In this document: positions 1-64,000 of the stretch, in pieces
Layout of the letters: each line of letters starts with the position of its first letter
Position numbering within the stretch: position 1 is the first letter of the stretch
Assembly (NCBI GenBank): GCA_029834535.1
Contig: JAQMWT010000464.1
Location: 1 to 64,000, forward strand
DNA from: Chrysophaeum taylorii
Lineage: Eukaryota; Sar; Pelagophyceae; Pelagomonadales; Pelagomonadaceae
Reading direction: 5' to 3'
DNA length: 64,000 bases
The notes under the pieces: model-generated
What the model was told of the DNA's origin: nothing
What the model saw: only the letters and a program-made list of their open reading frames with translations
Databases searched by the model: none
Made by a program: the position numbers and the translations under genes

Positions 1-429
1 AGAAGGGGGCGGTCGATGTGAATCACCTTTATATAGCTAGGTGCGTCGTCCCTGTGTATCGCTACGTGTGCCCAGGGTAACGGTGCGTGCCCCGCACCAA
101 AAAAAAGCGCCCGTTTCCTTTTCCTAGGCGCTCCCGGTACCGAGGCCGTATCGAAGAAGAAGAAGAAGAAGAAGAAGCGGAGTTGAAATCGCCGTGATCG
201 CGGCGAGAAGCTGGCACTGATTTTATTACCCGGGCTTTGGAAAATTTTATTACTTCGGCGGCGTTTTAGGCCGTTTCCCGCGTCACCGGAGGTGGCGGGC
301 CTCACGCGCGTTTCCCATCAGCTCGCCATCGTGCCAGTCCCCCTGGCCTGCGCGTATCCTACGTTTTTACTAATGGATGCGTATATAGTGATAAAGCACA
401 CAACAAATAAAATGATGATTATAGTAGAG
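1..429. other. Non-coding edge with a (GAA)n run
   Basis: No coding region is supported here. A short GAA microsatellite lies at about 153-178. The rest is mixed-composition sequence without a recognisable element end. Confidence 0.5.
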
Positions 430-3400
430 TCGAGCTATTCGGTGCATTCATAGCCTGCCAAGGGGGAACCTGGCTTCCTGTCGCTTTCATCGACGCGGCA
501 GAAGGCGCGGGAGCTTTTCTTTACCCGGTTCCCATGCTTTCCAATAGCAATAGGGTCGCTTTTCTTGCAGCGGCCACAGCGGCGACATGCGGGGTTCGTA
601 TGAGTGTTAGCCAGATTCTGGCCGGGCCGCCGGGGCACGGACAGACTATGTGTGGGAGCAGCGGGAGCAGCAGACTGAGTAGGCTCAGGCTCATGCCGCA
701 GCTGACTGCGGGCGACCTGAATGTCGGGCACGGTAATGCGACAGGAGGTTGGTAGCTTCGGAGGCACCACGGCGGCTTCAGTGGCAGTGGACGTATCGGC
801 ATGCTCCTCGATGAAAGGTGAATCCTTCCTTGGCTCCTCCGATCCGCCACGGGCCTATGGCAGTCGGGGTGCGGGATCTTGAAAGGCGGCGCTCCCTTCA
901 GTCGTGAGGGATCACGTAGCTCGGCTTGGAGCTGGACATTCTCGTCACGCACAGTGGACGGCGGCTTGTTCGGCGCAGGACCAGCGACTGTGCATGCAAT
1001 ATTCAAAACCTTGGCTGCCGCTCCTTGCCATATTCGCGCAAGAGGCCCGCATTCTTCCGGAAAGAAATCCTGCTCGAAAAGTCTCGGCGCGAGACTCGAG
1101 AGCCTAGACTTGATTCTCCCACCAGTCAGCAAACTCCTCGGAGTAATTGATAGCGTCGTGCACGTTGGCACTTGAGGATATATTGTTCATGAAACGCCGG
1201 TAGTTTGATTTGAACAGGTCTTTCTTTCTCCGCCGTTGTTGTTGAAATCTGCGTAACCGGGATAACGTATCCCTCGGCTGTGCCCGCCCACCAGCGCAAT
1301 GCCCCAGGCAGCGTCGATCGCCACAAGACAACATCATCAGACTCGCAAATATCATCGTCGTCATCACCGACATCGACCTTCGCCTCGTCCTCATTCGCAT
1401 CGTCGCGAGAGTTGGCGACATAGAACTGGTCGTTTGTGGAAGCAAAATCCCCCGAGTTGCAAAACAAAGAATGGATGCGCCGGCCTGTCATACCACGAAG
1501 CTGTCGTCTCTTGAATTCCCTCGATCAACCAAAGACTGTAGAAGCAGCCGCGGTACATCGGCGGCAGGTCACCGTTGTCCACAACCATCTCGTTGTTCCA
1601 GCGGTAGTTGACTCCGCGAACGAGGTTGATGCAGAGACGCGGCGAGTGCGACGCGAGTGCCACCAGATTTCGTCGCCGCAAGTGAAAATAATGGTATCCT
1701 TCCAGCTGTCAAGTTCCACGAATAGTGCAGTAAACAAACAGGATGCCCGTCGCGAGTAATCTTGCAGACAAAATAGTAATTGAGCTCTGGGTGATCCGAT
1801 AGACACCCACGTCGAACGTGTCCAATGATTGCGCGATATATATTCGCGCCACGTCTGATTGGTGAAGAGCTGCTTACCAGTAGAGGCGTCGACGCAGTTC
1901 GCGAAAAGTTCGACGACCTTTGCCAGCTCGGCCTCCAGTACATCCGGCGGTGGGACCGTGCGCCGCACCCTACGCGCAAAGTAGGAATAGTTTTCGCGAT
2001 ATCGACGACTCTCGACATACTCCTCCGCAAGACGCTCCAATTCACCGTCGGACAAAGACGTTGACTACTTTCGCCGCCGTCGAATCGAACGTAGCGGCCT
2101 TTCATCAAGAACATCTTCGTCATTGACAACGAAGAACGCATCTCGAAGCCTGCCTGCCTGCTAAGGAAATGGTCTTGTGCACCGTGTGACTTTCGAAGCG
2201 CCCGCTGCTGCAATCGCATCATAGCATGAATTCAGTCGAGCTTTATGCCGCGAACAAGGCGCCGGTTTTCTTTCGCAGCCGAGCCTCTAAGACCAGGATC
2301 GAGTTCCACTGCTGGCGACTTGGACATCACAACCGCCATTATCTGGTGTCATCTCCGTCCAAGTCTCCGTTCGCAGCCGCGTCCGGTAGCCGAATCTCGT
2401 CAAGCTCCTCTTCGCGCACGGCGGCGTCGTCAGTTGACTTTATCGCGTGGCTGCTTCCTTGGTTGAATTCGCCATTTAGCCAACGAATGACCTCCTCGAG
2501 GCGGCTGAAATAGATGTCGCCATCGTCGTCACCCTCGTCTGCTGCTGACGTATTATAGTCAGCTAACTCGCGCTCTCAGCCGGGGCACAAAATCAGAGCT
2601 GAGGAGAAGAAAGCTGCGAACGCCTACGCTTGATTTTGTGCAAACGAAACGACAAAGCTGCACCATTTCCCCAAGTAAGTAGAGTACCCACATGCCTTGA
2701 TGCGACGGACTGCGGAGTCCAGCCACCGCGGTTGAAGTGGCTACCTATTGAATTTCTTCGCGAAACCGGCGACGCCCTGCACGCTGGTGTTGGCAAATAT
2801 TTTGGGTTTCCAATGCTCGGCTGGGGACGACGATGGGATGTGCTCGGGTTTGAGCCCAATCGTCGATCGCGAACTTATTGAAGAGTGCGGATCAAGACGG
2901 TTTTCGAAGTCAAGACGTGCGAGTTCCAAGTGACCGTCGGGCGTGAAATAAGGGAGCGCAAAGGCGTCTCTGGAGATGAGGCATGCCGGCCGCGGTATCT
3001 CACTCACCTCGAGATATCTATCATTAGATCGATCCGGCGTGCCTCGTTGAACGAACTACTCGCTGTTGATTGAGAGAGAGCTTCGCGACGCCCTGGTCAG
3101 CTTGGTCGATCTTGATGTCGTGCGACGACGATAGCGCCCTCTTGCCGGAAACCGACGACAACGTCGTGACTTCCTTCGGTGTGGTGCCGCACGAGCGTTC
3201 ATCCGCTACAGAAGTGCGGCGGTGGTGCCTTGACTTACGGTTGATTGATTTCAGAGGTCGTAGTTTGGAATCAGGTGAAAATCATGGGCGAGGAGCGGAG
3301 GGAGACCTCCCTGCCGAAAAATCAACTCCGAACCTCTGTTCGTGTCCATCCTAGCTTCGAATAGAGAAAAAAACCTAGATTTTCGTAGAGCACGTAAGAA

Positions 3401-3560
3401 TCTTCCATGCTCAGCCCCATTGTCGGCGCCGCTTCCATCGGACGTGGTTCGCCTGCCGCTGTGCAAAATCGTCCAAATGGTGCAACCAAAGTCCGCGAGG
3501 TCCTTCGAGCTCTCTTTCAAGTTCGCTCCATTATCTTCTTGTGTCATTCTCCATCTGGAG
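430..3560 (-). pseudogene. Decayed transposable-element-like coding sequence, class unknown
   Basis: The minus strand carries protein-like stretches in several frames. Examples are HVRRGCLSDHPELNYYF, a segment with SPRLCINLVRGVNYRWN followed by GCFYSLWLIE, and an acidic tract rich in Asp. Their order and spacing look like one ancestral protein, but no long frame survives, so it is treated as a fossil with many breaks. The HVRRGCLSD and NYRWN-type segments remind me of repetitive transposon-like proteins in other aquatic eukaryotes; I cannot name the superfamily. It could instead be a dead host gene. No terminal repeats were found. Confidence 0.35.
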
Positions 3561-4430
3561 TACCGCGAATCCAGCCGACGCCAGCTTTGATCCGTTTGCC
3601 GCTTTTAAGCCAGCCACATTGACGCTTTAGACATCGGCACTCTCGTGCTTTTATCAGCAAGTCCGATGCTGTCCGTGAGATATCACGTGATGCTATCAAC
3701 GACTGGCCTCCTCCTGAACCAGATAATAATTTGGATGTAGCTGGCCGTGTGACCTCTGGTCTGCCCGTAGCTGTCTTTCATGTCTACTCCCAAGCCGCCA
3801 TGGCCCTTTCGGTTGCTACTGATACAGAAGCCCACACACAGTTGCTTTCGCTGATGACGACATAGAACAATCCTCTTTCATATGTCTGATCACGGTACAG
3901 ATGGCGCCGCTCAAGCGTGCACAGTCCTTTTCTCTAAAATTGTCTGACTCTCGACATACAAGACAAGTCGAGGAGGTACACATGCGCATACGCAAGAGAA
4001 ACGAACAAAATATAATAAATAAACACAAAGACTTCTTGTCACCTCATCACTAAGCCTCATCCTGTCCGTTGAGATCGCTATCTCTCCCTTGCTTTCTGAT
4101 CCGCCGTTTCCACGAAGAGTTTAGTCCCGGTTTCTGTGCTCTCACCGCTCAGTTCGTGGAATAGCGCACCCCGTAGGTACGTAGACATACCTCTACACCG
4201 TAGGTTCCTGTCTGTATGCCATCTGTCGTGTGCTGAGGCTAGTAAAACCTAAACGGCTTGTGGTCTCAGAACCCTTCTATGGCGGCACAGAAAAATAACC
4301 TTCCCGACCCCCGGGTGACAGACAAAGAGGGTACTCACCGACTCGTCCTAGACCTCACTGAACGAGGAAAACACGGACTCGGGGTCGGATATGCTCGCCA
4401 CACACCTTGCTCGCGCTCACCAAGCCTCTC
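3561..4430. other. Gene-poor stretch with one short coding-like segment
   Basis: No complete gene is supported. The plus strand at about 3658-3864 reads open for roughly 68 codons with protein-like composition (it includes DWPPPEPDNNLDVAGRVTSG). It has no convincing start and no recognised family, so it may be an exon or a fragment. The rest shows nothing recognisable. Confidence 0.3.
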
Positions 4431-4439
4431 AACAAGATG

Positions 4440-4605
4440 GAGAGATGGTATATGATAGCAAGAATACTACAAGAATACTGCAAGAATGCTTCTCACAAGA
4501 GAGAGGTATGATGTCACTAGGAAGATAGGGAAAGGCGTCCCGTTGAGCCGGTATCAAGCTTCGAGAGAGGGGGGTAAGCCTTAGCGGTCAGGAGTTGCCG
4601 CCACA
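4440..4605 (-). repeat. LTR-like relic related to the Ty3/gypsy element at 55.7 kb
   Basis: Read on the minus strand, position 4605 begins TGTGGCGGCAACTCC, followed a little later by AAGGCTTACCCC and by a TGACATCAT motif. The same landmarks in the same order follow the end of the gypsy pol region at 55652 and below. This suggests a solo LTR or the start of a 3' LTR from a related element. The outer end cannot be fixed. The piece lies about 200 bp beyond the stop codon of the neighbouring host gene. Confidence 0.45.
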
Positions 4606-4806
4606 CCTTCATTTGCCAGACGCACTCGGTGAGGCGGGGTGGTTTTCCCACCCTATGGTTGCTAGGATGATCACTCGTAGTGAGGATTCGTGTGAGAGTC
4701 GCGATCCTTTGCACGCACTTTGGCCGAGAAAGAAATCCGCAGCATGAAAGAGGATATGTGTTCGGCTCGTCAGACTGTGTCGGAGACTTATTCTCGATCC
4801 AGAACC

Positions 4807-5955
4807 TCAATTTTGCTTGATGCAGAGCACAACTTCTTTCGATGACCTTTTTTTCTTTGCATCGAGCTCGGGCGCGGCTTGTGCTCGGAAGTAGGCCTTC
4901 CCGCGGTAGAAGGCAAAGCCGCCGCGATCCTGTCGACCGACACAGAAGTCGAATGCCGGGGTCAAGTCACCGTCGTTGATAGAAAGCACGTCGGCATCGT
5001 GCCCAGCGAACGAGTCTTGGCCAAGGTAAATGTGGAAGCGGTTGTCGCAGCAAGAGGCGGCCTTAGCGGCGAGAAAGCAGCCGCGAAGTCTTTCATAAGC
5101 AGCAGAATTCCAGCCTCGAGCATGAACTTCGCGGCCACTATCGTCAAGCAGAAGTCGGGCAAGAAAGCGCGGGGCGGAATCAAAAAATTCACGGGCCTTG
5201 TTCTCGGTCTTGAAGGAGAAGCACTGAGCGTTTCCCGCACCTTCCTCGGTCAACACGAGCCAGTTCTTCTTGGCCAAACCAGCTGTTACGCTCTCTTCAC
5301 GGTTGGGATGGTTTTTCGAGGATTTGTTGTACGCATTTTTCTCCAACATGAGTCCCACACCGATACCGGCAGCTCCGAAGACAACAGCTCCAGAGCACGC
5401 AATGCCAGTAGCAGCCATCGTTGAGAGGCCGACGGCCCCGATCGATTGGAGCGTTGCCACGGTTCCACCGGCCACTACACCCCCACCCGAAGCAATAGCC
5501 TCAGCTGCCATCATAGCTGCAGCCGGAGATCCTGCTGCAATCCCCGCTGACGTGAAACCACATGCAGAAACCGCAGCCGTCGTCGCCAGCGGTGCGGCGA
5601 CTGCCCCCGCCAACCCACCACTCACTCCCGCCGCAGTCACGACGTCGACCCCTTTTTTCTCGCCATTTCCCCCATCTCCCTGTCCATCAGCCGCCGCTGT
5701 CACGACGTCGACCCCTTTTGTCTCGACATTTTCCCCATCTCCCTGTCCATCAGCCGCCGCTGTCACGACGTCGACCCCTTTTGTCTCGACATTTTCCCCA
5801 TCTCCCTGTCCATCAGCAGCCGAAAATCCCAAACGAGAAAGCGCATCTCTCGCGCGGTCGCGGAGCTCCGTCTTTTCGATGCATCCCTCGCTGCTTAACC
5901 CAGCACGCGCAATCAAGTCCTTGAGCTCCTGCACGGACATAGCGTTCACGTCCAT
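4807..5955 (-). CDS. Ifi-6-16 (ISG12-like) domain protein with SAP-like N terminus
   Basis: A 382-residue protein. Residues about 5-40 (SVQELKDLIARAGLSSEG...) resemble a SAP-like or ARMET-C-type helical module. Residues about 45-107 are three copies of a 21-residue acidic repeat (ADGQGDGENVETKGVDVV type). Residues about 108-205 form a Gly/Ala-rich hydrophobic block containing GFTSAGIAAGSPAA and IASGGGVVAGGTVATLQS, which matches the Ifi-6-16/ISG12 family signature. Animal family members are small mitochondrial or other membrane proteins linked to apoptosis and innate responses; the role in algae is unknown. The C-terminal 175 residues are soluble-looking and unrecognised. The start at MDVNAMS is the only Met before the SAP-like module. 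It stands alone next to transposon debris. Confidence 0.8.
   Translation of the reverse strand: MDVNAMSVQELKDLIARAGLSSEGCIEKTELRDRARDALSRLGFSAADGQGDGENVETKGVDVVTAAADGQGDGENVETKGVDVVTAAADGQGDGGNGEKKGVDVVTAAGVSGGLAGAVAAPLATTAAVSACGFTSAGIAAGSPAAAMMAAEAIASGGGVVAGGTVATLQSIGAVGLSTMAATGIACSGAVVFGAAGIGVGLMLEKNAYNKSSKNHPNREESVTAGLAKKNWLVLTEEGAGNAQCFSFKTENKAREFFDSAPRFLARLLLDDSGREVHARGWNSAAYERLRGCFLAAKAASCCDNRFHIYLGQDSFAGHDADVLSINDGDLTPAFDFCVGRQDRGGFAFYRGKAYFRAQAAPELDAKKKRSSKEVVLCIKQN
5641..5829. repeat. 63-bp tandem repeat, three units, in frame
   Basis: Three consecutive 63-bp units begin with GACGTCGACCCC at 5641, 5704 and 5767. They encode the 21-residue repeats of the Ifi-6-16 domain protein. Units two and three are nearly identical, while unit one carries several differences. 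The unit length is a multiple of three, so copy changes keep the frame. Confidence 0.9.
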
Positions 5956-6253
5956 AGTCTGGCATAGATTCTGAGAGAACGCTTTTTGGAGAGCTCGTGG
6001 CCCGGGGTTAAAAAAGGTCGACTGTTAAGGCGGGGGGGCGGCGGTACAAGGAAAACAGGCTGCGACAGCACGAATCAAAGGAGGGTCGCGCACTTACCCT
6101 CCCACAGCTGTCCTCGTCAACTCGAGGATGCCGATCGCGCAGTGGCATTTTCTCGGAGACGCGACACAACTACCGACGACAGATCGCCAACCAGCTTCTC
6201 GCGGTCTGTTCGATTGCTTTGTGTGGTAGAAAAGTTCCGAATAATAATAAGAG
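5956..6253. other. Upstream region of the Ifi-6-16 protein gene
   Basis: About 300 bp between the start of the minus-strand gene and Helitron copy A. It must hold the promoter of that gene. I see no TATA-like box or other motif that I can defend. Confidence 0.3.
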
Positions 6254-7542
6254 AAGTGCAGGCCAGTAAGTACACCTAGTCCCAATCTCTAACCCCAGTA
6301 AGTTCACCTGGTCCCGTTACGTTCACCTGGTCAGTAAGTTCGCCTAGTTAGGGTCGGATAAGAAAACGAGACTAGCCCGCGCTACAACGACGGGTCCTAC
6401 AACGCGTGGGCTTTTTCCTTTTTTTGCGTGAGGGGACGAAAGGATGCCGACTTCACTATGGGGACTAGTTCCATCGCGACGATCTCGCGGCGTGGCGGCA
6501 CATACTGCTTGAGTACAAATGAACATAGCTCAGCGATCCGTTGAGTATGTCTTAGTACAAACTGAAACATAGTTAACGGCTCGTACGAACTTTCTTATCC
6601 GACCCTGGCCTAGTCCCAATCTCTAACCCCAGTAAGTTCGGCGTAAACCCACTCGCCCCACTCTCCTTTGAGCTCGTCGCTCTCACCCCCGCCAACCCAA
6701 GCTGCTTTGATCCGCACGCGCCGCCAACCCTTGAGTTTACTCTAAAAACCCCAGTAAGTTCACCTGGTCTCAGTAAGTTCACCTGGTCACTCAGCTCACC
6801 TAGTCCCAATCTCTAACCCCAGTAAGTTCACCTGGTCCCAGTAAGTTCACCTACAGTGCGCGTGTATACGCCGTGAGGGGGCTTATCGGTATTGCGCAGC
6901 ACGTGTGGGGTATGGTGGAGTCGTCGACCCAGAAGAGGATATCCTCGGGGTTGCCGATCGACAGAGAGCCACGTAGAGCTGGACGTGGCAGAAGACGGGC
7001 TTCGCCAAGAGGACGCCGACCTCGCGGGGCGTCAGGCCCTGGCTCTTGGTGATCGTTTGGCGTCGGCGGGCCTCAAGGGATACAGGTCGGAGGAGCCTCG
7101 GTGACAACGACACGATCGATCATGTATCTGGTACCGTTGCAGTGGCCGTGCGACGGGTCGAGGTTGCGAAGACTTTAAGCTCGCGATCAAAGTCAGCATG
7201 CCGTTGGTTGTCAGGGAGTCGAAAACTCGACTCTTGAGAGCGAGGCGTCGTCTTCCGACCCAACCTAGTCGGCCGAAAAGAACTCCGACGCCTCGTCTCC
7301 GGGAAAAAAAGGCCGCGGTCATACGCGCGTTGTCAGCATCGACAACATCGTTTCGACGGGGCGTGAGAATGGCGCGCTGAAAGAGCCGCCGCGGGTTGTG
7401 GAAACAGTCTGCGAGGTCGCCGTAGATGGCTTGGAGGATCAATGCCTGCCTGGCTCGCGGGCCTACCTGATCCTTACCCTAAATCAAGGGACCCACAAAC
7501 CCACCCACATCCTTCATGCTCCCCACACTAGGGTCCGAGGAT
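6254..7542 (-). mobile_element. Helitron-like copy A (helicase remnant plus 3' repeats)
   Basis: On the minus strand the right half encodes pieces of a PIF1-type Helitron helicase. AILTPRRNDVVDADNARM and LTTNGMLTL lie at about 7390-7150, and TITKSQGLTPREVGVL with QLYVALCRS at about 7060-6940. These are the motif V (KSQG) and motif VI (YVALSR) regions. The two pieces lie in different frames, and no Rep/HUH domain is present, so the copy is non-autonomous. Toward its 3' end (6254-6850) it has tandem units of the type AACTTACTGGGACCAGGTG and ends with TGGCCTGCACTT. A MITE interrupts the repeats. Its 5' part continues at 12984 after a 5.4-kb insertion. Confidence 0.7.
6349..6607. mobile_element. 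hAT-like MITE, copy 1
   Basis: A 259-bp element with terminal inverted repeats AGGGTCGGATAAGAAA at the left and its complement at the right. The left flank CGCCTAGT and the right flank GCCTAGT form a 7-8 bp target duplication within the Helitron repeat unit (CACCTAGTCCC). The CAGGG-type TIR and duplication length fit the hAT superfamily. It has no credible coding capacity. A second copy in opposite orientation lies at 12726-12983. Confidence 0.7.
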
Positions 7543-7607
7543 GGATGACGTCATTCACATTATCCCCTAACACTCCCCCCAAACCTCCGCCTAAATCTAA
7601 CAATACA
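7543..7607. other. Left end of the block inserted into Helitron copy A
   Basis: Helitron copy A stops after CTCCCCACAC at 7542 and resumes with CACACCCCCCC at about 12988. The intervening block therefore starts here with TAGGGTCCGAGGATGG, which resembles the MITE terminus only in its first bases. It hosts the copia insertion 65 bp in. The identity of the block apart from copia and MITE copy 2 (roughly 145 bp) is unknown. Confidence 0.5.
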
Positions 7608-7703
7608 TGTGAGGAAGCTATGATACTTACCCCTGCACCACGTATCCAGTATCCTTACGTCTTTCTCTTATCGCTAGTCTAACGCCTCATACCATTCGTA
7701 ACA
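7608..7703 (+). repeat. 5' LTR of the copia element
   Basis: A 96-bp terminal repeat beginning TGTGAGGAAGC and ending TTCGTAACA. It is identical to the copy at 12551-12646. It is short for an LTR but has the canonical TG...CA ends. Confidence 0.93.
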
Positions 7704-7716
7704 TGGTAGCAGCTGG
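7704..7716 (+). promoter_or_regulatory. Primer-binding site of the copia element
   Basis: TGGTAGCAGCTGG directly follows the 5' LTR and resembles the usual copia primer site TGGTATCAGAGC, which pairs with the 3' part of initiator methionine tRNA. The position immediately after the LTR supports the call. Confidence 0.75.
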
Positions 7717-7814
7717 TGTCCGTCACGGTCGCACGACCGCTTGACTTCCCGGACAACAGCGACTCCTCCTCGGCTTCAGTTCATTGCTACGTGTTCGGTT
7801 CGTTATCGTTTATC

Positions 7815-8760
7815 ATGTCCTCGATCGAAATTAAGGATAGCAAGCTTTCGCAAAAACTCGATGCTTTCAGTGGTGAGCGACATCTTTTTCACCAATGGAC
7901 CCGGCGCCTGGAAAACATGATCATTTCCACCGGTGATCGCATTATCTTGACCACTGACACTTGGACTAGCATTTCCGCTTCTGGCTGCTCTGAAGAAGAA
8001 TTTGGTCTCAAGCAGCAACGCTGGTACAGTGCACTCTTCATGGCACTACCAATGCATGATACTGATCGTGCGGATATCCGTGAAAACCGCGATATGAACT
8101 TCACGCGGCTTTACAAACGCATTACTGATGTTTACATGGGTCATGGAGATCGTGTCGCTCAGTCTGCAATTGCTTCATTGCATTCCTTGGTGTGCAATAA
8201 CATCGATGAACTTGAGTCCTTTCTTAACAAGTTCATCACTGGTGTTCAAGTTGCTCGGCATCATCAAGATTTCCCTGACTCAACTGCATTGCAGTTGCTT
8301 CAAACGAAAATCCCCGACTCGCTCTTGTCTAAGGATCTCATTGCACTTGATCCTAAATTGCGCACATATGATGGTTTCGTTGATCGCCTCCACAGTAAAG
8401 TTTTTGATTATCTTCAGACCAAGTCTATGCACGTCCATGCTACGTTCCGTGAAAGTCCCCGTCATCGTGAACGTTCCAACTTTTATGGTCGCCATCCTTC
8501 TGAAAAGTATTTTCATTGCTTCAATGCTTTGCGCTCTCAACAACGTTCTAGCCCACGCCCCTCTTTTCGATCATCATTCCGTCACCCACCTTCATCTTCA
8601 CGTGGTTTTCATCGCAAGCGCCAACGCCATACTGATCTTTGTCACTTTTGTGGTATTCCTGGCCATCACCAGAAAGATTGTCATAAGCGTCAGCGCTATT
8701 TGCACTCACAAGCTACCGCCCGCCCACGGCATCAACACCAATACCCACGTCGGTTGCATT
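7815..8760 (+). mobile_element. gag: gag region of the copia element
   Basis: The region encodes a copia-type Gag: an N-terminal helical domain beginning MSSIEIKDSKLSQKLDAFSG, then a basic, Arg/Ser/His-rich stretch, then one CCHC zinc knuckle (CHFCGIPGHHQKDC) that would bind the RNA genome. The upstream Met at 7716 is in frame, but the Met at 7815 fits the family start better. It is treated as part of a fossil element. Confidence 0.85.
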
Positions 8761-9219
8761 CCCAATACCCACCTCGGTCCACTCCCCAATACCCACCTAG
8801 GCCCCATCCACCCTTCTACCAACACCATCTTTTCACCCCCAATCCACCCTTGCCACCATCCGTGGTCTTCCTTCTCCTGCACCCACTCCTTCCGCCCCTC
8901 ATGGTATACATGTCGCGTTTCCGCATACCCTCATCTCTCCTGGCCTTGGTGACAAACGGATTCTTTCGGATCATTCCCTTGAACAAGTTGGTTACGATTG
9001 CCACACCATTCAGGCCGTTGATCCTGCTTATCCGCAACGTATTTTACGTCACCGCCAAACGCATCACGTTATTCCCCTGCTTCGTCGCTGTGGTCTTCTT
9101 TTGATCGTCTGTTGGATCGGCAATACGACCGCTGCGCCCTACACGGACTACGTTTCACCTTTTGTGGCATTTTCTTCTTCCCCTCGTGTCCATGATCCTT
9201 GTGCGTTTCCCGCTGTGTC

Positions 9220-12200
9220 TCAACGCACTCAACTCACTTTCGATCTTTGGCATGCTCGTCTTGGTCATTATAGTCCTGCCTATATTCGGCGTTTGTCTTC
9301 TCTTGCTGTTGGCGCACCGTTTTTCCCGAGCTCCGCGTCGCTTTCTTTTTGTCCTGCTTGTGCTCTCGGTAAAATGCATGCTGCGCATGTTGGCCAACGT
9401 AAAGCTCATGCTTCCACTTCGTCTCCTTCCTCCGAGCCTTTGTCTCGTTCACCACGTGCCGTTGCGGCCTACCTTATTATCCACGCCGATCTCATGTTTG
9501 CTGGCGTCCCATCCTACATATATCACGATCGCGCGATCCTCACGTTTGTCGATGATCATACGCGCCGCCGCACGCGTTACTTTGCTCCACGACACGATGC
9601 CCTTACGAACGCTCGACAACTCGAACTTTTTCTGTCTACCGTGGTTCGCCCATTCGGATATCGCGTTGCCCTCATCTACACCGATCGTGACCGCTCTCTT
9701 ATGGGCCAATTCGAAACCTTCTGTCTGGGCAACAATATTGCGCTTCGGCGCGCTCCGGCAGCACAGTCCAAAACTTCACAGGCTCACGCTTTTTCCGGTG
9801 TTGTGGAACGCTCTCATCGCGCAACCGCGGATATTACTCGCACTCTTTTGGTACATGCGCACCGTCCACCTGATTTTTGGCGTTGGGCCATGGAAACGGC
9901 TGACTTCATCTCTGAGCGTATGCCAAATGCCTCTAATCCTGGATATATGACGCCATATGAAATGCTACATGAAACACTCCCGCGTGTCGATTTTCTTCGT
10001 GTTTGGGGCTGTCCTGCTGCAATTCTCACTGGCGACAAATGGCCTACCAAAGCTATAACCGGTATCTTCATTGGGTATCCCTCTGCAGGCCCTGGATATC
10101 GCATATTGCTTCAACGCCCCACAGGTCCTGTCATCCACACCTCGATTGATGTTGTTTTTGACGAAAATTTCGCTCTGCGTAAGTCACTGTCCACCCAACC
10201 CCTTCCTCCGTCTCTCGTGGATTCTCGTTTTCCTGACTTGTTTTATTACGACCCTCGTCTATCTTCGGCCGTCAACCCAATATCTTCTCTTTTTGATGCT
10301 CCGGAGCCGGCCTTATCGGGACTGATCACCCCACAAACGTCACTGCCTACAATGTTACCGGCCAATACGAAACGTGCACCATTACGTCGTGCCAAACGGG
10401 GCCGACCGCGCAAAGTCGACAAATCAACAAACTTTTTTACGGGCCATGTTTCATCCTGTTACAATGTTGATACGGGCCATTCTCATGTTGATACGGGCCA
10501 TTCTGATGTTGATACGGGCCATTATGTTGATACGGGCCATTATGTTGATACGGGCCATTCTGATGTTGATACGGGCCATTCTGATGTCGATACGGGCCAT
10601 TCTGTTTCCTCTGTCGCTTCTGTTTCCCCCTGTCACTCTTTGTATGTCTCTTCTGTTAGCTTTCGTTTGTTAGTTCATTATGTCTTCCTTCCCCTTTGTT
10701 TAGCTAACACCCTTGTTGATCCTCATGCACACGTTTATTACTCTGCTTCCGAAGAAATGTCCCAGTATTCAGACCTTGACGAAACTACTATCACTTCCAC
10801 CCATTTACGTGAAGCTTTAGCTCCGACCAATCCTGAGCGTCCTGGCTGGTTGCAAGCCATCGCTAAAGAATACAGCTCTCTTGGTCAACTTGGTTGTTGG
10901 GATGTGATTCGCCTCCCTCAGACTTTTTCTGGCAACATTTGTACCCTCAAGTGGATCCTCCGCAAGAAGTATGACTCTGGCCGCTTCAAATCGTACAAGG
11001 CTCGCCTTGTCGTCCGCGGTTACACCCAGGTTCACGGCATTGATTATCATGACACCTACTCACCGGTTGCCAACATCGTCACGATCCGTTTCTTTCTGAC
11101 CTTTGTCGCTGTTCATGACTGGGATTTGCACAAGTTGGATGTTAGCTCCGCTTTTATTCAAGCTCCCATTGACGAAGACATCTATGTCTGGCCACCCGAA
11201 GGCTATGCTCCTCGCCAACCCACCGATGGTTCCAAAATCGTTTACAAGCTCCGTCGCTCTTGGTATGGTTGCAAACAAGCTTGTCGCAATTGGTGGCTTT
11301 ATTTGGAACGCTTCCTTCTCAATGATTGTGGCTTCGTCCGCGGATCTGGTGACACTTGCCATTACAAGCTCGTGCTCAATTCTACCGTGGTCCTCCGTCT
11401 TGTTTTGGTCGTCGATGATCTTCTTGTGGCGCACCCTCCTCATTGCATTGGCCATTACCAAGCCTTTTTCCTCCGTTTCCGCGCTTTCACTGACGTCAAT
11501 GAACTCGATCTCACCTCTTACGTTGGTCTTCGCATTACGCGTGATCGCCCTCGGAGAACCCTCACTCTTGACCAATCCCATGCTATCCGTGAAATCCTTA
11601 CCGAACATCGCTTCATCAACAGTAAACCTGAACTCACTCCCGCTCCCAAAGGTCTTCATCTTTCTGCGGCTGATTGTCCGGCTCCTGGTTCTCCAGATCA
11701 CATCTTCATGGCACGCATCCCTTCGCCGTATTGTTGGCTGTGTCCTCTTCATCTCCATCATGACTCGCCCTGATATCACTTGGTCCGTCAATCAGTGTGC
11801 GCGTTTTTCCCACAATCCTGGTAAACCCCACTGGCACGCTTTATCCCACACTCTGCGTTATCTCAACGGTTCTCAGGATCTTGCCCTTATTCTTGGTCGC
11901 GATTCTACCCTTCATCTCTGTGGTTATTCCGACTCCAGCTGGGCCGACGACCCTGATGACCGCCACTCTACAACTGGGTTTTGTTTTCTTCTTGCGGCTC
12001 TATGATAGCCTACTGCTCCCGCTCGCAATACTTACTTGCTCGTTCTTCTTTCGAAGCTGAATTGCTTGCTCTTTACGCTGCTACTGCTGAGCTCTCTTGG
12101 CTTCTCAAACTTTTTGATGACTTTGATCTCCCTCGTCACACGGTCCCAATGTATGTTGATAATAGCACCACCGTCACCCAAGTTCGTCTCCAATGTCTCA

Positions 12201-12373
12201 CACGGCGCACCCGCCATATTGACATTCGCTTTTACAGTACCGCCGAATATCATCGGAACCACATCATCGATCTCAAGCACATACCCCGCCTTCACAATCT
12301 TAGTGACATTTTCACCCGCAGTACGGAAGCTCCTTCCTTCCTCCGGCTTCGTGCTCGTTACCTCACTTCGTGA
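9220..12373 (+). mobile_element. pol: pol region of the copia element (IN, RT, RNase H)
   Basis: In order: a GAG-pre-integrase zinc-binding segment (FDLWHARLGHYSPAYI with a following CPAC); the integrase core (HADLMFAG, IYTDRD, VVERSHR, about 9480-9900); a linker with tandem repeats; the reverse transcriptase (KARLVVRGYTQVHGIDY, LDVSSAFIQAPI, VVDDLLVA, about 10840-11640); and RNase H (SFEAELLALYAATAE, VDNSTTV, RRTRHIDIRF). The order integrase before reverse transcriptase is diagnostic of copia. It is treated as a fossil. Confidence 0.9.
10464..10606 (+). repeat. Tandem repeat in the copia IN-RT linker (VDTGH units)
   Basis: Seven units of 18 or 21 bp built on GTTGATACGGGCCATTCT encode VDTGHSD or VDTGHY repeats. 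Every unit is a multiple of three. The stretch lies between the integrase and reverse transcriptase domains, a region that is normally disordered and variable in copia polyproteins. Confidence 0.9.
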
Positions 12374-12458
12374 TCTTCGCCCTGATCTCTGTTGTCTCTT
12401 TTTCTTGCCACAATGCCTCTGTGACGTCTTCCTCAGAGCTTCTCCTCTGTGAGCGTCT

Positions 12459-12556
12459 CACTTACCCCTTTTTCTTTTTCCTTCTTTTCCAGCACCTGTG
12501 TGAGGACCTCACTTACCCCTTTTTCCTTTTTCCTTCTTTTCCAGCACCTGTGTGAG
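12459..12556 (+). repeat. ~50-bp tandem duplication at the copia 3' LTR boundary
   Basis: Two units of CTCACTTACCCCTTTTT plus pyrimidine tract plus CAGCACCTGTGTGAGGA. Both units contain the first bases of the LTR (TGTGAGGA), so the first unit looks like a duplicated copy of the boundary. A purine-rich tract, expected just upstream of a 3' LTR, is not obvious; the tract here is pyrimidine-rich. Confidence 0.7.
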
Positions 12557-12646
12557 GAAGCTATGATACTTACCCCTGCACCACGTATCCAGTATCCTTA
12601 CGTCTTTCTCTTATCGCTAGTCTAACGCCTCATACCATTCGTAACA
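12551..12646 (+). repeat. 3' LTR of the copia element
   Basis: A 96-bp repeat identical to 7608-7703, followed by the target duplication ATACA. Confidence 0.93.
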
Positions 12647-12725
12647 ATACATGCCGCGTTTCGCTTAATTGACGTTCAGCCTACAATGCTGTAAAATCCC
12701 AAATGTAGGTTTCTCGGACAATTAA

Positions 12726-12983
12726 TAGGGACGGATAAGAAAGTTCGTACGAGCCGTTAACTATGTTTCAGTTTGTACTAAGACATACTCAACGGATCGC
12801 TGACCTATGTTCATTTGCACTCAAGCAGTATGTGCCGCCACGCCGCGAGATCGTCGCGATGGAACTAGTCCCCATAGTGAAGTCGGCATCCTTTCGTCCC
12901 CTCACGCAAAAAAAGGAAAAAGCCCACGCGTTGTAGGACCCGTCGTTGCGGCGCGGGCTAGTCTCGTTTTCTTATCCGACCCG
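12726..12983. mobile_element. hAT-like MITE, copy 2 (opposite orientation to copy 1)
   Basis: About 257 bp, starting TAGGGACGGATAAGAAAG and ending CTTATCCGACCC. It is a near-identical reverse-orientation copy of 6349-6607. No clear target duplication flanks it on its own; its right end coincides with the right end of the block inserted into Helitron copy A. Confidence 0.7.
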
Positions 12984-13026
12984 ACCCACACACCCCCCCC
13001 TCTTAGCAGTCGACATTTAACGACAA

Positions 13027-13057
<31 letters not shown>

Positions 13058-13082
13058 AACATCTGTCGATTAGTAGTTAGGA
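12984..13082 (-). mobile_element. Helitron-like copy A, displaced 5' end
   Basis: On the minus strand this reads ACTACTAATCGACAGATG, then GTTTGTCTGT microsatellite, then TCGACTGCTAAGAGGGGGG, then GTGTGTGGG. The order matches the 5' part of copy C at 42216-42370. It abuts the 3' end of copy B with only a few linker bases. Confidence 0.65.
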
Positions 13083-13086
13083 TTTA

Positions 13087-14125
13087 CAAGTGCAGGCCAG
13101 TAAGTTCACCTAGTCCCAATCTCTAACCCCAGTAAGTTCACCTGGTCCCGTTACGTTCACCTGGTCAGTAAGTTCACCTAGACCAAATCTCTAACCCCAG
13201 TAAGTTCGGCGTAAACCCACTCGTGCTCACACCCACTCACCCCGCTCTCCTTTGAGCTCGTCGCTCTCGCCCCCGCCAATCCAAGCTGCTTTGATCCGCA
13301 CGCGCCGCCAGCCCTTGAGTTTACTCTAAAAACCCCAGTAAGTTCACCTGGTCCCAGTAAGTTCACCTGGCCACTCAGTTCACCTAGTCCCAATGTCTAG
13401 ACCCAGTAAGTCCACCTGGTCCCAGTAAGTTCACCTACAGTGCGCGTGTAGACGCCGGGAGGGGGCTTATCGGTATTGCGCAGCACGTGTGGGGTAGGGT
13501 GGAGTCGTCGACTCAGAAGAGCATATCCTCGGGGTTGCCGATCGACAGAGAGCCACGTAGAGCTGGACGTGACAGAAGACGGGCTTGGGCAAGAGGACGC
13601 CGACCTCGCGGGGCATCTGGCCCTGGCTCTTGTTGATCGTTTGGCGTAGGCGGGCCTTAAGGGATACAGGTTGGAGGAGCCTCGGTGACAACGACACGAT
13701 CGATCATGTATCTGGTATCGTTGCAGTGGCCGTGCGACGGGTCGAGGTTGCGAAGACTTTAAGCTCGCGATCAAAGTCAGCATGCCGTTGGTTGTCAGGG
13801 AGTTGAAAACTCGACTGTAAAGAGCGAGGCGTCGTCTTCCGACCCAACCTAGTCGGCCGAAAAGAACTCCGACGCCTCGTCTTCGGGAAAAAAAGGCCGC
13901 GGTCATGCGCGCGTTGTCAGCATCGACAACATCGTTTCGACGGGGCGTGAGAATGGCGCGCTGAAAGAGCCGCCGCGGGTCGTGGAAACAGTCTGCGAGG
14001 TCGCCGCAGACGGCTTGGAGGATCAATGAATGCCTGGCTCGCGGGCCTACCTGATCCTTACCCTAAATCGAGGGACAGACAAACAGACAGACAAACAGAC
14101 AAACATCTGTCGATTAGTAGTAAGG
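13087..14125 (-). mobile_element. Helitron-like copy B
   Basis: Same plan as copy A without insertions. The 5' end is ACTACTAATCGACAGATGTTTG with a microsatellite (about 14125-14075). Helicase remnants follow: AILTPRRNDVVDADNARM and LTTNGMLTL at about 13980-13760, then INKSQGQMPREVGVL and QLYVALCRS at about 13630-13520. Then come AACTTACTGGGACCAGGTG-type repeats and the 3' end TGGCCTGCACTTG at 13087. The helicase pieces are in two frames, as in the other copies, so the family spread after the open frame was lost. Confidence 0.72.
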
Positions 14126-14476
14126 ACCCTCTTATAAGATTCTTACCGACAGCTGTTGTCAGATTCCAATCAGAGGAAAATGGGTGACATGACACTGTGC
14201 GTTGAAGACAGACGCATTGTACGTTGAAGATAAGGGGTAAGTAAGAGGTGCGTTATTGAGGGTAAGGAAAGAAGACCAGCTTCGATCAGTGAATTAGAGG
14301 GTGAGGAAAGAAGATGAGGGTAAGATCTAAGATCAGGTGTTAATGTTTCAGTGGCTACTCTGACTAAACCTGATAAGGGCCGAGATCCTCGTCACGCCGA
14401 TCAGCTAGCGAAGGTCTTCCCGCGCGCAGGTCCTAAAAACAAAATCATTGTATCGAGGGAAGTTACTTAGGTATAC
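14126..14476. other. Spacer between Helitron copy B and the hAT element
   Basis: Non-coding. It holds several imperfect GAGGGTAAGGAAAGAAG-like purine-rich segments at 14255-14325. No gene or element end is seen apart from the hAT target duplication at 14469-14476. Confidence 0.4.
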
Positions 14477-15598
14477 CAGCGTTGTGCATTTACTAAATCA
14501 GTTTAGTAAAGTAACGAGCATTACTTACCACACCTTTCGCGCAAAGTAATTCGTAAAGTAAAAGTCGAGCATTACAGCCGGGTGCCGCGTAAAGTAAAGG
14601 TAAAGGCTGCTCGGGCTGAAAATTTAATTTTGCCGTGTTTCTAATCCAGCCCCAACCTCGTGCAGGGACGGAGCACAACGCAACGATGTGATGAGCGGAC
14701 TCGCTTGCTCTTAATGGTTAATCGTCGTCGTTAATCGTCTCGTCTCCTTTGTTTCTTAGAGGGGGATGACCTTGGACTTGAACTCGAAATTCTTGAGGAT
14801 GTGGCCGTACTTGTCGCGAGCCCACTTAATAAACTCCTTGTTCATGCGCAGGGTCACAAACATGTCCAGCTCCTCGTCGCTCAGGAGGGTGTTGCCCTCA
14901 GTCATGACGATGTTCGCAACTGAGATGATGCGCTCGCAGAAGCTCTCAGCTGGCAGCGCGCCGATATTGCCCTTCAAGCCTCATGCCACGTCTGGAAGGT
15001 AGCCGTACTCCTGGTTGCCTTCGACTCGCGTGTAGAGCTTGCCGACGTTGAGCATCATCAGGTCCAAGAGCTTGGGGATCCTGGATGTTTAGAGAAGTCC
15101 GAGAGGTCGTCACGAAATTCCTCGAGCCAATCGATGCTGCGAGCGTACTAGACCCACTTCACGAAGACGCGTTCGAACTCCACATTGAAGTCCGGCATCG
15201 CCACCTCCGATTCCCCAGGTTGCTGCTGCTGCTGCTGCTCCTCGGGCCGAGGAATTGCCGTTGCCCCCCTCCTTAAATTCTTGGCGTGTTGTTGCCGTAC
15301 TGGTTCGTCATAGGCACGAAGGCGTTGCCGTCCTCCTCGTCACCGTCGTCATCAGTACCGCCCTCGATCTCATCCTCCACGTTGTGGCACGCCACGGGAG
15401 GCGACTGCTCCGCTTCGGCCGGCCTGGCCGTCGCATGCGGGGTCCGTAACGCAGACATACACGGGTGTAGTAATGTAAAAAAATTACTTTACAGAAACGA
15501 CTGTAAAGTATAATGGTAAAGTAAAGTAAGAAAGGTAAAGTAAAGGAATTTTTTTCGTACTATTTTTTACTAACGTTTGAGTAAATGCACAACCGTCG
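14477..15598. mobile_element. hAT DNA transposon, internally degenerate
   Basis: Left end CAGCGTTGTGCATTTACT and right end (complement) CGACGGTTGTGCATTTACT form terminal inverted repeats. The perfect 8-bp duplication AGGTATAC flanks them at 14469-14476 and 15599-15606. Many subterminal GTAAAGTAA motifs occur at both ends, as is common in hAT elements. At 1.12 kb it is far shorter than autonomous hATs, so it is a deleted copy that retains the C-terminal transposase remnant. Confidence 0.88.
14756..15240 (-). pseudogene. hAT transposase C-terminal (dimerisation domain) remnant
   Basis: Minus-strand residues ALPAESFCERIISVANIVM and LLSDEELDMFVTLRMN match the hATC dimerisation pattern (ASER.FS.AG...LS.E....L..L..N). 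Upstream in the same frame, LYTRVEGNQEYGYLPDVA leads to an in-frame stop just before LKGNIGALP. Further upstream PDFNVEFERVFVKWV also ends at a stop. The catalytic RNase H-like core is missing, so no active transposase is encoded. Confidence 0.75.
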
Positions 15599-15678
15599 AG
15601 GTATACAGCGCTGTTGTTTCGTGAAAATCTCGGGAAGTGAGTAAGGTGGAGGAGTATCTAACTTATTAACTACCTAGA

Positions 15679-16060
15679 GGCCAGCCAAATGCATGGGGCG
15701 TAGTAGGCTACTACTCCCAGCGCCGAAGCGCGTGGGAACTGAGTCGCCGGGCGTGAGAGGGCAAGTAGGTGGTCTGTCGCCCGTTGTCATGGTCTTGAGC
15801 GAGGGAGTGCCATGTCTGTCTTCTTTGGTAAGTGGATAACGCAAATCATCTTCGCCTCGATTTTGAAACCGTGGACATTCGGGCTCAACAATCAACTTCG
15901 TCGTGAATTTCCCTTTCGCGCCCCCCGGACATACCCTGTCCTTCTGCAAAACGGCCGGCGGCCAAACGGCCCGTTCAGGAGGTGAATACGTGCCAACCCA
16001 CGCCAAGAGGACCGATGCCCTCCTGTTATAAAAATATAACACTTTCAACAACCCCGAAAC
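15679..16060 (+). repeat. Dispersed repeat family R, copy 1
   Basis: Begins GGCCAGCCAAATGCATGGGGC, with AGGCTACTACTCCCAGCGCCG soon after. Further along come CCCCCGGACATACCC and GGAGGTGAATACGTGCCAACC. The same landmarks in the same order occur at 37851-38140 and, inverted and partial, at 20840-21110. No coding capacity or terminal repeats were recognised; it may be a SINE-like or MITE-like element. Class unknown. Confidence 0.6.
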
Positions 16061-16280
16061 AGCAATATTCAACAGAGGAGGCAGCAGGTCGGGAAGAACT
16101 CCAAGAGATTCGTCAAGAGGATGGTCACGGCATCACGGCGCGCATCTCGTAAACTCATGCCGCCGTGTGTCGCACGGCGATCCCTACGAGAATCCACCGA
16201 CATGGAACATTAAACGATTTCGACGGCACATTATGTCGACAGCGAAAGGGGGAATGGAATGTCATTTCGCAAATGAAATT

Positions 16281-16919
16281 TTATTTGGCCTCTTTCTCGG
16301 CGATCCACGCGGCGACAGCAGGGATGGCCTTGAATGCGGCGAACATCTTGGCGAGACGCGGAGTGAGATCATCGAGAGTGATGAAACCAGTGAGCACGAG
16401 GTCGCGCAACAGGCCGAAGAGACAGGCGTCACCCCAAAGTGGCGCGCCGTCGGCGCCGACGGCGAGGTACGTATCGTTCGTGCCGTACTTGGCATATAGT
16501 GCCTCGAAGACCTTGATCTGGTCGAGGGCCAACTGCTTGAATTTCTCCTTGTCAGCGCCCATGAACGCTGCGTCGACCCACGCGTCTCGCCAGGCCTGGT
16601 ACTGGTCAGCTATGGCGTCGCTCGGATAGTCGCCCGAGCTCAGGCTCCTCTGCTTGGCGAGCTCGCGCATGATGGCAACATGCTGCGCGAGCGTCGTGCC
16701 GCCAACATTGACGATCGGAGCCGTGCCGGCGGGGTTCTCGCCGGACTCGACCAACTCGGCCTTGACGGCGGGCCATTCGCTCGCCGGATCGTAGAGCGTC
16801 TCCTCGTACTCGATGCCGTGTGCGAGCATGTAGAATCGCACGACGCCGCCGCGACCGCCGATGGCGCCGAAGTTGAGGTACTTGAACTGTATGGTCGGCT
16901 GGCTAAAGAGTCCACCCAT
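16281..16919 (-). CDS. Glutathione S-transferase
   Basis: A 212-residue protein with the size and two-domain plan of cytosolic GSTs. Residues about 10-90 form the thioredoxin-fold domain: a candidate catalytic Tyr14 (QFKYLNF), a GGRGGVVRFYM stretch like the GRG.....R..L of sigma/pi-type enzymes, and NPAGTAPIV with the cis-proline. LAQHVAIMRELA takes the place of the usual Q-S-.AI..YLA. Residues about 95-212 are the all-helical domain. It would conjugate glutathione to electrophiles in the cytosol or use it in isomerisation. I chose Met at 16919 (MGGLFSQP); the frame extends upstream to 17045, but the extra Lys/Arg-rich segment does not fit the family. Confidence 0.9.
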   Translation of the reverse strand: MGGLFSQPTIQFKYLNFGAIGGRGGVVRFYMLAHGIEYEETLYDPASEWPAVKAELVESGENPAGTAPIVNVGGTTLAQHVAIMRELAKQRSLSSGDYPSDAIADQYQAWRDAWVDAAFMGADKEKFKQLALDQIKVFEALYAKYGTNDTYLAVGADGAPLWGDACLFGLLRDLVLTGFITLDDLTPRLAKMFAAFKAIPAVAAWIAEKEAK

Positions 16920-17118
16920 CTTTGTTGTGTGGATTACGCTTCCGAATTCGCGTTTTAAAGGCCGGCCCGAAAGCTTCTTTCTCGAGAGTCTTTCGCTTCT
17001 TTCTTCTTTCGTCTTCTTCTTTCTTGACGAAGTTCTGTAGAACATTCTGCCAAAGATCCGGAACAGCTAGCCTTACCCCTGTGGTGACGGCTTGTCTCCC
17101 AGGGCATGCAACACCGCG

Positions 17119-17120
17119 CG

Positions 17121-17196
<76 letters not shown>

Positions 17197-17197
17197 C
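17119..17197. repeat. (AAC)n microsatellite
   Basis: About 26 uninterrupted CAA/AAC units, 200 bp upstream of the GST start. It creates poly-Asn, poly-Gln and poly-Leu reading frames that I do not take as genes. Confidence 0.95.
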
Positions 17198-17483
17198 GCC
17201 AAACTACTCAGCGTCATGAACCACGCGAGAAAAGAACCGTGCGAGGAAAAAAGCAGCGACCGACGACAAAGGCCGAAGCACCCAGCGAAGGTTGCGCGAG
17301 CGCAGAGGATCATGGCGACTAGAATGTATGCATAAACATCCCACTACACCCGCTAGGCTATTGTGAGACGGCCAATCGCGAACGAGACGCCGAAAGCGGC
17401 ACGATATTTATTACACTTGGGAGCGCCATGATATTTATACTTAAGAATAATTTACAACAGAGAGTGGTCCATTGCGATCCTCC

Positions 17484-18482
17484 TCACGATCGATGGCGGG
17501 TGGCGTGATGGGCAACTAGTTTTGGAAAAGACGGTGGTTGGTTGGACTGCACCCACGGATTGCACTGGTCGTGATGGAGGGGCTGTCTCTCGGCGAGTTT
17601 TTCCGAGGGCGATGGAAAGGTGGTGGCAAGGCTCCAGAGGGTGCGATCAGCCCGAAGGCATCGTTTAAGAAACCACGTGTCGAACTCATAGTCGATAAGG
17701 GGGGCTAGGACGTTGCTGAGCAGCGGCGTGGCATTGCGCCAGAGCGTCAAGAGGTGGTTGCCCGACGGGCCTTGAGGATGAAAGCCGAGCCACATGAGAG
17801 GGGCGCGGCGCGCCTGGGCAACCAGGACCCGAGGCGCCACGCAGAGCGCCGCGGTATCGTCTAGAATGACGTTGAGTGCGCTCCCCATCTCGTGGACTAG
17901 AGGAAAGATATAATCGGCGTACGAGGCTGCCGGCGCAGTTCGCAAGGTACATTGCTTACAGCCGCAGAAGTCCTCCTCGACCCTCTTGCCCTGGACCAAC
18001 ACGACGTGTCCGACGGCGCCGCCCGACTCGAGCTGGCGGAGGACTGCGGCGGCGAGGCAGAGTCTGGAGTACGACGTGAGCACGAAGAACGTCACATCTG
18101 AGGCCTTATCTAGCACAATATGGTCCAAAACACGCTCGCGCGCGAGTTTCCCTTTCTCCTCCAGTTCGACGACCCGCTCCGCGAGCTTCCTTGAATCGGC
18201 GGCACCCGCACGACACGGCGTAACGTCCAGGTTCATCCGCGACAGCAAGTAACCATTTGGGTCCGCCGGATCTACTTTAGTGCGGGACGCATTAGCGAGC
18301 ACGAACCCAAACGTTCGGCTCGAGTTCCCCTCCTCCCAGGGGGCGCGCCAGTACGTTGGGCACAACCCCTCGAGCATCAATCGAGTCTCCTCGAAGGTAG
18401 CTGTGGCCCCTCTGAACATCGACGCGACCACCACGAGGATCACCAGCATCATTCTGAAGCGACAAGACTTCACCAGGACCAT
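17484..18482 (-). CDS. Secreted protein of unknown function
   Basis: 332 residues. The N terminus (CRFRMMLVILVVVASMFRGATA) is a signal peptide with a likely cleavage after ATA, residue about 28. The mature part has eight or more Cys, including CGCKQC around residue 180, suggesting disulphides, and one or two N-glycosylation sequons (NSS, NAS). VILDD and CVAPRVLVAQ around 205-225 look like a Rossmann or other alpha/beta core, but I cannot assign a family; a glycosyltransferase-like fold is possible. The second Met at residue 11 could also start translation and would keep the signal peptide. G/C-rich third positions match the other host genes. Confidence 0.7.
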   Translation of the reverse strand: MVLVKSCRFRMMLVILVVVASMFRGATATFEETRLMLEGLCPTYWRAPWEEGNSSRTFGFVLANASRTKVDPADPNGYLLSRMNLDVTPCRAGAADSRKLAERVVELEEKGKLARERVLDHIVLDKASDVTFFVLTSYSRLCLAAAVLRQLESGGAVGHVVLVQGKRVEEDFCGCKQCTLRTAPAASYADYIFPLVHEMGSALNVILDDTAALCVAPRVLVAQARRAPLMWLGFHPQGPSGNHLLTLWRNATPLLSNVLAPLIDYEFDTWFLKRCLRADRTLWSLATTFPSPSEKLAERQPLHHDQCNPWVQSNQPPSFPKLVAHHATRHRS

Positions 18483-18667
18483 TCGGTTCAGATTTCTCCG
18501 CTAAAAGAATTTTTATATATGAATTTTGAATCAATTGGAATTCGGGTTTCCTGTATGTTTCTATTACTTGTGCGCTAGGATACTCTCAGCTTTGGCCCTT
18601 ACTAGCCGTGTACAGGAAGTTCTCAAGGGCGACCCTATACGTTATACCGAAACAAAAGTCTTTACAA

Positions 18668-18745
18668 GCTCGACTGCTAAGAGGGGGTGGGTGTGTGTGG
18701 TGCATGAAGGATGTGTGTGGTTTTGTGGGTCCCAAGGATCGATGA
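18668..18745 (+). mobile_element. Helitron-like 5' end fragment
   Basis: CTCGACTGCTAAGAGGGGG, then GTGTGTGTGG, then GCATGAAGGATGTG, matching the 5' part of copy C at about 42334-42390. No helicase remnant follows, so it is a fragment or a very short copy. Similarity starts at TCGACTGC, as expected for a terminus beginning with TC. Confidence 0.5.
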
Positions 18746-20839
18746 TTGGTTGATTGATTGATACGCAGCTGCAATCGGCCGAGAAGCCTCTTCTTCCAAG
18801 AAGTAGATGGGAAAGCGCGCCATCGGTGAAACAGTTGTTTTTCATTGTCAATAAGGATTCTGGGAATGTGTCGCAATGGGCGGGATAACCGTAATAATCT
18901 CTTACGAATTTCTGCGCTGAATGCGAATTCGTTGCAACGGCTCGAAGGTCGTTTCGGTGGACGAGTGACGATGTCGGCGCGTAGGCCGACAATGATACTT
19001 TGGAGCCACTTACGCTTACTTTGGGTGGTGGTGGCACGCGCTTCCTCCGCTGCTTCTCCCAAGAAGTCGACCGCTCAGCTATGTGTGTCGTATCGGCTGC
19101 GATTCATGCGCAGGTACGCGCATATTCTGCGCGCGGGGTGGCGACGCGGATGTGATTTGCTGTGCGACGGCAGCACGTTTCTAGCTCGAAGCACTTCCTC
19201 TTCAACATCATCTAAGATCGACGCCAATAATATTAACTCTCGAATGCTTTCAAATAGGTGTGCGCGTCTGCGACAAAATGCCGCTCTTTGATGTTTCGAA
19301 CCTGACGCGCGCCTTGGAACTCACCATATTGCATGAGCACCACAATTCGAGCCACGACGCCCGGAAGCAGAGGCAGCTTTAGCTTGCCATGCCCGCGAGC
19401 GCCGCCTCCGACCTCTAAAAAATCCGCCAAATCCGTGTTGCGAAAGGGCCCGTCGCTGCGGGGATGTCTATGCCAAAGGCAGGACGGCGCCCGGCGAGCA
19501 GGTTACTTGCTTGAACTCTTGAATACACTCTTTCCGTTGCCCGCCGCGACGACCGAGAGCAGGTTGGCAACGTTCTTTCTCTCGACGACCGGTTTGAAGT
19601 CGGAAAATCCCCGAGAAGCCCGAGCGCAGCTTGGAGTGGACGAGCGTGCTTCAATATGCACGATAGCAAGCGCACGTTCTGCCGCGGGCGACGATTCTGC
19701 CGTTTTCTTTCGGCAAAACGAGACGAAAATTCGCTGCTTGCCTCCAGGGGTTGCGCTCTCGTTTCCACCGATGCGAGGACGTCGACCTCAGTCTCCCACC
19801 ATCCCGAGGCGCGACCCCCGGATTCCGTGATTGCCCCCCCCCGAAACCAAGGAACTGTCGGTAGCGGATGTCGTGCGCCAGCCCCCTTCACGTTGCACTT
19901 GGCCGACTTTGCCCCACCGACTGCCTTGTGCGAAATTTCTTACTTCGCAACAGCGCTTTATGGCGATAGAGAACCTGCAGGTTGAGGCACGCAACGAGTG
20001 GTCGGAGCAGCGTACACGTGAGCTTGAAAGTGCACTCTCCCATGCGCGTCCCACGCCCTCCGAACCCACCGCGGCTCTCTCTCTTCGCGACGACATTATG
20101 CGAGCCAATAGCGATTGGCCGAGATCCGCGAGGACTTTAGCAGCTCGTGGCTGCGGAGGACGACGTTTATAACCGCGCCAAACAAAGCGGTTCTCACCCC
20201 ATATGACCAGTGACCGACCCAACTCGGTCACAAACCAATTTAACTGGTGGGCATATACCGTCACATAACAGACATGTACAGTAGACCACCGCCAAACACA
20301 TTGTCGCATTGTACTCGTGATCAGGCGTAAATTGATCACTCCACGAAGATCAACACCACCCTGTCGTCGCGTCTCTGCGGCTCATGCGACCCCCGCTGGA
20401 GATTGGTTTTGGTTCATGCAGCTCCTTCGCTTCCTCGTGGTCCTCACGCCTGACACCTTGGCAGAACGCACCTCTCTTGTATGAGGCGGGGTCCATTTTT
20501 GTGCCTCCGCCGCCTCTTTTGCAATCAGGTATACCACAAGAACACATGCGCTGCACAGCCGTAGTGGTCGCCGTCGCTGTGGTGCTGCCATCGAACTGCG
20601 AAGGGCTCGAATGAATCAAAATCATTTCCTCAGATGGTGACGGCAACTACTGCCTCGGCATTTCCTGTCCCCCCCTAGTTTTTTTTTCCTCCATTCTTAT
20701 TATAGCATCTTTCTATGGTCTTCGTTTTCGGTTTCGTTGCTTTCTTGCCAAAAGCTTTCGCGCTGTGCGGCGGCGGCGACAATCGGCCCTCGACTTGCGG
20801 CGATTGCTTTTTTTCTTATTACTTTCTCCCGCAAAGCGA
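18746..20839. other. Gene-poor stretch
   Basis: Several overlapping open frames exist on both strands but none has family similarity or domain structure. The plus strand at about 19930-20110 reads LTSQQRFMAIENLQVEARNE and looks mildly protein-like, so a decayed coding fragment is possible. No repeat boundary is recognised. Confidence 0.35.
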
Positions 20840-21110
20840 CAAAGGTTGGCACCTATTCGCCTCCCGGGCGGGCCGGTTGCCAGCCGGAACGTTCGCAGTG
20901 GGACGGGGTATAGTGGGACGGGGTATGGCCGGGGGGCGAAGACGGAAGGTTATCGACGAGTTGGTTGTCAGTCACATCGCGGTCTCCTCGTCGCATGGCG
21001 ACAAGCTTGATGGTCACTCTCCGCCGACCGACCTTTCGGCGCTCCTCGTCTACAGGCCCGTGATTCCGGACTGGCACCTGTCGGTCCGGCCTGGCTCCCA
21101 TGCTCGGGAG
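20840..21110 (-). repeat. Dispersed repeat family R, copy 3 (partial, inverted)
   Basis: The reverse complement contains GTCGCCATGCGAC, GGAGACCGCGAT, CCCCCCGGCCATACCC and CCGGGAGGCGAATAGG in the same order as copy 2 at 37970-38110. The 5' portion of the family (GGCCAGCC...GCATGGGGC) is absent. A direct 14-bp duplication (GTGGGACGGGGTAT) lies inside. Confidence 0.6.
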
Positions 21111-23628
21111 AGGTCTGAAGTTAGTTTAGTTAGCAAAGCGACTCCGTTGTAAAAACATACCCGAAAATCGCTCGATAATATGCGCCGACGGATCCTCGAG
21201 TTGCTACGTGCCCGTTGGTCCCCATAGTTTTGAGAGGAGACACGGACCATCGCCGTTCCTCAGGCGCCTCGCCGTGGCATTTACCTCAAAGTCCCCCAGG
21301 CGCCATATGGTCTGGCCTTATCCTCCCCGGAGAGGTTGCCAACCCGTCCAGTAGGCACGGTGTGACGGCGTTGCGCTCAAGCGTGAGGGTGGCCTCTTTG
21401 CTGGATATCGTCTATTTGCTGCTGTTAGGTAACAGCGCCAATTGCCGGTGGCAGGAGACACAAATCCGCGCTTCAGCTCCAAGTGTAATGCGTTGAAGTA
21501 TCATCCGTACCGACCTCCAGAAGACGACCGTGTACCGTGAACGGCGGTCTGCTCTGCTTGCTGGCGACTGGAATTTCACCTGCAATCCCGGTGTGCATGT
21601 TACCGAGCTCTCGGATGAACCCTAGCGGCACACTATCTTGACTGGATACGCTGCTCCAGTGTGAGTATCGTTGATCCTTGGGTGACACTCGCGGTCACAT
21701 GCCGACTCCTCCCCTTCGCCGCCGCAACGCCTCCAACGACATGGACTTCGTTACGTCTCGACCGAGCAATGATGCGCGGAGTGGGTGTTCCTGCTAGCCA
21801 CTATATTGGTGACCTGCTGCCGTCAAATTCGGAACACTGGCCAAAAGCTGTGGAGCTCAACGTGGAGAGTGAGTGTCCTTGGAGTCAACTAAGGTACGCT
21901 CCGAATCCCTACAATAATCCCACTCCTCTCGCTGTCGGGCTCAATTACGATGTCTCCATGGATTTCTACCAGAATAATGTATCTCAGCGCTGGCTGGAAG
22001 CGAACCTCCCGTTGCGCCTGGGCTCTCTCATAAACACAACACAACTACATCGAAAACCTTGCTGACTGTGTGTCGGTCGGGTCAAAGGGGGGGTTCGCGG
22101 ACGACGTTCGTTCACACGCCTCGGACTCGCCTGCGCTGAACTTCTCATCTCGCGGTGGTGGCCTCGTCGCTTAAGTTATCAATGAGGCGGAATCACGCCG
22201 CTGCCCATGAATTCAGGGCGGAAGCATGTCACCGGCTTGATGAGCACCGAGCGCATTGGGAGCTACTACAGGTCGCTCAGACGGATTCCGAGTGCCGCTT
22301 ACTGCTACACTTTGTAGAATGGCATCTCTTATTGGAGAGAGAGCCGAAATGCGCGATGGAGCCGGTGTGTTCGTCTTCGCAACTTGGTGCGTACAGGTCT
22401 TGGCGTGCGGTCGGATGGTTTGGAGGCGCGTATTCTTCGATTGTCACCCTTGAAACCGACGAACTGCGGATCGAACCGGAGAGTTTGCGGCAGGGTGGGC
22501 AGAGACGCTGAGCGTTTCTGGCACTAGGTGACAGCTCTAGGTGACCCGAGTCCTTATGGTCGCAAACTACGATCGCGGAGTTAGGATCCAACAACATCGA
22601 GGCTGCCGGCGTTCCTGGAAAAGCTTGCCCTTATAGTCGCAAGCCCGACGCCAGAGCCGCTTGACGACGCAAAAGGCAGTGTGCGGTCGTTTCGTATGTT
22701 CGACTAATGACTGGGAACCCACGGCGTGGTTTGTTCCGGCTGATACATACGGCTATTGCTGTCTGTCTCTTGGGTCGGCATGCGCCGCCCCTCCGCGAAT
22801 CGTCACCGAAATTAGGGGCGAGTTCCATCGGGAGCCTAATTGCGTCTAAGTTGTGCTGCGATGCGCGAGGAGACAGCTTGTTTCCATGTCCGCCGCTACA
22901 CATCCGTTGGTGAACCACCCGCGCCCCACTCTCCCCCAAAACCTCGGCTCGGTAGAACTGCGATTGATGGCTGTGCTAGTCAGCCGCGCCTCGATCGTCT
23001 CTTGTTGGCCAGCGACGATTGATGGCTGTGCTAGTCAGCCGCGCCTCGATCGTCTCTTGTTGGCCAGCGACGGCTTTTTGTCCATGGCGCTGCCGTTGCC
23101 ATCAACGATCCTACAGGTCTCTCCATCAAGCCTCTACCCTTCATTCGCTGTGCGGGCTGCCCCAGATGGGACTCTCTCCACGTATCGCGCTGAGGTCACA
23201 TGGTGCACAAGCTGCGCGTTGGTCACTACGTGGCCTTCTCCCGAGATAGATAGATAGATAGATAGATCGGAGGTTAACAACAGTACCTACCGGTGGAGGC
23301 TGGTCTTTCTCCTGGCATTGCAAGGGTGCATGTGCTCGGACTGCTCTCGCGGCGCGTGCCTGGTACGTACGTACGTGCTTACGTTTGGCGATCGATCGAT
23401 CGATCGATCGATCGATATTTGGGACGGTTCCGTCCTTATTAAAACCGCGCCTTTGATTGTTTGTTCCTTCGCAATGGTGCGCGCGCAGAAAATAACTAAC
23501 TAATATTTGCCCAAAACTATAATTATTAAGAGTAGATGCCACGTGTCAGCCACCTGCGATCTCGCTCGAGTTCTCTGGGAGTCCCACCTCGAAGAACGCG
23601 GGGCCTTTTTTTTTGTTTCTTTGTTTGT

Positions 23629-23659
<31 letters not shown>

Positions 23660-23799
23660 AAAATGGAAGAGAGGACGTTGAGCGTAAGGAGATAAAAAGG
23701 GAGCAATGATGATGTCGCTGCATACAAGCTGCTCCAGGTACGCACTCACTCACTCACTCGCTCCCCTCGATGTGGCAGTTTCGATTCCGAATAGAGAGA
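21111..23799. other. Gene-poor stretch with simple repeats
   Basis: No gene is supported. A plus-strand segment at about 21770-22060 (HYIGDLLPSNSEHWPKAVEL...) reads protein-like for about 95 codons but matches no family I know. Simple repeats are (GATA)n at about 23246-23268, (CGAT)n at about 23389-23416, a pyrimidine tract at 23608-23660 and (CACT)n at about 23742-23762. Confidence 0.35.
22963..23070. repeat. 54-bp tandem duplication
   Basis: GATTGATGGCTGTGCTAGTC... occurs at 22963 and again at 23017; the two 54-bp units appear identical, pointing to a recent duplication. Confidence 0.9.
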
Positions 23800-26094
23800 C
23801 TAGAGGAGGCGATGGTCCTCCTCCTCCTCCACGAGGCGGCGGTTGTCGTCGTCCTGCTGGGGAACGCGCGCGTAGTCCCGGTGGTGGGGGCGGCCGTGTT
23901 GGTGTTGGTGTTGGTGTTGGTGTTGTTGGGTGGTCCTTCGTCTTCGGCGCCAGACGGACGGGGGTCGCCAGGCGGGGTGTGATTTGATTTGGTCTACGGC
24001 CAAGAGGTCGTCGCGACGTTTTCTCTCGGCCTGGAGGTGTCTCGCGAAGATGATGGCGACGAGCATGGCGGTGAGGAGGGCGAGCTGAAAGACGGCGACG
24101 AAGGTGTCGTTCGGGTAGGCGAGGGTAACAAAGCGCCCGAGCGCGCCGTGGCCTCCTCCTTCTTCCTGGCGCGTGTTGTTGCTTTGCGAGGAGGAGGAGG
24201 AGGAGGAGGAGGAGGAGGAGGAGGAGGAGGAGGAGGAGGAGGATATCGTCGCCGCGGGGCGATTTGTGGGGGGAGGAGAGGGCGGGGGGGTGCGGCAGAC
24301 CGTGCGGCACTGGTCGTCGCGACAGTCGCGGCAGAGAGGAGCGTCGGCATCGGGAAGTACGACGGCGACGGCGACGGGAGGGTCGTAGACAAAGGAGTCG
24401 GGGCCGGAGGTGAGGCCGGCGACGCCGACGGCGGTAGAAGGCGCCGCCTGAAGCCACGAGTCGTGGCCCGGCTTGAGGCGGAGGCGGGCCGTGCCGTCCT
24501 CGTAACCGACCAGTTCGCACGCGTCGTTGAGCTGGCGAGGCCTGAGGTCGACGGCGTCGAGAGTCGAGAGCGAGAGCATCTCGACGGCGAGGGTCGAGGA
24601 GCGGTGATCGTAGAGGCGCTGGTCACTCGGCAGAACCCGGGGCTCGGGGAGGACTGTGGCGACGATTTTGTTATTCTGGGGAAATACGCGTCCGCAAGCA
24701 GACGCCGAGACGAGCGCGACGTCGCCCTCGGGTAATCGAGTCGTCGGCGCCAGAGTTAGGGAGTCGGGCGTCGCGGCGAGGATCGTGTAGTTCAAGGGGG
24801 GGTCGAAGACGAGGTCTAGTTCGCCGCCATCGGAGAAGGAACAAAAGGCGCGGATCGCCGCGACAAAACCAGAGCCCTCGATTTTAAGGGTTTCCGCCGT
24901 CGCGTACGCGACTCTAGATTTCGAAACCACCGAAATCCGCGCGGCTTCCGAGACGATTCTGGCCACGGTCGTGCGGGTTAGGAAGGGTCCCGCGCCCGTG
25001 TCGAGGCTCTTGAGAACAAGATTACCCAAAGGCCACGGGATTCCCCCCCGCCTCTCGATCTCCGCCCTATTGCCGACGACGCGAAGAGATACGTTCGGGG
25101 AGCCGGCGACGACGACTTTCATCGAGGGCGTAAACCCGACGCCCGTAAACGAAACGGTACGCGCTGTCGCGTAGTAGAACTCGTGGGACTCGAGGGGTAT
25201 GGGGTCCTGAAAGACCCGGGCAACCGTAATTCCGCGCTTGGTTTCGTCGACTCCTACGGGGACCACGTTCTTCTTCTTCGCGAGCGCGAGGATAGTGAGA
25301 GGCGCGGGATACTCCGACGCGACGCGCCACGCGCAGCACGCCAGCTGCAGCGTCACCCACGTCTTGAGCTTGGATCCGATCGTGTAGTTCTCGCCGACCA
25401 CCAGTTCGGTATCGGCGAAATACGCGGCGGTGACGTCCTCGAACCCAAAACCGGAAAACGTGAGCGTCGGCGACGACTGGTACAGAGAGAGGACCCTTTG
25501 CTCTTCGACGGCCACGCTCCGGTACCCGCGCGGGTCGGCCTGGACATTAGCAACGGTCGCCGACACAACGACGGGACCCCCGCCCGTGTCGACGCTCACG
25601 GCACGCAGCGGCCCGGGCGTCGCCCGCCAGCGACTCGCGAGTTTTAACTCGAGACTATCGCTCCGCGACCCCGCCGCCGCGTAGTCGACGCCTTCCTCGA
25701 GATACGGCTCGAACTGGACTCGCCCGCCCCGCAGATTGGTTCCGTTGATAAAAAGAAAGGCCGTGTCGGTCGCGTAAACGAGCTGACTACTCTGATAGAT
25801 CGTCGGCGCGCGAACCGCCGTCGCGACCACGACGTCCTCGACGTACACCGGCCCCGCCGCCCACTCGCAGCCCGCTGAAATTCCGATTCGTGCGGACTTG
25901 TTGGTGCTTGTCGCGTGGACCTCCACGGGGCACGAGGCGGGGGGATGTATGGAGCTTGCGTTCAAGTACGAAAGGCCGCTGCCCTTCGCGACGAACGAGG
26001 GAGTGTATACATAAATGACCTGACTCGACGACCGCACCTTCGCCTGCTGTCCTGCGACGACGCCACAGACGAGACACACAAGCACCCGGACCAT
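23800..26094 (-). CDS. Type I membrane protein with repeated IPT/TIG-like ectodomain
   Basis: 764 residues. Residues 1-15 form a signal peptide (MVRVLVCLVCGVVAGQ). The ectodomain has at least four spaced segments of the type YQSSQLVYATDTAFLFINGTN, HEFYYATARTVSFTGVGF and SRVAYATAETLKIEGSGF, each an aromatic/YAT motif followed by a beta strand and G.GF. This resembles IPT/TIG immunoglobulin-like repeats, hence a likely cell-surface binding or structural role. A Cys-rich bit (CRDCRDDQCRTVC) is followed by a Pro-rich linker and poly-Ser at about 617-636. One transmembrane helix spans about 660-681 (FVAVFQLALLTAMLVAIIFA). A basic cytoplasmic tail carries Gln-His repeats and an acidic end. Length and Met choice are clean. 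The function is unknown. Confidence 0.85.
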   Translation of the reverse strand: MVRVLVCLVCGVVAGQQAKVRSSSQVIYVYTPSFVAKGSGLSYLNASSIHPPASCPVEVHATSTNKSARIGISAGCEWAAGPVYVEDVVVATAVRAPTIYQSSQLVYATDTAFLFINGTNLRGGRVQFEPYLEEGVDYAAAGSRSDSLELKLASRWRATPGPLRAVSVDTGGGPVVVSATVANVQADPRGYRSVAVEEQRVLSLYQSSPTLTFSGFGFEDVTAAYFADTELVVGENYTIGSKLKTWVTLQLACCAWRVASEYPAPLTILALAKKKNVVPVGVDETKRGITVARVFQDPIPLESHEFYYATARTVSFTGVGFTPSMKVVVAGSPNVSLRVVGNRAEIERRGGIPWPLGNLVLKSLDTGAGPFLTRTTVARIVSEAARISVVSKSRVAYATAETLKIEGSGFVAAIRAFCSFSDGGELDLVFDPPLNYTILAATPDSLTLAPTTRLPEGDVALVSASACGRVFPQNNKIVATVLPEPRVLPSDQRLYDHRSSTLAVEMLSLSTLDAVDLRPRQLNDACELVGYEDGTARLRLKPGHDSWLQAAPSTAVGVAGLTSGPDSFVYDPPVAVAVVLPDADAPLCRDCRDDQCRTVCRTPPPSPPPTNRPAATISSSSSSSSSSSSSSSSSSSQSNNTRQEEGGGHGALGRFVTLAYPNDTFVAVFQLALLTAMLVAIIFARHLQAERKRRDDLLAVDQIKSHPAWRPPSVWRRRRRTTQQHQHQHQHQHGRPHHRDYARVPQQDDDNRRLVEEEEDHRLL
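24188..24242. repeat. (GGA)n microsatellite encoding poly-Ser
   Basis: About 18 GGA/GAG units on the plus strand, read as consecutive Ser codons in the type I membrane protein gene. Length changes would keep the frame. Confidence 0.9.
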
Positions 26095-26126
26095 TTGTCT
26101 GTCGTCTCTCTCTAAGGCGGGCGGTA

Positions 26127-26155
26127 GCGGGGCGGGGCGGGGCGGGGCGGGGCGG
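26127..26155 (+). promoter_or_regulatory. (GGGGC)5 GC-box / G-quadruplex-prone run
   Basis: GCGGGGC repeated five times, 30-60 bp upstream of the start codon of the minus-strand membrane protein gene. At least four G4 runs with single-base loops on the plus strand satisfy the G-quadruplex pattern. The regulatory role is inferred from position only. Confidence 0.4.
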
Positions 26156-26477
26156 ACAAAAAATGAGCGCTTGCTTGCTTTTGTGCGATGATGAATAGAT
26201 TCGACGCCTTACCCTCTTTAAGAATTCCTTCGCACTCTTCCGGGGGGGGGGATCATTTTTTTTTTTCCCGACGCGGTCCTTCTTCTTGAATATCTTATCT
26301 CAAGAAAAATAGCGAGTGCTAATAGCGAGACCTCGATCACGTCCACACGTCGTTGCGCAGCGCCCGCATCTCAACAGGAAGGAAAAGGAGTGAGTCAGTG
26401 AGTCCCGCTTGATATAGGACGTCATACTTGTGTGTGACCCCCGTACCGGCCGGCCGTGCTACCCACACACTCGCCGC

Positions 26478-27440
26478 TTACCCCACTACTACCCGGCGCT
26501 TGCGGATAAAGATGGCCTGCAGCCGCCTTCGCTTCGCGACGTTGGTCTTCATCTCGCCCCCAAGCGCACGGCGGCGGCCAGAGGAAACACCACTCTCGTC
26601 CGGCATCTCTACGGCCGACTCGATGACCGGACTGTGGTTCCGAATGACACCCTCCTCACATGTCGCCGCATTCTCCTCTTTCTCTGGAGCCCCTGAAGCG
26701 GAAGCCTCGGCCTCGGCCTCGGCCTCGCGAGGGGGTTCATCCTCGGCGCGACGGAGGGCCTCGCTTAGGACGCGGACGACGTTCCCGGGCGGGAGCCACC
26801 GCGCCAGCCGGGCGTTGCGCCTGGCCTCGGCGCGCCGAAGAACTTGCCATGCGTAGGGTGTGAGGTCCCTCTTGAGCCCAAGAAATCGAGCGAGATTGGC
26901 CACGTCGGGCGGCGGTCTCAGAAATCTCGGATTCGTCGCGCCGCTCGATAGTACGACGCCGCGTCCGCGAGCCGCGTCCGCCAACCGCGCGGCCGCAGCG
27001 ACGAGATGACGAATGGCGGTGGGGTCCTCGATCGCCGGGGCATACGCGAGCTCCAGGCAGCCGCCGCGCTTTAAGGCCGCTAGGACTGCCGAGCGAGAAA
27101 TCGCGAACCGACCTCCTAGAGCGACCACGTCCACGTTGTCATTCCCGCACGCGTGCGCGAAGGCCTTTTCGCTCGACGCCTCGACGGCAATCACATCGAA
27201 CCTCGTCAGGACGGCCTTGGGCAAATCGAGTCGCGGACCGTCGAGCACGATTGTCACGCGCGACAGCGCGCCCGCCGGCGCCTTTACTTCCGGCTTGAAG
27301 CTGCGCGAGAGACTTGCGGCCTCGACGCGGTGATCGACGACGACCTTGCCGTACCCGAGCCGCCAGGCCTCGGCCACAGCATCGCTCGAACACCTCAGCT
27401 CGACGTGTTCCACCCGACCGACGCCACCGCTAACCCTCAT
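26478..27440 (-). CDS. RPP30: RNase P/MRP protein subunit p30
   Basis: 320 residues. Residues about 55-215 match the Rpp30/RPP1 family in order: SRVTIVLDGP, FDVIAVEASSEKAFAHAC, VDVVALGG.F, then GGCLELAYAPAIEDPT, RGVVLSSGATNPRFLRPP and DVANLARFLGL. The family adopts a TIM-barrel-like fold and is a protein subunit of nuclear RNase P, which trims tRNA 5' leaders, and of RNase MRP. The C-terminal 100 residues are low complexity (a Glu/Ala run) ending in a basic RRRLQAIFIRKRR tail, likely nuclear or RNA-binding. The start at MRVSGGVGRV is the first Met in the frame. The first 40 residues are shorter than in animals. Confidence 0.92.
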   Translation of the reverse strand: MRVSGGVGRVEHVELRCSSDAVAEAWRLGYGKVVVDHRVEAASLSRSFKPEVKAPAGALSRVTIVLDGPRLDLPKAVLTRFDVIAVEASSEKAFAHACGNDNVDVVALGGRFAISRSAVLAALKRGGCLELAYAPAIEDPTAIRHLVAAAARLADAARGRGVVLSSGATNPRFLRPPPDVANLARFLGLKRDLTPYAWQVLRRAEARRNARLARWLPPGNVVRVLSEALRRAEDEPPREAEAEAEASASGAPEKEENAATCEEGVIRNHSPVIESAVEMPDESGVSSGRRRALGGEMKTNVAKRRRLQAIFIRKRRVVVG

Positions 27441-28283
27441 CAGCCCGATGTCCTCGTCGTCGGTGGATCTTCTGACAGTCGTCTGCTGTTTTGCTGAAAA
27501 AGGGACCGCGCGAAGGCAGCGTCAGGGCCCGCCGCCGCCACGGAGTATGCTTCGCCGGCTCTCGTGGCCGGTTTCGCGTCGTCCTCGACGAGGTGGTCCC
27601 TGCTCTCCTGCTCGCTTTGACGGCACCGTTCCTAGATCGTATGAGTCGATGGCCCCGAGCGCCGGCAAAGAGGTCTAGTCCATGTCTGCTCGCTCCAGGC
27701 AGCCCTCGTGTACGATGCTGTGCGTCATCCTTGCCTCTGCTGCAGAAGAGAGGTTGGTCGTGGGCAATGCTGATGACCCCGCTGTTGTTTTGTTTCGGTC
27801 CGTCCAATCGCCGGTATCTTTAGTGGTTTGCGACCGACGACAGTCTCGGCGAGTTTCGAGCGCTCGAGCGATTTTTAATGGAGTGCGAGTGCTGTGGTCC
27901 CGCCTTGTTGGTTTGTTCGACCTTGCCTGTTGATGCTGCGGCTACTAGGACGACGGGGTCTGGGGGCCGCGAGTATCGCGCACCATCGATCTCGCCGTGC
28001 CGTCGCCGCGGCCGTGCGACCAGCGTATGAACGGCGGCAAAATCTTCTTCAGCGCCGCTGCGTGTGGATGTAACATCCGCCGCCAGTGATGTGCCCCTGC
28101 TGCCAGCTCGTGCCTGCGATGGACGAGCACCGCACCGCAAGGGCTGCGATTAGGCTATGGAGAAGAATTATACTTACTAAGTGTCCCACGTGATGTTCGC
28201 CAAACACAGCATGTGCCACAGCACAAAAACGGGCGACCCACCTCAAGCCGCGCGGTCTCCGCCTACTTAAAGCAGATAGTGTC
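27441..28283. other. Intergenic stretch, no supported gene
   Basis: Overlapping open frames without family similarity. It must include the promoter of RPP30 at its left edge. No element ends were recognised. Confidence 0.35.
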
Positions 28284-28425
28284 GGAGCAACACTTCGTGG
28301 TGAACATCAAGGCGATCACAGGCCATCATTCTATTGCGGTGGGCGCCACCCCCTCGCTGCAGGCCTATACGCCTTCTGACTCTTCAGGAGTGCCGCCTCC
28401 TGCGGCTCCTGCCGGACGCCACCAT
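28284..28425 (+). pseudogene. Fragment of the ketoacyl synthase gene
   Basis: The plus strand encodes HFVVNIKAITGHHSIAVG, followed by a Pro-rich VPPPAAP stretch. This parallels HLVVINTKAITGHPMAVG and the LPPLPPD stretch of the intact gene at 29258-30790. It preserves the Lys/His active-site loop but nothing of the rest of the enzyme. It lies 0.8 kb upstream in the same orientation and is best explained as a partial tandem duplication. Confidence 0.7.
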
Positions 28426-28432
28426 AGAGATC

Positions 28433-28772
28433 CCGAGCGTTGAGTAGCCCGAGCGTTGAGTAGCCCGAGCGTTGAGTAGCCCGAGCGTTGAGTAGCCCGA
28501 GCGTTGAGTATAGCCCGAGCGTTGAGTATAGCCCGAGCGTTGAGTAGCCCGAGCGTTGAGTAGCCCGAGCGTTGAGTATAGCCCGAGCGTTGAGTAGCAC
28601 GAGCGTTGAGTATAGCCCGAGCGTTGAGTATAGCCCGAGCGTTGAGTATAGCCCGAGCGTTGAGTATAGCCCGAGCGTTGAGTATAGCCCGAGCGTTGAG
28701 TATAGCCCGAGCGTTGAGTATAGCCCGAGCGTTGAGTAGCCCGAGCGTTGAGTATAGCCCGAGCGCTGAGTA
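28433..28772. repeat. Minisatellite, unit CCCGAGCGTTGAGTA(TA)G
   Basis: About 20 copies of a 16-bp (CCCGAGCGTTGAGTAG) or 18-bp (with an extra TA) unit in mixed order, starting directly after the ketoacyl synthase fragment. It produces long open frames on the minus strand that are repeat artefacts. Confidence 0.95.
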
Positions 28773-29257
28773 GCCCGCACGTCCAGCGACAGGACGCAGG
28801 ACGCGTAGGTCGTCCTGAGGGCGCCCCCCCCCCTCTGTTCGCCTGCCCCGCGGCTCGGCGGCCAACCCGCCCACGCCCTCCAATGTGCCGCCCATGATTA
28901 ATGCCTCCCGGGTGGGTACCCGCAGCCACTCTCCAACCCCCTCTTGGCAGTAGACCACCACCCCTATACCGTCTGCGACGACCGACAAAGGTATTATCTT
29001 CGCAGAGGACGAGAATGCAGCCGCCAAGGGGGTAGTGAATGTGGCAGCGAGTAAGCACGCAACACGAACAAAAGTTGTATGGGACACCAGGCTGGTCCCG
29101 AAAGGCCGACCGGTACTTTTTTCTAATAAAAAAGGCGAGAGAAGTGGATGCGCGTCGTTGGAAAATGGAAAAAAGAAATACCACTAGTTATTATTAGGGT
29201 TTAGAGAATGTAGGGCTCCTTGCAACCATCCGAAGGATGATGAGGTGACAAGAAGCG
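28773..29257. other. Upstream region of the ketoacyl synthase gene
   Basis: Non-coding as far as can be seen. It has a C10 run at 28825 and A/T-rich sequence at 29110-29210 just before the gene. No TATA box can be asserted. Confidence 0.3.
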
Positions 29258-30790
29258 ATGTGGTTGTTGGAGCCGACGGTGCTCGCTTTTATCGGGACGG
29301 TGTGCGGCGTGGTGATCGCCGCGAGCGTGGTGGTTACGAGCGTGGTTCTCGCCCGGCGTCTCGCGCCCTTGTCGTCCTCGGCGCCCCTGACCGGCGAGGC
29401 GCTCGTGGCCAAGGCGGACATCGTTGTATCGGGGGTGTCGGTGGGGCTTCCGGGGTCCAAGGTGGACGTGTTCAGCGAGTCGAACTGGGAGGCGCTGGTG
29501 CACGGCGAGTGCCGCATCGAGCCCATCGAGGCCCGGGGGGTCGAGGCTTTGTTGGCGCGAAACGTCGTACAGATAAAGAAAGACGGAGAGGCCCTCAAGA
29601 AGGTGCGCGTTCGCGAGGCGAGCCAGACGGTGGCCGTGTCGGCGAGACTCGGGAGCCTCGACCTCGACAAGTACGGCGTGCCCAAAGCCCTCGCGAAGAC
29701 GATGGGTCGCGCGACGCAGGTCGCGGTCGCGGCCGGGCTAGAAGCCCTCCGCGACGCCGAGCTCCTCGACGAGGCGTGGAGGCTCCGCGACGAGTACCAA
29801 GACTCGACGGGCGTGATATACGCGACGTCCTTTCCGGCCTTGGACGCGGCGGTCGGCGAGGTTTCGCGCTTCGCGACCGACGAGGATTACGCGTTCGACC
29901 GAAAATTCTTGTTCAAAGTGCTCGTGCTCGCGAACGCGCAGCTCGCGCAGCTCGTGGGTGCCAGGGGACCTAATCTCCAGACGAACGCCGCGTGCGCGGG
30001 CACGACCCAGGCGATCGGCCTGGCCTGCGACCTGATCCGCGCGAACCGCTGCGACCGCGTCGTCGTCGTTTCGGGCGACGACGCGAGCGGCGAAACTCTA
30101 ATGCCGTGGCTAGGAAACGGCTTTAACGCACTGGGAGCCGCGAGCATCGCGCCCACCGTCGACCTCGCGGTGCGGCCCTTCGACCAGCGCAGAAATGGTA
30201 TGATCCTCGGCGCCGCGGCCTGCGGCGTCGTCGTCGGCCGCAAGCGAGGAGAGGCCGCCAGGCCCCGCTGCCGCGTGCTCGAGACCAGATTCGTCAACTC
30301 GGCCTACCACGGCGCGGCGATGGACAAGCACCACATCGCGCGAGAGATGGAGTTCTTCGTCGCCTCGGTCGAGAAACGCCACCAAATTTCCAGAGCTACC
30401 CTCGCCAAGCACGGCATGTACCTCAGCCACGAGACCGGAACGCACGCTACGCCCTCCTCGAGCTGCGCCGCCAACGAAGTTCACGCCTTGAAGCTTGTTT
30501 TTGGCGACCATCTCAAGCACCTCGTCGTCATAAACACCAAAGCCATCACGGGACACCCGATGGCCGTCGGCGTCGAGGACGCCCTCGCCGCGTTTGCCCT
30601 CTCTAATCCCGAATGCCGCCTCCCGCCCCTCCCGCCGGACACCGTCCCAGACCCCAACCTCCAAGCGACCCTCAAACTCCCGCTAAAGGATGTCGACATA
30701 CACCGACGCGACCTCCGCTTCGCGCTCCGCTTCGCCGCGGGCTTCGGCTCGCACGTCGCTTTCGCCCTCTACGCAGCCATCGATGCATAA
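29258..30790 (+). CDS. Membrane-anchored beta-ketoacyl synthase
   Basis: 510 residues. An N-terminal hydrophobic segment (residues about 5-33) forms one membrane anchor. The rest is a single thiolase-fold ketoacyl synthase with the active-site Cys246 in TNAACAGTTQAIGLA, His396 in HETGTHATPSSS, and Lys428/His433 in NTKAITGHPMAVG, the Cys-His-His arrangement used for decarboxylative Claisen condensation of acyl and malonyl thioesters. The sequence is closer to PUFA-synthase/polyketide KS domains than to compact FabF. No acyltransferase or carrier domain is attached or nearby, so it would work with partners in trans. The start at MWLLEP is the first Met; the anchor directs it to a membrane such as ER or plastid. 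Substrate unknown. Confidence 0.88.
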   Translation: MWLLEPTVLAFIGTVCGVVIAASVVVTSVVLARRLAPLSSSAPLTGEALVAKADIVVSGVSVGLPGSKVDVFSESNWEALVHGECRIEPIEARGVEALLARNVVQIKKDGEALKKVRVREASQTVAVSARLGSLDLDKYGVPKALAKTMGRATQVAVAAGLEALRDAELLDEAWRLRDEYQDSTGVIYATSFPALDAAVGEVSRFATDEDYAFDRKFLFKVLVLANAQLAQLVGARGPNLQTNAACAGTTQAIGLACDLIRANRCDRVVVVSGDDASGETLMPWLGNGFNALGAASIAPTVDLAVRPFDQRRNGMILGAAACGVVVGRKRGEAARPRCRVLETRFVNSAYHGAAMDKHHIAREMEFFVASVEKRHQISRATLAKHGMYLSHETGTHATPSSSCAANEVHALKLVFGDHLKHLVVINTKAITGHPMAVGVEDALAAFALSNPECRLPPLPPDTVPDPNLQATLKLPLKDVDIHRRDLRFALRFAAGFGSHVAFALYAAIDA

Positions 30791-32071
30791 TAAATGAGGT
30801 ATATACGGATGACTGTACTTCAGAATAAAAATAGACTCATCATCATCATCATCATCATCATAATCGAGCGCGCTATAGCGGCCTCTTCGTGTCGCGCGCT
30901 TTGAATTATTAATTCATTCATTTATTTATTCGGAACCCCCCGGTCGCTCTTCATAATGATACATGCATCCCGAAAGTCGGATTAATAAACAACCACCTAC
31001 CCTTAAATTCCAGCTTCTTTCTTTCTTCTTCTCGGACGGGAAAAGCCTCGTCATGACGCGCGAGAAGCCCAGCGACCAATCGGGCTCGAGTGTTGGTCTC
31101 TTCTTCAAACCATCGACAGCCGTGTCTGTCCTCCAAGAAACCATGCGGCTTTGTGGCACCGCTCGGGACTCGGCTCTTCGACGAGCTGCACTACTTCTCC
31201 TCGTCCGTCAGTCGTAAAATTCTCGTATTAAACAAACCAGCGCGCTTTCTTCGCGTCGTGGAGGCACCGGTCATACATAGAATGAGCCACGTCTGCTTCG
31301 ATAGGTCTTAAGGCCACTGCCTGCTGCGTGTATTACTATTAATTAAAAGAGTCGCGAGCCACGCTATGCCGGAGTTCCGGCTCGACATCAAGGACCCTAT
31401 TGTTTGTGGAAGCCGTCTTAAGTGTGTCGACAAGCACGCGCATTTGGACGAGTGACCGGCTGCCGAAACAAGTAAAATTTTTGGTCCTCCGACTCGTCGA
31501 CCACTGACCAACTCAACAGCAAGCTCCGGCCTCATGGTTACGAGAGTGTCGAGCACGGTTTGTACCGACACGGTCCACTGGCGTCTTGGCAGAAAAAGAC
31601 TGTGCTGTGCGTATGTGCTCTCCTAGGCCCGGAGCGGACAGCAGGCCTCGTCTTGGGCGGCCCGTGCTTGGACTCGGCGCGCCCTTAGTTCGAGGTGGTA
31701 GACGATGCTGCCTCCTCGGCTTTGGTTCCGGCAAAACGAGACACACCATCGCCGAGATCGAGCTCGGCCCGACTAGCGATCGTTCCTCGCCGCCGCCATT
31801 AAACAACAACGTAAAAGGCGTTCCAAACTCGTCCAACGTGGTCGATTCGATCACACATCCGCTGCAAACCCGTTTTACCACACGAAGTAGTAGTAGTAGT
31901 AGCACCGTTGGTAAATTTTCAACGGCCGTAACACTTTAATAATCTTCCCCCCCCCAAAAAAAGTTTCCGTTGTTGTGCCACCACCGATTCAATTTTTCTA
32001 ACGGGACTTGGCACTCTACTTTCCGATGTAATCACTCTCTGCAACCAACGGCTCCTTTCTTCTTCTTCGTG
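30791..32071. other. Intergenic region with (CAT)n
   Basis: A (CAT)n run lies at about 30838-30862 and a (TAG)n run at about 31888-31903. Open frames on both strands lack domains. No supported gene. Confidence 0.4.
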
Positions 32072-32536
32072 ATGCAAGTTGTCGAAATCTTGCGCGTCGA
32101 GCCCCTCGCCGCCGAAAAATTAAAGCTCGTCGAGGTGCAAACGAGCGAGGGAACGGTCGACATTGTCACGAACGCGCCAAACGTAACCGTCGACAAGGTC
32201 GGACGGCGATGTGTAGCGGCGCTGGTCGGGGTCGAGATCGGGGACACCGTGGTGGCCCCGAAGGTCGTCGGCGGCCGAAAATCTCACGGCATACTGTGCG
32301 ACTCTGTCATGCTCAAGTGGTCCGGCGGTGGCGCGGGTACGGCGGTCTTCGTTGATCTGGATGTTGGAGCACCGCCGCCATCGGAGCGACCGAGGCCGAA
32401 GCGGGCAGAGCTTCCCGCGACGACCGCCGAAGGTCTCTTCGCCAAGAAGCCGACCAAAGAGGATAAGAAGGCAGCCGCCAAAGCGGCGCGTGAAGCACGC
32501 AAAGCAGCGAAGAAGGGGACCAATAATGATGTGTGA
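32072..32536 (+). CDS. Stand-alone tRNA-binding (EMAP II-like) OB-fold protein
   Basis: 154 residues from MQVVEILRVEPL. Residues 1-100 match the tRNA-binding domain found at the C terminus of methionyl-tRNA synthetases, EMAP II/Arc1p and Trbp111: VVEILRVEPLAAEKLKLVEV, then VTNAPNV, CVAALVGVEIGDTVV and HGILCDSVMLKW. The domain binds structured tRNA non-specifically. Residues about 125-150 are a Lys/Ala helix (KKAAAKAAREARKAAKK) likely to add RNA affinity. It would act as a free cofactor or in a synthetase complex. The frame extends upstream to 31970, but that 34-residue segment is unlike the family, so the internal Met is preferred. Confidence 0.85.
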   Translation: MQVVEILRVEPLAAEKLKLVEVQTSEGTVDIVTNAPNVTVDKVGRRCVAALVGVEIGDTVVAPKVVGGRKSHGILCDSVMLKWSGGGAGTAVFVDLDVGAPPPSERPRPKRAELPATTAEGLFAKKPTKEDKKAAAKAAREARKAAKKGTNNDV

Positions 32537-33248
32537 AGTTGCTCGTTCGGGTAGAGGCGGGCTTTGAAGGGTATCATAATTATCGGGAGTCCGACCGCAC
32601 GGCTCGGATTGATTGCCGTGTCGGAGGACCGCGCGAATGGGTCCTGGAAAAGTCAAAAGCAACGGCTCGCAATGCGGACGACGACGACGACGACGAGTGC
32701 TTCCCAGACGCACGAATCCCCGACTATGTCATATGCTGCTCAGAGACCCGTGCAAAGCGCGTCACGGAACGGGCTTCAAACGTTGTGGGCTCTCTCTCGT
32801 CTCCTTGGTGATACCTGCTCTAGGTGGCACATCCCTCCCCAAGTTAAAATTAATAATCTCCGCTTCGCTTCGCGCGAGATCGAGTCGCTTTGCGGGCGAC
32901 TTAATTATGCCATCGAGCAGCAGCGTCGGCTATAGCGGCGGCTCTTGTCCCCAAACATTCTTTGGCAACTACTTGGGCCTTGGTCTGCGGGCGCGATTTA
33001 TTGGCTGAGTGTGCCAACGCAGCGCGTGGCGGTCGCCTCAACAAGGCCCTCACACGTTAAATAGCACGCACCGATACACTTCGACTAAACCCGACGACGA
33101 CGACAAGGAGCTCGCCTGGGCCTCGTTCTATATCCCCAACACGCCCATTCAACACTCGACGCCCCCACCCCCGGTTGAACTGAACACGGCTTCGCAGCAG
33201 AGCCTTCGGCGTCATTTTCCGAACTAGGTGTCTAACTAACGGACGGAT
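32537..33248. other. Intergenic region
   Basis: Two short open frames on the plus strand have no domain or composition of a gene. No element was recognised. It must contain the promoter of the following esterase. Confidence 0.35.
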
Positions 33249-34640
33249 ATGATTTCTTACGTACCACCACCACCAACCACCACGATGAAAGCAGGTGAAT
33301 TCTCGTCCAAGGGCATCCTGCTGAACGTCGCGACGACGTATCTGTTCGTGAGTCCGTTGGTGGTGTACGCCGAGATCACAACCGTGTGGGCCGTGTGTTG
33401 GACCGGCGTCCTCGTGTGGGGGGTGACCTTTGCCGCAGCCCCATGGGGGTGGAAGCGGCCGAACCCGTACTCGGACCAGGCCCACCTGCGGCGGCCGGGG
33501 AACGCGTGGGTCGCTGTGGGGGTGGTTCTATTGCTGTGCCTGAACCAGCCGGCGTACTTGCTGCTCGGGAAAGACGCCGTCGCGGGCGTGATGGGGAACG
33601 CGTGGTTGTGCGAGGCCGCGAACGCGGCGGTCGGAATCGCGTCGCGCGCGAACTTGCGCAAGGCGGGCGTCGCGACGCCGAATGCGACGTTTGGGAAGAT
33701 CGACGTGTTCCTGCCACCGTCCGAGGGGAGGAAGCGGATCGGGATAGTTTATTTTCACGGGGGTGCCTGGACGATGGGGTCGCGGTCCCGGGGGGCTCCC
33801 GTACTTGGATTCCTCGCTCGCCAGGCCGGCGTGGTAGGGTTTTCGGCATCGTACCGTCTCACCTCGGGACTGGAAAGCGCAGGACTCAAAGGCTGCGTCG
33901 AAGACGCCGTCGCCGCAGTTGAATGGGTCCGCGAGCGCGCGGACGAGTTCGGCGTCGATCGCGTCGTCGCGATGGGCGACGGGAGCGGGGGCTTTCTCGC
34001 CTTGAGCGTTGCCGATCGGGTTGCGGCCGTCGTTGTGAGCTGGCCTGCGGTGACGATCGAGCCCGACGCCTGGTTCGGCGACCCCGGCGAGAGCTTCTTC
34101 GTTCCGGACCGCGCGACGGATCGCGACCGCTTCCTCGCCGACGACGTCTTCGCGGCCAAGTTCCTTCTCTTCGGCCGCAGGGCGAGAGGCTGGCTGCCCC
34201 CCGTCTATGACCCCGACGTCGTTGACGCGCACTCTCTTTTCTCGCGCCTTCGCCGCTTGCCGCGGAGAAAGTCGTTGCCGCCCGTCCTCGTCCTCTCGGC
34301 GACCGACGACGCCGTCGTTCCCTTTGGCCAACTCCTCCTCTTCGAAAGGGAGTACAACCGCCGAGGCGACCTCTCGCTCATCGCCTTCGACAGCGCCGTC
34401 CACGGCGGCGGCGCCTACATGGCCCGCGCCGGCCGCGATGCCATCCTCCGCTTCCTCGCTTACCACCGCCTCCTCGACCCCAACGCCCCGCGTTCCCCCG
34501 ACGACCCTGCCCTCGACAAACTCGCCGCCATCCTTCGAGCCAAGCACGACTATCCCAACACCACTTCCTTCTCCCCGCGAACGAAGCATTCCCGCGGTGG
34601 TATAGTCCACGTCCCTCCCCTCGACCTGTCGTCGTCGTAA
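33249..34640 (+). CDS. Membrane alpha/beta-hydrolase (HSL/esterase type)
   Basis: 463 residues. Two N-terminal hydrophobic segments (about 25-65 and 86-106) anchor it. The hydrolase domain has the oxyanion-hole HGGAW at 170-174, the nucleophile Ser246 in GDGSGG, a candidate acid at Asp353/354 in SATDDAVVP, and His385 in AVHGGG. HGG together with G-D-G-S-G-G is typical of the hormone-sensitive-lipase/carboxylesterase clade, including isoprenylcysteine methylesterase-like membrane enzymes. It would hydrolyse carboxylic esters at a membrane. Met13 (33285) is an alternative start. All catalytic residues are present. Confidence 0.88.
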   Translation: MISYVPPPPTTTMKAGEFSSKGILLNVATTYLFVSPLVVYAEITTVWAVCWTGVLVWGVTFAAAPWGWKRPNPYSDQAHLRRPGNAWVAVGVVLLLCLNQPAYLLLGKDAVAGVMGNAWLCEAANAAVGIASRANLRKAGVATPNATFGKIDVFLPPSEGRKRIGIVYFHGGAWTMGSRSRGAPVLGFLARQAGVVGFSASYRLTSGLESAGLKGCVEDAVAAVEWVRERADEFGVDRVVAMGDGSGGFLALSVADRVAAVVVSWPAVTIEPDAWFGDPGESFFVPDRATDRDRFLADDVFAAKFLLFGRRARGWLPPVYDPDVVDAHSLFSRLRRLPRRKSLPPVLVLSATDDAVVPFGQLLLFEREYNRRGDLSLIAFDSAVHGGGAYMARAGRDAILRFLAYHRLLDPNAPRSPDDPALDKLAAILRAKHDYPNTTSFSPRTKHSRGGIVHVPPLDLSSS

Positions 34641-37600
34641 CTCGCCGTCGTCTTCTTCCTTCCACTTTTCCGCCGCCGCCGCCGCCGCCGCCGCATTGGG
34701 AATTATTAACTAAGAATGCTGCCCTCTCTCTCTTGAAATCGACGGCCATCTATACATGCCCGGTATTGCGGCTCGCGTGCGGGGCCGTGGGCATCGAGAT
34801 TCCTTCTTGGAACACGCGCCCGATCCCGCTAGCGCTTTGGGGATCTAAATGTGTATGCGCTGTCAATGGGACTTTGCTCGCGCAGGCTCTTCTTGAGGAG
34901 AGAGGATTTTGGCTATGCCGTGGTGGCGGCGGCGGCGGTGACCGGCAAACAGACTGACAATGTGAGGAAACTAGATCGGACTCGAGAAAAAAAATAAAAA
35001 TATGCCAGGACCCCCTCCTCACTATTGACGTGTAGTATTATTGTAAATGGTGCAGCTGTCACATCACAGCTTATTATCACTGTTTCGCATACTGGTTGAT
35101 TTTTTTTGCCTACCTATATTGGGGCAAATCTGATTTTGCGTTTTTTGACACTACTGACCCCTATTCTTCGATGATACGGCGGTTTGTAATTTGACTCAAC
35201 GCCAGATCAAACCATGAGTTCCGGCCCATGTTTGTGATTGCAAAGGTAAGTCCTTGAGCGCTTCGACGAGCTGCGGTTGGTTGCGAGGGACACAGACCGT
35301 CTAGCCCTTTCCTCGTATGGCGAGTCGAAGACGTCGACTTTTTTTGACTTTTTTTTTTTTTTGGTTTGCTGATGGTGTACGTTGCTCGAAAGAAAGAATG
35401 ACATGTTACCTACTTCTGTCTCCGAACAACCTGGGGACTATGCGAATTCATCTGCTTAGGATCCCGCCCCGGGTTTTTACGAAAACAAACTGAAGTCAAA
35501 TACAACTCTGGCACTGACTCAAGCCATGTCCCCGAATGGCGTGGGGTATTCTCGTGTCCGCTGCACGACAATACACCAAGATTCAACGATTCGTGCCGCT
35601 CCATCACGGCAGCTTCTGCAATGCAATCACGGTGATTCTCGAACCACCTTGAATTCCCTTGGTTGTCTGCGAGATGGCCTGGAAAACACCTGCATCACGT
35701 CCTATTATTCCTCTGACAATGACCCAGACGCTCATAACTTCTTACTGCGCGCTTGCAAGCGACCAGAAATTGGATTGCCGCCGTAAGTCTTTCATATTGC
35801 TTGCATCAACAGCGTCTAATCCTCGTCGTAGCTTTCGTCCTCAGTGACAGGCTATTTGCCACAGTCACAACAGTCAACACTGTCGTCGCGTAGATGGTAA
35901 ACCCGTGCCAACCAGTGGCAGGTTTTCCTTGCTTCAAGTGTGGTTACTTCTTCGCAGGCACTCGTGAGGCTGACTATCACTCACGCGGCGATTTTGTTCG
36001 GCGTAAATGACGTGCTCAGTCCCTGAAGGCTCGTCCCCATCATTTCGCAATCAACTTCACGCATGCCTCAGTTTATCACGACCACCAATAAAATAACTAC
36101 TATCCATCAAGTCACACACAGGTATTTTTTTTACTCATTCTTTAAGCTTTAATGGGACGATCTTTCTGCTCGAGATAGATGATGATGATAGCGAGCTCTA
36201 CCTAGCTAATCAGTCTCAAATGACATACTTTATTCGCCGTCGCCCACTGGATATATGTCACAGGCTCCTTGTCTGTCTCTAGGAGTGTTTCGTGAACTTG
36301 GACGTTTCGAGATACCGTTTCTTTGCCGCAGCTTTAGAGCCCATAGGTCACCACTAGGCCTCCCCAAATATTGACAAGCTTTTTTTGCGCTTGTGACCTC
36401 AATATGGTGGCTCGCAAACACTAATTGGATATACTAGGCTTCTCGTTATAGAGCGTTCGCCAGGGGAACCCTACTATTGCTGCCGATGGTTCGCATCATC
36501 AACCTTTAAATGTGGGTTTTCTAAAACCGGCGCGTTTTGATGTTTGCCAGTCGTCCTTTCTCTCAGACGGGTGGCATCAGTTACGGAGCTTGTCTCGATT
36601 GGTCAACCCAAGCAGCTAAGCAACTATCGTGATCAGCGAATCTTCATGAAGACAGAGGAGGATGTCGCGATTTGCCGTTGCATTGAAACGGATGAGCTAC
36701 CTGGTTGTATTTTTCATAATCAGAACGACTTGCATCACGCGTGTAAGTGCACACTCTGCTGACAATCCATAGAAGCTGCTCACCACACCTAGTGAATCCT
36801 GTGGCATGGCAACCCGCCAACCTCACAGCCTCTTGTATCCCACCCCCCGACTCTTAGGATTACATCCGCGGGAAATGGTCATCTCGGACTATCGAAGTCA
36901 TTCACATGGATAAGTATAGGCCGTTTCCCGATGCTATCACATCACGTCGCATTTTCTGATTCCCTACACAACGAAAATCGTGTTGTCTATGTTTTTTTTT
37001 TTTCATATATCCGCGAGAATGTCACCGAAAGTTCACTACTGAAAGCGTTTAGTGGACTTTCGCAATCCATGTGACAGTCGTATGGATCGAAACAACAACT
37101 TGGTTTGCAACCCAACGCACATCACTATGCTCCAATTATATTCCTTGGACATAATCGCAATCATATTCCTGCCGCATGACCATTTGATATGAGACAAAAG
37201 ATGACGCGCCAAAAAAAGTGAAAAGGATGTAATTTTGAGCACGCTAGAGCGCTCTATGACGCTGGATGGCATCTGTTTCAGTTTCCGGCGTGCATAAAAT
37301 TGCAGTACGACGCTCGTTGCCTGCCACCACCCCGCAATAAAGAGTATGCGCCTCTGTTATTTCAAACTTGGAGCCGTGAGATATTGCGGCGCATATCCAC
37401 CCACAACAGGAACTGGCCCTTTGCGCAATGGCGATCCTTAGCACCTGGTGGCGACTATAAATTCTCGGAGCCGTCAATGGGCACTCGAAGCACAGTCTCG
37501 TAGCGCTTAGCCTGCACGACGAAAAAATGCTGCTGCTGTAATTTGGAGCCCGCTGGATCCCAAAGTATTGATTTACCCCGAGCCAAATGTATTCTCCCTG

Positions 37601-37850
37601 TTTGCCGCGACGATGGAGAACGGTCTGTCGAAGGCGCGAAACCCTCATCAACACGTCAGCCCGTCGCCTGCGGCACTGACATACGGTGAAGACCAGCGCC
37701 CACGACTTGCTCCGCGAGCACCGCGTCATTGACGTCCTCCGTCACGGGGTAGTTATTATTGCCCACGCACAACAAGACTCCGACAACGGCCGCGTGGCCC
37801 AAATGGGTGCGCCGCCACAAAATAACTAACTAACTAACTAACTAACTATG
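34641..37850. other. Long gene-poor stretch
   Basis: It has lower G/C than its flanks, with short frames only. A (GCC)n run ends at about 34693 and poly-T runs are at 35098 and 35346. Segments such as 35526-35786 and 36544-36762 (plus) are open but have no family similarity. A run of TAAC units at about 37820-37848 borders the dispersed repeat. I see no gene. Confidence 0.4.
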
Positions 37851-38200
37851 GGCCAGCCCAGTGCATGGGGCATCATAGGCTATAATCCCAGCGCCGTAGC
37901 GCGCTCCTATCAGAGTCGCTGGGAAAAGAGACGAGGGGCGCTGCGCCGGGGGAGACTTGATTGACGCCTGTCGCCATGCGACTCGGAGACCGCGATTCGA
38001 AAAACAACTATTTCGTCGTCGTTAACGTTTCCTTCTGCGTCCCCCGGCCATAGCCCATCCCGCCGTTCCCAACCGGCCCGCCGGGAGGCGAACAGGTCCC
38101 AACCTACGCCGGGAGGACGAACGCCATCGCAAGGCGCAGGTTCAGGAGGCACCGTCCTCCATGCAGCACAAACAATCACAATAAACTACATCACATTCTA
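37851..38200 (+). repeat. Dispersed repeat family R, copy 2
   Basis: Starts GGCCAGCCCAGTGCATGGGGC, followed by AGGCTATAATCCCAGCGCCG, CGCCATGCGACTCGGAGACC, CCCCCGGCCATAGCCC and GGGAGGCGAACAGGTCCCAACC. Collinear with copy 1 at 15679-16060. The two share 70-80 per cent identity by eye in their best parts. Confidence 0.65.
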
Positions 38201-38325
38201 CGTTGTAGGAAGCATGGCGCCCACAAAGAGATAGTTTAGCGGCGACGACGAGTGCCGCCGACCTTGGGGGTGCGCGCGCGCAAGAACAACATCAAACACT
38301 AGAAAAGGGAGGAAGCGACAAAATC

Positions 38326-38357
38326 CCCCCCCCCTCTTAGCAGTCGACATTTAAAGA
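38326..38357 (-). mobile_element. Helitron-like 5' end fragment
   Basis: The minus strand reads TAAATGTCGACTGCTAAGAGG followed by a G-run, identical to the 5' landmark of copies A and C. Nothing of the helicase follows within the next kilobase on that strand. Confidence 0.4.
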
Positions 38358-38497
38358 CAAAATAATTCGCATACCGGATACAAACTAATATGTATATGCA
38401 AGACTCCTATTATTACAGCATAATAATATTTGCGTGGTAGACGGCGGCCGGCTCGCGCGCCCGGTCTCCTAGTATTGTATTCCGACGACGAGACGCA

Positions 38498-40012
38498 GTG
38501 ATAGGTCGCAGGACGACCGACTCACGGAGAGTTAGTTTTTCGTTGATGGGTTTTTGGATGTTCCAGTTCAACGAGTCCGAAGAAGGAGCGCAACCGAGTG
38601 GCGACGACGTGAAACGGAATGCACTCCGCGCGCTCGTGGGCCTAGCCCCGGAGGTGATGCTGAATGCACTCGAGGAGGAGTGCGGCGGCATCGAGCAGAA
38701 AGTGAGGGTGTTGTACGAGATGGTGGAGGCCAAAGAGGAGTGGGTGTACACTTTGGTCGATGGCGCGTCCGAAGAAGCACTGTTGGCGTTGGGACGTCAT
38801 CGCGTCACGAATCAATCTGATCTTGTTGAAATTTCCAAGCTGTTCGACAAGGTAGGCGTCGAGAATCACGTGCGCGAGCTGCTGCGGTTGATGGTCCCCG
38901 GGCACGGGTACGATCCAAAGATCGACGAGAACGTGCGGCTGCCGGGCGGGGTGCGATCGAGCCGGTCGGAGAGCTCGGTGACGCTCAAGGACTTTATCAA
39001 GGTCGGGGCGATCGAATGGCTCGAGTGGCTCGTCGACAGACACCCGCACCTGCGGTCTCGCGTGTGCCACATCGCTGCGCGGACCGGACGGCTCGAGGTA
39101 CTGAAGTGGGCGCGCGCGAGAGAGTATTCGTGGGATTCAGAAACTTGCGCGGACGCGGCGCGCGGCGGCCATTTAGATATCCTGAAATGGGCGCGGTCGC
39201 ACGGGTGCCCTTGGGGTGAGTCGACGTGCATCGGGGCTGCGACGCGCGGGCATCTCGAGATCCTGCAGTGGGCTCGCGATCACGGGTGTCCGTGGAGCGC
39301 GTGGACGTGCTCGAACGCGGCGCACAACGGTCATCTCGACGTCCTCAAGTGGGCGCGTGCCAACGGGTGTCCCTGGAACGAGGCAACGGGCCTCAAGGCG
39401 GCAGCGCGCGGTCATCTCGAGGTGTTCAAATGGACCTACTCGAACGGGTGTCCTTGGCGGGCGTTCACGTGCGCGACGGCCGCGGGCGGCGGACATCTCG
39501 AAATACTCAAATATGCTCGCGAGAACGGGTGTCCCTGGAACATGGAGACCTGCACCGAGGCGGCGCGGTACGGCCACCTTTCTGTTCTCCAGTGGGCCCA
39601 CGCCAACGGGTGCCAGTGGGACGAGCGGACGTGCGCCGAGGCTGCTCGCTGCGGCCACCTCGACGTCTTGAAATGGCTTTACGAGGCTAAGTGTCCCTGG
39701 GACGGCTCGACCTGTGCCAACGCGGCCTACGCCGGGAACCTGGAGATCCTCAAGTGGGCGCGCGAAAACGGATGTCGCTGGAGCGAGTGCACCTGCGCTT
39801 CGGCCGCCGGGAACGGCCACGTTGCCGTTTTACGGTGGGCAAGGGAGCACGGGTGCCCCTGGGATGAGCGGACCTGCGAGTTGGCCGCTCGCGGTGGTTT
39901 CCTCGACATTCTCAAGTGGGCGCGTGCGCACGGATGTCCCTGGCGCCGCGCCGATGTGTGTGCGGTGGCTGCCAAGGAAGTGCGCGTCTGGGTCCAAGCG
40001 CAGACAGACTGA
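38498..40012 (+). CDS. Ankyrin-type repeat protein (GHL..LKWAR..GCPW repeats)
   Basis: 504 residues. After an N-terminal helical region (about 1-185) come about 11 units of roughly 28 residues with the core (G)HL(E/D)(I/V)LKWAR.NGCPW....C..AA. This ankyrin-like repeat form is abundant in stramenopiles and in large DNA viruses, where it makes protein-binding solenoids. Repeats run to about residue 490 and end in a short charged tail. Met17 (MGFWMFQFNE, 38546) is an alternative start and perhaps the better one. The N-terminal part, with MVEAKEEWVYTLVDGASEEA, has no clear domain. It is 140 bp upstream of a kinase gene on the same strand. Confidence 0.88.
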   Translation: MIGRRTTDSRRVSFSLMGFWMFQFNESEEGAQPSGDDVKRNALRALVGLAPEVMLNALEEECGGIEQKVRVLYEMVEAKEEWVYTLVDGASEEALLALGRHRVTNQSDLVEISKLFDKVGVENHVRELLRLMVPGHGYDPKIDENVRLPGGVRSSRSESSVTLKDFIKVGAIEWLEWLVDRHPHLRSRVCHIAARTGRLEVLKWARAREYSWDSETCADAARGGHLDILKWARSHGCPWGESTCIGAATRGHLEILQWARDHGCPWSAWTCSNAAHNGHLDVLKWARANGCPWNEATGLKAAARGHLEVFKWTYSNGCPWRAFTCATAAGGGHLEILKYARENGCPWNMETCTEAARYGHLSVLQWAHANGCQWDERTCAEAARCGHLDVLKWLYEAKCPWDGSTCANAAYAGNLEILKWARENGCRWSECTCASAAGNGHVAVLRWAREHGCPWDERTCELAARGGFLDILKWARAHGCPWRRADVCAVAAKEVRVWVQAQTD

Positions 40013-40151
40013 TTTTTTTTTCTGTTTGGATTTTTTATTTATTTATTATTCCACAAAAACTGACATGTCACTTGATGATGAATGGAATGATGACGACAAT
40101 ACAATACAATACAATACAATACCCCCTATATTATTATTATTATTATTTATT

Positions 40152-41960
40152 ATGACGTCAGAGGAGGAGGGAGGGAGGGAGGGTCCCATGCCCGAGGCGG
40201 CCCCTAAAATCATAATTCGATGGAGAAGTGTGACGTCGTCAGTGGTTCCCTCCCGAAAGAAGCGAAGAAGCAGGGTTCGATATTTCGTCGTTTCTGGGAC
40301 ACCAAACAAAAGGAGCGAGAAGAATGGGTGCGCGATGTTATCTTATTATAATAATAATGGATCCCTCCCTTTACGTCGATTCGAATCCACCGCAGGGAAC
40401 AGCCACGGGCACCAGAAGGATGAGGAGCGGAGGGCCAAGGGGCGCGACTCGCGGCGGTCGTCGTCGCCCGTGCCTTTTTCGACGACGACGAAACACGAGG
40501 TCAGGCGCAAGGAGGAGCATAGGACGCCTTCGGCGAAATCCGTGCAGCTCGTGTACGAAATCGACGGGAAGGTGCTCGGGCGAGGGCACTACGGCGTCGT
40601 GCGGAAATGCAAACACCGCGAGACGGGCGAGGTGTGCGCGGTGAAGTCGATCTCGAAGAAGCGAATCTCCAGACCCGAGGTCCTCAAGCGCGAAATTTCT
40701 ATTCTGAAGACGGTCGAGCATCCAAACATCATAAAAATCCGCGACGTGTTCGAGGACTCGCACCACGTCTTTATCGTGACCGAGCTGTGCACGGGAGGCG
40801 AGCTCTTCGAACGCATCATCGAGAAAACGAACACGGCGGAGGGTCACTATTCGGAACACGACGCGGCCCACATCGTCAAGCAGGTGCTCGGGGCGATCTC
40901 GTATTGCCACGACATGAATATTTGCCACCGCGACTTGAAGCCGGAGAATTTTCTGTTCGAAACGAAGGACGCCTCGATAGTGAAGATAATCGACTTTGGC
41001 CTGGCGCGCGTCGCCGACGTCGTCGACGACGTCGCGGACAGGCCGAGAGCGAGCAGCATGCACACGCGCGTCGGGACCCCGTACTACATCGCCCCCGAGG
41101 TCCTCGCGCGGGACTACACCAGGGCCTGCGATTTGTGGTCGATCGGAGTCATTACCTACATCTTGCTCTGCGGCTACCCGCCCTTCAACGGCGACAGCGA
41201 CGTCGCCATATTCGAGAGAGTCAAGCGCGGGCTCACCGCCCGCAGCTTTCCCAAGGAAGACTGGGACGAGATTACCCAGCCGGCCAAGGAATTCATTCAA
41301 AATCTCCTCTCCTTGGACGCTTCGAAGCGAATGACGGCCAAAGCAGCCCTCGAACACCCGTGGATCGTCGCCAACGCCGACACGCTCCCCGGACAGACGG
41401 CCGAGGTCGCGGCCGTCAAGCCGGTCAAGCCGAAAAAGGAACGCAACTCGAGGAAACTCAACGGCGACCAGCTTGCGAATCGCCTCAAAAATTTTGTCGG
41501 TATGAGCCGCCTCAAGCAGGTCGCCCTCAACGTCCTCGCCCACCATCTCACCGAGAAGGAAATTTCGGAATTGTCGCACATTTGGAAGCAAGTCGACAAA
41601 GACCGGAAGGGCCTCATCACTATCCAGCAGCTTCGCGACACCCTCGAGCAAAACGGCCACGTCTGCACCGAAGACGAGATGAGCCAGGTCCTCGAGGGCA
41701 TCGACACCGACGGCAACAACGTCATCGACTACTACGAGTTTGCCGCGAGTCTCCTCGCGAGGAATCAGACCATTCGCGACGATCGTATCAAGGAGGTTTT
41801 CGAGGCAATCGACTCAAAAAACAAGGGCTACATCGAGCTCGCCGACATCAAAGAGATCATGGGGTCCGACGCCCACGCCCTCGAGCTTCTGGGGGACGAC
41901 TTTCCGCCCTCGGGCAAAATGGACCTCGACCAGTTCAGAGCCAAGCTCGCGGACATGTAG
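40152..41960 (+). CDS. Calcium-dependent protein kinase (CDPK)
   Basis: 602 residues. A basic, Ser-rich N-terminal region (1-130) precedes a full Ser/Thr kinase: glycine loop GRGHYGVV at 143-150, Lys165 in AVKS, HRDLKPEN at 259-266, DFG at 281-283, APE at 314-316, DLWSIGVI at 327-334. A junction helix (about 433-465) and four EF-hand positions follow: VDKDRKGLI (481), IDTDGNNVIDYYEF (517, canonical), IDSKNKGYI (553, imperfect) and a degenerate last one (about 585). Calcium binding to the EF lobe would relieve autoinhibition. The frame is open upstream into the ankyrin gene, so the start is uncertain; the Met at 40065 is the alternative. No N-terminal Gly for myristoylation is visible with this start. 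Confidence 0.9.
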   Translation: MTSEEEGGREGPMPEAAPKIIIRWRSVTSSVVPSRKKRRSRVRYFVVSGTPNKRSEKNGCAMLSYYNNNGSLPLRRFESTAGNSHGHQKDEERRAKGRDSRRSSSPVPFSTTTKHEVRRKEEHRTPSAKSVQLVYEIDGKVLGRGHYGVVRKCKHRETGEVCAVKSISKKRISRPEVLKREISILKTVEHPNIIKIRDVFEDSHHVFIVTELCTGGELFERIIEKTNTAEGHYSEHDAAHIVKQVLGAISYCHDMNICHRDLKPENFLFETKDASIVKIIDFGLARVADVVDDVADRPRASSMHTRVGTPYYIAPEVLARDYTRACDLWSIGVITYILLCGYPPFNGDSDVAIFERVKRGLTARSFPKEDWDEITQPAKEFIQNLLSLDASKRMTAKAALEHPWIVANADTLPGQTAEVAAVKPVKPKKERNSRKLNGDQLANRLKNFVGMSRLKQVALNVLAHHLTEKEISELSHIWKQVDKDRKGLITIQQLRDTLEQNGHVCTEDEMSQVLEGIDTDGNNVIDYYEFAASLLARNQTIRDDRIKEVFEAIDSKNKGYIELADIKEIMGSDAHALELLGDDFPPSGKMDLDQFRAKLADM

Positions 41961-42211
41961 GACTAAACGACGACGGCATTTTTTTTTGAGGAGTTCTTTC
42001 CTTTCTTTTTCTCCCCCCTGCGACCGACGAACACGGCGGCGAAGCCACTCCTACTGCGCGGGGCACCTCCTCTCTTTCGTTTTCTTTTCCTTCTCGTCGC
42101 TTCGCCACCCTCCCGAAAAAAGAAAAAAAAAACATCTTTGACAGACAGAAAACCAACAACTTTGTGCTTTTGCTGCCCACCCCCCCGCGTTTTCTTTGAT
42201 TGCGAGTCTTC

Positions 42212-43481
42212 CTGACTACTAATCGACAGATGTTTGTTTGTTTGTTTGTCTGTCTGTCTGTCTTCTTAACTACTAATCGACAGATGTTTGTCTGTCTGTC
42301 TGTTTGTTTGTTTGTTTGTCTGTCTTTATATGTCGACTGCTAAGAGGGGGGGGGGGGTGTGTGGGGAGCATGAAGGATGTGGGTGGGTTTGTGGGGTATG
42401 AGGGATGTGCCTGACGGGCGGAGATAAGTACGCGGGACCTATTCGGGGTCATCGCCGAGGCGTGGGGCAGGCGAAGAGAGGACGGGCCCCGCCCGTAGGT
42501 TGTCTGTCCCTCGATTTAGGGTAAGGATCAGGTAGGCGCGAGAGTAAGGATCAGGTAGGCGCGAGAGCCAGACAGTGATCCTCCAAGCCGTCTACGGCGA
42601 CCTCGCAGACTATTTCCACGACCCGCGGCGGCTCTTTCAGCGCGCCATTCTCACGCCCCGTCGAAACGATGTTGTCGATGCTGACAACGCGCGCATGACC
42701 GCGGCCTTTTTTTCCCGGAGACGAGACGTCGGAGTTCTTTTCGGCTGACTACGCTTCGTCGGAAGACGACGCCTCGCTCTTTATAGTCGAGTTTTCAACT
42801 CCCTGACAACCAACGGCATGCTGACTTTGATCGCGAGGTTAAAGTCTTCGCAACCTCGACCCGTCGCACGGCCACTGCAACGGTACCAGATACATGATCG
42901 ATCGCGTCGTGTCGCCGAGGCTCCTCCAACCTGTATCCCTTAAGGCCCGCCTACGCCAAACGATCAACAAGAGCCAGGGCCAGACGCCCCGCGAGGTCGG
43001 CGTCCTCTTTCCCAAGCCCGTCTTCTGCCACGTCCAGCTCTACGTGGCTCTCTGTCGATCGGCATCCCCGAGGATATACTCATCTGGGTTGACGACTCCA
43101 CCCTACCCCACACGTGCTGCGCAATACTGGTAAGCCCCCTCACGGCGTCTACACGCGCACTGTAGGTGAACTTACTGGGACCAGGTGAACTTACTGGGGT
43201 TGGAGATTGGGACTAGGTGAGCTGAGTGACCAGGTGAAATTGGGACCAGGTGAACATACTGGGGTTTTTAGAGTAAAGGGTTTTAGAGTAAACTCAAAGG
43301 TTGGCGGCGCGTGCGGATCAAAGCAGCTTAGATTGGCGGAGGCGAGAGCGACGAGCTCAAAGGAGTTGGTGTGAGCTAGGTGAACTTACTGACCAGGTGA
43401 ACTTATATGAAACTTACTGGGACCAGGTGAACTTACTGGGGTTAGAGATTGGGACTAGGTGAACTTACTGGCCTGCACTTG
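42212..43481 (+). mobile_element. Helitron-like copy C
   Basis: The 5' part has ACTACTAATCGACAGATG twice with GTTT/GTCT microsatellites, then TCGACTGCTAAGAGG and a G-run (about 42334), then CCCTCGATTTAGGGTAAGG. Helicase remnants lie at about 42580-42860 and 42890-43130 (INKSQGQTPREVGVLF, QLYVALCRS). The 3' part holds GAACTTACTGGGACCAGGT-type repeats and ends TGGCCTGCACTTG at 43481. It ends only 9 bp before the ATG run of the next host gene. The first helicase piece is more mutated than in copies A and D. Confidence 0.72.
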
Positions 43482-43490
43482 TACGCTACA

Positions 43491-44474
43491 ATGATGATGA
43501 TGATGATGATGATGATGATGTGGTGCGTTGTGGTTGGGTTCTCGATCGACGGCCCACGGCGGTTGAAGTTCGCGCCGCGCGGCGCGCGGCTCGAAGAAGA
43601 TGAAGAGGCCGTGGTGATGATGCAAGTCGCAACCAAGAACCGCAGCTATTTCGCCGGTTTCTGGCGCGTCTGGATGATGGACGCGGAAGCAAACTACCGC
43701 GTGTTCCTGTCAATGGCGGGCGGGGTCGTCGCGCCCGGGCACAAGGAGGGACGGTGGCTCGCGACCTGCGACGAGAGCAGCTTGGAGCTCCGGGTGGAGC
43801 TCGCGGCGATCGTCTTGGTGACGTCCAACGCGACGCTCCTCTCCGGACGGCGGCGCGACCTGCGTTTCCAAGGCATCGTCCTCGAGGGCGCGACCGACTC
43901 GGACTATGCGGGGCGATGCGCTATGGAGTTCGCGTCGCCCCTCGTGTCCGACGCCGAAATCGTGAACGAGGCCCTGAGATACCACGCGAGAGCGTCGCGG
44001 TATGTTCCGGCGCCGCGATTCTCGCCGGCCAGCTTCGCGAGCCGCGAGTGGCGCCTCGTCGCGACCATCGACGACATGCCGGCGGTCTTTGATGTGGTCT
44101 TGATGGCCAACGGCACCTTCGCGTCGACGGGCGACGACAGAAGAATCGGGGGGGCGTGGGGCGTTTTCGACGACGACAATAACCGAGAACGACGAGACGG
44201 TCTCGGGTCCCACGCCTGGATCTGGATCCGCCGCTCCAAGTCGACCGGCCTCAATATGCACGCGGATCTCCGGTTCGACGGCCGCATCGACCTCGAGAAG
44301 ACCCCAACCCTCGAGGCCGAGCTCGCCCGGCGAACCGATCCCGTACCGGGCGGCGTCCGCGGGGTCGTCCTCTTCGGCGACATCCCGGATATGGAGTACT
44401 CCGCCCTCGTCGGGACCTTCCACCTGAGACCTCGCGCGGGGGATGTAATAATGATGACCAAAGGGGGGGACTGA
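43491..44474 (+). CDS. Secreted or membrane-inserted protein of unknown function with poly-Met start
   Basis: About 328 residues. The frame starts inside an (ATG)10 microsatellite, so any of ten Met codons could initiate. The following WCVVVGFSIDG is hydrophobic and could be a short signal peptide. The body has several beta-rich stretches, for example FRGIVLEG-like, REWRLVATIDDMPAVFDVVL and FASTGDDRRIGGAWGVF. The last of these resembles lipocalin-like or stress-protein barrels in which G.W..FD.....L is common, but I cannot assign a family. An FR...EG.......G segment appears twice. The upstream neighbour is the 3' end of Helitron copy C, 9 bp away, so promoter and 5' UTR must lie in the Helitron. 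Confidence 0.7.
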   Translation: MMMMMMMMMMWCVVVGFSIDGPRRLKFAPRGARLEEDEEAVVMMQVATKNRSYFAGFWRVWMMDAEANYRVFLSMAGGVVAPGHKEGRWLATCDESSLELRVELAAIVLVTSNATLLSGRRRDLRFQGIVLEGATDSDYAGRCAMEFASPLVSDAEIVNEALRYHARASRYVPAPRFSPASFASREWRLVATIDDMPAVFDVVLMANGTFASTGDDRRIGGAWGVFDDDNNRERRDGLGSHAWIWIRRSKSTGLNMHADLRFDGRIDLEKTPTLEAELARRTDPVPGGVRGVVLFGDIPDMEYSALVGTFHLRPRAGDVIMMTKGGD

Positions 44475-44545
44475 CGGACTTACTTTTTATAGCGCGCGCA
44501 CGCGAACGAACTCTACTTGACGATCGATCGGGCGGCAACAACAAC

Positions 44546-45976
44546 CTAGTTGCCGCAGCCGTGGCCGCGCTGGCAGCAGTCGACGACGACCGTCTTGTAG
44601 GCCTTGGAGTGCTCGTCGAGGGGGTGGTCCCAGAGGAAGTCACCCCAGAAGTCCGCGCCCTCCCGACAATTCGACTCGTTGAAGAAGGTGACGGACTCGC
44701 GGAACAAATCCCGGAAGGCGTAGTAGCACCCCGTGACCGACACGACCAAACCGAACGCGACGTTGAGCGCGACGAACGCTATTCCGAGCCTCGAGTAGCG
44801 CGACCAAAACACCTTGCAGTGGAGGATGAAGGGGACCCAGTATGTCAAAGCGGCGATTCCCAGAGCCCCCGCGATGTCGGTGAGCGGACCCAGCCCGGCG
44901 CCGACGAGCGCCCTCGCGGCCACGTACATGGCTACGACGTAGCACCCGCGGAAGGCGAACCGGACCAAAACGGGCGGCAGACCAACGATCCCCTTTCGGT
45001 CCTCCGCTCCCAGTCTGAGATTCGAGTTGCGCCAGGTGTCCGTGGGGAGGATGCCCCACGCCAGTTCGACGTTGAGGAAGAGGACAATCTGGCCAACAAC
45101 GAGCAACGGAACGGTCGTGATTGACGTAATCCACAAATACGCCTCGAGCCACGGCGTACGTCTCAAGTTCTCAGAAAAGTTCGAGCTAGCCGCGTTTCCG
45201 AACGCATAGAACCCGAGGGCCCCGGTCGCCGCGTAGGAGGGCGCCATAAAGGCGTACCCCGCGTCGACCGCCTTGAATAATTCCTTTGGGTTCGACATCT
45301 CTCTCGCGAGCTCCGGCAGCACCCCGTGACCCCCGTAGGCGAAGGCGATGTTCGAGAGGGCCGCCAGCGCCGAGCTCGTGGTGACTTGGGAGTAACACAC
45401 TTTCTTGTACTGGCCGTTGTCGGCGATCTGACCGAAGAACACCCCGAGCCCCAACGCTTGCGCCAACACGACCCCAAAGCTCAGGATCGTCGCTTCGCGA
45501 AAACTCGGGACGAGGGCGCACGGACCCAACAACACCGCGCTCGCGAGCATCCACCCTTCTTCGCACAGCGGCACCGACGGCAGCGTTTGTTGGTAGGTCG
45601 CGCCCGAATACGCGAGTTGAACCACGCCGGTGAGGAAATACGACAACCACTGCAGGACGACGATCGCCCGCGCCCCGTGCTCCCCGAACGCGGCGCGCCC
45701 CACTTCGGGGTACGACCCTGCGCCGCACTCCAGCACGATCTCGCCGATCATCCGCGCGGACACCCACGTCGAGATGCTCGACAGACACAGCCCAATGATT
45801 CCATAAGTCCAGCCCATCTGCCCAAACGCGTACGGCAGCTGGATCGCGCCCCACGTCACGCACATGAAGTTCAGGCACGTCGCGGGCCACGACGCGCGAC
45901 GCAGCCGAGAATCCCCATTCTCGGCGCCGCCGGCGGCGGCTTCATTCTCCGGCGGCACAAGCAGCTCATCGTCCAT
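44546..45976 (-). CDS. Amino acid/auxin permease family (AAAP) transporter
   Basis: 476 residues, about ten or eleven hydrophobic helices. The first helix region WPATCLNFMCVTWGAIQLPYAFGQMGW carries the family signature (N...G.G.L.LPYAF...GW). A central FAYGGHGVLPELAREMSNPKELFKAV matches the conserved helix 5-6 segment (F.Y.GH...P.I...M..P..F..A). Proteins of this family use the H+ gradient to import amino acids across plasma or vacuolar membranes. A hydrophilic loop (RNSNLRLGAEDRKG) and a Cys-rich C-terminal tail (VDCCQRGHGCGN) are present. The start at MDDELLVPPE gives the usual short acidic cytosolic N terminus. Tail-to-tail with the preceding gene, 70 bp apart. Confidence 0.9.
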   Translation of the reverse strand: MDDELLVPPENEAAAGGAENGDSRLRRASWPATCLNFMCVTWGAIQLPYAFGQMGWTYGIIGLCLSSISTWVSARMIGEIVLECGAGSYPEVGRAAFGEHGARAIVVLQWLSYFLTGVVQLAYSGATYQQTLPSVPLCEEGWMLASAVLLGPCALVPSFREATILSFGVVLAQALGLGVFFGQIADNGQYKKVCYSQVTTSSALAALSNIAFAYGGHGVLPELAREMSNPKELFKAVDAGYAFMAPSYAATGALGFYAFGNAASSNFSENLRRTPWLEAYLWITSITTVPLLVVGQIVLFLNVELAWGILPTDTWRNSNLRLGAEDRKGIVGLPPVLVRFAFRGCYVVAMYVAARALVGAGLGPLTDIAGALGIAALTYWVPFILHCKVFWSRYSRLGIAFVALNVAFGLVVSVTGCYYAFRDLFRESVTFFNESNCREGADFWGDFLWDHPLDEHSKAYKTVVVDCCQRGHGCGN

Positions 45977-46073
45977 TGGCTGCCGCTAGCCTAATAATAA
46001 TAATAACTGGGGTCCCAACTTTTCGGCATCCTTACGTCGTGTACAATATAAGGGACGTTGTGACGGGACATAT

Positions 46074-46121
46074 TGAAGAAGAAGAAGAAGAAGAAGAAGA
46101 AGAAGAAGAAGAAGAAGAAGC
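46074..46121. repeat. (GAA)n microsatellite
   Basis: About 16 GAA units in the 220-bp region between divergently transcribed genes (AAAP permease to the left, secreted protein to the right). Confidence 0.95.
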
Positions 46122-46197
46122 CTTTTCCTGTCTTCTCCGAGGGCACACTAATAATAATGGGGTTTCCCCCAGACGCGGAAAAGGGTAATTTTAAGAA

Positions 46198-47490
46198 GTG
46201 GGTCAACGGTTCGCCATGATTCTGCTCCTCGTCCTTTTCGGAGGGACAACAAGGACGAGAGCGCGACGCAGTAGGCAGGCGGCGCGGCGCTTTCCATCTC
46301 CCCCCGAACGCGTGATCGCTTCGGATATGATCAGCGATAGCGCGGTGGTGAGGGAGCTCAAGGCCGGCGACCCGCTCCGATACCTGGCCGTGTTAGAATG
46401 GCGATCGAAGGTCATCGTGTTCGGGAAACGGGGGGAGTGGCCCGACGCCGACAAAAACGAGCGCACCGTGGCGTTCGGGAGCGACCTCTCCTTGAGGCTG
46501 AGCGGCGGCGTAGAAGTGAACAACCGGTCGAACCTCGCGCATAACCTCGGATTGGCGGTCGTCGGGGACCGGCTGGTGGGGATCGGAGGACGGTACGCTC
46601 CGCGGAAGCACGCGTGGCAAGACGGCGCTGGGCGCGTCGTGGCCTCGGATCCCGGGATGATCAAGGAGCAGTGGGCGACGTCGTTTCGGGGGAGCGTGCT
46701 CGAGGGGGGACACCAGGGCTGCGTCGAGCGTCGCGTCGACTTCAAAAAATGCGAATTTGACGGCCGTTTTTCGGTAGTTCCTTTTGCCGGAAGCATCCTG
46801 GTGTATGCGCGGGCGAATTTGAATCCCGAGGGCGGGGGCAGGTTCGTCCAGGTAACCCGAGCCAACAGAGACCTCAGCCGTTTCGAGGAGCCGTTTCGAC
46901 CGATCCGATTCGCGAGCAGTACGGGAATAATAGAGGGACTACCGCGCGTCGCGGCCAACTACAGCGTGGACGTCGCGACGCGCTACGGGAATATCTACTA
47001 CGCTGCCGTCAACGCGAATCCCGCGGACCCCTCGACGCTCCTGGGGATATTCCCCTTGAGGGTCGAGGACGCCCCCGACGAGACCCGGGTCCCCCCTTTT
47101 TCGGCTCGCCAGCGCAAAGTCCCGGGCGTCGTCTGGAGCGAAGCGTATTTCGGTCCCGGCGGCTGGGTCCGGCACCACCCAACTCCCAACAGCAGCGCCA
47201 TCGTCATGGCACTCTCCTGCGACGGCGTCCACTTCTCGGCGCCCAAGCCTATCATCCGCGCTCTTCCGGCGAGCCTCGGCAGGACAAACGACCACCCCGT
47301 CGACGGGCTCCTCCGCCGCGGCCACCACGTCTTCCTCTACGTCCACGTCGGCGTCCCGGGGACCTTCGGCAAGAAACCCCCCGCCTTCCGCATGGGCCCG
47401 CCCTCCTCGATTCACCGCTACCGCCTCCGCCTCTCGGCACTCGAGAGATACTCCCGCGCCGCGAAGATAGGACTCGCGGGCTGCAGCTGA
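46198..47490 (+). CDS. Secreted protein, possible glycosidase-like beta-propeller
   Basis: 430 residues. The N terminus MILLLVLFGGTTRTRA (from Met7) looks like a signal peptide. Segments such as KKCEFDGRFSVVPFAGSILV followed by YARANLNPEGGGRFVQVT, with FEEPFRPIRF, and later NPADPSTLLGIFPL and ALSCDGVHFSAPKPI, resemble the blade pattern of five-bladed propellers of the GH32/43/68 superfamily (FDGR..., YAR.N, S.DG..FS.P.P). Catalytic acids could not be assigned with confidence, so the enzymatic role is a guess. Three N-glycosylation sequons (NRS, NYS, NSS) fit secretion. It ends 42 bp before the next gene on the same strand. Confidence 0.65.
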   Translation: MGQRFAMILLLVLFGGTTRTRARRSRQAARRFPSPPERVIASDMISDSAVVRELKAGDPLRYLAVLEWRSKVIVFGKRGEWPDADKNERTVAFGSDLSLRLSGGVEVNNRSNLAHNLGLAVVGDRLVGIGGRYAPRKHAWQDGAGRVVASDPGMIKEQWATSFRGSVLEGGHQGCVERRVDFKKCEFDGRFSVVPFAGSILVYARANLNPEGGGRFVQVTRANRDLSRFEEPFRPIRFASSTGIIEGLPRVAANYSVDVATRYGNIYYAAVNANPADPSTLLGIFPLRVEDAPDETRVPPFSARQRKVPGVVWSEAYFGPGGWVRHHPTPNSSAIVMALSCDGVHFSAPKPIIRALPASLGRTNDHPVDGLLRRGHHVFLYVHVGVPGTFGKKPPAFRMGPPSSIHRYRLRLSALERYSRAAKIGLAGCS

Positions 47491-47532
47491 TTTGCGGTCC
47501 GTTGTTGTGTATGTTGCCAAACCACCGGCGCA

Positions 47533-48474
47533 ATGGGCGCGACAATTTCAAAGACGCTCGTCTTCCAGCCCCCCGCGCTCCAAGGAACTTGGAACTCGAG
47601 CGAGGCCGTGTTCGCCAAGCACGTCGACACCACGCGGATGTGGCTTCAGACGCGCCTCGGGTCGTCGATCGAAGCATTCTACATCGACAGGCGCGCGCGC
47701 ATGACCGTGCTGTTTTCGCACGCGAATGCCGAAGACATCACCATGATCTACCCGTGGCTCCGCGAGCTCTCGAGCGCCTGTGCTGTCAACGTCCTCGCCT
47801 ATTCCTACACGGGCTACGCCAAGTCCCCGGGCCTCCCGTCGGAAAAGCACGTCTACGCCGACGCCCGAGCCGCTTGGGACTATCTCGTCTCGAACCGACG
47901 ACTCCGCCCCGACACCATCGTCTTGTATTCGAGATCCATCGGCTCCGGCGCCGCCGTCTATTTGGCCCAAACCCTCTGCAAACTAGGCACGCCGCCCGCC
48001 GGCCTCGTCTTGCAGTCGCCCGTCCTCAGCGTCTTCCGCATCGCCTTCTACTTCAGAATCACGCTCCCCGGAGACTTGTTTCCAAACATCGACCGCATTG
48101 CCGACGTCAGGTGTCCCGTCTTTGTCATGCACGGCACCCACGACGAGGTCGTCCCCTTCTGGCACGGCCAGGAACTCTTCCTCGCGACCCCCCTCCGCTG
48201 GCGCCACAAACCCTTCTGGATCAAGGGCGCGGGACACAACAACATCGAGCTCCTCCTCCGCGACTCCGGCCTTCTCTTTAAACGCCTCCGCGACTTCATC
48301 GACAAGGTCAACCGCCCCCCGCTCAAGCCCCAACAGTCGCCTAAAAAGTCATCTCCTCCCCCTCCCCCGCCCCCTCCTTCGACTACTTCTTCTTCTTCTT
48401 CCCTGCCGCCCCCCCGCAGCACTCCCGACCCGACGCGCCCCCTCCTCTCTTGCGACTCATCTCGGACCTACTAG
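47533..48474 (+). CDS. ABHD17-like alpha/beta-hydrolase (candidate protein depalmitoylase)
   Basis: 313 residues. Family landmarks: FSHANAEDI (62-70), LAYSYTGYAKSPG (88-100), the nucleophile Ser135 in LYSRSIGSGAAV, the acid Asp204 in HGTHDEVVP, and His235 in GAGHNNIEL. This arrangement is that of ABHD17/FAM108 enzymes, which remove palmitate from cysteines of membrane-attached proteins. The N terminus MGATISK has Gly2 and Ser6 and so fits N-myristoylation, whereas animal ABHD17 uses a Cys-rich palmitoylated N terminus. The C-terminal 55 residues are Pro/Ser-rich linker without a fold. All catalytic residues are present. Confidence 0.87.
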   Translation: MGATISKTLVFQPPALQGTWNSSEAVFAKHVDTTRMWLQTRLGSSIEAFYIDRRARMTVLFSHANAEDITMIYPWLRELSSACAVNVLAYSYTGYAKSPGLPSEKHVYADARAAWDYLVSNRRLRPDTIVLYSRSIGSGAAVYLAQTLCKLGTPPAGLVLQSPVLSVFRIAFYFRITLPGDLFPNIDRIADVRCPVFVMHGTHDEVVPFWHGQELFLATPLRWRHKPFWIKGAGHNNIELLLRDSGLLFKRLRDFIDKVNRPPLKPQQSPKKSSPPPPPPPPSTTSSSSSLPPPRSTPDPTRPLLSCDSSRTY

Positions 48475-48678
48475 GACGCCGCCGTTGCGCCGTTGCGCCG
48501 CCAAGGAACGGACCCTTTGTCAGAGGAGGCCAGGCCAGAAGGACTTCGGTACGTCATTTCTAGACAAGTGTAGTAAGTAGGCGTACATCATATCTGTAGT
48601 TAGTTTCTTTCGAAAGAATCCACGAGATTTTTGTTATAGAAACGGACCGCAAAAAGAAACAAACACTGTCTTCTCGCA

Positions 48679-48703
48679 ACAGCAGCAGCAGCAGCAGCAG
48701 CAG
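48679..48703. repeat. (AGC)n microsatellite
   Basis: Eight AGC units in the short intergenic region upstream of the sulfotransferase gene. Confidence 0.9.
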
Positions 48704-48740
48704 TTACGCCGTCGTAAGTTAGGTCGAGCGCTATTATTAT

Positions 48741-49907
48741 ATGAGGACACCTCGTATTACAAGTGCGTTTGTTGTCGCGTGGTGCGTCGCGGCGCACGCG
48801 ACGCCATCGTGGCCAAGGAAAAAAATTTTCGAGATGACGAGGATCGTCCCTGGCAGTGGCGGTGAGCGTAAACTCCAAATAGCAGCAGCCAATCATAGGC
48901 AACCACGAGAAGCGAAATCGAAGAGAGGGCGACGATTCTCCACAAGACCGAAGAAGAAAAGCCCCACGAACAATAAGAAAAAGCCACCGTCGTACATGAA
49001 TTACAAGAATTGGTCGTCGCGGACCTTGTGCTGCGTTCGATACGTCCACGTCGGGAAGTCGGCCGGCACGACGTTCGAGGAGGTGGTGGGTTTGCAGCTG
49101 TACGTGCGCGACGCTACGACGTTTCACTATCCGTTGTCTTATTTCTTCGACAAAGGGTTGCTGCAGCCGGCATGCCTCGTCGGCATTACGCTCCGGCGGC
49201 CGAGGTCGTTCTTCGAGTCGTCGTATCACTGGTGTCGCGGCCGGTCGTGCAAGAGGGTAAACGTCGGGTGCGGGTTCCTCGGGTGCACAAAAAACTCGCA
49301 GCTCGACCGCGAATACCGCGATCCAAAATCGAAGCTAACGATCGAGGGGTTTGCGAGGCGCGCCGAGGAGTGGGGACTGGGGAGGAATGTCGTTACGCGA
49401 ATCCTCGGGCATCCGATCGGCAAGAGCAGCGTGAAATCCCAGGACGAAGAGCTCCGAAAGGCGTCGCTCTTGACGAACAAGACGGTCGCTGGTCGGAGGT
49501 ATTTTCGGACTGCGCTGGAGCGCCTCGCCGCGTTCGATTTCGTCCTCATCTTCGAGGACCTCGAAGCATCCTACGCAAAGTTTTTCGGCAGCGCCATCAA
49601 CCTCCCGCACGCCAACACTCAACCCGCCTACAAAACAACGGATCCCGCGCTCGCTGATCGCATCGACGCGCTCTTCGACTTGGACGTGGCACTCTACAAT
49701 CGCGGGGTCTGGCTTCTCCATAGCCTCCCGCCTTTCGACCTCGCCTACCGCCATCATCATCCACCTGACAAGAAAAGAAGCGGTGCAAGAAAACCGCCAC
49801 AAAAAAAGAGCCGCGACGACGACGACGACGACGGGTCGACGTGCCGGGGCGCGAATCGCAGTACGGCGCCGTTGGTTTTAGTCGGAGGCGGAGGAGTACG
49901 GTGTTGA
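48741..49907 (+). CDS. Secretory-pathway sulfotransferase
   Basis: 388 residues. A hydrophobic N terminus (ITSAFVVAWCVAAHATP) is a signal peptide or anchor, followed by a very basic stem (residues 40-85). The 5'-phosphosulfate loop is VHVGKSAGTTF (102-112). The 3'-phosphate segment is LRRPRSFFESSYHW (151-164), with Arg and Ser in the expected places. FDLDVALYNRGVWLL near 310-325 is the helix typical of Golgi sulfotransferases. Such enzymes move sulfate from PAPS to sugars or tyrosines of secreted products. Six or more Cys suggest disulphides. The C-terminal 50 residues are low complexity, and the last 10 codons overlap the convergent gene. Confidence 0.85.
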   Translation: MRTPRITSAFVVAWCVAAHATPSWPRKKIFEMTRIVPGSGGERKLQIAAANHRQPREAKSKRGRRFSTRPKKKSPTNNKKKPPSYMNYKNWSSRTLCCVRYVHVGKSAGTTFEEVVGLQLYVRDATTFHYPLSYFFDKGLLQPACLVGITLRRPRSFFESSYHWCRGRSCKRVNVGCGFLGCTKNSQLDREYRDPKSKLTIEGFARRAEEWGLGRNVVTRILGHPIGKSSVKSQDEELRKASLLTNKTVAGRRYFRTALERLAAFDFVLIFEDLEASYAKFFGSAINLPHANTQPAYKTTDPALADRIDALFDLDVALYNRGVWLLHSLPPFDLAYRHHHPPDKKRSGARKPPQKKSRDDDDDDGSTCRGANRSTAPLVLVGGGGVRC

Positions 49908-50687
49908 ACCCACTTTGAAGCAGGAGGTGATGTAGTCGAGGCGCGGGAAGGCGGTTTTGAGACCGGCGTCGACGCCCCGCGCCGCGAGATGGGCTTGCCG
50001 CGGGCCTCGATCTCCGTAGCCGGTGTATATTCGAGGAAGCGTCGAGGTGAGGGCCGGCCCGACGACTTGACCCCACGGGACTTCCCAGGGCGAGCCGCCC
50101 GCTAGCCTGCCGTCGTCGGCGAGGGCAAGGATCAGCTGGATATTCCGGGAGTTTGGCCCCGCCCCCGCGTAGGCCAGATAGCCCTTGGGAAACCGCTTGC
50201 GGCCGTCGATGACGCGATTCGCTGGACCGGGGGGCAGCCACTGGGGGTCGTCCGGAATGGAGCGGTACCGTCGATTCCGGGACGGGGCGCCGAGGCCGAA
50301 CTGGCAAATAAAGTTTCTCAAACACCGGAACAACGGAACGCCCGCGTCGAAGTGACCGTCGTCGACGAGTTTAAGAAACCGCTGCGCGCCACGCGGGGCC
50401 CACGCGGGGTGAACCGCGATGGCTATTGGTCCGGCGGTCGCGTTGCAGCACACGTGCAGCGTCGGTCCGGCGGGGGGCGGCACCATATGCGGGCTGCCGT
50501 CACCAAAGACGCAGCCGACCCGCCGGGCGCGACTCTGGTTCGTCCAATCCAGCTCGCGGACCACCGCCTCGCGCGCAACGTCGTACGCCTTGCTGCCTTC
50601 GATATCCGGGATCATCCAGAAGAAAACCGTACTCGCGACCACCAACGATGTGATGATGATGATGACAACAGGAGTGGTACTCAGCAT
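49878..50687 (-). CDS. Membrane-anchored cyclophilin-like protein
   Basis: 269 residues from MLSTTPVV. One transmembrane segment (VVIIIITSLVVASTVFFW) is followed by a lumenal or extracellular domain that matches the cyclophilin fold: GPIAIAVHPAWAPRGAQRFL, then LVDDGHFDAGVPLFRCLRNF and ICQFGLGAP, equivalent to G.I...L....P....NF..L...G.Y....FHR.I..F..QGG. The catalytic Arg of FHR is represented by FRC; the QGG is replaced by QFG, so prolyl isomerase activity is doubtful. The frame continues 19 codons upstream to 50744, an alternative start. Its last 30 bp overlap the sulfotransferase gene tail to tail. Helitron repeats begin less than 90 bp upstream. Confidence 0.8.
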   Translation of the reverse strand: MLSTTPVVIIIITSLVVASTVFFWMIPDIEGSKAYDVAREAVVRELDWTNQSRARRVGCVFGDGSPHMVPPPAGPTLHVCCNATAGPIAIAVHPAWAPRGAQRFLKLVDDGHFDAGVPLFRCLRNFICQFGLGAPSRNRRYRSIPDDPQWLPPGPANRVIDGRKRFPKGYLAYAGAGPNSRNIQLILALADDGRLAGGSPWEVPWGQVVGPALTSTLPRIYTGYGDRGPRQAHLAARGVDAGLKTAFPRLDYITSCFKVGSTPYSSASD

Positions 50688-50773
50688 AGCCCTCTCAGTG
50701 GTGGGTACGGGGTTTAGGAGGAGTAAACTCAAAAATTGGATCACAACAAGGCAGCTAGCTGGTTGACGCTTAG

Positions 50774-50875
50774 GAACTTACTGGGGTTAGAGATTGGGAC
50801 TAGGTGAACTTACTGACCAGGTGAACTTACGGGGGTTAGAGATTGGGACTAGGTGAACTTACTGGCCTGCACTTG
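50774..50875 (+). mobile_element. Helitron-like 3' end fragment
   Basis: Two or three repeat units (GAACTTACTGGGGTTAGAGATTGGGACTAGGTG type) ending in TGGCCTGCACTTG, immediately followed by the 5' end of copy D. It is the tail of a preceding copy arranged head to tail. Confidence 0.65.
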
Positions 50876-51887
50876 CTTTGTCTTAACTACTAATCGACAG
50901 ATGTTTGTCTGTCTGTCTGTCTGTCTGTTTGTTTGTTTGTCCCTCGATTTAGGGTAAGGATCAGGTAGGCGTGAGAGTAAGGATCAGGTAGGCGCGAGAG
51001 CCAAACAGTGATCCTCCAAGCCGTCTACGGCGACCTCGCAGACTGTTTCCACGACCCGCGACGGCTCTTTCAGCGCGCCATTCTCACGCCCCGTCGAAAC
51101 GATGTTGTCGATGCTGACAACGCGCGCATGACCGCGGCCTTTTTTTCCCGAAGACGAGGCGTCGGAGTTCTTTTAGGCAGACTAGGTTGGGTCGGAAGCC
51201 GACGCCTCGCTCTTTACAGTCGAGTTTTCGACTCCCTGACAACCAACGGCATGCTGGCTTTGAGCGCGAGCTTAAGGTCTTCGCAATCTCGACCCGTCGC
51301 ACGGCCACTGCAACGGTACTAGATACATGATCGATCGTGTCGTGTCACCGAGGCTCCTCCAACCTGTATCCCTTAAGGCCCGCCGACGCCAAACGATCAC
51401 CAAGAGCCAGGGCCAGACGCCCCGCGAGGTCGGCGTCCTCTCGCCCAAGCCCGTCTTCTGTCACGTCCAGCTCTACGTGGCTCTCTGTCGATCGGCAACC
51501 CCGGGGATATGCTCTTCTGAGTCGACGACTCCACCCTACCCCGCACGTGCTACGCAATACCTATAAGCCCCCTCCCGGCGTCTACACGCGCACTGTAAGT
51601 GAACTTACTGGGACCAGGTGAACTTACTGGAACCAGGTGAACTTGCGGAGGTTAGAGATTGGGACTAGGTGAAATTAGTGACCAGGCGAACTTACTGAGA
51701 CCAAGTGAACGTACTGGGGTTTTTAGAGTAAACTCAAAGGTTAGCGGCGTGTGCGGATCAAAGCAGCTTAGATTGGCGGGGGTGACGGCGACGAGTTCAA
51801 AGGAAAGTGGATGTGAGCACGAGTGGGTTTACGCCGAACTTACTGGGGTTAGAGATTGGGACTAGGTGACTTACTGGCCTCCACTTG
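50876..51887 (+). mobile_element. Helitron-like copy D
   Basis: 5' end ACTACTAATCGACAGATG plus microsatellite, CCCTCGATTTAGGGTAAGG, then the best-preserved helicase remnants of the family. AILTPRRNDVVDADNARM and LTTNGMLALS lie at about 51070-51270, and TITKSQGQTPREVGVLSPKP and QLYVALCRS at about 51390-51500, in two different frames. The 3' repeats end with TGGCCTCCACTTG. It lacks the TCGACTGCTAAGAGG segment found in copies A and C. Confidence 0.72.
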
Positions 51888-51949
51888 CTTTTGAAGGTCT
51901 AAAAACTATTGTCGTCACGACGCAGTCCGTTGAGCCGAAGTCATTAGCG

Positions 51950-52210
51950 ATGTCCGAGTCAGGAGAGCGCCCCACCAAAATGGCCAAGACGTCGCGCGAA
52001 GATGCGAAAAGAAGTGCGGCAATTTCGGAGCTCGAAAAAGTGCGGGAGGAGATCGTTGCGAAGGAGCAGGAGCGCAAGGAGCTTATAGCCAAGTTTGAGG
52101 CGGCGAAGGATTCCGACGAGAAGCAGTTCTTCGCCGAAGCGCGCAAGGAGGTCGCGGCCGACCTCGCTAAGCTCCAGGACACGTTGAAGGGGCTCCGCCT
52201 CGCGCAGTGA
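51950..52210 (+). CDS. Small coiled-coil protein or first exon
   Basis: 86 residues from MSESGERPTKMAKTS. A charged amphipathic helix spans nearly all of it (AAISELEKVREEIVAKEQER, then FEAAKDSDEKQFFAEARKEV). It ends LRLAQ, where the sequence reads CGCA/GTGAGTGTCC, a good splice donor just before the stop. It could therefore be the first exon of the Crinkler/RHS-like gene 600 bp downstream, whose relatives often have a coiled-coil N-terminal part. No matching acceptor can be fixed by eye. Confidence 0.5.
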   Translation: MSESGERPTKMAKTSREDAKRSAAISELEKVREEIVAKEQERKELIAKFEAAKDSDEKQFFAEARKEVAADLAKLQDTLKGLRLAQ

Positions 52211-52804
52211 GTGTCCGGCGTCTCCGTGTGGACGAACCCCTCGTGTTGTGCGCGCACTGTGTTGTCGTTGTTGTAGCTCACCGTTTTTTTGAATCCTCGT
52301 TCCGCCGAGGGTCTCGTACTCGCGCATCGGTGTGCGCGATGTTGTGGGTTGCTCGGCGCATTACGCCGCCCGAGTAACTCTCGACTTGTCGAGCCTTTCG
52401 AGTTTCCGCTCTATTGAGCGTTACTTTCAAGCTGGAGCTTTTGTCGCAATGGGCCGACTCTACAATCTCGACGCGCTGGCGCTTGCTCTGTTGAACGCTT
52501 GAAGGCCTCGTTCGATGAGCACGGTGCGGAGCAGTGGCGCGTCACGGGGTGGTTCCGAGTGGTAGCCTCGGGGCTCGTGGCGAGAGCGAAGCGCTTAAGC
52601 TTGAGCGCCGCGAGCGGCACGGTTGTCGAAATCACATCGTCGGAGAGCGAGAGCACGCCGCGATACGTGGTCAAAATATCGCCGACACTGTCTCGCTCTC
52701 CATCAGAACCACGCAGTTGTCCCGTGTGTTTTGTTGTGGTATTGGTTGTTGTCGTACGTCTTCCTGTTGTTGCGAACAAAGTGTGTTCGAATTACTTCTC
52801 CCGG

Positions 52805-54550
52805 ATGAATTATTCATTCGAGGGAACATCGGAGGATGGCAGAACTGCGCTCACCACCACCGCACGCAGGCCACATCAGTCGGAGGGGTGGACGCGGCGC
52901 GAGGACCTCGACCGGTTCGCCGCCGAGATTATCGAGCTGCACGGGATGTGCTGCGCGCTGGAGGAAAATTTCGATGCGAAGATCGGCGGCGAAGTGCAAC
53001 ACGCCGGGTACGGTGTGCTGGTGCAGAAACCGTCGATCGCGATCGACTACGATTCGGTGCAATCTAAAAATAACGCAGTGATCACTCGGAAAGAGCAGCG
53101 CTCGGTGGCGCGGCACGCGATCGATGCGACGGAATCCAGCAAGGACGTCATCGTCGTGGGCGACCCTGGCATCGGAAAGACGCGCGGTTCAATGTTTTTT
53201 GCCATGCAGGAGCTGCTAGCGCAAAATAAGACCGTGATGCGCGTTGGGTTCAAGGAGTCAAAGATCATCCTCTTCAAACCTGGTGCCCCGGGCAATTACG
53301 AAGTGTGGGTACGCTCTGGCGCGTCCACATGGGACGTTACAGACGCTGCGAGTGACCCCGAGGCCTTCGTGCTCATAGACCCGCCCGAAAAGCGACCCTA
53401 CCCGGATATGGCAGAATGCCGCACGATCAAGTTCGCGTCGAACAACGCTAACGAACATTACCCGAATGCCGACAAGGACAAGATAGTTCTCGTCACGGCG
53501 CCACCTACAAAAGATGAGTTGTGCGCCATGGTACCGACACTCTGGACTGCAAAAACTGCCCCCGGAGAGACGTTCGACACGCTGAAAAGTAAGGAAGACG
53601 AAATCTTGCGGCGGGCGCTGCTGGTGGGCTGCGCGCCGCGGTACGTTTTCAATAAAGCGAAATTTCTTGCACGCGCCCGCATTATCGGCAGACACGCGAA
53701 AGATGCCGTTAAGGGATCGGGCACGCTTGATACTCTCGTCAACAACCTGGCTTTCGATGCGTCCAGTGACGTCCAAGCTTCCTCGTCGGTTTCCGGGAAG
53801 TTCTTCACCATCGCTCCAGCCCATGATTTGCCCGTGCCGACGTGGCAAGACAGGGTGCAGGCCGTCGCGTCAGTTCACGAGCTTGCTCGGCTCGCCCTCC
53901 ACACCCTCGTCGTCAAAAAACTCAAGTGTGCCCAACAGGTTTATCATAGTTCCGAGTTTGGACACATGTTCGAGCGCGACGTGTGCACTTTCGTGCTCTC
54001 GGTGCTGCCGGCCAACTGGAAGCCGGGATCAGCGCTGGACGCTCTCGAACTTCGTCGCACGGTGATAAAATCAGACGAGAGCCCGAAGTCGGGTGCTTGG
54101 TCCCGGTCCATGGACGCACTAAAGAAGTTGAAAGAGGAGTCCAACGTTTTAATGTACATGGTGCCCTTTAATTTCCCGGGCATTGACTTCGCGTACAGCC
54201 CAAAGCTATTGATCAATGCAAAAAGCTCAAAGTCAAATAGGTTTGAACTCGAATCGAGAGCGTTGACGTTTCTCCTCGAAGGTCTCGGTGTGGTGGATAA
54301 ATTCGATGGCAAGTATCGGACTGTTCCCGGAAAGGAGAACTTCAAGGCTACCTTCGTCTTCCTTCACTTGAATGCAGAACCTAAGCCACAATTCAATATT
54401 AAAGGCGGGTATGAGGACCTCATCAATCGACATTTCGATTTCGAATACTGGTGTGTTGTTGACGTGCTCGAATTGGTGACGGCAGAAGTCGGTGTCGTCG
54501 CGGAGAAGTACGGCCTTCACCACTTCTTGCGCAAAGGTCCGTCCGAATGA
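52805..54550 (+). CDS. Crinkler/RHS-like P-loop NTPase protein
   Basis: About 581 residues from MNYSFEGTSED. A Walker A motif VVGDPGIGKTRGS lies at about 118-130, followed by QNKTVMRVGFKESKIILFKP and YEVWV. A Walker B-like FVLIDPPE lies near 190-197. A C-terminal segment has FELESRALTFLLEGLG and WCVVDVLELV. This layout resembles the Crinkler (CRN)/trypanosomatid RHS class, which couples such an NTPase to a nuclease-like C-terminal domain. I do not see clear nuclease residues. The frame is open upstream to 52499, but that part is low complexity and may be intron. Placed between Helitron copy D and a gypsy element, a setting common for this class. Confidence 0.65.
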   Translation: MNYSFEGTSEDGRTALTTTARRPHQSEGWTRREDLDRFAAEIIELHGMCCALEENFDAKIGGEVQHAGYGVLVQKPSIAIDYDSVQSKNNAVITRKEQRSVARHAIDATESSKDVIVVGDPGIGKTRGSMFFAMQELLAQNKTVMRVGFKESKIILFKPGAPGNYEVWVRSGASTWDVTDAASDPEAFVLIDPPEKRPYPDMAECRTIKFASNNANEHYPNADKDKIVLVTAPPTKDELCAMVPTLWTAKTAPGETFDTLKSKEDEILRRALLVGCAPRYVFNKAKFLARARIIGRHAKDAVKGSGTLDTLVNNLAFDASSDVQASSSVSGKFFTIAPAHDLPVPTWQDRVQAVASVHELARLALHTLVVKKLKCAQQVYHSSEFGHMFERDVCTFVLSVLPANWKPGSALDALELRRTVIKSDESPKSGAWSRSMDALKKLKEESNVLMYMVPFNFPGIDFAYSPKLLINAKSSKSNRFELESRALTFLLEGLGVVDKFDGKYRTVPGKENFKATFVFLHLNAEPKPQFNIKGGYEDLINRHFDFEYWCVVDVLELVTAEVGVVAEKYGLHHFLRKGPSE

Positions 54551-55013
54551 GATCAGTCCCGGCCCCCGTTCTCATTTGGTATCCCTGATACAACCCTAAT
54601 TATTCTAGTAGAGCACCTAATAGGGTTGAGCGGGGTCATTCTCCCGCAATCGAACATGCGGCATCTCGACCTGCGGTTGCGTAAAATTTGGGGTCTACAG
54701 AGGCGCTGATGGAGCAACGCGAAGCGCGTACGCTTGTCGCCCTCCCGCTTCGTTTCTTGCGCATCATCGACATGCTGTGTCCTTGGGGAGGGAGTGCATC
54801 CTCGCCGGCTCGCGTTGAATCCCCCCAAACGATTCTAGTCCTCGACCGTTGCGACGGCCGCGGTTTGTTTTTGCCTTCAGGGCTTTTTGCTTGCCCAGAG
54901 GGTCCGACAGCTTGGCCGTCGGTGATCCGAACGCAGGTAAGTAAACCACGTCACTCTTTCTGGTCGGCTTGGTCACCTCCAGCTCCTTTGATCTGCCAAT
55001 TAGTAGTAAGGAA
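54551..55013. other. Intergenic stretch
   Basis: No supported gene. ATTAGTAGTAAGGAACAAG at 55000-55018 is the junction motif that flanks Helitron 3' ends elsewhere in the window. Confidence 0.4.
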
Positions 55014-55314
55014 CAAGTGCAGGCCAGAAAGTTGACGTCCCAGTAAGTTCACCTGGTCCTAGTAAATCCACCTGGTCCTAGTAAGTTTACCTGGTCCCAG
55101 TAAGCTCACCTGGTCCTAGTAAGGGCGGCTACCCGAGGAGGACCTCGGCGCAGACGACAGTGCGCGTGTAGACGCCGGGAGGGGGCTTATCGGTATTGCG
55201 CAGCACGTGTGGGGTAGGGTGGAGTCGTCGACCCAGAAGAGGATATCCTCGGGGTTGCCGACTCGACAAAGAGCTGACACGATTGATCTTGTATCTGGTA
55301 CCGTTGCAGTGGCC
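55014..55314 (-). mobile_element. Helitron-like copy E, truncated
   Basis: 3' end TGGCCTGCACTTG at 55014, then diverged repeats (CTGGTCCTAGTAA type). The stretch GCGTGTAGACGCCGGGAGGGGG continues into the last helicase residues (about 55190-55260), and finally a segment matching the VARPLQRYQI region. About 120 bp present in other copies between the last two pieces are missing, and everything further 5' is gone. Confidence 0.65.
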
Positions 55315-55499
55315 GCTGTGGCGTAAGGAGAATTTTAGGGGCTACCTGGCGTGCCTTCGAATCCTGGCTCGCCGATCGCGTCCGTGCCCTTGGTGGGATC
55401 ACTGGACGAGGATGGCCGTTCTCCCGCCACGCGACCACAAACAACTCCTGCGCCTGGTCCTCTCAACTTGAGGATCGGCTGTTGCTTTATGATCAAGGA

Positions 55500-55652
55500 T
55501 AATCGAAATCAGAAATCAGGGTGACACATGTCACGGAAAAGGAAGATGATGTCATAGAAAACTCTGACATCATCGGAACGGAGTAGGGTGCCCCTGAAAA
55601 GGGGGGGCCCTAGAAGAGGGGTAAGCCTTCGGAGACGGGAGTTGCCGCCACA
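55500..55652 (-). repeat. Probable start of the gypsy 3' LTR
   Basis: On the minus strand, purine-rich AGGGGAGTCC is followed at 55652 by TGTGGCGGCAACTCCCGTC. The same TGTGGCGGCAACTCC start and the downstream landmarks AAGGCTTACCCC and TGATGTCA recur at 4605 and below. The far end of the LTR was not found; Helitron copy E limits it to above 55314. Confidence 0.5.
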
Positions 55653-55692
55653 GGACTCCCCTGGTAAGAATTCGAGCTGCCCCAGCGAGGTG

Positions 55693-58600
55693 CTAGCGCG
55701 AGGAGCGCGGCTTCGCCTTACGAGCATCTCGTGAACGAATCTTCTGGTAAACGCGGGTGATGATCGGTTCAGGAACTCGACCACTGCGTAAAGTAAACTT
55801 GGGGACCAACACGTCAATCTCGTGCGGAGCGAAATCCGTGACACAAGGAGTGGTGTTGGAGGAAATTCGGGACTTGTCGGTGAAACTTCGACCTTCAACG
55901 TCCTTGAATTCGGGCTTGAGCTTGCGGTGCGAAAGGTGAGAGGTCGGCTTGAAATAAGCGACATCATCGTTCGGACCCAAATCGGAATAGAAATGTAGAG
56001 CGATACGATCATTTTGGTAATCGTAAGGCTCGTAAACTTCAGCAACATAAATCTTCTTGCGCCAATCAGAGCGCTTCCGGTCAGGAATCCGGAAAACAAC
56101 AAACTTACCGTGCTGATAATCATCACGGAAGGTTTCTTCGGGTTTGCGGATGGTTTGATCAACGATCGGAGGTACCATCACCGGCGTGATCTGACTTACA
56201 TGAACACGTCGTTCTTCGGGCGGAGAGTCGAGAGACTCAATCCTATAGGTGACCGGGGAGAGGCGTTCCTTGATAATAAACGGCCCTCGCCATTCCGGTC
56301 GAAGTTTGTTCTGAAGGAAAGGGATGTAGAGCAAAACGTGCGATCCTTCCTTGTATTCAACATCAACATGATCAGCATTGTAAGCCAATCGCTGTTTCTT
56401 CAAAGCTTTATCACGAGCCTCGCGGACGATCTTTGTATAATATTTCAATCGTTCGCGAGTCTCGGCGACTGCATCAGAGCGAGTCTTCGGCAATAATCGT
56501 GTATCAAAATCCATGAGCGTGTAGTCAGTCGGTAGCATCGGCTGACGGTTCAGGCGTAGCATAAAGGGAGAAATCTGTGTGCCTGGAATAAACTTGCGGT
56601 TATAGCAAAACGCAATATAATGGGCAAAGTCAGGCCAATCCGTGATGTTCCGACCTTGAAGGCAAGCACGGAGGAAGGCCTTGATAAATCGGTTGACACG
56701 CTCAGCCGGGTTCGACTGGGCATGATAGGGAATCGTAGTTTGGTATCGTGTGTTAAAGAGATGGCAGAACTCGCGCACCAACTTGTTCACGAACTCTTTA
56801 CCGTTGTCGGTACGAATCATCTGGGGCAAGTAGCCCTTGAGAAGGATGTTAATGACAAAAGACTCGAGGACAGACTCAGCAGTCTTATCATTCAAAACAT
56901 CCAGAATCAAGAAATGCGAGAACGGATCAAAAAATACTAGAAGATACGTCTCGGGACCAGCGCTGGGCAAGGGTCCAAATAAATCCATGCAAAGAACAGC
57001 ACCATCACCATCGTAGACGGGCTGCTGCAAGAGTCCAGCTCGTTTCGGCTCAGGCGTACGAGCTTTCTGACAAACTAAGCATTCAGCAATGAAGACTCCA
57101 ACTTCGTTCGACATGTGGGGCCACCAAAATCGTTCTTGGATAGCCTGGACGGTACTGTGACGTCCCATATGACCACCGTTAACCGGAGTGTCATGATAGA
57201 GTCGAATAATGCGTTTGCGCAACGTAGCAGGTGCAACAATCATCGGGTGCAAATCAGCAGAAATGCGGTAAAGAACATCTTTAACGACTTCGAATCGTTC
57301 GTTCGCTCGGGAACGTCGTGGCGTCTGACCTTGGGCCATTCGGTAGCGAATATCCTCGCACGTAGCATCAGATTCTTGCTCACGTGCGATCTCAGCGAGC
57401 GTCATATTATCGGGTATCTTATCGATATAATCTTTGTAAGCGGCTGCGTCCTTGAAGATCTGTGGCTCATCACGCGCACGGTTCTTCCGACGTTGTCTCG
57501 TAGCGTGAGACGTAGCCAATTTCATCGGATCCTTTTCAGGGTCTTCGTCTCCGTCTTCCGGCAGTTCGGTCGTAATAAACGACATTATGAAGTGGCAGCC
57601 AGAGACGGGAACTCCTCGGTCATCAACAGGTCGGGGAAGCTCTTGGAACACTAAATACGCGTGGTTCAAAGGTTCTCCAAACTCGTCAGTCTCGATGACA
57701 TGATCAATCGGGTTGCGGGAGAGACAGTCAGGGATACTCATTCCCGGTGACTTTCCCGGCTTGTAACCAAGTTCAGGGTCAAAATTGGCGAGGCGCATCG
57801 CCCAACGAGCAAGCTGCCCAGACGAGTGCGTCGCCTTACGTAAAAACGTCAAATTTCGGTGATCGGTCTCCAAAACAGTCCGGTGCCCTTCGATGTAGGC
57901 TCGAAAGTGCTCTAGAGAAAGTATAACTGCCAGCAGCTCTAGCCGACGGGGCTCATAATTCCGCATCTCCTTCGGCACGGCTCGGCTCCAGTATTCAATT
58001 ACTCGTTCTTCTCGAGTCACTCTTCCGGCATCGTCCTTGACTTCGACAATCTGGAAGAGATATGCTCCAAGTCCATCCTTGGAAGCATCGGATCGGATCT
58101 GAAAAGGCAGATCATAATCGGCGTGGTAGACTCCACGGGAATCAACCAAAGCTTCAATAATCGTATCCCAAGCTTTCTGACACTCGGGCGTCCACTCGAA
58201 CTTTACACCTTCGAGGCATAATCGTCTTAACGGTTCCACAATCTTCGAGTAGCCCTTCACATATCGCCGGCAGTAATTACTCATGCCGATGAAAGAGCGT
58301 ATCTGGGTCTTCGGGGAAGTATTCGGTAAAGTACCTGGAATCGGCATCTTCTGCAGTGCTTCCAGCGTCTTTGGATTCGGCTTCAAGCCTTCTGGGGTAG
58401 AAATGTGTCCCAGAAATTCTATATCATCTTTGAGAAGGTGGAACTTCGCGGTTCGACCGCTGTACCCTCTCTGTGCCAAATGACACATCACTTCGATCAA
58501 AACTTGTAAATGTCGATGAAGATCGTCGGATCCCATCATAATATCGTCAACAAACGCAACCAAGTCTTGATACATCCATTTCGAAAGGTCGCTCGCCATT

Positions 58601-59310
58601 TGCTTGCAGAAAAGAGCTCCGGCTGTCTTCACACCTAGAGGTAATCGCAAGAAACTGTGAGCGCCAAGTGGGCTAACCATCGTGACAGCGTCCTGCGCTG
58701 CCGGATCCAGACGAAGGTTGTGGTATCCCCATAATATCAATGCATGTCCGCCATCGTCTCATCGCGAGAAAGGCTAAAGCATCATCTTGTCGAATGTTTG
58801 GCCAACTGTCATTGACCAATTGATCGTTGAGCTGACGTAAGTCAACTGCAGCACGGAACGCGTTTGACGTTCCAATCTCAGCTCCTTTCTTCGGAAGCAT
58901 CAACACAGGAAAGCCCCAAGGTGAGTTGGCCGGACGAATGACTCCATCCCGGCACCACTCGCTGATCTGCTTGCGGAGACAATCGAGCTTCGCAGGCGTC
59001 AATCGGTAGGGCGTCATCTTTATCGGTCGCGGATTCGCGTCTTTGAATCGTAGAGACACAGGAGGCGAGTCCACAGGTCTCATAATCGGGTCGAAAAAGG
59101 CCCAAGAATATTGCACACAGTGACGGAGCATCAGTTTCGCCTCGTCATCTAAGTGCGGATTGTCAGGAATTCCCAGCTCCTGCACAACCTTGTCAACTTC
59201 TTCCTTCGTAGGAATTTGAACTTTCATCGCTTCGTTGTCCTTGACATGCTCAGGAGTCTGCGGCAGTGGTGCACCCTCGGCATCGCGCGGCGCATCTTTC
59301 CATGGCACAT
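55693..59310 (-). mobile_element. pol: Gypsy pol region: RT, RNase H, integrase and C-terminal extension
   Basis: Recognised in order: reverse transcriptase (PYRLTPAKLDCLRKQISEW, SPWGFPVLMLPKK, LPLGVKTAGALFCKQM, FVDDIMMGS); RNase H (IRSDASKDGLGAYLFQ, YEPRRLELLAVILSLEHFR, ETDHRNLTFLR); the integrase zinc finger (YHDTPVNGGHMGRHSTV with CLVCQKA); the integrase core (LCMDLFGPLP, MIRTDNGKEF, NPAERVNRFIKAF); and a GPY/F module (PEWRGPFIIKERLSPVTYRI). After it come about 150 more residues (FVVFRIPDRKRSDWRKKIYV, AEVYEPYDYQNDRIALHFY), a possible small barrel of the chromatin-reader kind. It is treated as a fossil. Confidence 0.92.
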
Positions 59311-60000
59311 CGAACTTTTCTCGTATTTTAGTTTCACTTCCGGGTGGCTTTTGTTGATCCTCTCGCCTTTGACACGAACACTCGGCTCGCTCTTAATCTT
59401 CGGTTCCCGATCTCGCTCAGGATCTGGCGGAACGTCTAAATTTGGTTGTCGGGGGGGGGCAGCAGAAGAAGCATGAGACGTCCCCGGCTCATCTGTTGCA
59501 GGCGGAATCAACGGTACCTCTGGAGGTGTCCATTTGGTGCGATCTTGAAGATCATCAGTTGACACCCATCTTATGACACGTGTGCGCGTGTTTAACAGCG
59601 GAACTTGTACGTGACGAAGGGTGGTTTCATCAATTTGTAAATAATAATCAAACGGTCGGTCTGCAGGACTCAACGCTGACGGCAAAGCTTCGCCGCTCAG
59701 GTGAAATTCCTTGGTCACAGAGTTGTGCAGATCGAGCATTAATAAGGCCATCGTGTCAGGTGGCACGACGGACGCCAAGTGTTTCAACGAGGTCGTCCTG
59801 GAGAAGCCGGCCCACTCAAAATCAGGGGGCATCGTCAGCAACTCCGAAGTCATTTCCAGATTCAGAGATCTGTAATCGGAACGGTGCGGTCCTACGCGAA
59901 GCGGGACACGCGTAACAGTATAAGCTGCGTCTGTCGCGGCTCGTGATGATCCTAAATTGTTCATCTGAAGTAAATGTCGTTCGTCGGCGTAGCCAAGTGC
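59310..60000 (-). mobile_element. Gypsy linker region between methyltransferase segment and RT
   Basis: Encodes NLEMTSELLTMPPDFEWAGF, ETTLRHVQVPLLNTRTRVIRW and a Pro/Glu/Lys-rich tract (PPDPERDREPKIKSEPSVRV). This may be the N-terminal part of the Pol protein or the end of the methyltransferase module. No domain recognised. Confidence 0.6.
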
Positions 60001-60680
60001 GGCGGCGAACTTTGCTGCATATTCTTGCAAGTCTTGGAACTGCGCGCAAATGGAGCGGATGGCTGGAAACCAACAATCGCACGCGACAGCTCATCAAACT
60101 GGGAGTTATGTCGTAAAAATTGACGACGTAAACGTAAGGGTGCAAACGTGCAACGTAAGAAATAATCGAAGCCTCCTGCTCTATCAACCACATGAAGAAA
60201 CCAGCCATCTTGCATAATTTCATCGTCCAGTGGGTAGCGGTGACTCCCTTCCCAACATCTCTGGAAGTCAAGTTGCACAGAGCGGAGTGTACGCAGGGTG
60301 GCGACGCGACACACATCGACGACGACCATTCCGCGTAGGGTAAATAAGATTCGATCAACCGTAAGGTTGTAACATAGCGACCACACAATGTGTGCTGCAC
60401 CACAGGAATATTCGGAAAGTTCTTGTGGTGGATCTGGTTGGCGGTGTCCGACGCATCGAGTGCTAGCACGACTCGAAACGACGTCCCACACGTTTCGTTG
60501 GCTCGTTGGAGACCTAAAGTACTGCCTCCGGCTCCACTGAACAGCATCACCACCTTGCGATAAGTGATTGGAAGCCATTGAACCTTTTCATATCGGCGGC
60601 GGATCTCCGCTTCGGTGATCTCGCGGCATTTCTTTTCATCTTTTCCGACCTTCGAGCGAAATCGTCGCGGCCTCAAGGTC
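60000..60680 (-). mobile_element. Cytosine-C5 DNA methyltransferase segment inside the gypsy element
   Basis: Motif I, VVMLFSGAGGSTLGLQRAN (about 60511-60560), is the AdoMet-binding FxGxG signature of C5 methyltransferases. It is followed by RVVLALDASDTANQIHHKNF, which fits motif II (acidic residue binding the AdoMet ribose, then the A...YK.NFP helix). Motif IV, CVASPPCVHSAL (about 60280-60315), carries the Pro-Cys catalytic dipeptide. Spacing of about 80 residues between I and IV is normal. Later motifs (VI, VIII-X and a target-recognition domain) are not confidently seen. The segment looks broken. Host gene origin is unlikely because it is enclosed by retroelement ORFs on the same strand. 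Confidence 0.85.
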
Positions 60681-60734
60681 GTTTGAGGGTGGACTTGCCC
60701 TTCTTAGCGGTCGTAGCTTCCTCCGCAACCGTGC

Positions 60735-63700
60735 TCAGCAGCATCGGCGGGGAGATTCGTCGCATCGCGTCAAGTGACTAGCGACAGAAACGGTGAAAGA
60801 AAGGTTCCCCTTGTCGTATCCTTCTTCACATTCTTTCGTAAGTTCGTTGATCGTAGAGACGTTCAACTCATCTTCGTACCTAACGATATCACCAATCGCA
60901 AGGGCTTCGCCTTGAGTGACGATCGTCGGCACTTCTTCCGTGGCAGTAACCGCCACCCGAGCAGCGGACCGGTCGCGCTCTTCGCAAGAAGAACACATTC
61001 CTTCGACAACTCCCAACTGCTCGTTCTCAGCAAACGTAGCGACGAAAACCTGTCCTTTTTCCATAGGCTTCGACAAAATAACCGGTAGATTGTACGTTCG
61101 ACCGGGCTCGATTTGAATCGTGCGCGCGGCATAAGCGATTACTTCTCGCGCGTCTTCTCCCGGAGCTGGGGAGAATTTGGTCGTAGCATGTCCCCGCGTA
61201 GCCAAGGCTACCTTACGTTCCGGCGGCGGGCTTCGGAGATCTTTAATCGTGCTCAAACGAGCATAAACTCGAGTCTTGACCAGGTCGAGACTCTGCCGAA
61301 AGGCATCGTGTTGATGATTGTAAATCGGTACGGTTATCGGATTTCGATCATACATAGACCGAAAGGTCACGATTGGTGCATCGACTCGTTCATCCTTAAC
61401 TTTAATCTTCTTGCGCCCGTAGACGACTTGGGTTCGACAAAAACAGATCCGATCATGGGGAAAATCCACGATGGCTCCTAAAACTCGTATATCGCGCCCT
61501 CCCAACAGGAACAAGTAATTCGTATCGGCTACAATAGCGACAATGGGGGCAGCGAAGTCGTCGGCGAAAGCGACCCGAAGGGCGATCCAACGATGGATCG
61601 TCGTCGTATTCAATCCTGATCCGTACAGCTTGCGCTTAATCGGAAGTTCGCCTTCATCGAAAATCAACTGATCTTTGGTCAACTTTTTGACCATTTCTCG
61701 GCAAATATAAGAAACATCTGCCATTCCATCGACACCAATGGTCGTCGAGAATTTCGGTCCGTCACGATTCCTGTAGATGTGACAGGCTATAAACGTTAGA
61801 GAACCCGTATCTAAACAACTGAGGGTAATCAAATCATCTTCGATCGTCTTGCCATCTCGCGGCGTCAACGAAGTGTGAGCACATCGGGCTCTGAATCGCT
61901 CATCTCCGGGGTTGGGCATCGATACCGCGGCTTGAGCTTTCGTATTATCTGTTGTTGGCGTCTTCGCCATAATGCTCGCGGCAGCCTCTTTATCTGGCGG
62001 CTTCCGCTCTTCCTCCAAGACAATCTCAGAGGGAATCAGTGCTGGTAGGGGATCCTGGTCTTCGTAGTTCACGGAAGCAAAGGACCCCTCCCATAAATCA
62101 TTCATTTCGTCTTTCCAGAATGCATCTGTAAATTCATTCGTCGCCTGCTGATCCTCATCAGCATCGGCGATCGGTTCCGTGTCAGCTGCGGCTTTGAGTC
62201 TGCAGCTGCGCGGTTGTTCTGGTGGCTTCTTCAGCAAGAAATTCCGAGCTTTCGTCCACCAATCCTGCAGGTTCCACGTCTGCTCGTCTTCGTCACACTT
62301 GAGAACGCTGCTAATCTTCTTCATAAATCTATCCTTTTCTTCCGGCGGCGTATCCGTGTCTCGATCCGTAGTAATCGAAACCGTTTCGGGGGGGTCCGCA
62401 GGAAAAGATGGCGTCGTCCCCGACGTCAACTCTGTCGTAAAATCGTCGTCTGCAATACTCGCGCTGGTCATCGTCTCTTCAGTCGAATGCGCGCACGAGC
62501 TATCACTGCAGAAATTCATGTCTGGCTCACAGCCAGTTCGGTCGCCAGCGGTCGTCTCTGGAGGGTCCAAAGATAAGCCGATGGCATCGAGGGCTTCCTC
62601 ATCAAAAATAAACGGTGGGTCGTCCAGGGACGACTCGTCAAATAACGTTAACGCAGACACTGGTTCACAAAGTGTAGCTTCTTCATCTTCCGAATCTGAA
62701 TCGCATTCCCAGTATCGTGGAGCTTCGAGTTCCTCGCTCGAATATTCGAGCTCATTGCTCGACATCTGCTCATAAATCTGTGCCAAAGACCGACGAGTGG
62801 TCAGCACGTCGTTGGGTGGCTCGTCCATCGGTGGGCGAGCGAGATCTTCGAATGCGGCCGCGGCAAGGGCGTCGGCTGCGTCGTCGGTGCGGGTGTCCGT
62901 GTTCGGGTACACCGTCACTCCTAATGGTAAGTGTTGACCGCAAGGGGTCGTAAATGTGAGCGTTGCGCTCGAAAAACTCGAATTATATTGGTGTCGGCCT
63001 CCGTCGTATTCGTCGTCGCGCGATCGGCGTCTTCTGTGCCGGCGCGAACTTCGACTGGGGCTCTTGTTATCTTTGTCTCTCTCTGGCGTCAGTTCGGCAG
63101 GTCTTAGTACCTCTGGATCGTCCCTGTAGGCGACTGGTGCTCCCAAGTCTATCCGAACTGGCTCAATCGTCTCGTCTATCCAAACATCGACGCCTTCGTC
63201 GTCTTTTTGCCAAACCTCCGACCAAACGTAAATTAAATCTCGGTTGGCCAATAACTCCGTGCCTCGGGGTCGGAATTGTACTTCTTTCCGCTCTGGCGGT
63301 TTCTTCTTCAGGAAACATTGAGCTCGTATCCTTATCGTCGGTACGCTCATCTTCCTATTATCCATGCTGATCGTCCCATCCAAATTCGGTTCCGGGCGGC
63401 AGCTATACTCATCCCTCATAGTATGTTCGGGATCTTTCTTTATCACGTAGCCATCATCATATGCAGGCTGAAAATCTTTGAACTCTTCGTTCGTGAGTAA
63501 TACGCCAGGGCTTTCACTGAGCTCCAAAGGCAGTTCATGCGTTATAAGATTCTTCATCTCTTCCGCTTTCGTATTCATTTTCTCGGCCGTTTCACTCGGC
63601 CTCTTATCCACTCCATCGCTTCGAATATCGGCAATCGCCTCGTCACTAAAAATGTCGGCACACGAATTGTCTGCCATCGTCAAAGGGAATAAAACATCTG

Positions 63701-64000
63701 CAAAAACGTCTGCAGTCGGTTCGTCGGGGGGGGCTGCAAAAGAAGAAGGCGTCGTCCCCGACGTCATATCTGTCAAAAACTGGCCACCAAAGGGCACGTG
63801 ACGTTCGATGGGTGTGTACTCAGATGCGCGCTTATCATTCGAGGTAATCCTCTGCGACGCATCGTCGATCGATCGTGGAGGCGACGTGCCATCCACTTGA
63901 ATGTTCGGAGGTAAACTCATAGCATCGAGCGTAGCAGCAGCGGGTCCTTTACTTTGGGCGTCATCGGCTGCACGGGGCTCGTAAATCGGATTCACACATA
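60735..64000 (-). mobile_element. Gypsy ORF1: long acidic protein with retropepsin-like domain
   Basis: An open frame of more than 1,085 codons, running past the window edge. The N-terminal two thirds are acidic and low complexity, with repeated TELTSGTTPSF/TDMTSGTTPSSF and KKPPE(Q/R) phrases. A candidate aspartic protease has LDTGSLTFIACHIYRNRDG near 61810, a GVDGMADVSYICREMV segment, and VAIVADTNYLFLLGGRDI downstream (hydrophobic-GGRD like the family's second psi loop). No CCHC zinc knuckle is visible in the part inside the window, so the capsid part may lie further upstream. It is treated as part of a fossil element. Confidence 0.8.

Follow-up and report, generated by a model that had tools for sequence, protein, structure and literature searches.

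A large, young family of Ty3/gypsy retrotransposons in the alga Chrysophaeum taylorii carries a methyltransferase-type domain as a standing part of its single Gag-Pol polyprotein. The family was recognised from one copy in the stretch of DNA analysed here, the window, which is 64,000 nucleotides long and forms positions 1 to 64,000 of contig C464 (JAQMWT010000464.1, assembly GCA_029834535.1). The identification of the element and its domain as a Ty3/gypsy retrotransposon with a C5-type methyltransferase domain is made with high confidence. What the domain does is a matter of more graded likelihood.

The window element is a copy of a Ty3/gypsy LTR retrotransposon on the minus strand. It occupies 55317..64000 of the window and extends past contig 64000; the full element is C464:55317-65895 and measures 10,579 bp (10.58 kb). 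In the window extended by 5 kb along its contig (L062), direct repeats at 55316-55653 and 65559-65896 are 99.7% identical, with one difference in 338 aligned bases. The bounds 55317-65895 were set with the TG...CA ends, which places the 3' LTR at 55317..55652 on the minus strand and the 5' LTR at contig 65560-65895, beyond the window. GCCGC stands on each flank as a 5-bp target-site duplication (55312..55316 and contig 65896-65900). LTRs about 98-100% identical to the window LTR are found elsewhere in the assembly, among the best 40 of 481 candidates scored. Adjoining the 5' LTR is a primer-binding site (contig 65536-65557), a 22-nt stretch perfectly complementary to a host tRNA's 3' end with its CCA. 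The tRNA gene, located by pattern search, is a tRNA by Rfam and a tRNA-Ala(AGC) by ARAGORN. A tRNA-Asp primer, which would have tied in Dnmt2, is thereby ruled out. Tandem units of 19 bp (CCAGTAAGTTCACCTGGT-like) lie at window 55037-55131, some 200 bp from the LTR on its outer side. Next to the LTR of a copy on contig C5 (L061, about 1266-1609) there is also repeat sequence common with the window. The repeats near the LTRs of these two copies possibly reflect an insertion preference.

The coding part of the element is read from several minus-strand ORFs. By Pfam, ORF 55693..58758 encodes the C-terminal part of the reverse transcriptase (RT), RNase H and the integrase (H2C2, rve and p58_C). The N-terminal part of RT is in ORF 58673..59392, frame-shifted relative to the former; alone it gave no Pfam match, and it is assigned by the continuous C5 homologue, which has RVT_1 at 1606-1770. 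The Gag/protease ORF spans 60735..64000 and continues to contig 64643, with a retropepsin-like stretch at about 61440-61765. This protease-like region was read by eye, there being no Pfam match for retropepsin in the ORF or in the C5 copy. The order RT, RNase H, integrase with the rve core is present by Pfam in both the window copy and L061. The 5' coding part of the window element contains a tandem duplication of about 300 bp (305 bp, 99.3%; 64090-64394 / 64386-64690) that is missing from the C5 copy. Elsewhere in the window, copies of a dispersed repeat, about 1 kb at most, lie at 6609-7500, 13085-14127, 42500-43483 and 50880-51887, with a further copy at contig 67600-68203; they are 86-97% alike and in both orientations. 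A 710-aa ORF at 52418-54550 has a P-loop-like GDPGIGKT by eye and no Pfam match.

The methyltransferase-like domain lies on the minus strand, where the initial annotation had put it, with RT, RNase H and integrase on one side and the retropepsin-like region, as read by eye, on the other. Its N-terminal part (60023..60600) is defined by motifs I-IV, Pfam and profile comparison. Its C-terminal part (59740..60020) is in the frame of ORF 59224-60090, and the two are continuous in intact copies. The three motifs that had been claimed on one strand are all found at the claimed places in a single minus-strand ORF, 59822-60703: motif I, FSGAGG, at 60524-60541; ALDASD at 60446-60463; and motif IV, SPPC, at 60293-60304. 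Candidates picked by eye are LIEQE for motif VI (60173-60187) and MSCRVR for motif VIII (60077-60094). The extent first proposed, 60000..60680, takes in only part of the domain, which goes on in another frame as far as about 59750. This copy of the element is broken, its methylase domain and its RT each being split between frames. Against PF00145 its domain ORF reaches 20.3 bits over profile positions 2-52, narrowly missing the cut-off of 22. This score is marginal, so other copies were needed.

An uninterrupted copy is found on contig C5 (L061, L063), where a single ORF of 3063 aa spans everything, the methyltransferase domain included. In L061, which covers 2672 aa of this ORF, VMLFSGAGG is at 1054 and SPPC at 1136. 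The RT follows at 1606-1770; RNase H occupies 1865-1977, and the core of the integrase 2237-2330. The whole 2672-aa ORF scores 18.6 bits against PF00145, below the cut-off of 22. The LTRs of the C5 copy are 98.2% identical, and no matching 5-bp target duplication was found in its flanks.

The domain is present at no fewer than 182 distinct places on 151 contigs of the assembly. This number is a lower bound, includes broken copies, and is pooled from two whole-assembly searches, one with the window domain (best 134 of 1071 candidates scored) and one with the domain of a second subfamily (best 121 of 1046). In the latter search 79 of the 121 scored matches are full-length (residues 1-331) and stop-free, a share that is biased upwards because only the best of the 1046 candidates were scored. 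A survey of the copies had been set beforehand as a refutation test, looking for copies without the segment. Scoring the best 45 of 1760 candidates in a pol search left 44 testable copies, one being at a contig end, and 38 of these 44 keep the domain in place. The claim that a Ty3/gypsy family carries a domain of this type is upheld by this result. In 24 of the pol copies a domain match is seen by eye at the expected distance; in the other 20, 600 bases were examined each, and the domain is on the right strand in 14, several of them interrupted, and missing in six. Two of the six (L081, L085) have the protease region at the domain's place and probably arose by internal deletion. Element sequence is absent at that place from L092 and L096; L099 has only LTR there, and L094 only the tail of an opposite-strand neighbour. 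A chance match or a one-copy insertion is ruled out by the other copies.

Substitution patterns indicate that the domain is under purifying selection. Between the C5 and C235 (L080) copies the domain is 81% identical, with dS 2.07, dN 0.121 and dN/dS 0.058; the same comparison gives dN/dS of 0.020 for RT and 0.034 for RNase H. The corresponding pN/pS values are 0.159 for the domain, 0.134 for the integrase, 0.237 for the protease region and 0.375 for the interval between protease and domain. Eleven domain pairs were compared in all. The four between the two subfamilies have dN/dS of 0.053-0.069 or lower (lowest 0.049), values that are approximate because synonymous sites are near saturation between subfamilies. 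The one pair inside the second subfamily gives 0.082, and the six inside the first give 0.165-0.389, which fits many recent copies in decay.

What kind of domain this is was addressed with intact copies. In 45 loci examined, the domain lies in one stop-free match in 23, and 12 of these 23 were aligned (alignment A1). In a Pfam scan up to E 1, PF00145 was the sole family matched by each of the 12, at 2.7e-6 in the best case. The profile search proposed in the initial annotation thus succeeds with an intact copy (L057, 25.5 bits, above the cut-off of 22) and falls short with the window copy. TIGR00675 (dcm) is matched by 11 of the 12, L057 reaching 18.4 bits, far under the cut-off of 100.65. FSGAGG and PPC are invariant in all 12 copies, over both subfamilies. 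When A1 was compared by hhalign with a Dnmt2 profile, built from four solved chains and the host Dnmt2, the result was E 3.6e-8, probability 95, over 76 columns at 34% identity, with FSGAGG and SPPC aligned. Ten column shuffles gave E of at least 0.03 and seven unrelated proteins at least 0.12; against these controls, the match is beyond chance. The bacterial-type profile (HhaI plus phage KP15 methylase) gave E 0.0032. Likewise, blastp of the gypsy domain against eight chosen methylases gave Dnmt2 at 1.5e-7 (31.8% identity over the 1g55 stretch) and HhaI at 0.05.

Searches of the whole PDB are less decisive. With single copies of both subfamilies, Dnmt2 comes first (E 0.036 and 0.041) and is the sole methylase, at E 0.036-1.2, none of these values being significant. 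With the profile, a fragment of GGA1, a non-methylase, comes first (E 0.14), followed by Dnmt2 (0.15) and the methylase 3g7u (2.2). No Dnmt3 appeared up to E 10 in the whole-PDB searches with the gypsy domain. The half of the domain after PPC, compared with Dnmt2, gave E 0.066, no better than 12 shuffles (best 0.01). In A1 the LIEQE glutamate stands 38 residues past the PPC cysteine and could be that of motif VI, ENV not being canonical here; a global alignment points to another register. As judged from sequence, the domain is a divergent C5-methyltransferase type with motifs I and IV intact, and its nearest relative in that half is Dnmt2. Firm support is confined to motifs I-IV, and we file the domain under neither Dnmt2 nor Dnmt3.

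No relatives of the gypsy domain outside this genome were found in a set of 5.8 billion proteins, where candidates were similar-length proteins sharing 5-residue words, or among viral contigs, prokaryote genomes and phages, collections that may hold few protist genomes. Independent acquisition, as first proposed, is consistent with these results, the nearest solved relatives being Dnmt2 and not Dnmt3 and nothing similar occurring elsewhere in the collections searched; the relationship is read from about 76 alignable columns and eight outside or host methylases.

Searched with PF00145, the assembly yielded 57 matches (best 123 of 474 candidates scored), of which 30 were examined as loci. Only two of the 30 are methylase genes outside elements. 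L001 (1498-2577) is the host Dnmt2 (1g55, 3.9e-39) and L002 (1006-3537) is a Dnmt5-like host gene (7r76, 3e-143). An origin of the gypsy domain from the host Dnmt5 gene was rejected, no similarity being found (hhalign E 0.21). The other 28 loci (L003-L030) carry one methylase that is different from the gypsy domain.

This second methylase belongs to a Ty1/copia element. In L064 (3097-8952, contig C96) a 1952-aa ORF has the methylase directly after a protease-like stretch (PF00145, 32.1 bits), then an integrase match of 17.2 bits, below cut-off, and RVT_2 at 1.6e-38. Its sequence includes PCQHLS, ENVPPN and, much later, ANAVPHHM, the last picked out by eye; these three probably represent motifs IV, VI and X, and its motif I is weak. 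The profile of the copia methylase matches HhaI plus KP15 at 3.8e-7, Dnmt2 at 8.1e-5 and a pooled set at 6.2e-9 over 148 columns, eight shuffles giving E of at least 0.17. Its dN/dS is 0.106-0.269 (28 pairs from eight sequences), and no relatives outside the genome were found in the protein set or the PDB. A common origin with the gypsy methylase was rejected, the two showing no similarity (hhalign E 0.1). By these comparisons the Ty1/copia family has a methylase independent of the gypsy one. The window itself contains a Ty1/copia element at 7710-11773 (RVT_2, 3.3e-36), neither of whose two ORFs matches PF00145; methylase-free copia elements therefore coexist with methylase-bearing ones.

Retrotransposon-encoded DNMTs are already known from a few other algae, and the gypsy case here is another form. 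PMC5890265 describes DNMTs carried by DIRS and LINE elements in Symbiodinium and by a gypsy element in Klebsormidium. When tested in yeast, the DIRS enzymes produced de novo CG methylation; for the Klebsormidium gypsy DNMT none was seen, a result that its authors call inconclusive. The Klebsormidium nitens element, KnitGypsy-Dnmt3, resembles the present one in having a gypsy-type Pol polyprotein with a C5 methyltransferase, in being intronless and in many copies, and in the purifying selection reported for it. However, its DNMT is Dnmt3-related, whereas here the nearest solved relatives, at E-values without database-wide significance, are Dnmt2 and motif VI is non-canonical. Moreover, its repeats have a DIRS-like arrangement, in contrast to the plain direct LTRs and target duplication seen here. 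SymbioDIRS-Dnmt3 and SymbioLINE-Dnmt of Symbiodinium are likewise C5-methyltransferase retrotransposons with more than one independent capture per genome, but the carriers are DIRS and LINE elements there and gypsy and copia LTR elements here (PMC5890265). Dnmt2 itself, the tRNA-Asp C38 methyltransferase (1g55, 9hgm, 4h0n), has motifs I-IV in common with the gypsy domain but no significant similarity in the half after motif IV, and the gypsy domain, unlike Dnmt2, sits inside a polyprotein.

Dam-type (N6A/N4C) methylases of DIRS and other transposons are also transposon-borne but form an unrelated class, the domain here matching the C5 family (PMC5890265, PMC6338049, PMC12477816). PMC12344493 places DNMT3 in 'LTR Copia and DIRS' elements, citing PMC5890265, whose text says Gypsy. 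PMC6338049 reports that gypsy and DIRS elements with Dam or Dcm exist in several groups, stramenopiles among them, with the enzyme classes not separated. PMC9998398 and PMC3145265 describe Dnmt5 in stramenopiles, and PMC12477816 an N4C/N6A methylase in a brown-algal Sola transposon. Among open-licence papers, in titles and the beginnings of abstracts, no C5-methylase element like this appeared outside dinoflagellates and charophytes.

As an explanation of the whole, we lean slightly towards a gypsy family whose C5-type domain methylates the element's own nucleic acid. The mechanism of self-methylation, taken by itself and drawn from sequence features, is a real possibility that falls somewhat short of an even chance. 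The domain would be made within Gag-Pol and either freed or taken into the particle alongside the other Pol enzymes. It would then methylate the element's nucleic acid, most likely the new double-stranded cDNA, and new copies would integrate already marked. A host Dnmt5-type enzyme could then keep the mark, relatives of Dnmt5 being maintenance enzymes. The likely benefit is that new copies would be masked or self-limited. CpG depletion was not seen in the gypsy bodies, where observed/expected ratios are 1.28, 1.31 and 1.19 in three copies and 1.26 and 1.33 in host sequence; these bodies thus bear no mutational trace of self-methylation. The ratio is 0.85 in the 338-bp LTR and 1.02 in a copia copy.

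Two other roles of the domain appear unlikely. It might be an RNA methyltransferase of Dnmt2 descent that acts on element RNA or on packaged or host tRNA and aids translation, stability or priming. The affinity to Dnmt2 in blastp and hhalign, and its top rank among solved chains for both subfamilies, would agree with this; but the whole-PDB values are all non-significant, the direct profile comparisons covered Dnmt2, the bacterial type, the host Dnmt5 domain and the copia methylase, and the half after motif IV has no Dnmt2 match. The primer, too, is tRNA-Ala, whereas the classical Dnmt2 substrate is tRNA-Asp. About equally improbable is a domain that has kept its fold and lost catalysis, and that binds nucleic acid or AdoMet, or plays a structural part, within the polyprotein. 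A non-canonical motif VI and a C-terminal half that the profile does not recognise are what a dead enzyme might show; such an enzyme need not, however, preserve FSGAGG and PPC unchanged in all 12 copies over two subfamilies. That a host methylase gene landed by chance in one or a few copies, to which the frame-shift within the window domain might point, is next to impossible against 182 places, two subfamilies with near-saturated synonymous sites that have the domain at the same place, and host Dnmt2 and Dnmt5 genes that differ from it.

Self-methylation may be part of a wider system, which we put forward with considerable doubt. The gypsy elements (Dnmt2-like) and the copia elements (bacterial-like) would each have captured a C5 methyltransferase, placed after the protease and held by purifying selection; the elements would initiate methylation, acting as the de novo system of this genome, and the host Dnmt5-type enzyme would maintain it. 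The host set seen, a Dnmt5-like enzyme and Dnmt2, suggests this division of roles, further host methylases being possible. To our knowledge, the gypsy enzyme would be the first Dnmt2-derived methylase in a mobile element.

Cytosine methylation is usually directed against retrotransposons; where an element brings the enzyme itself, the roles are inverted, and few cases are known. The parallel placement after the protease in the gypsy and copia elements suggests that selection favours an enzyme released with Pol. With a compact genome of 70.8 Mb, young near-identical copies, two unrelated captures and a host methylase set that is reduced as far as seen, C. taylorii would allow a direct test of whether elements start methylation and the host maintains it.
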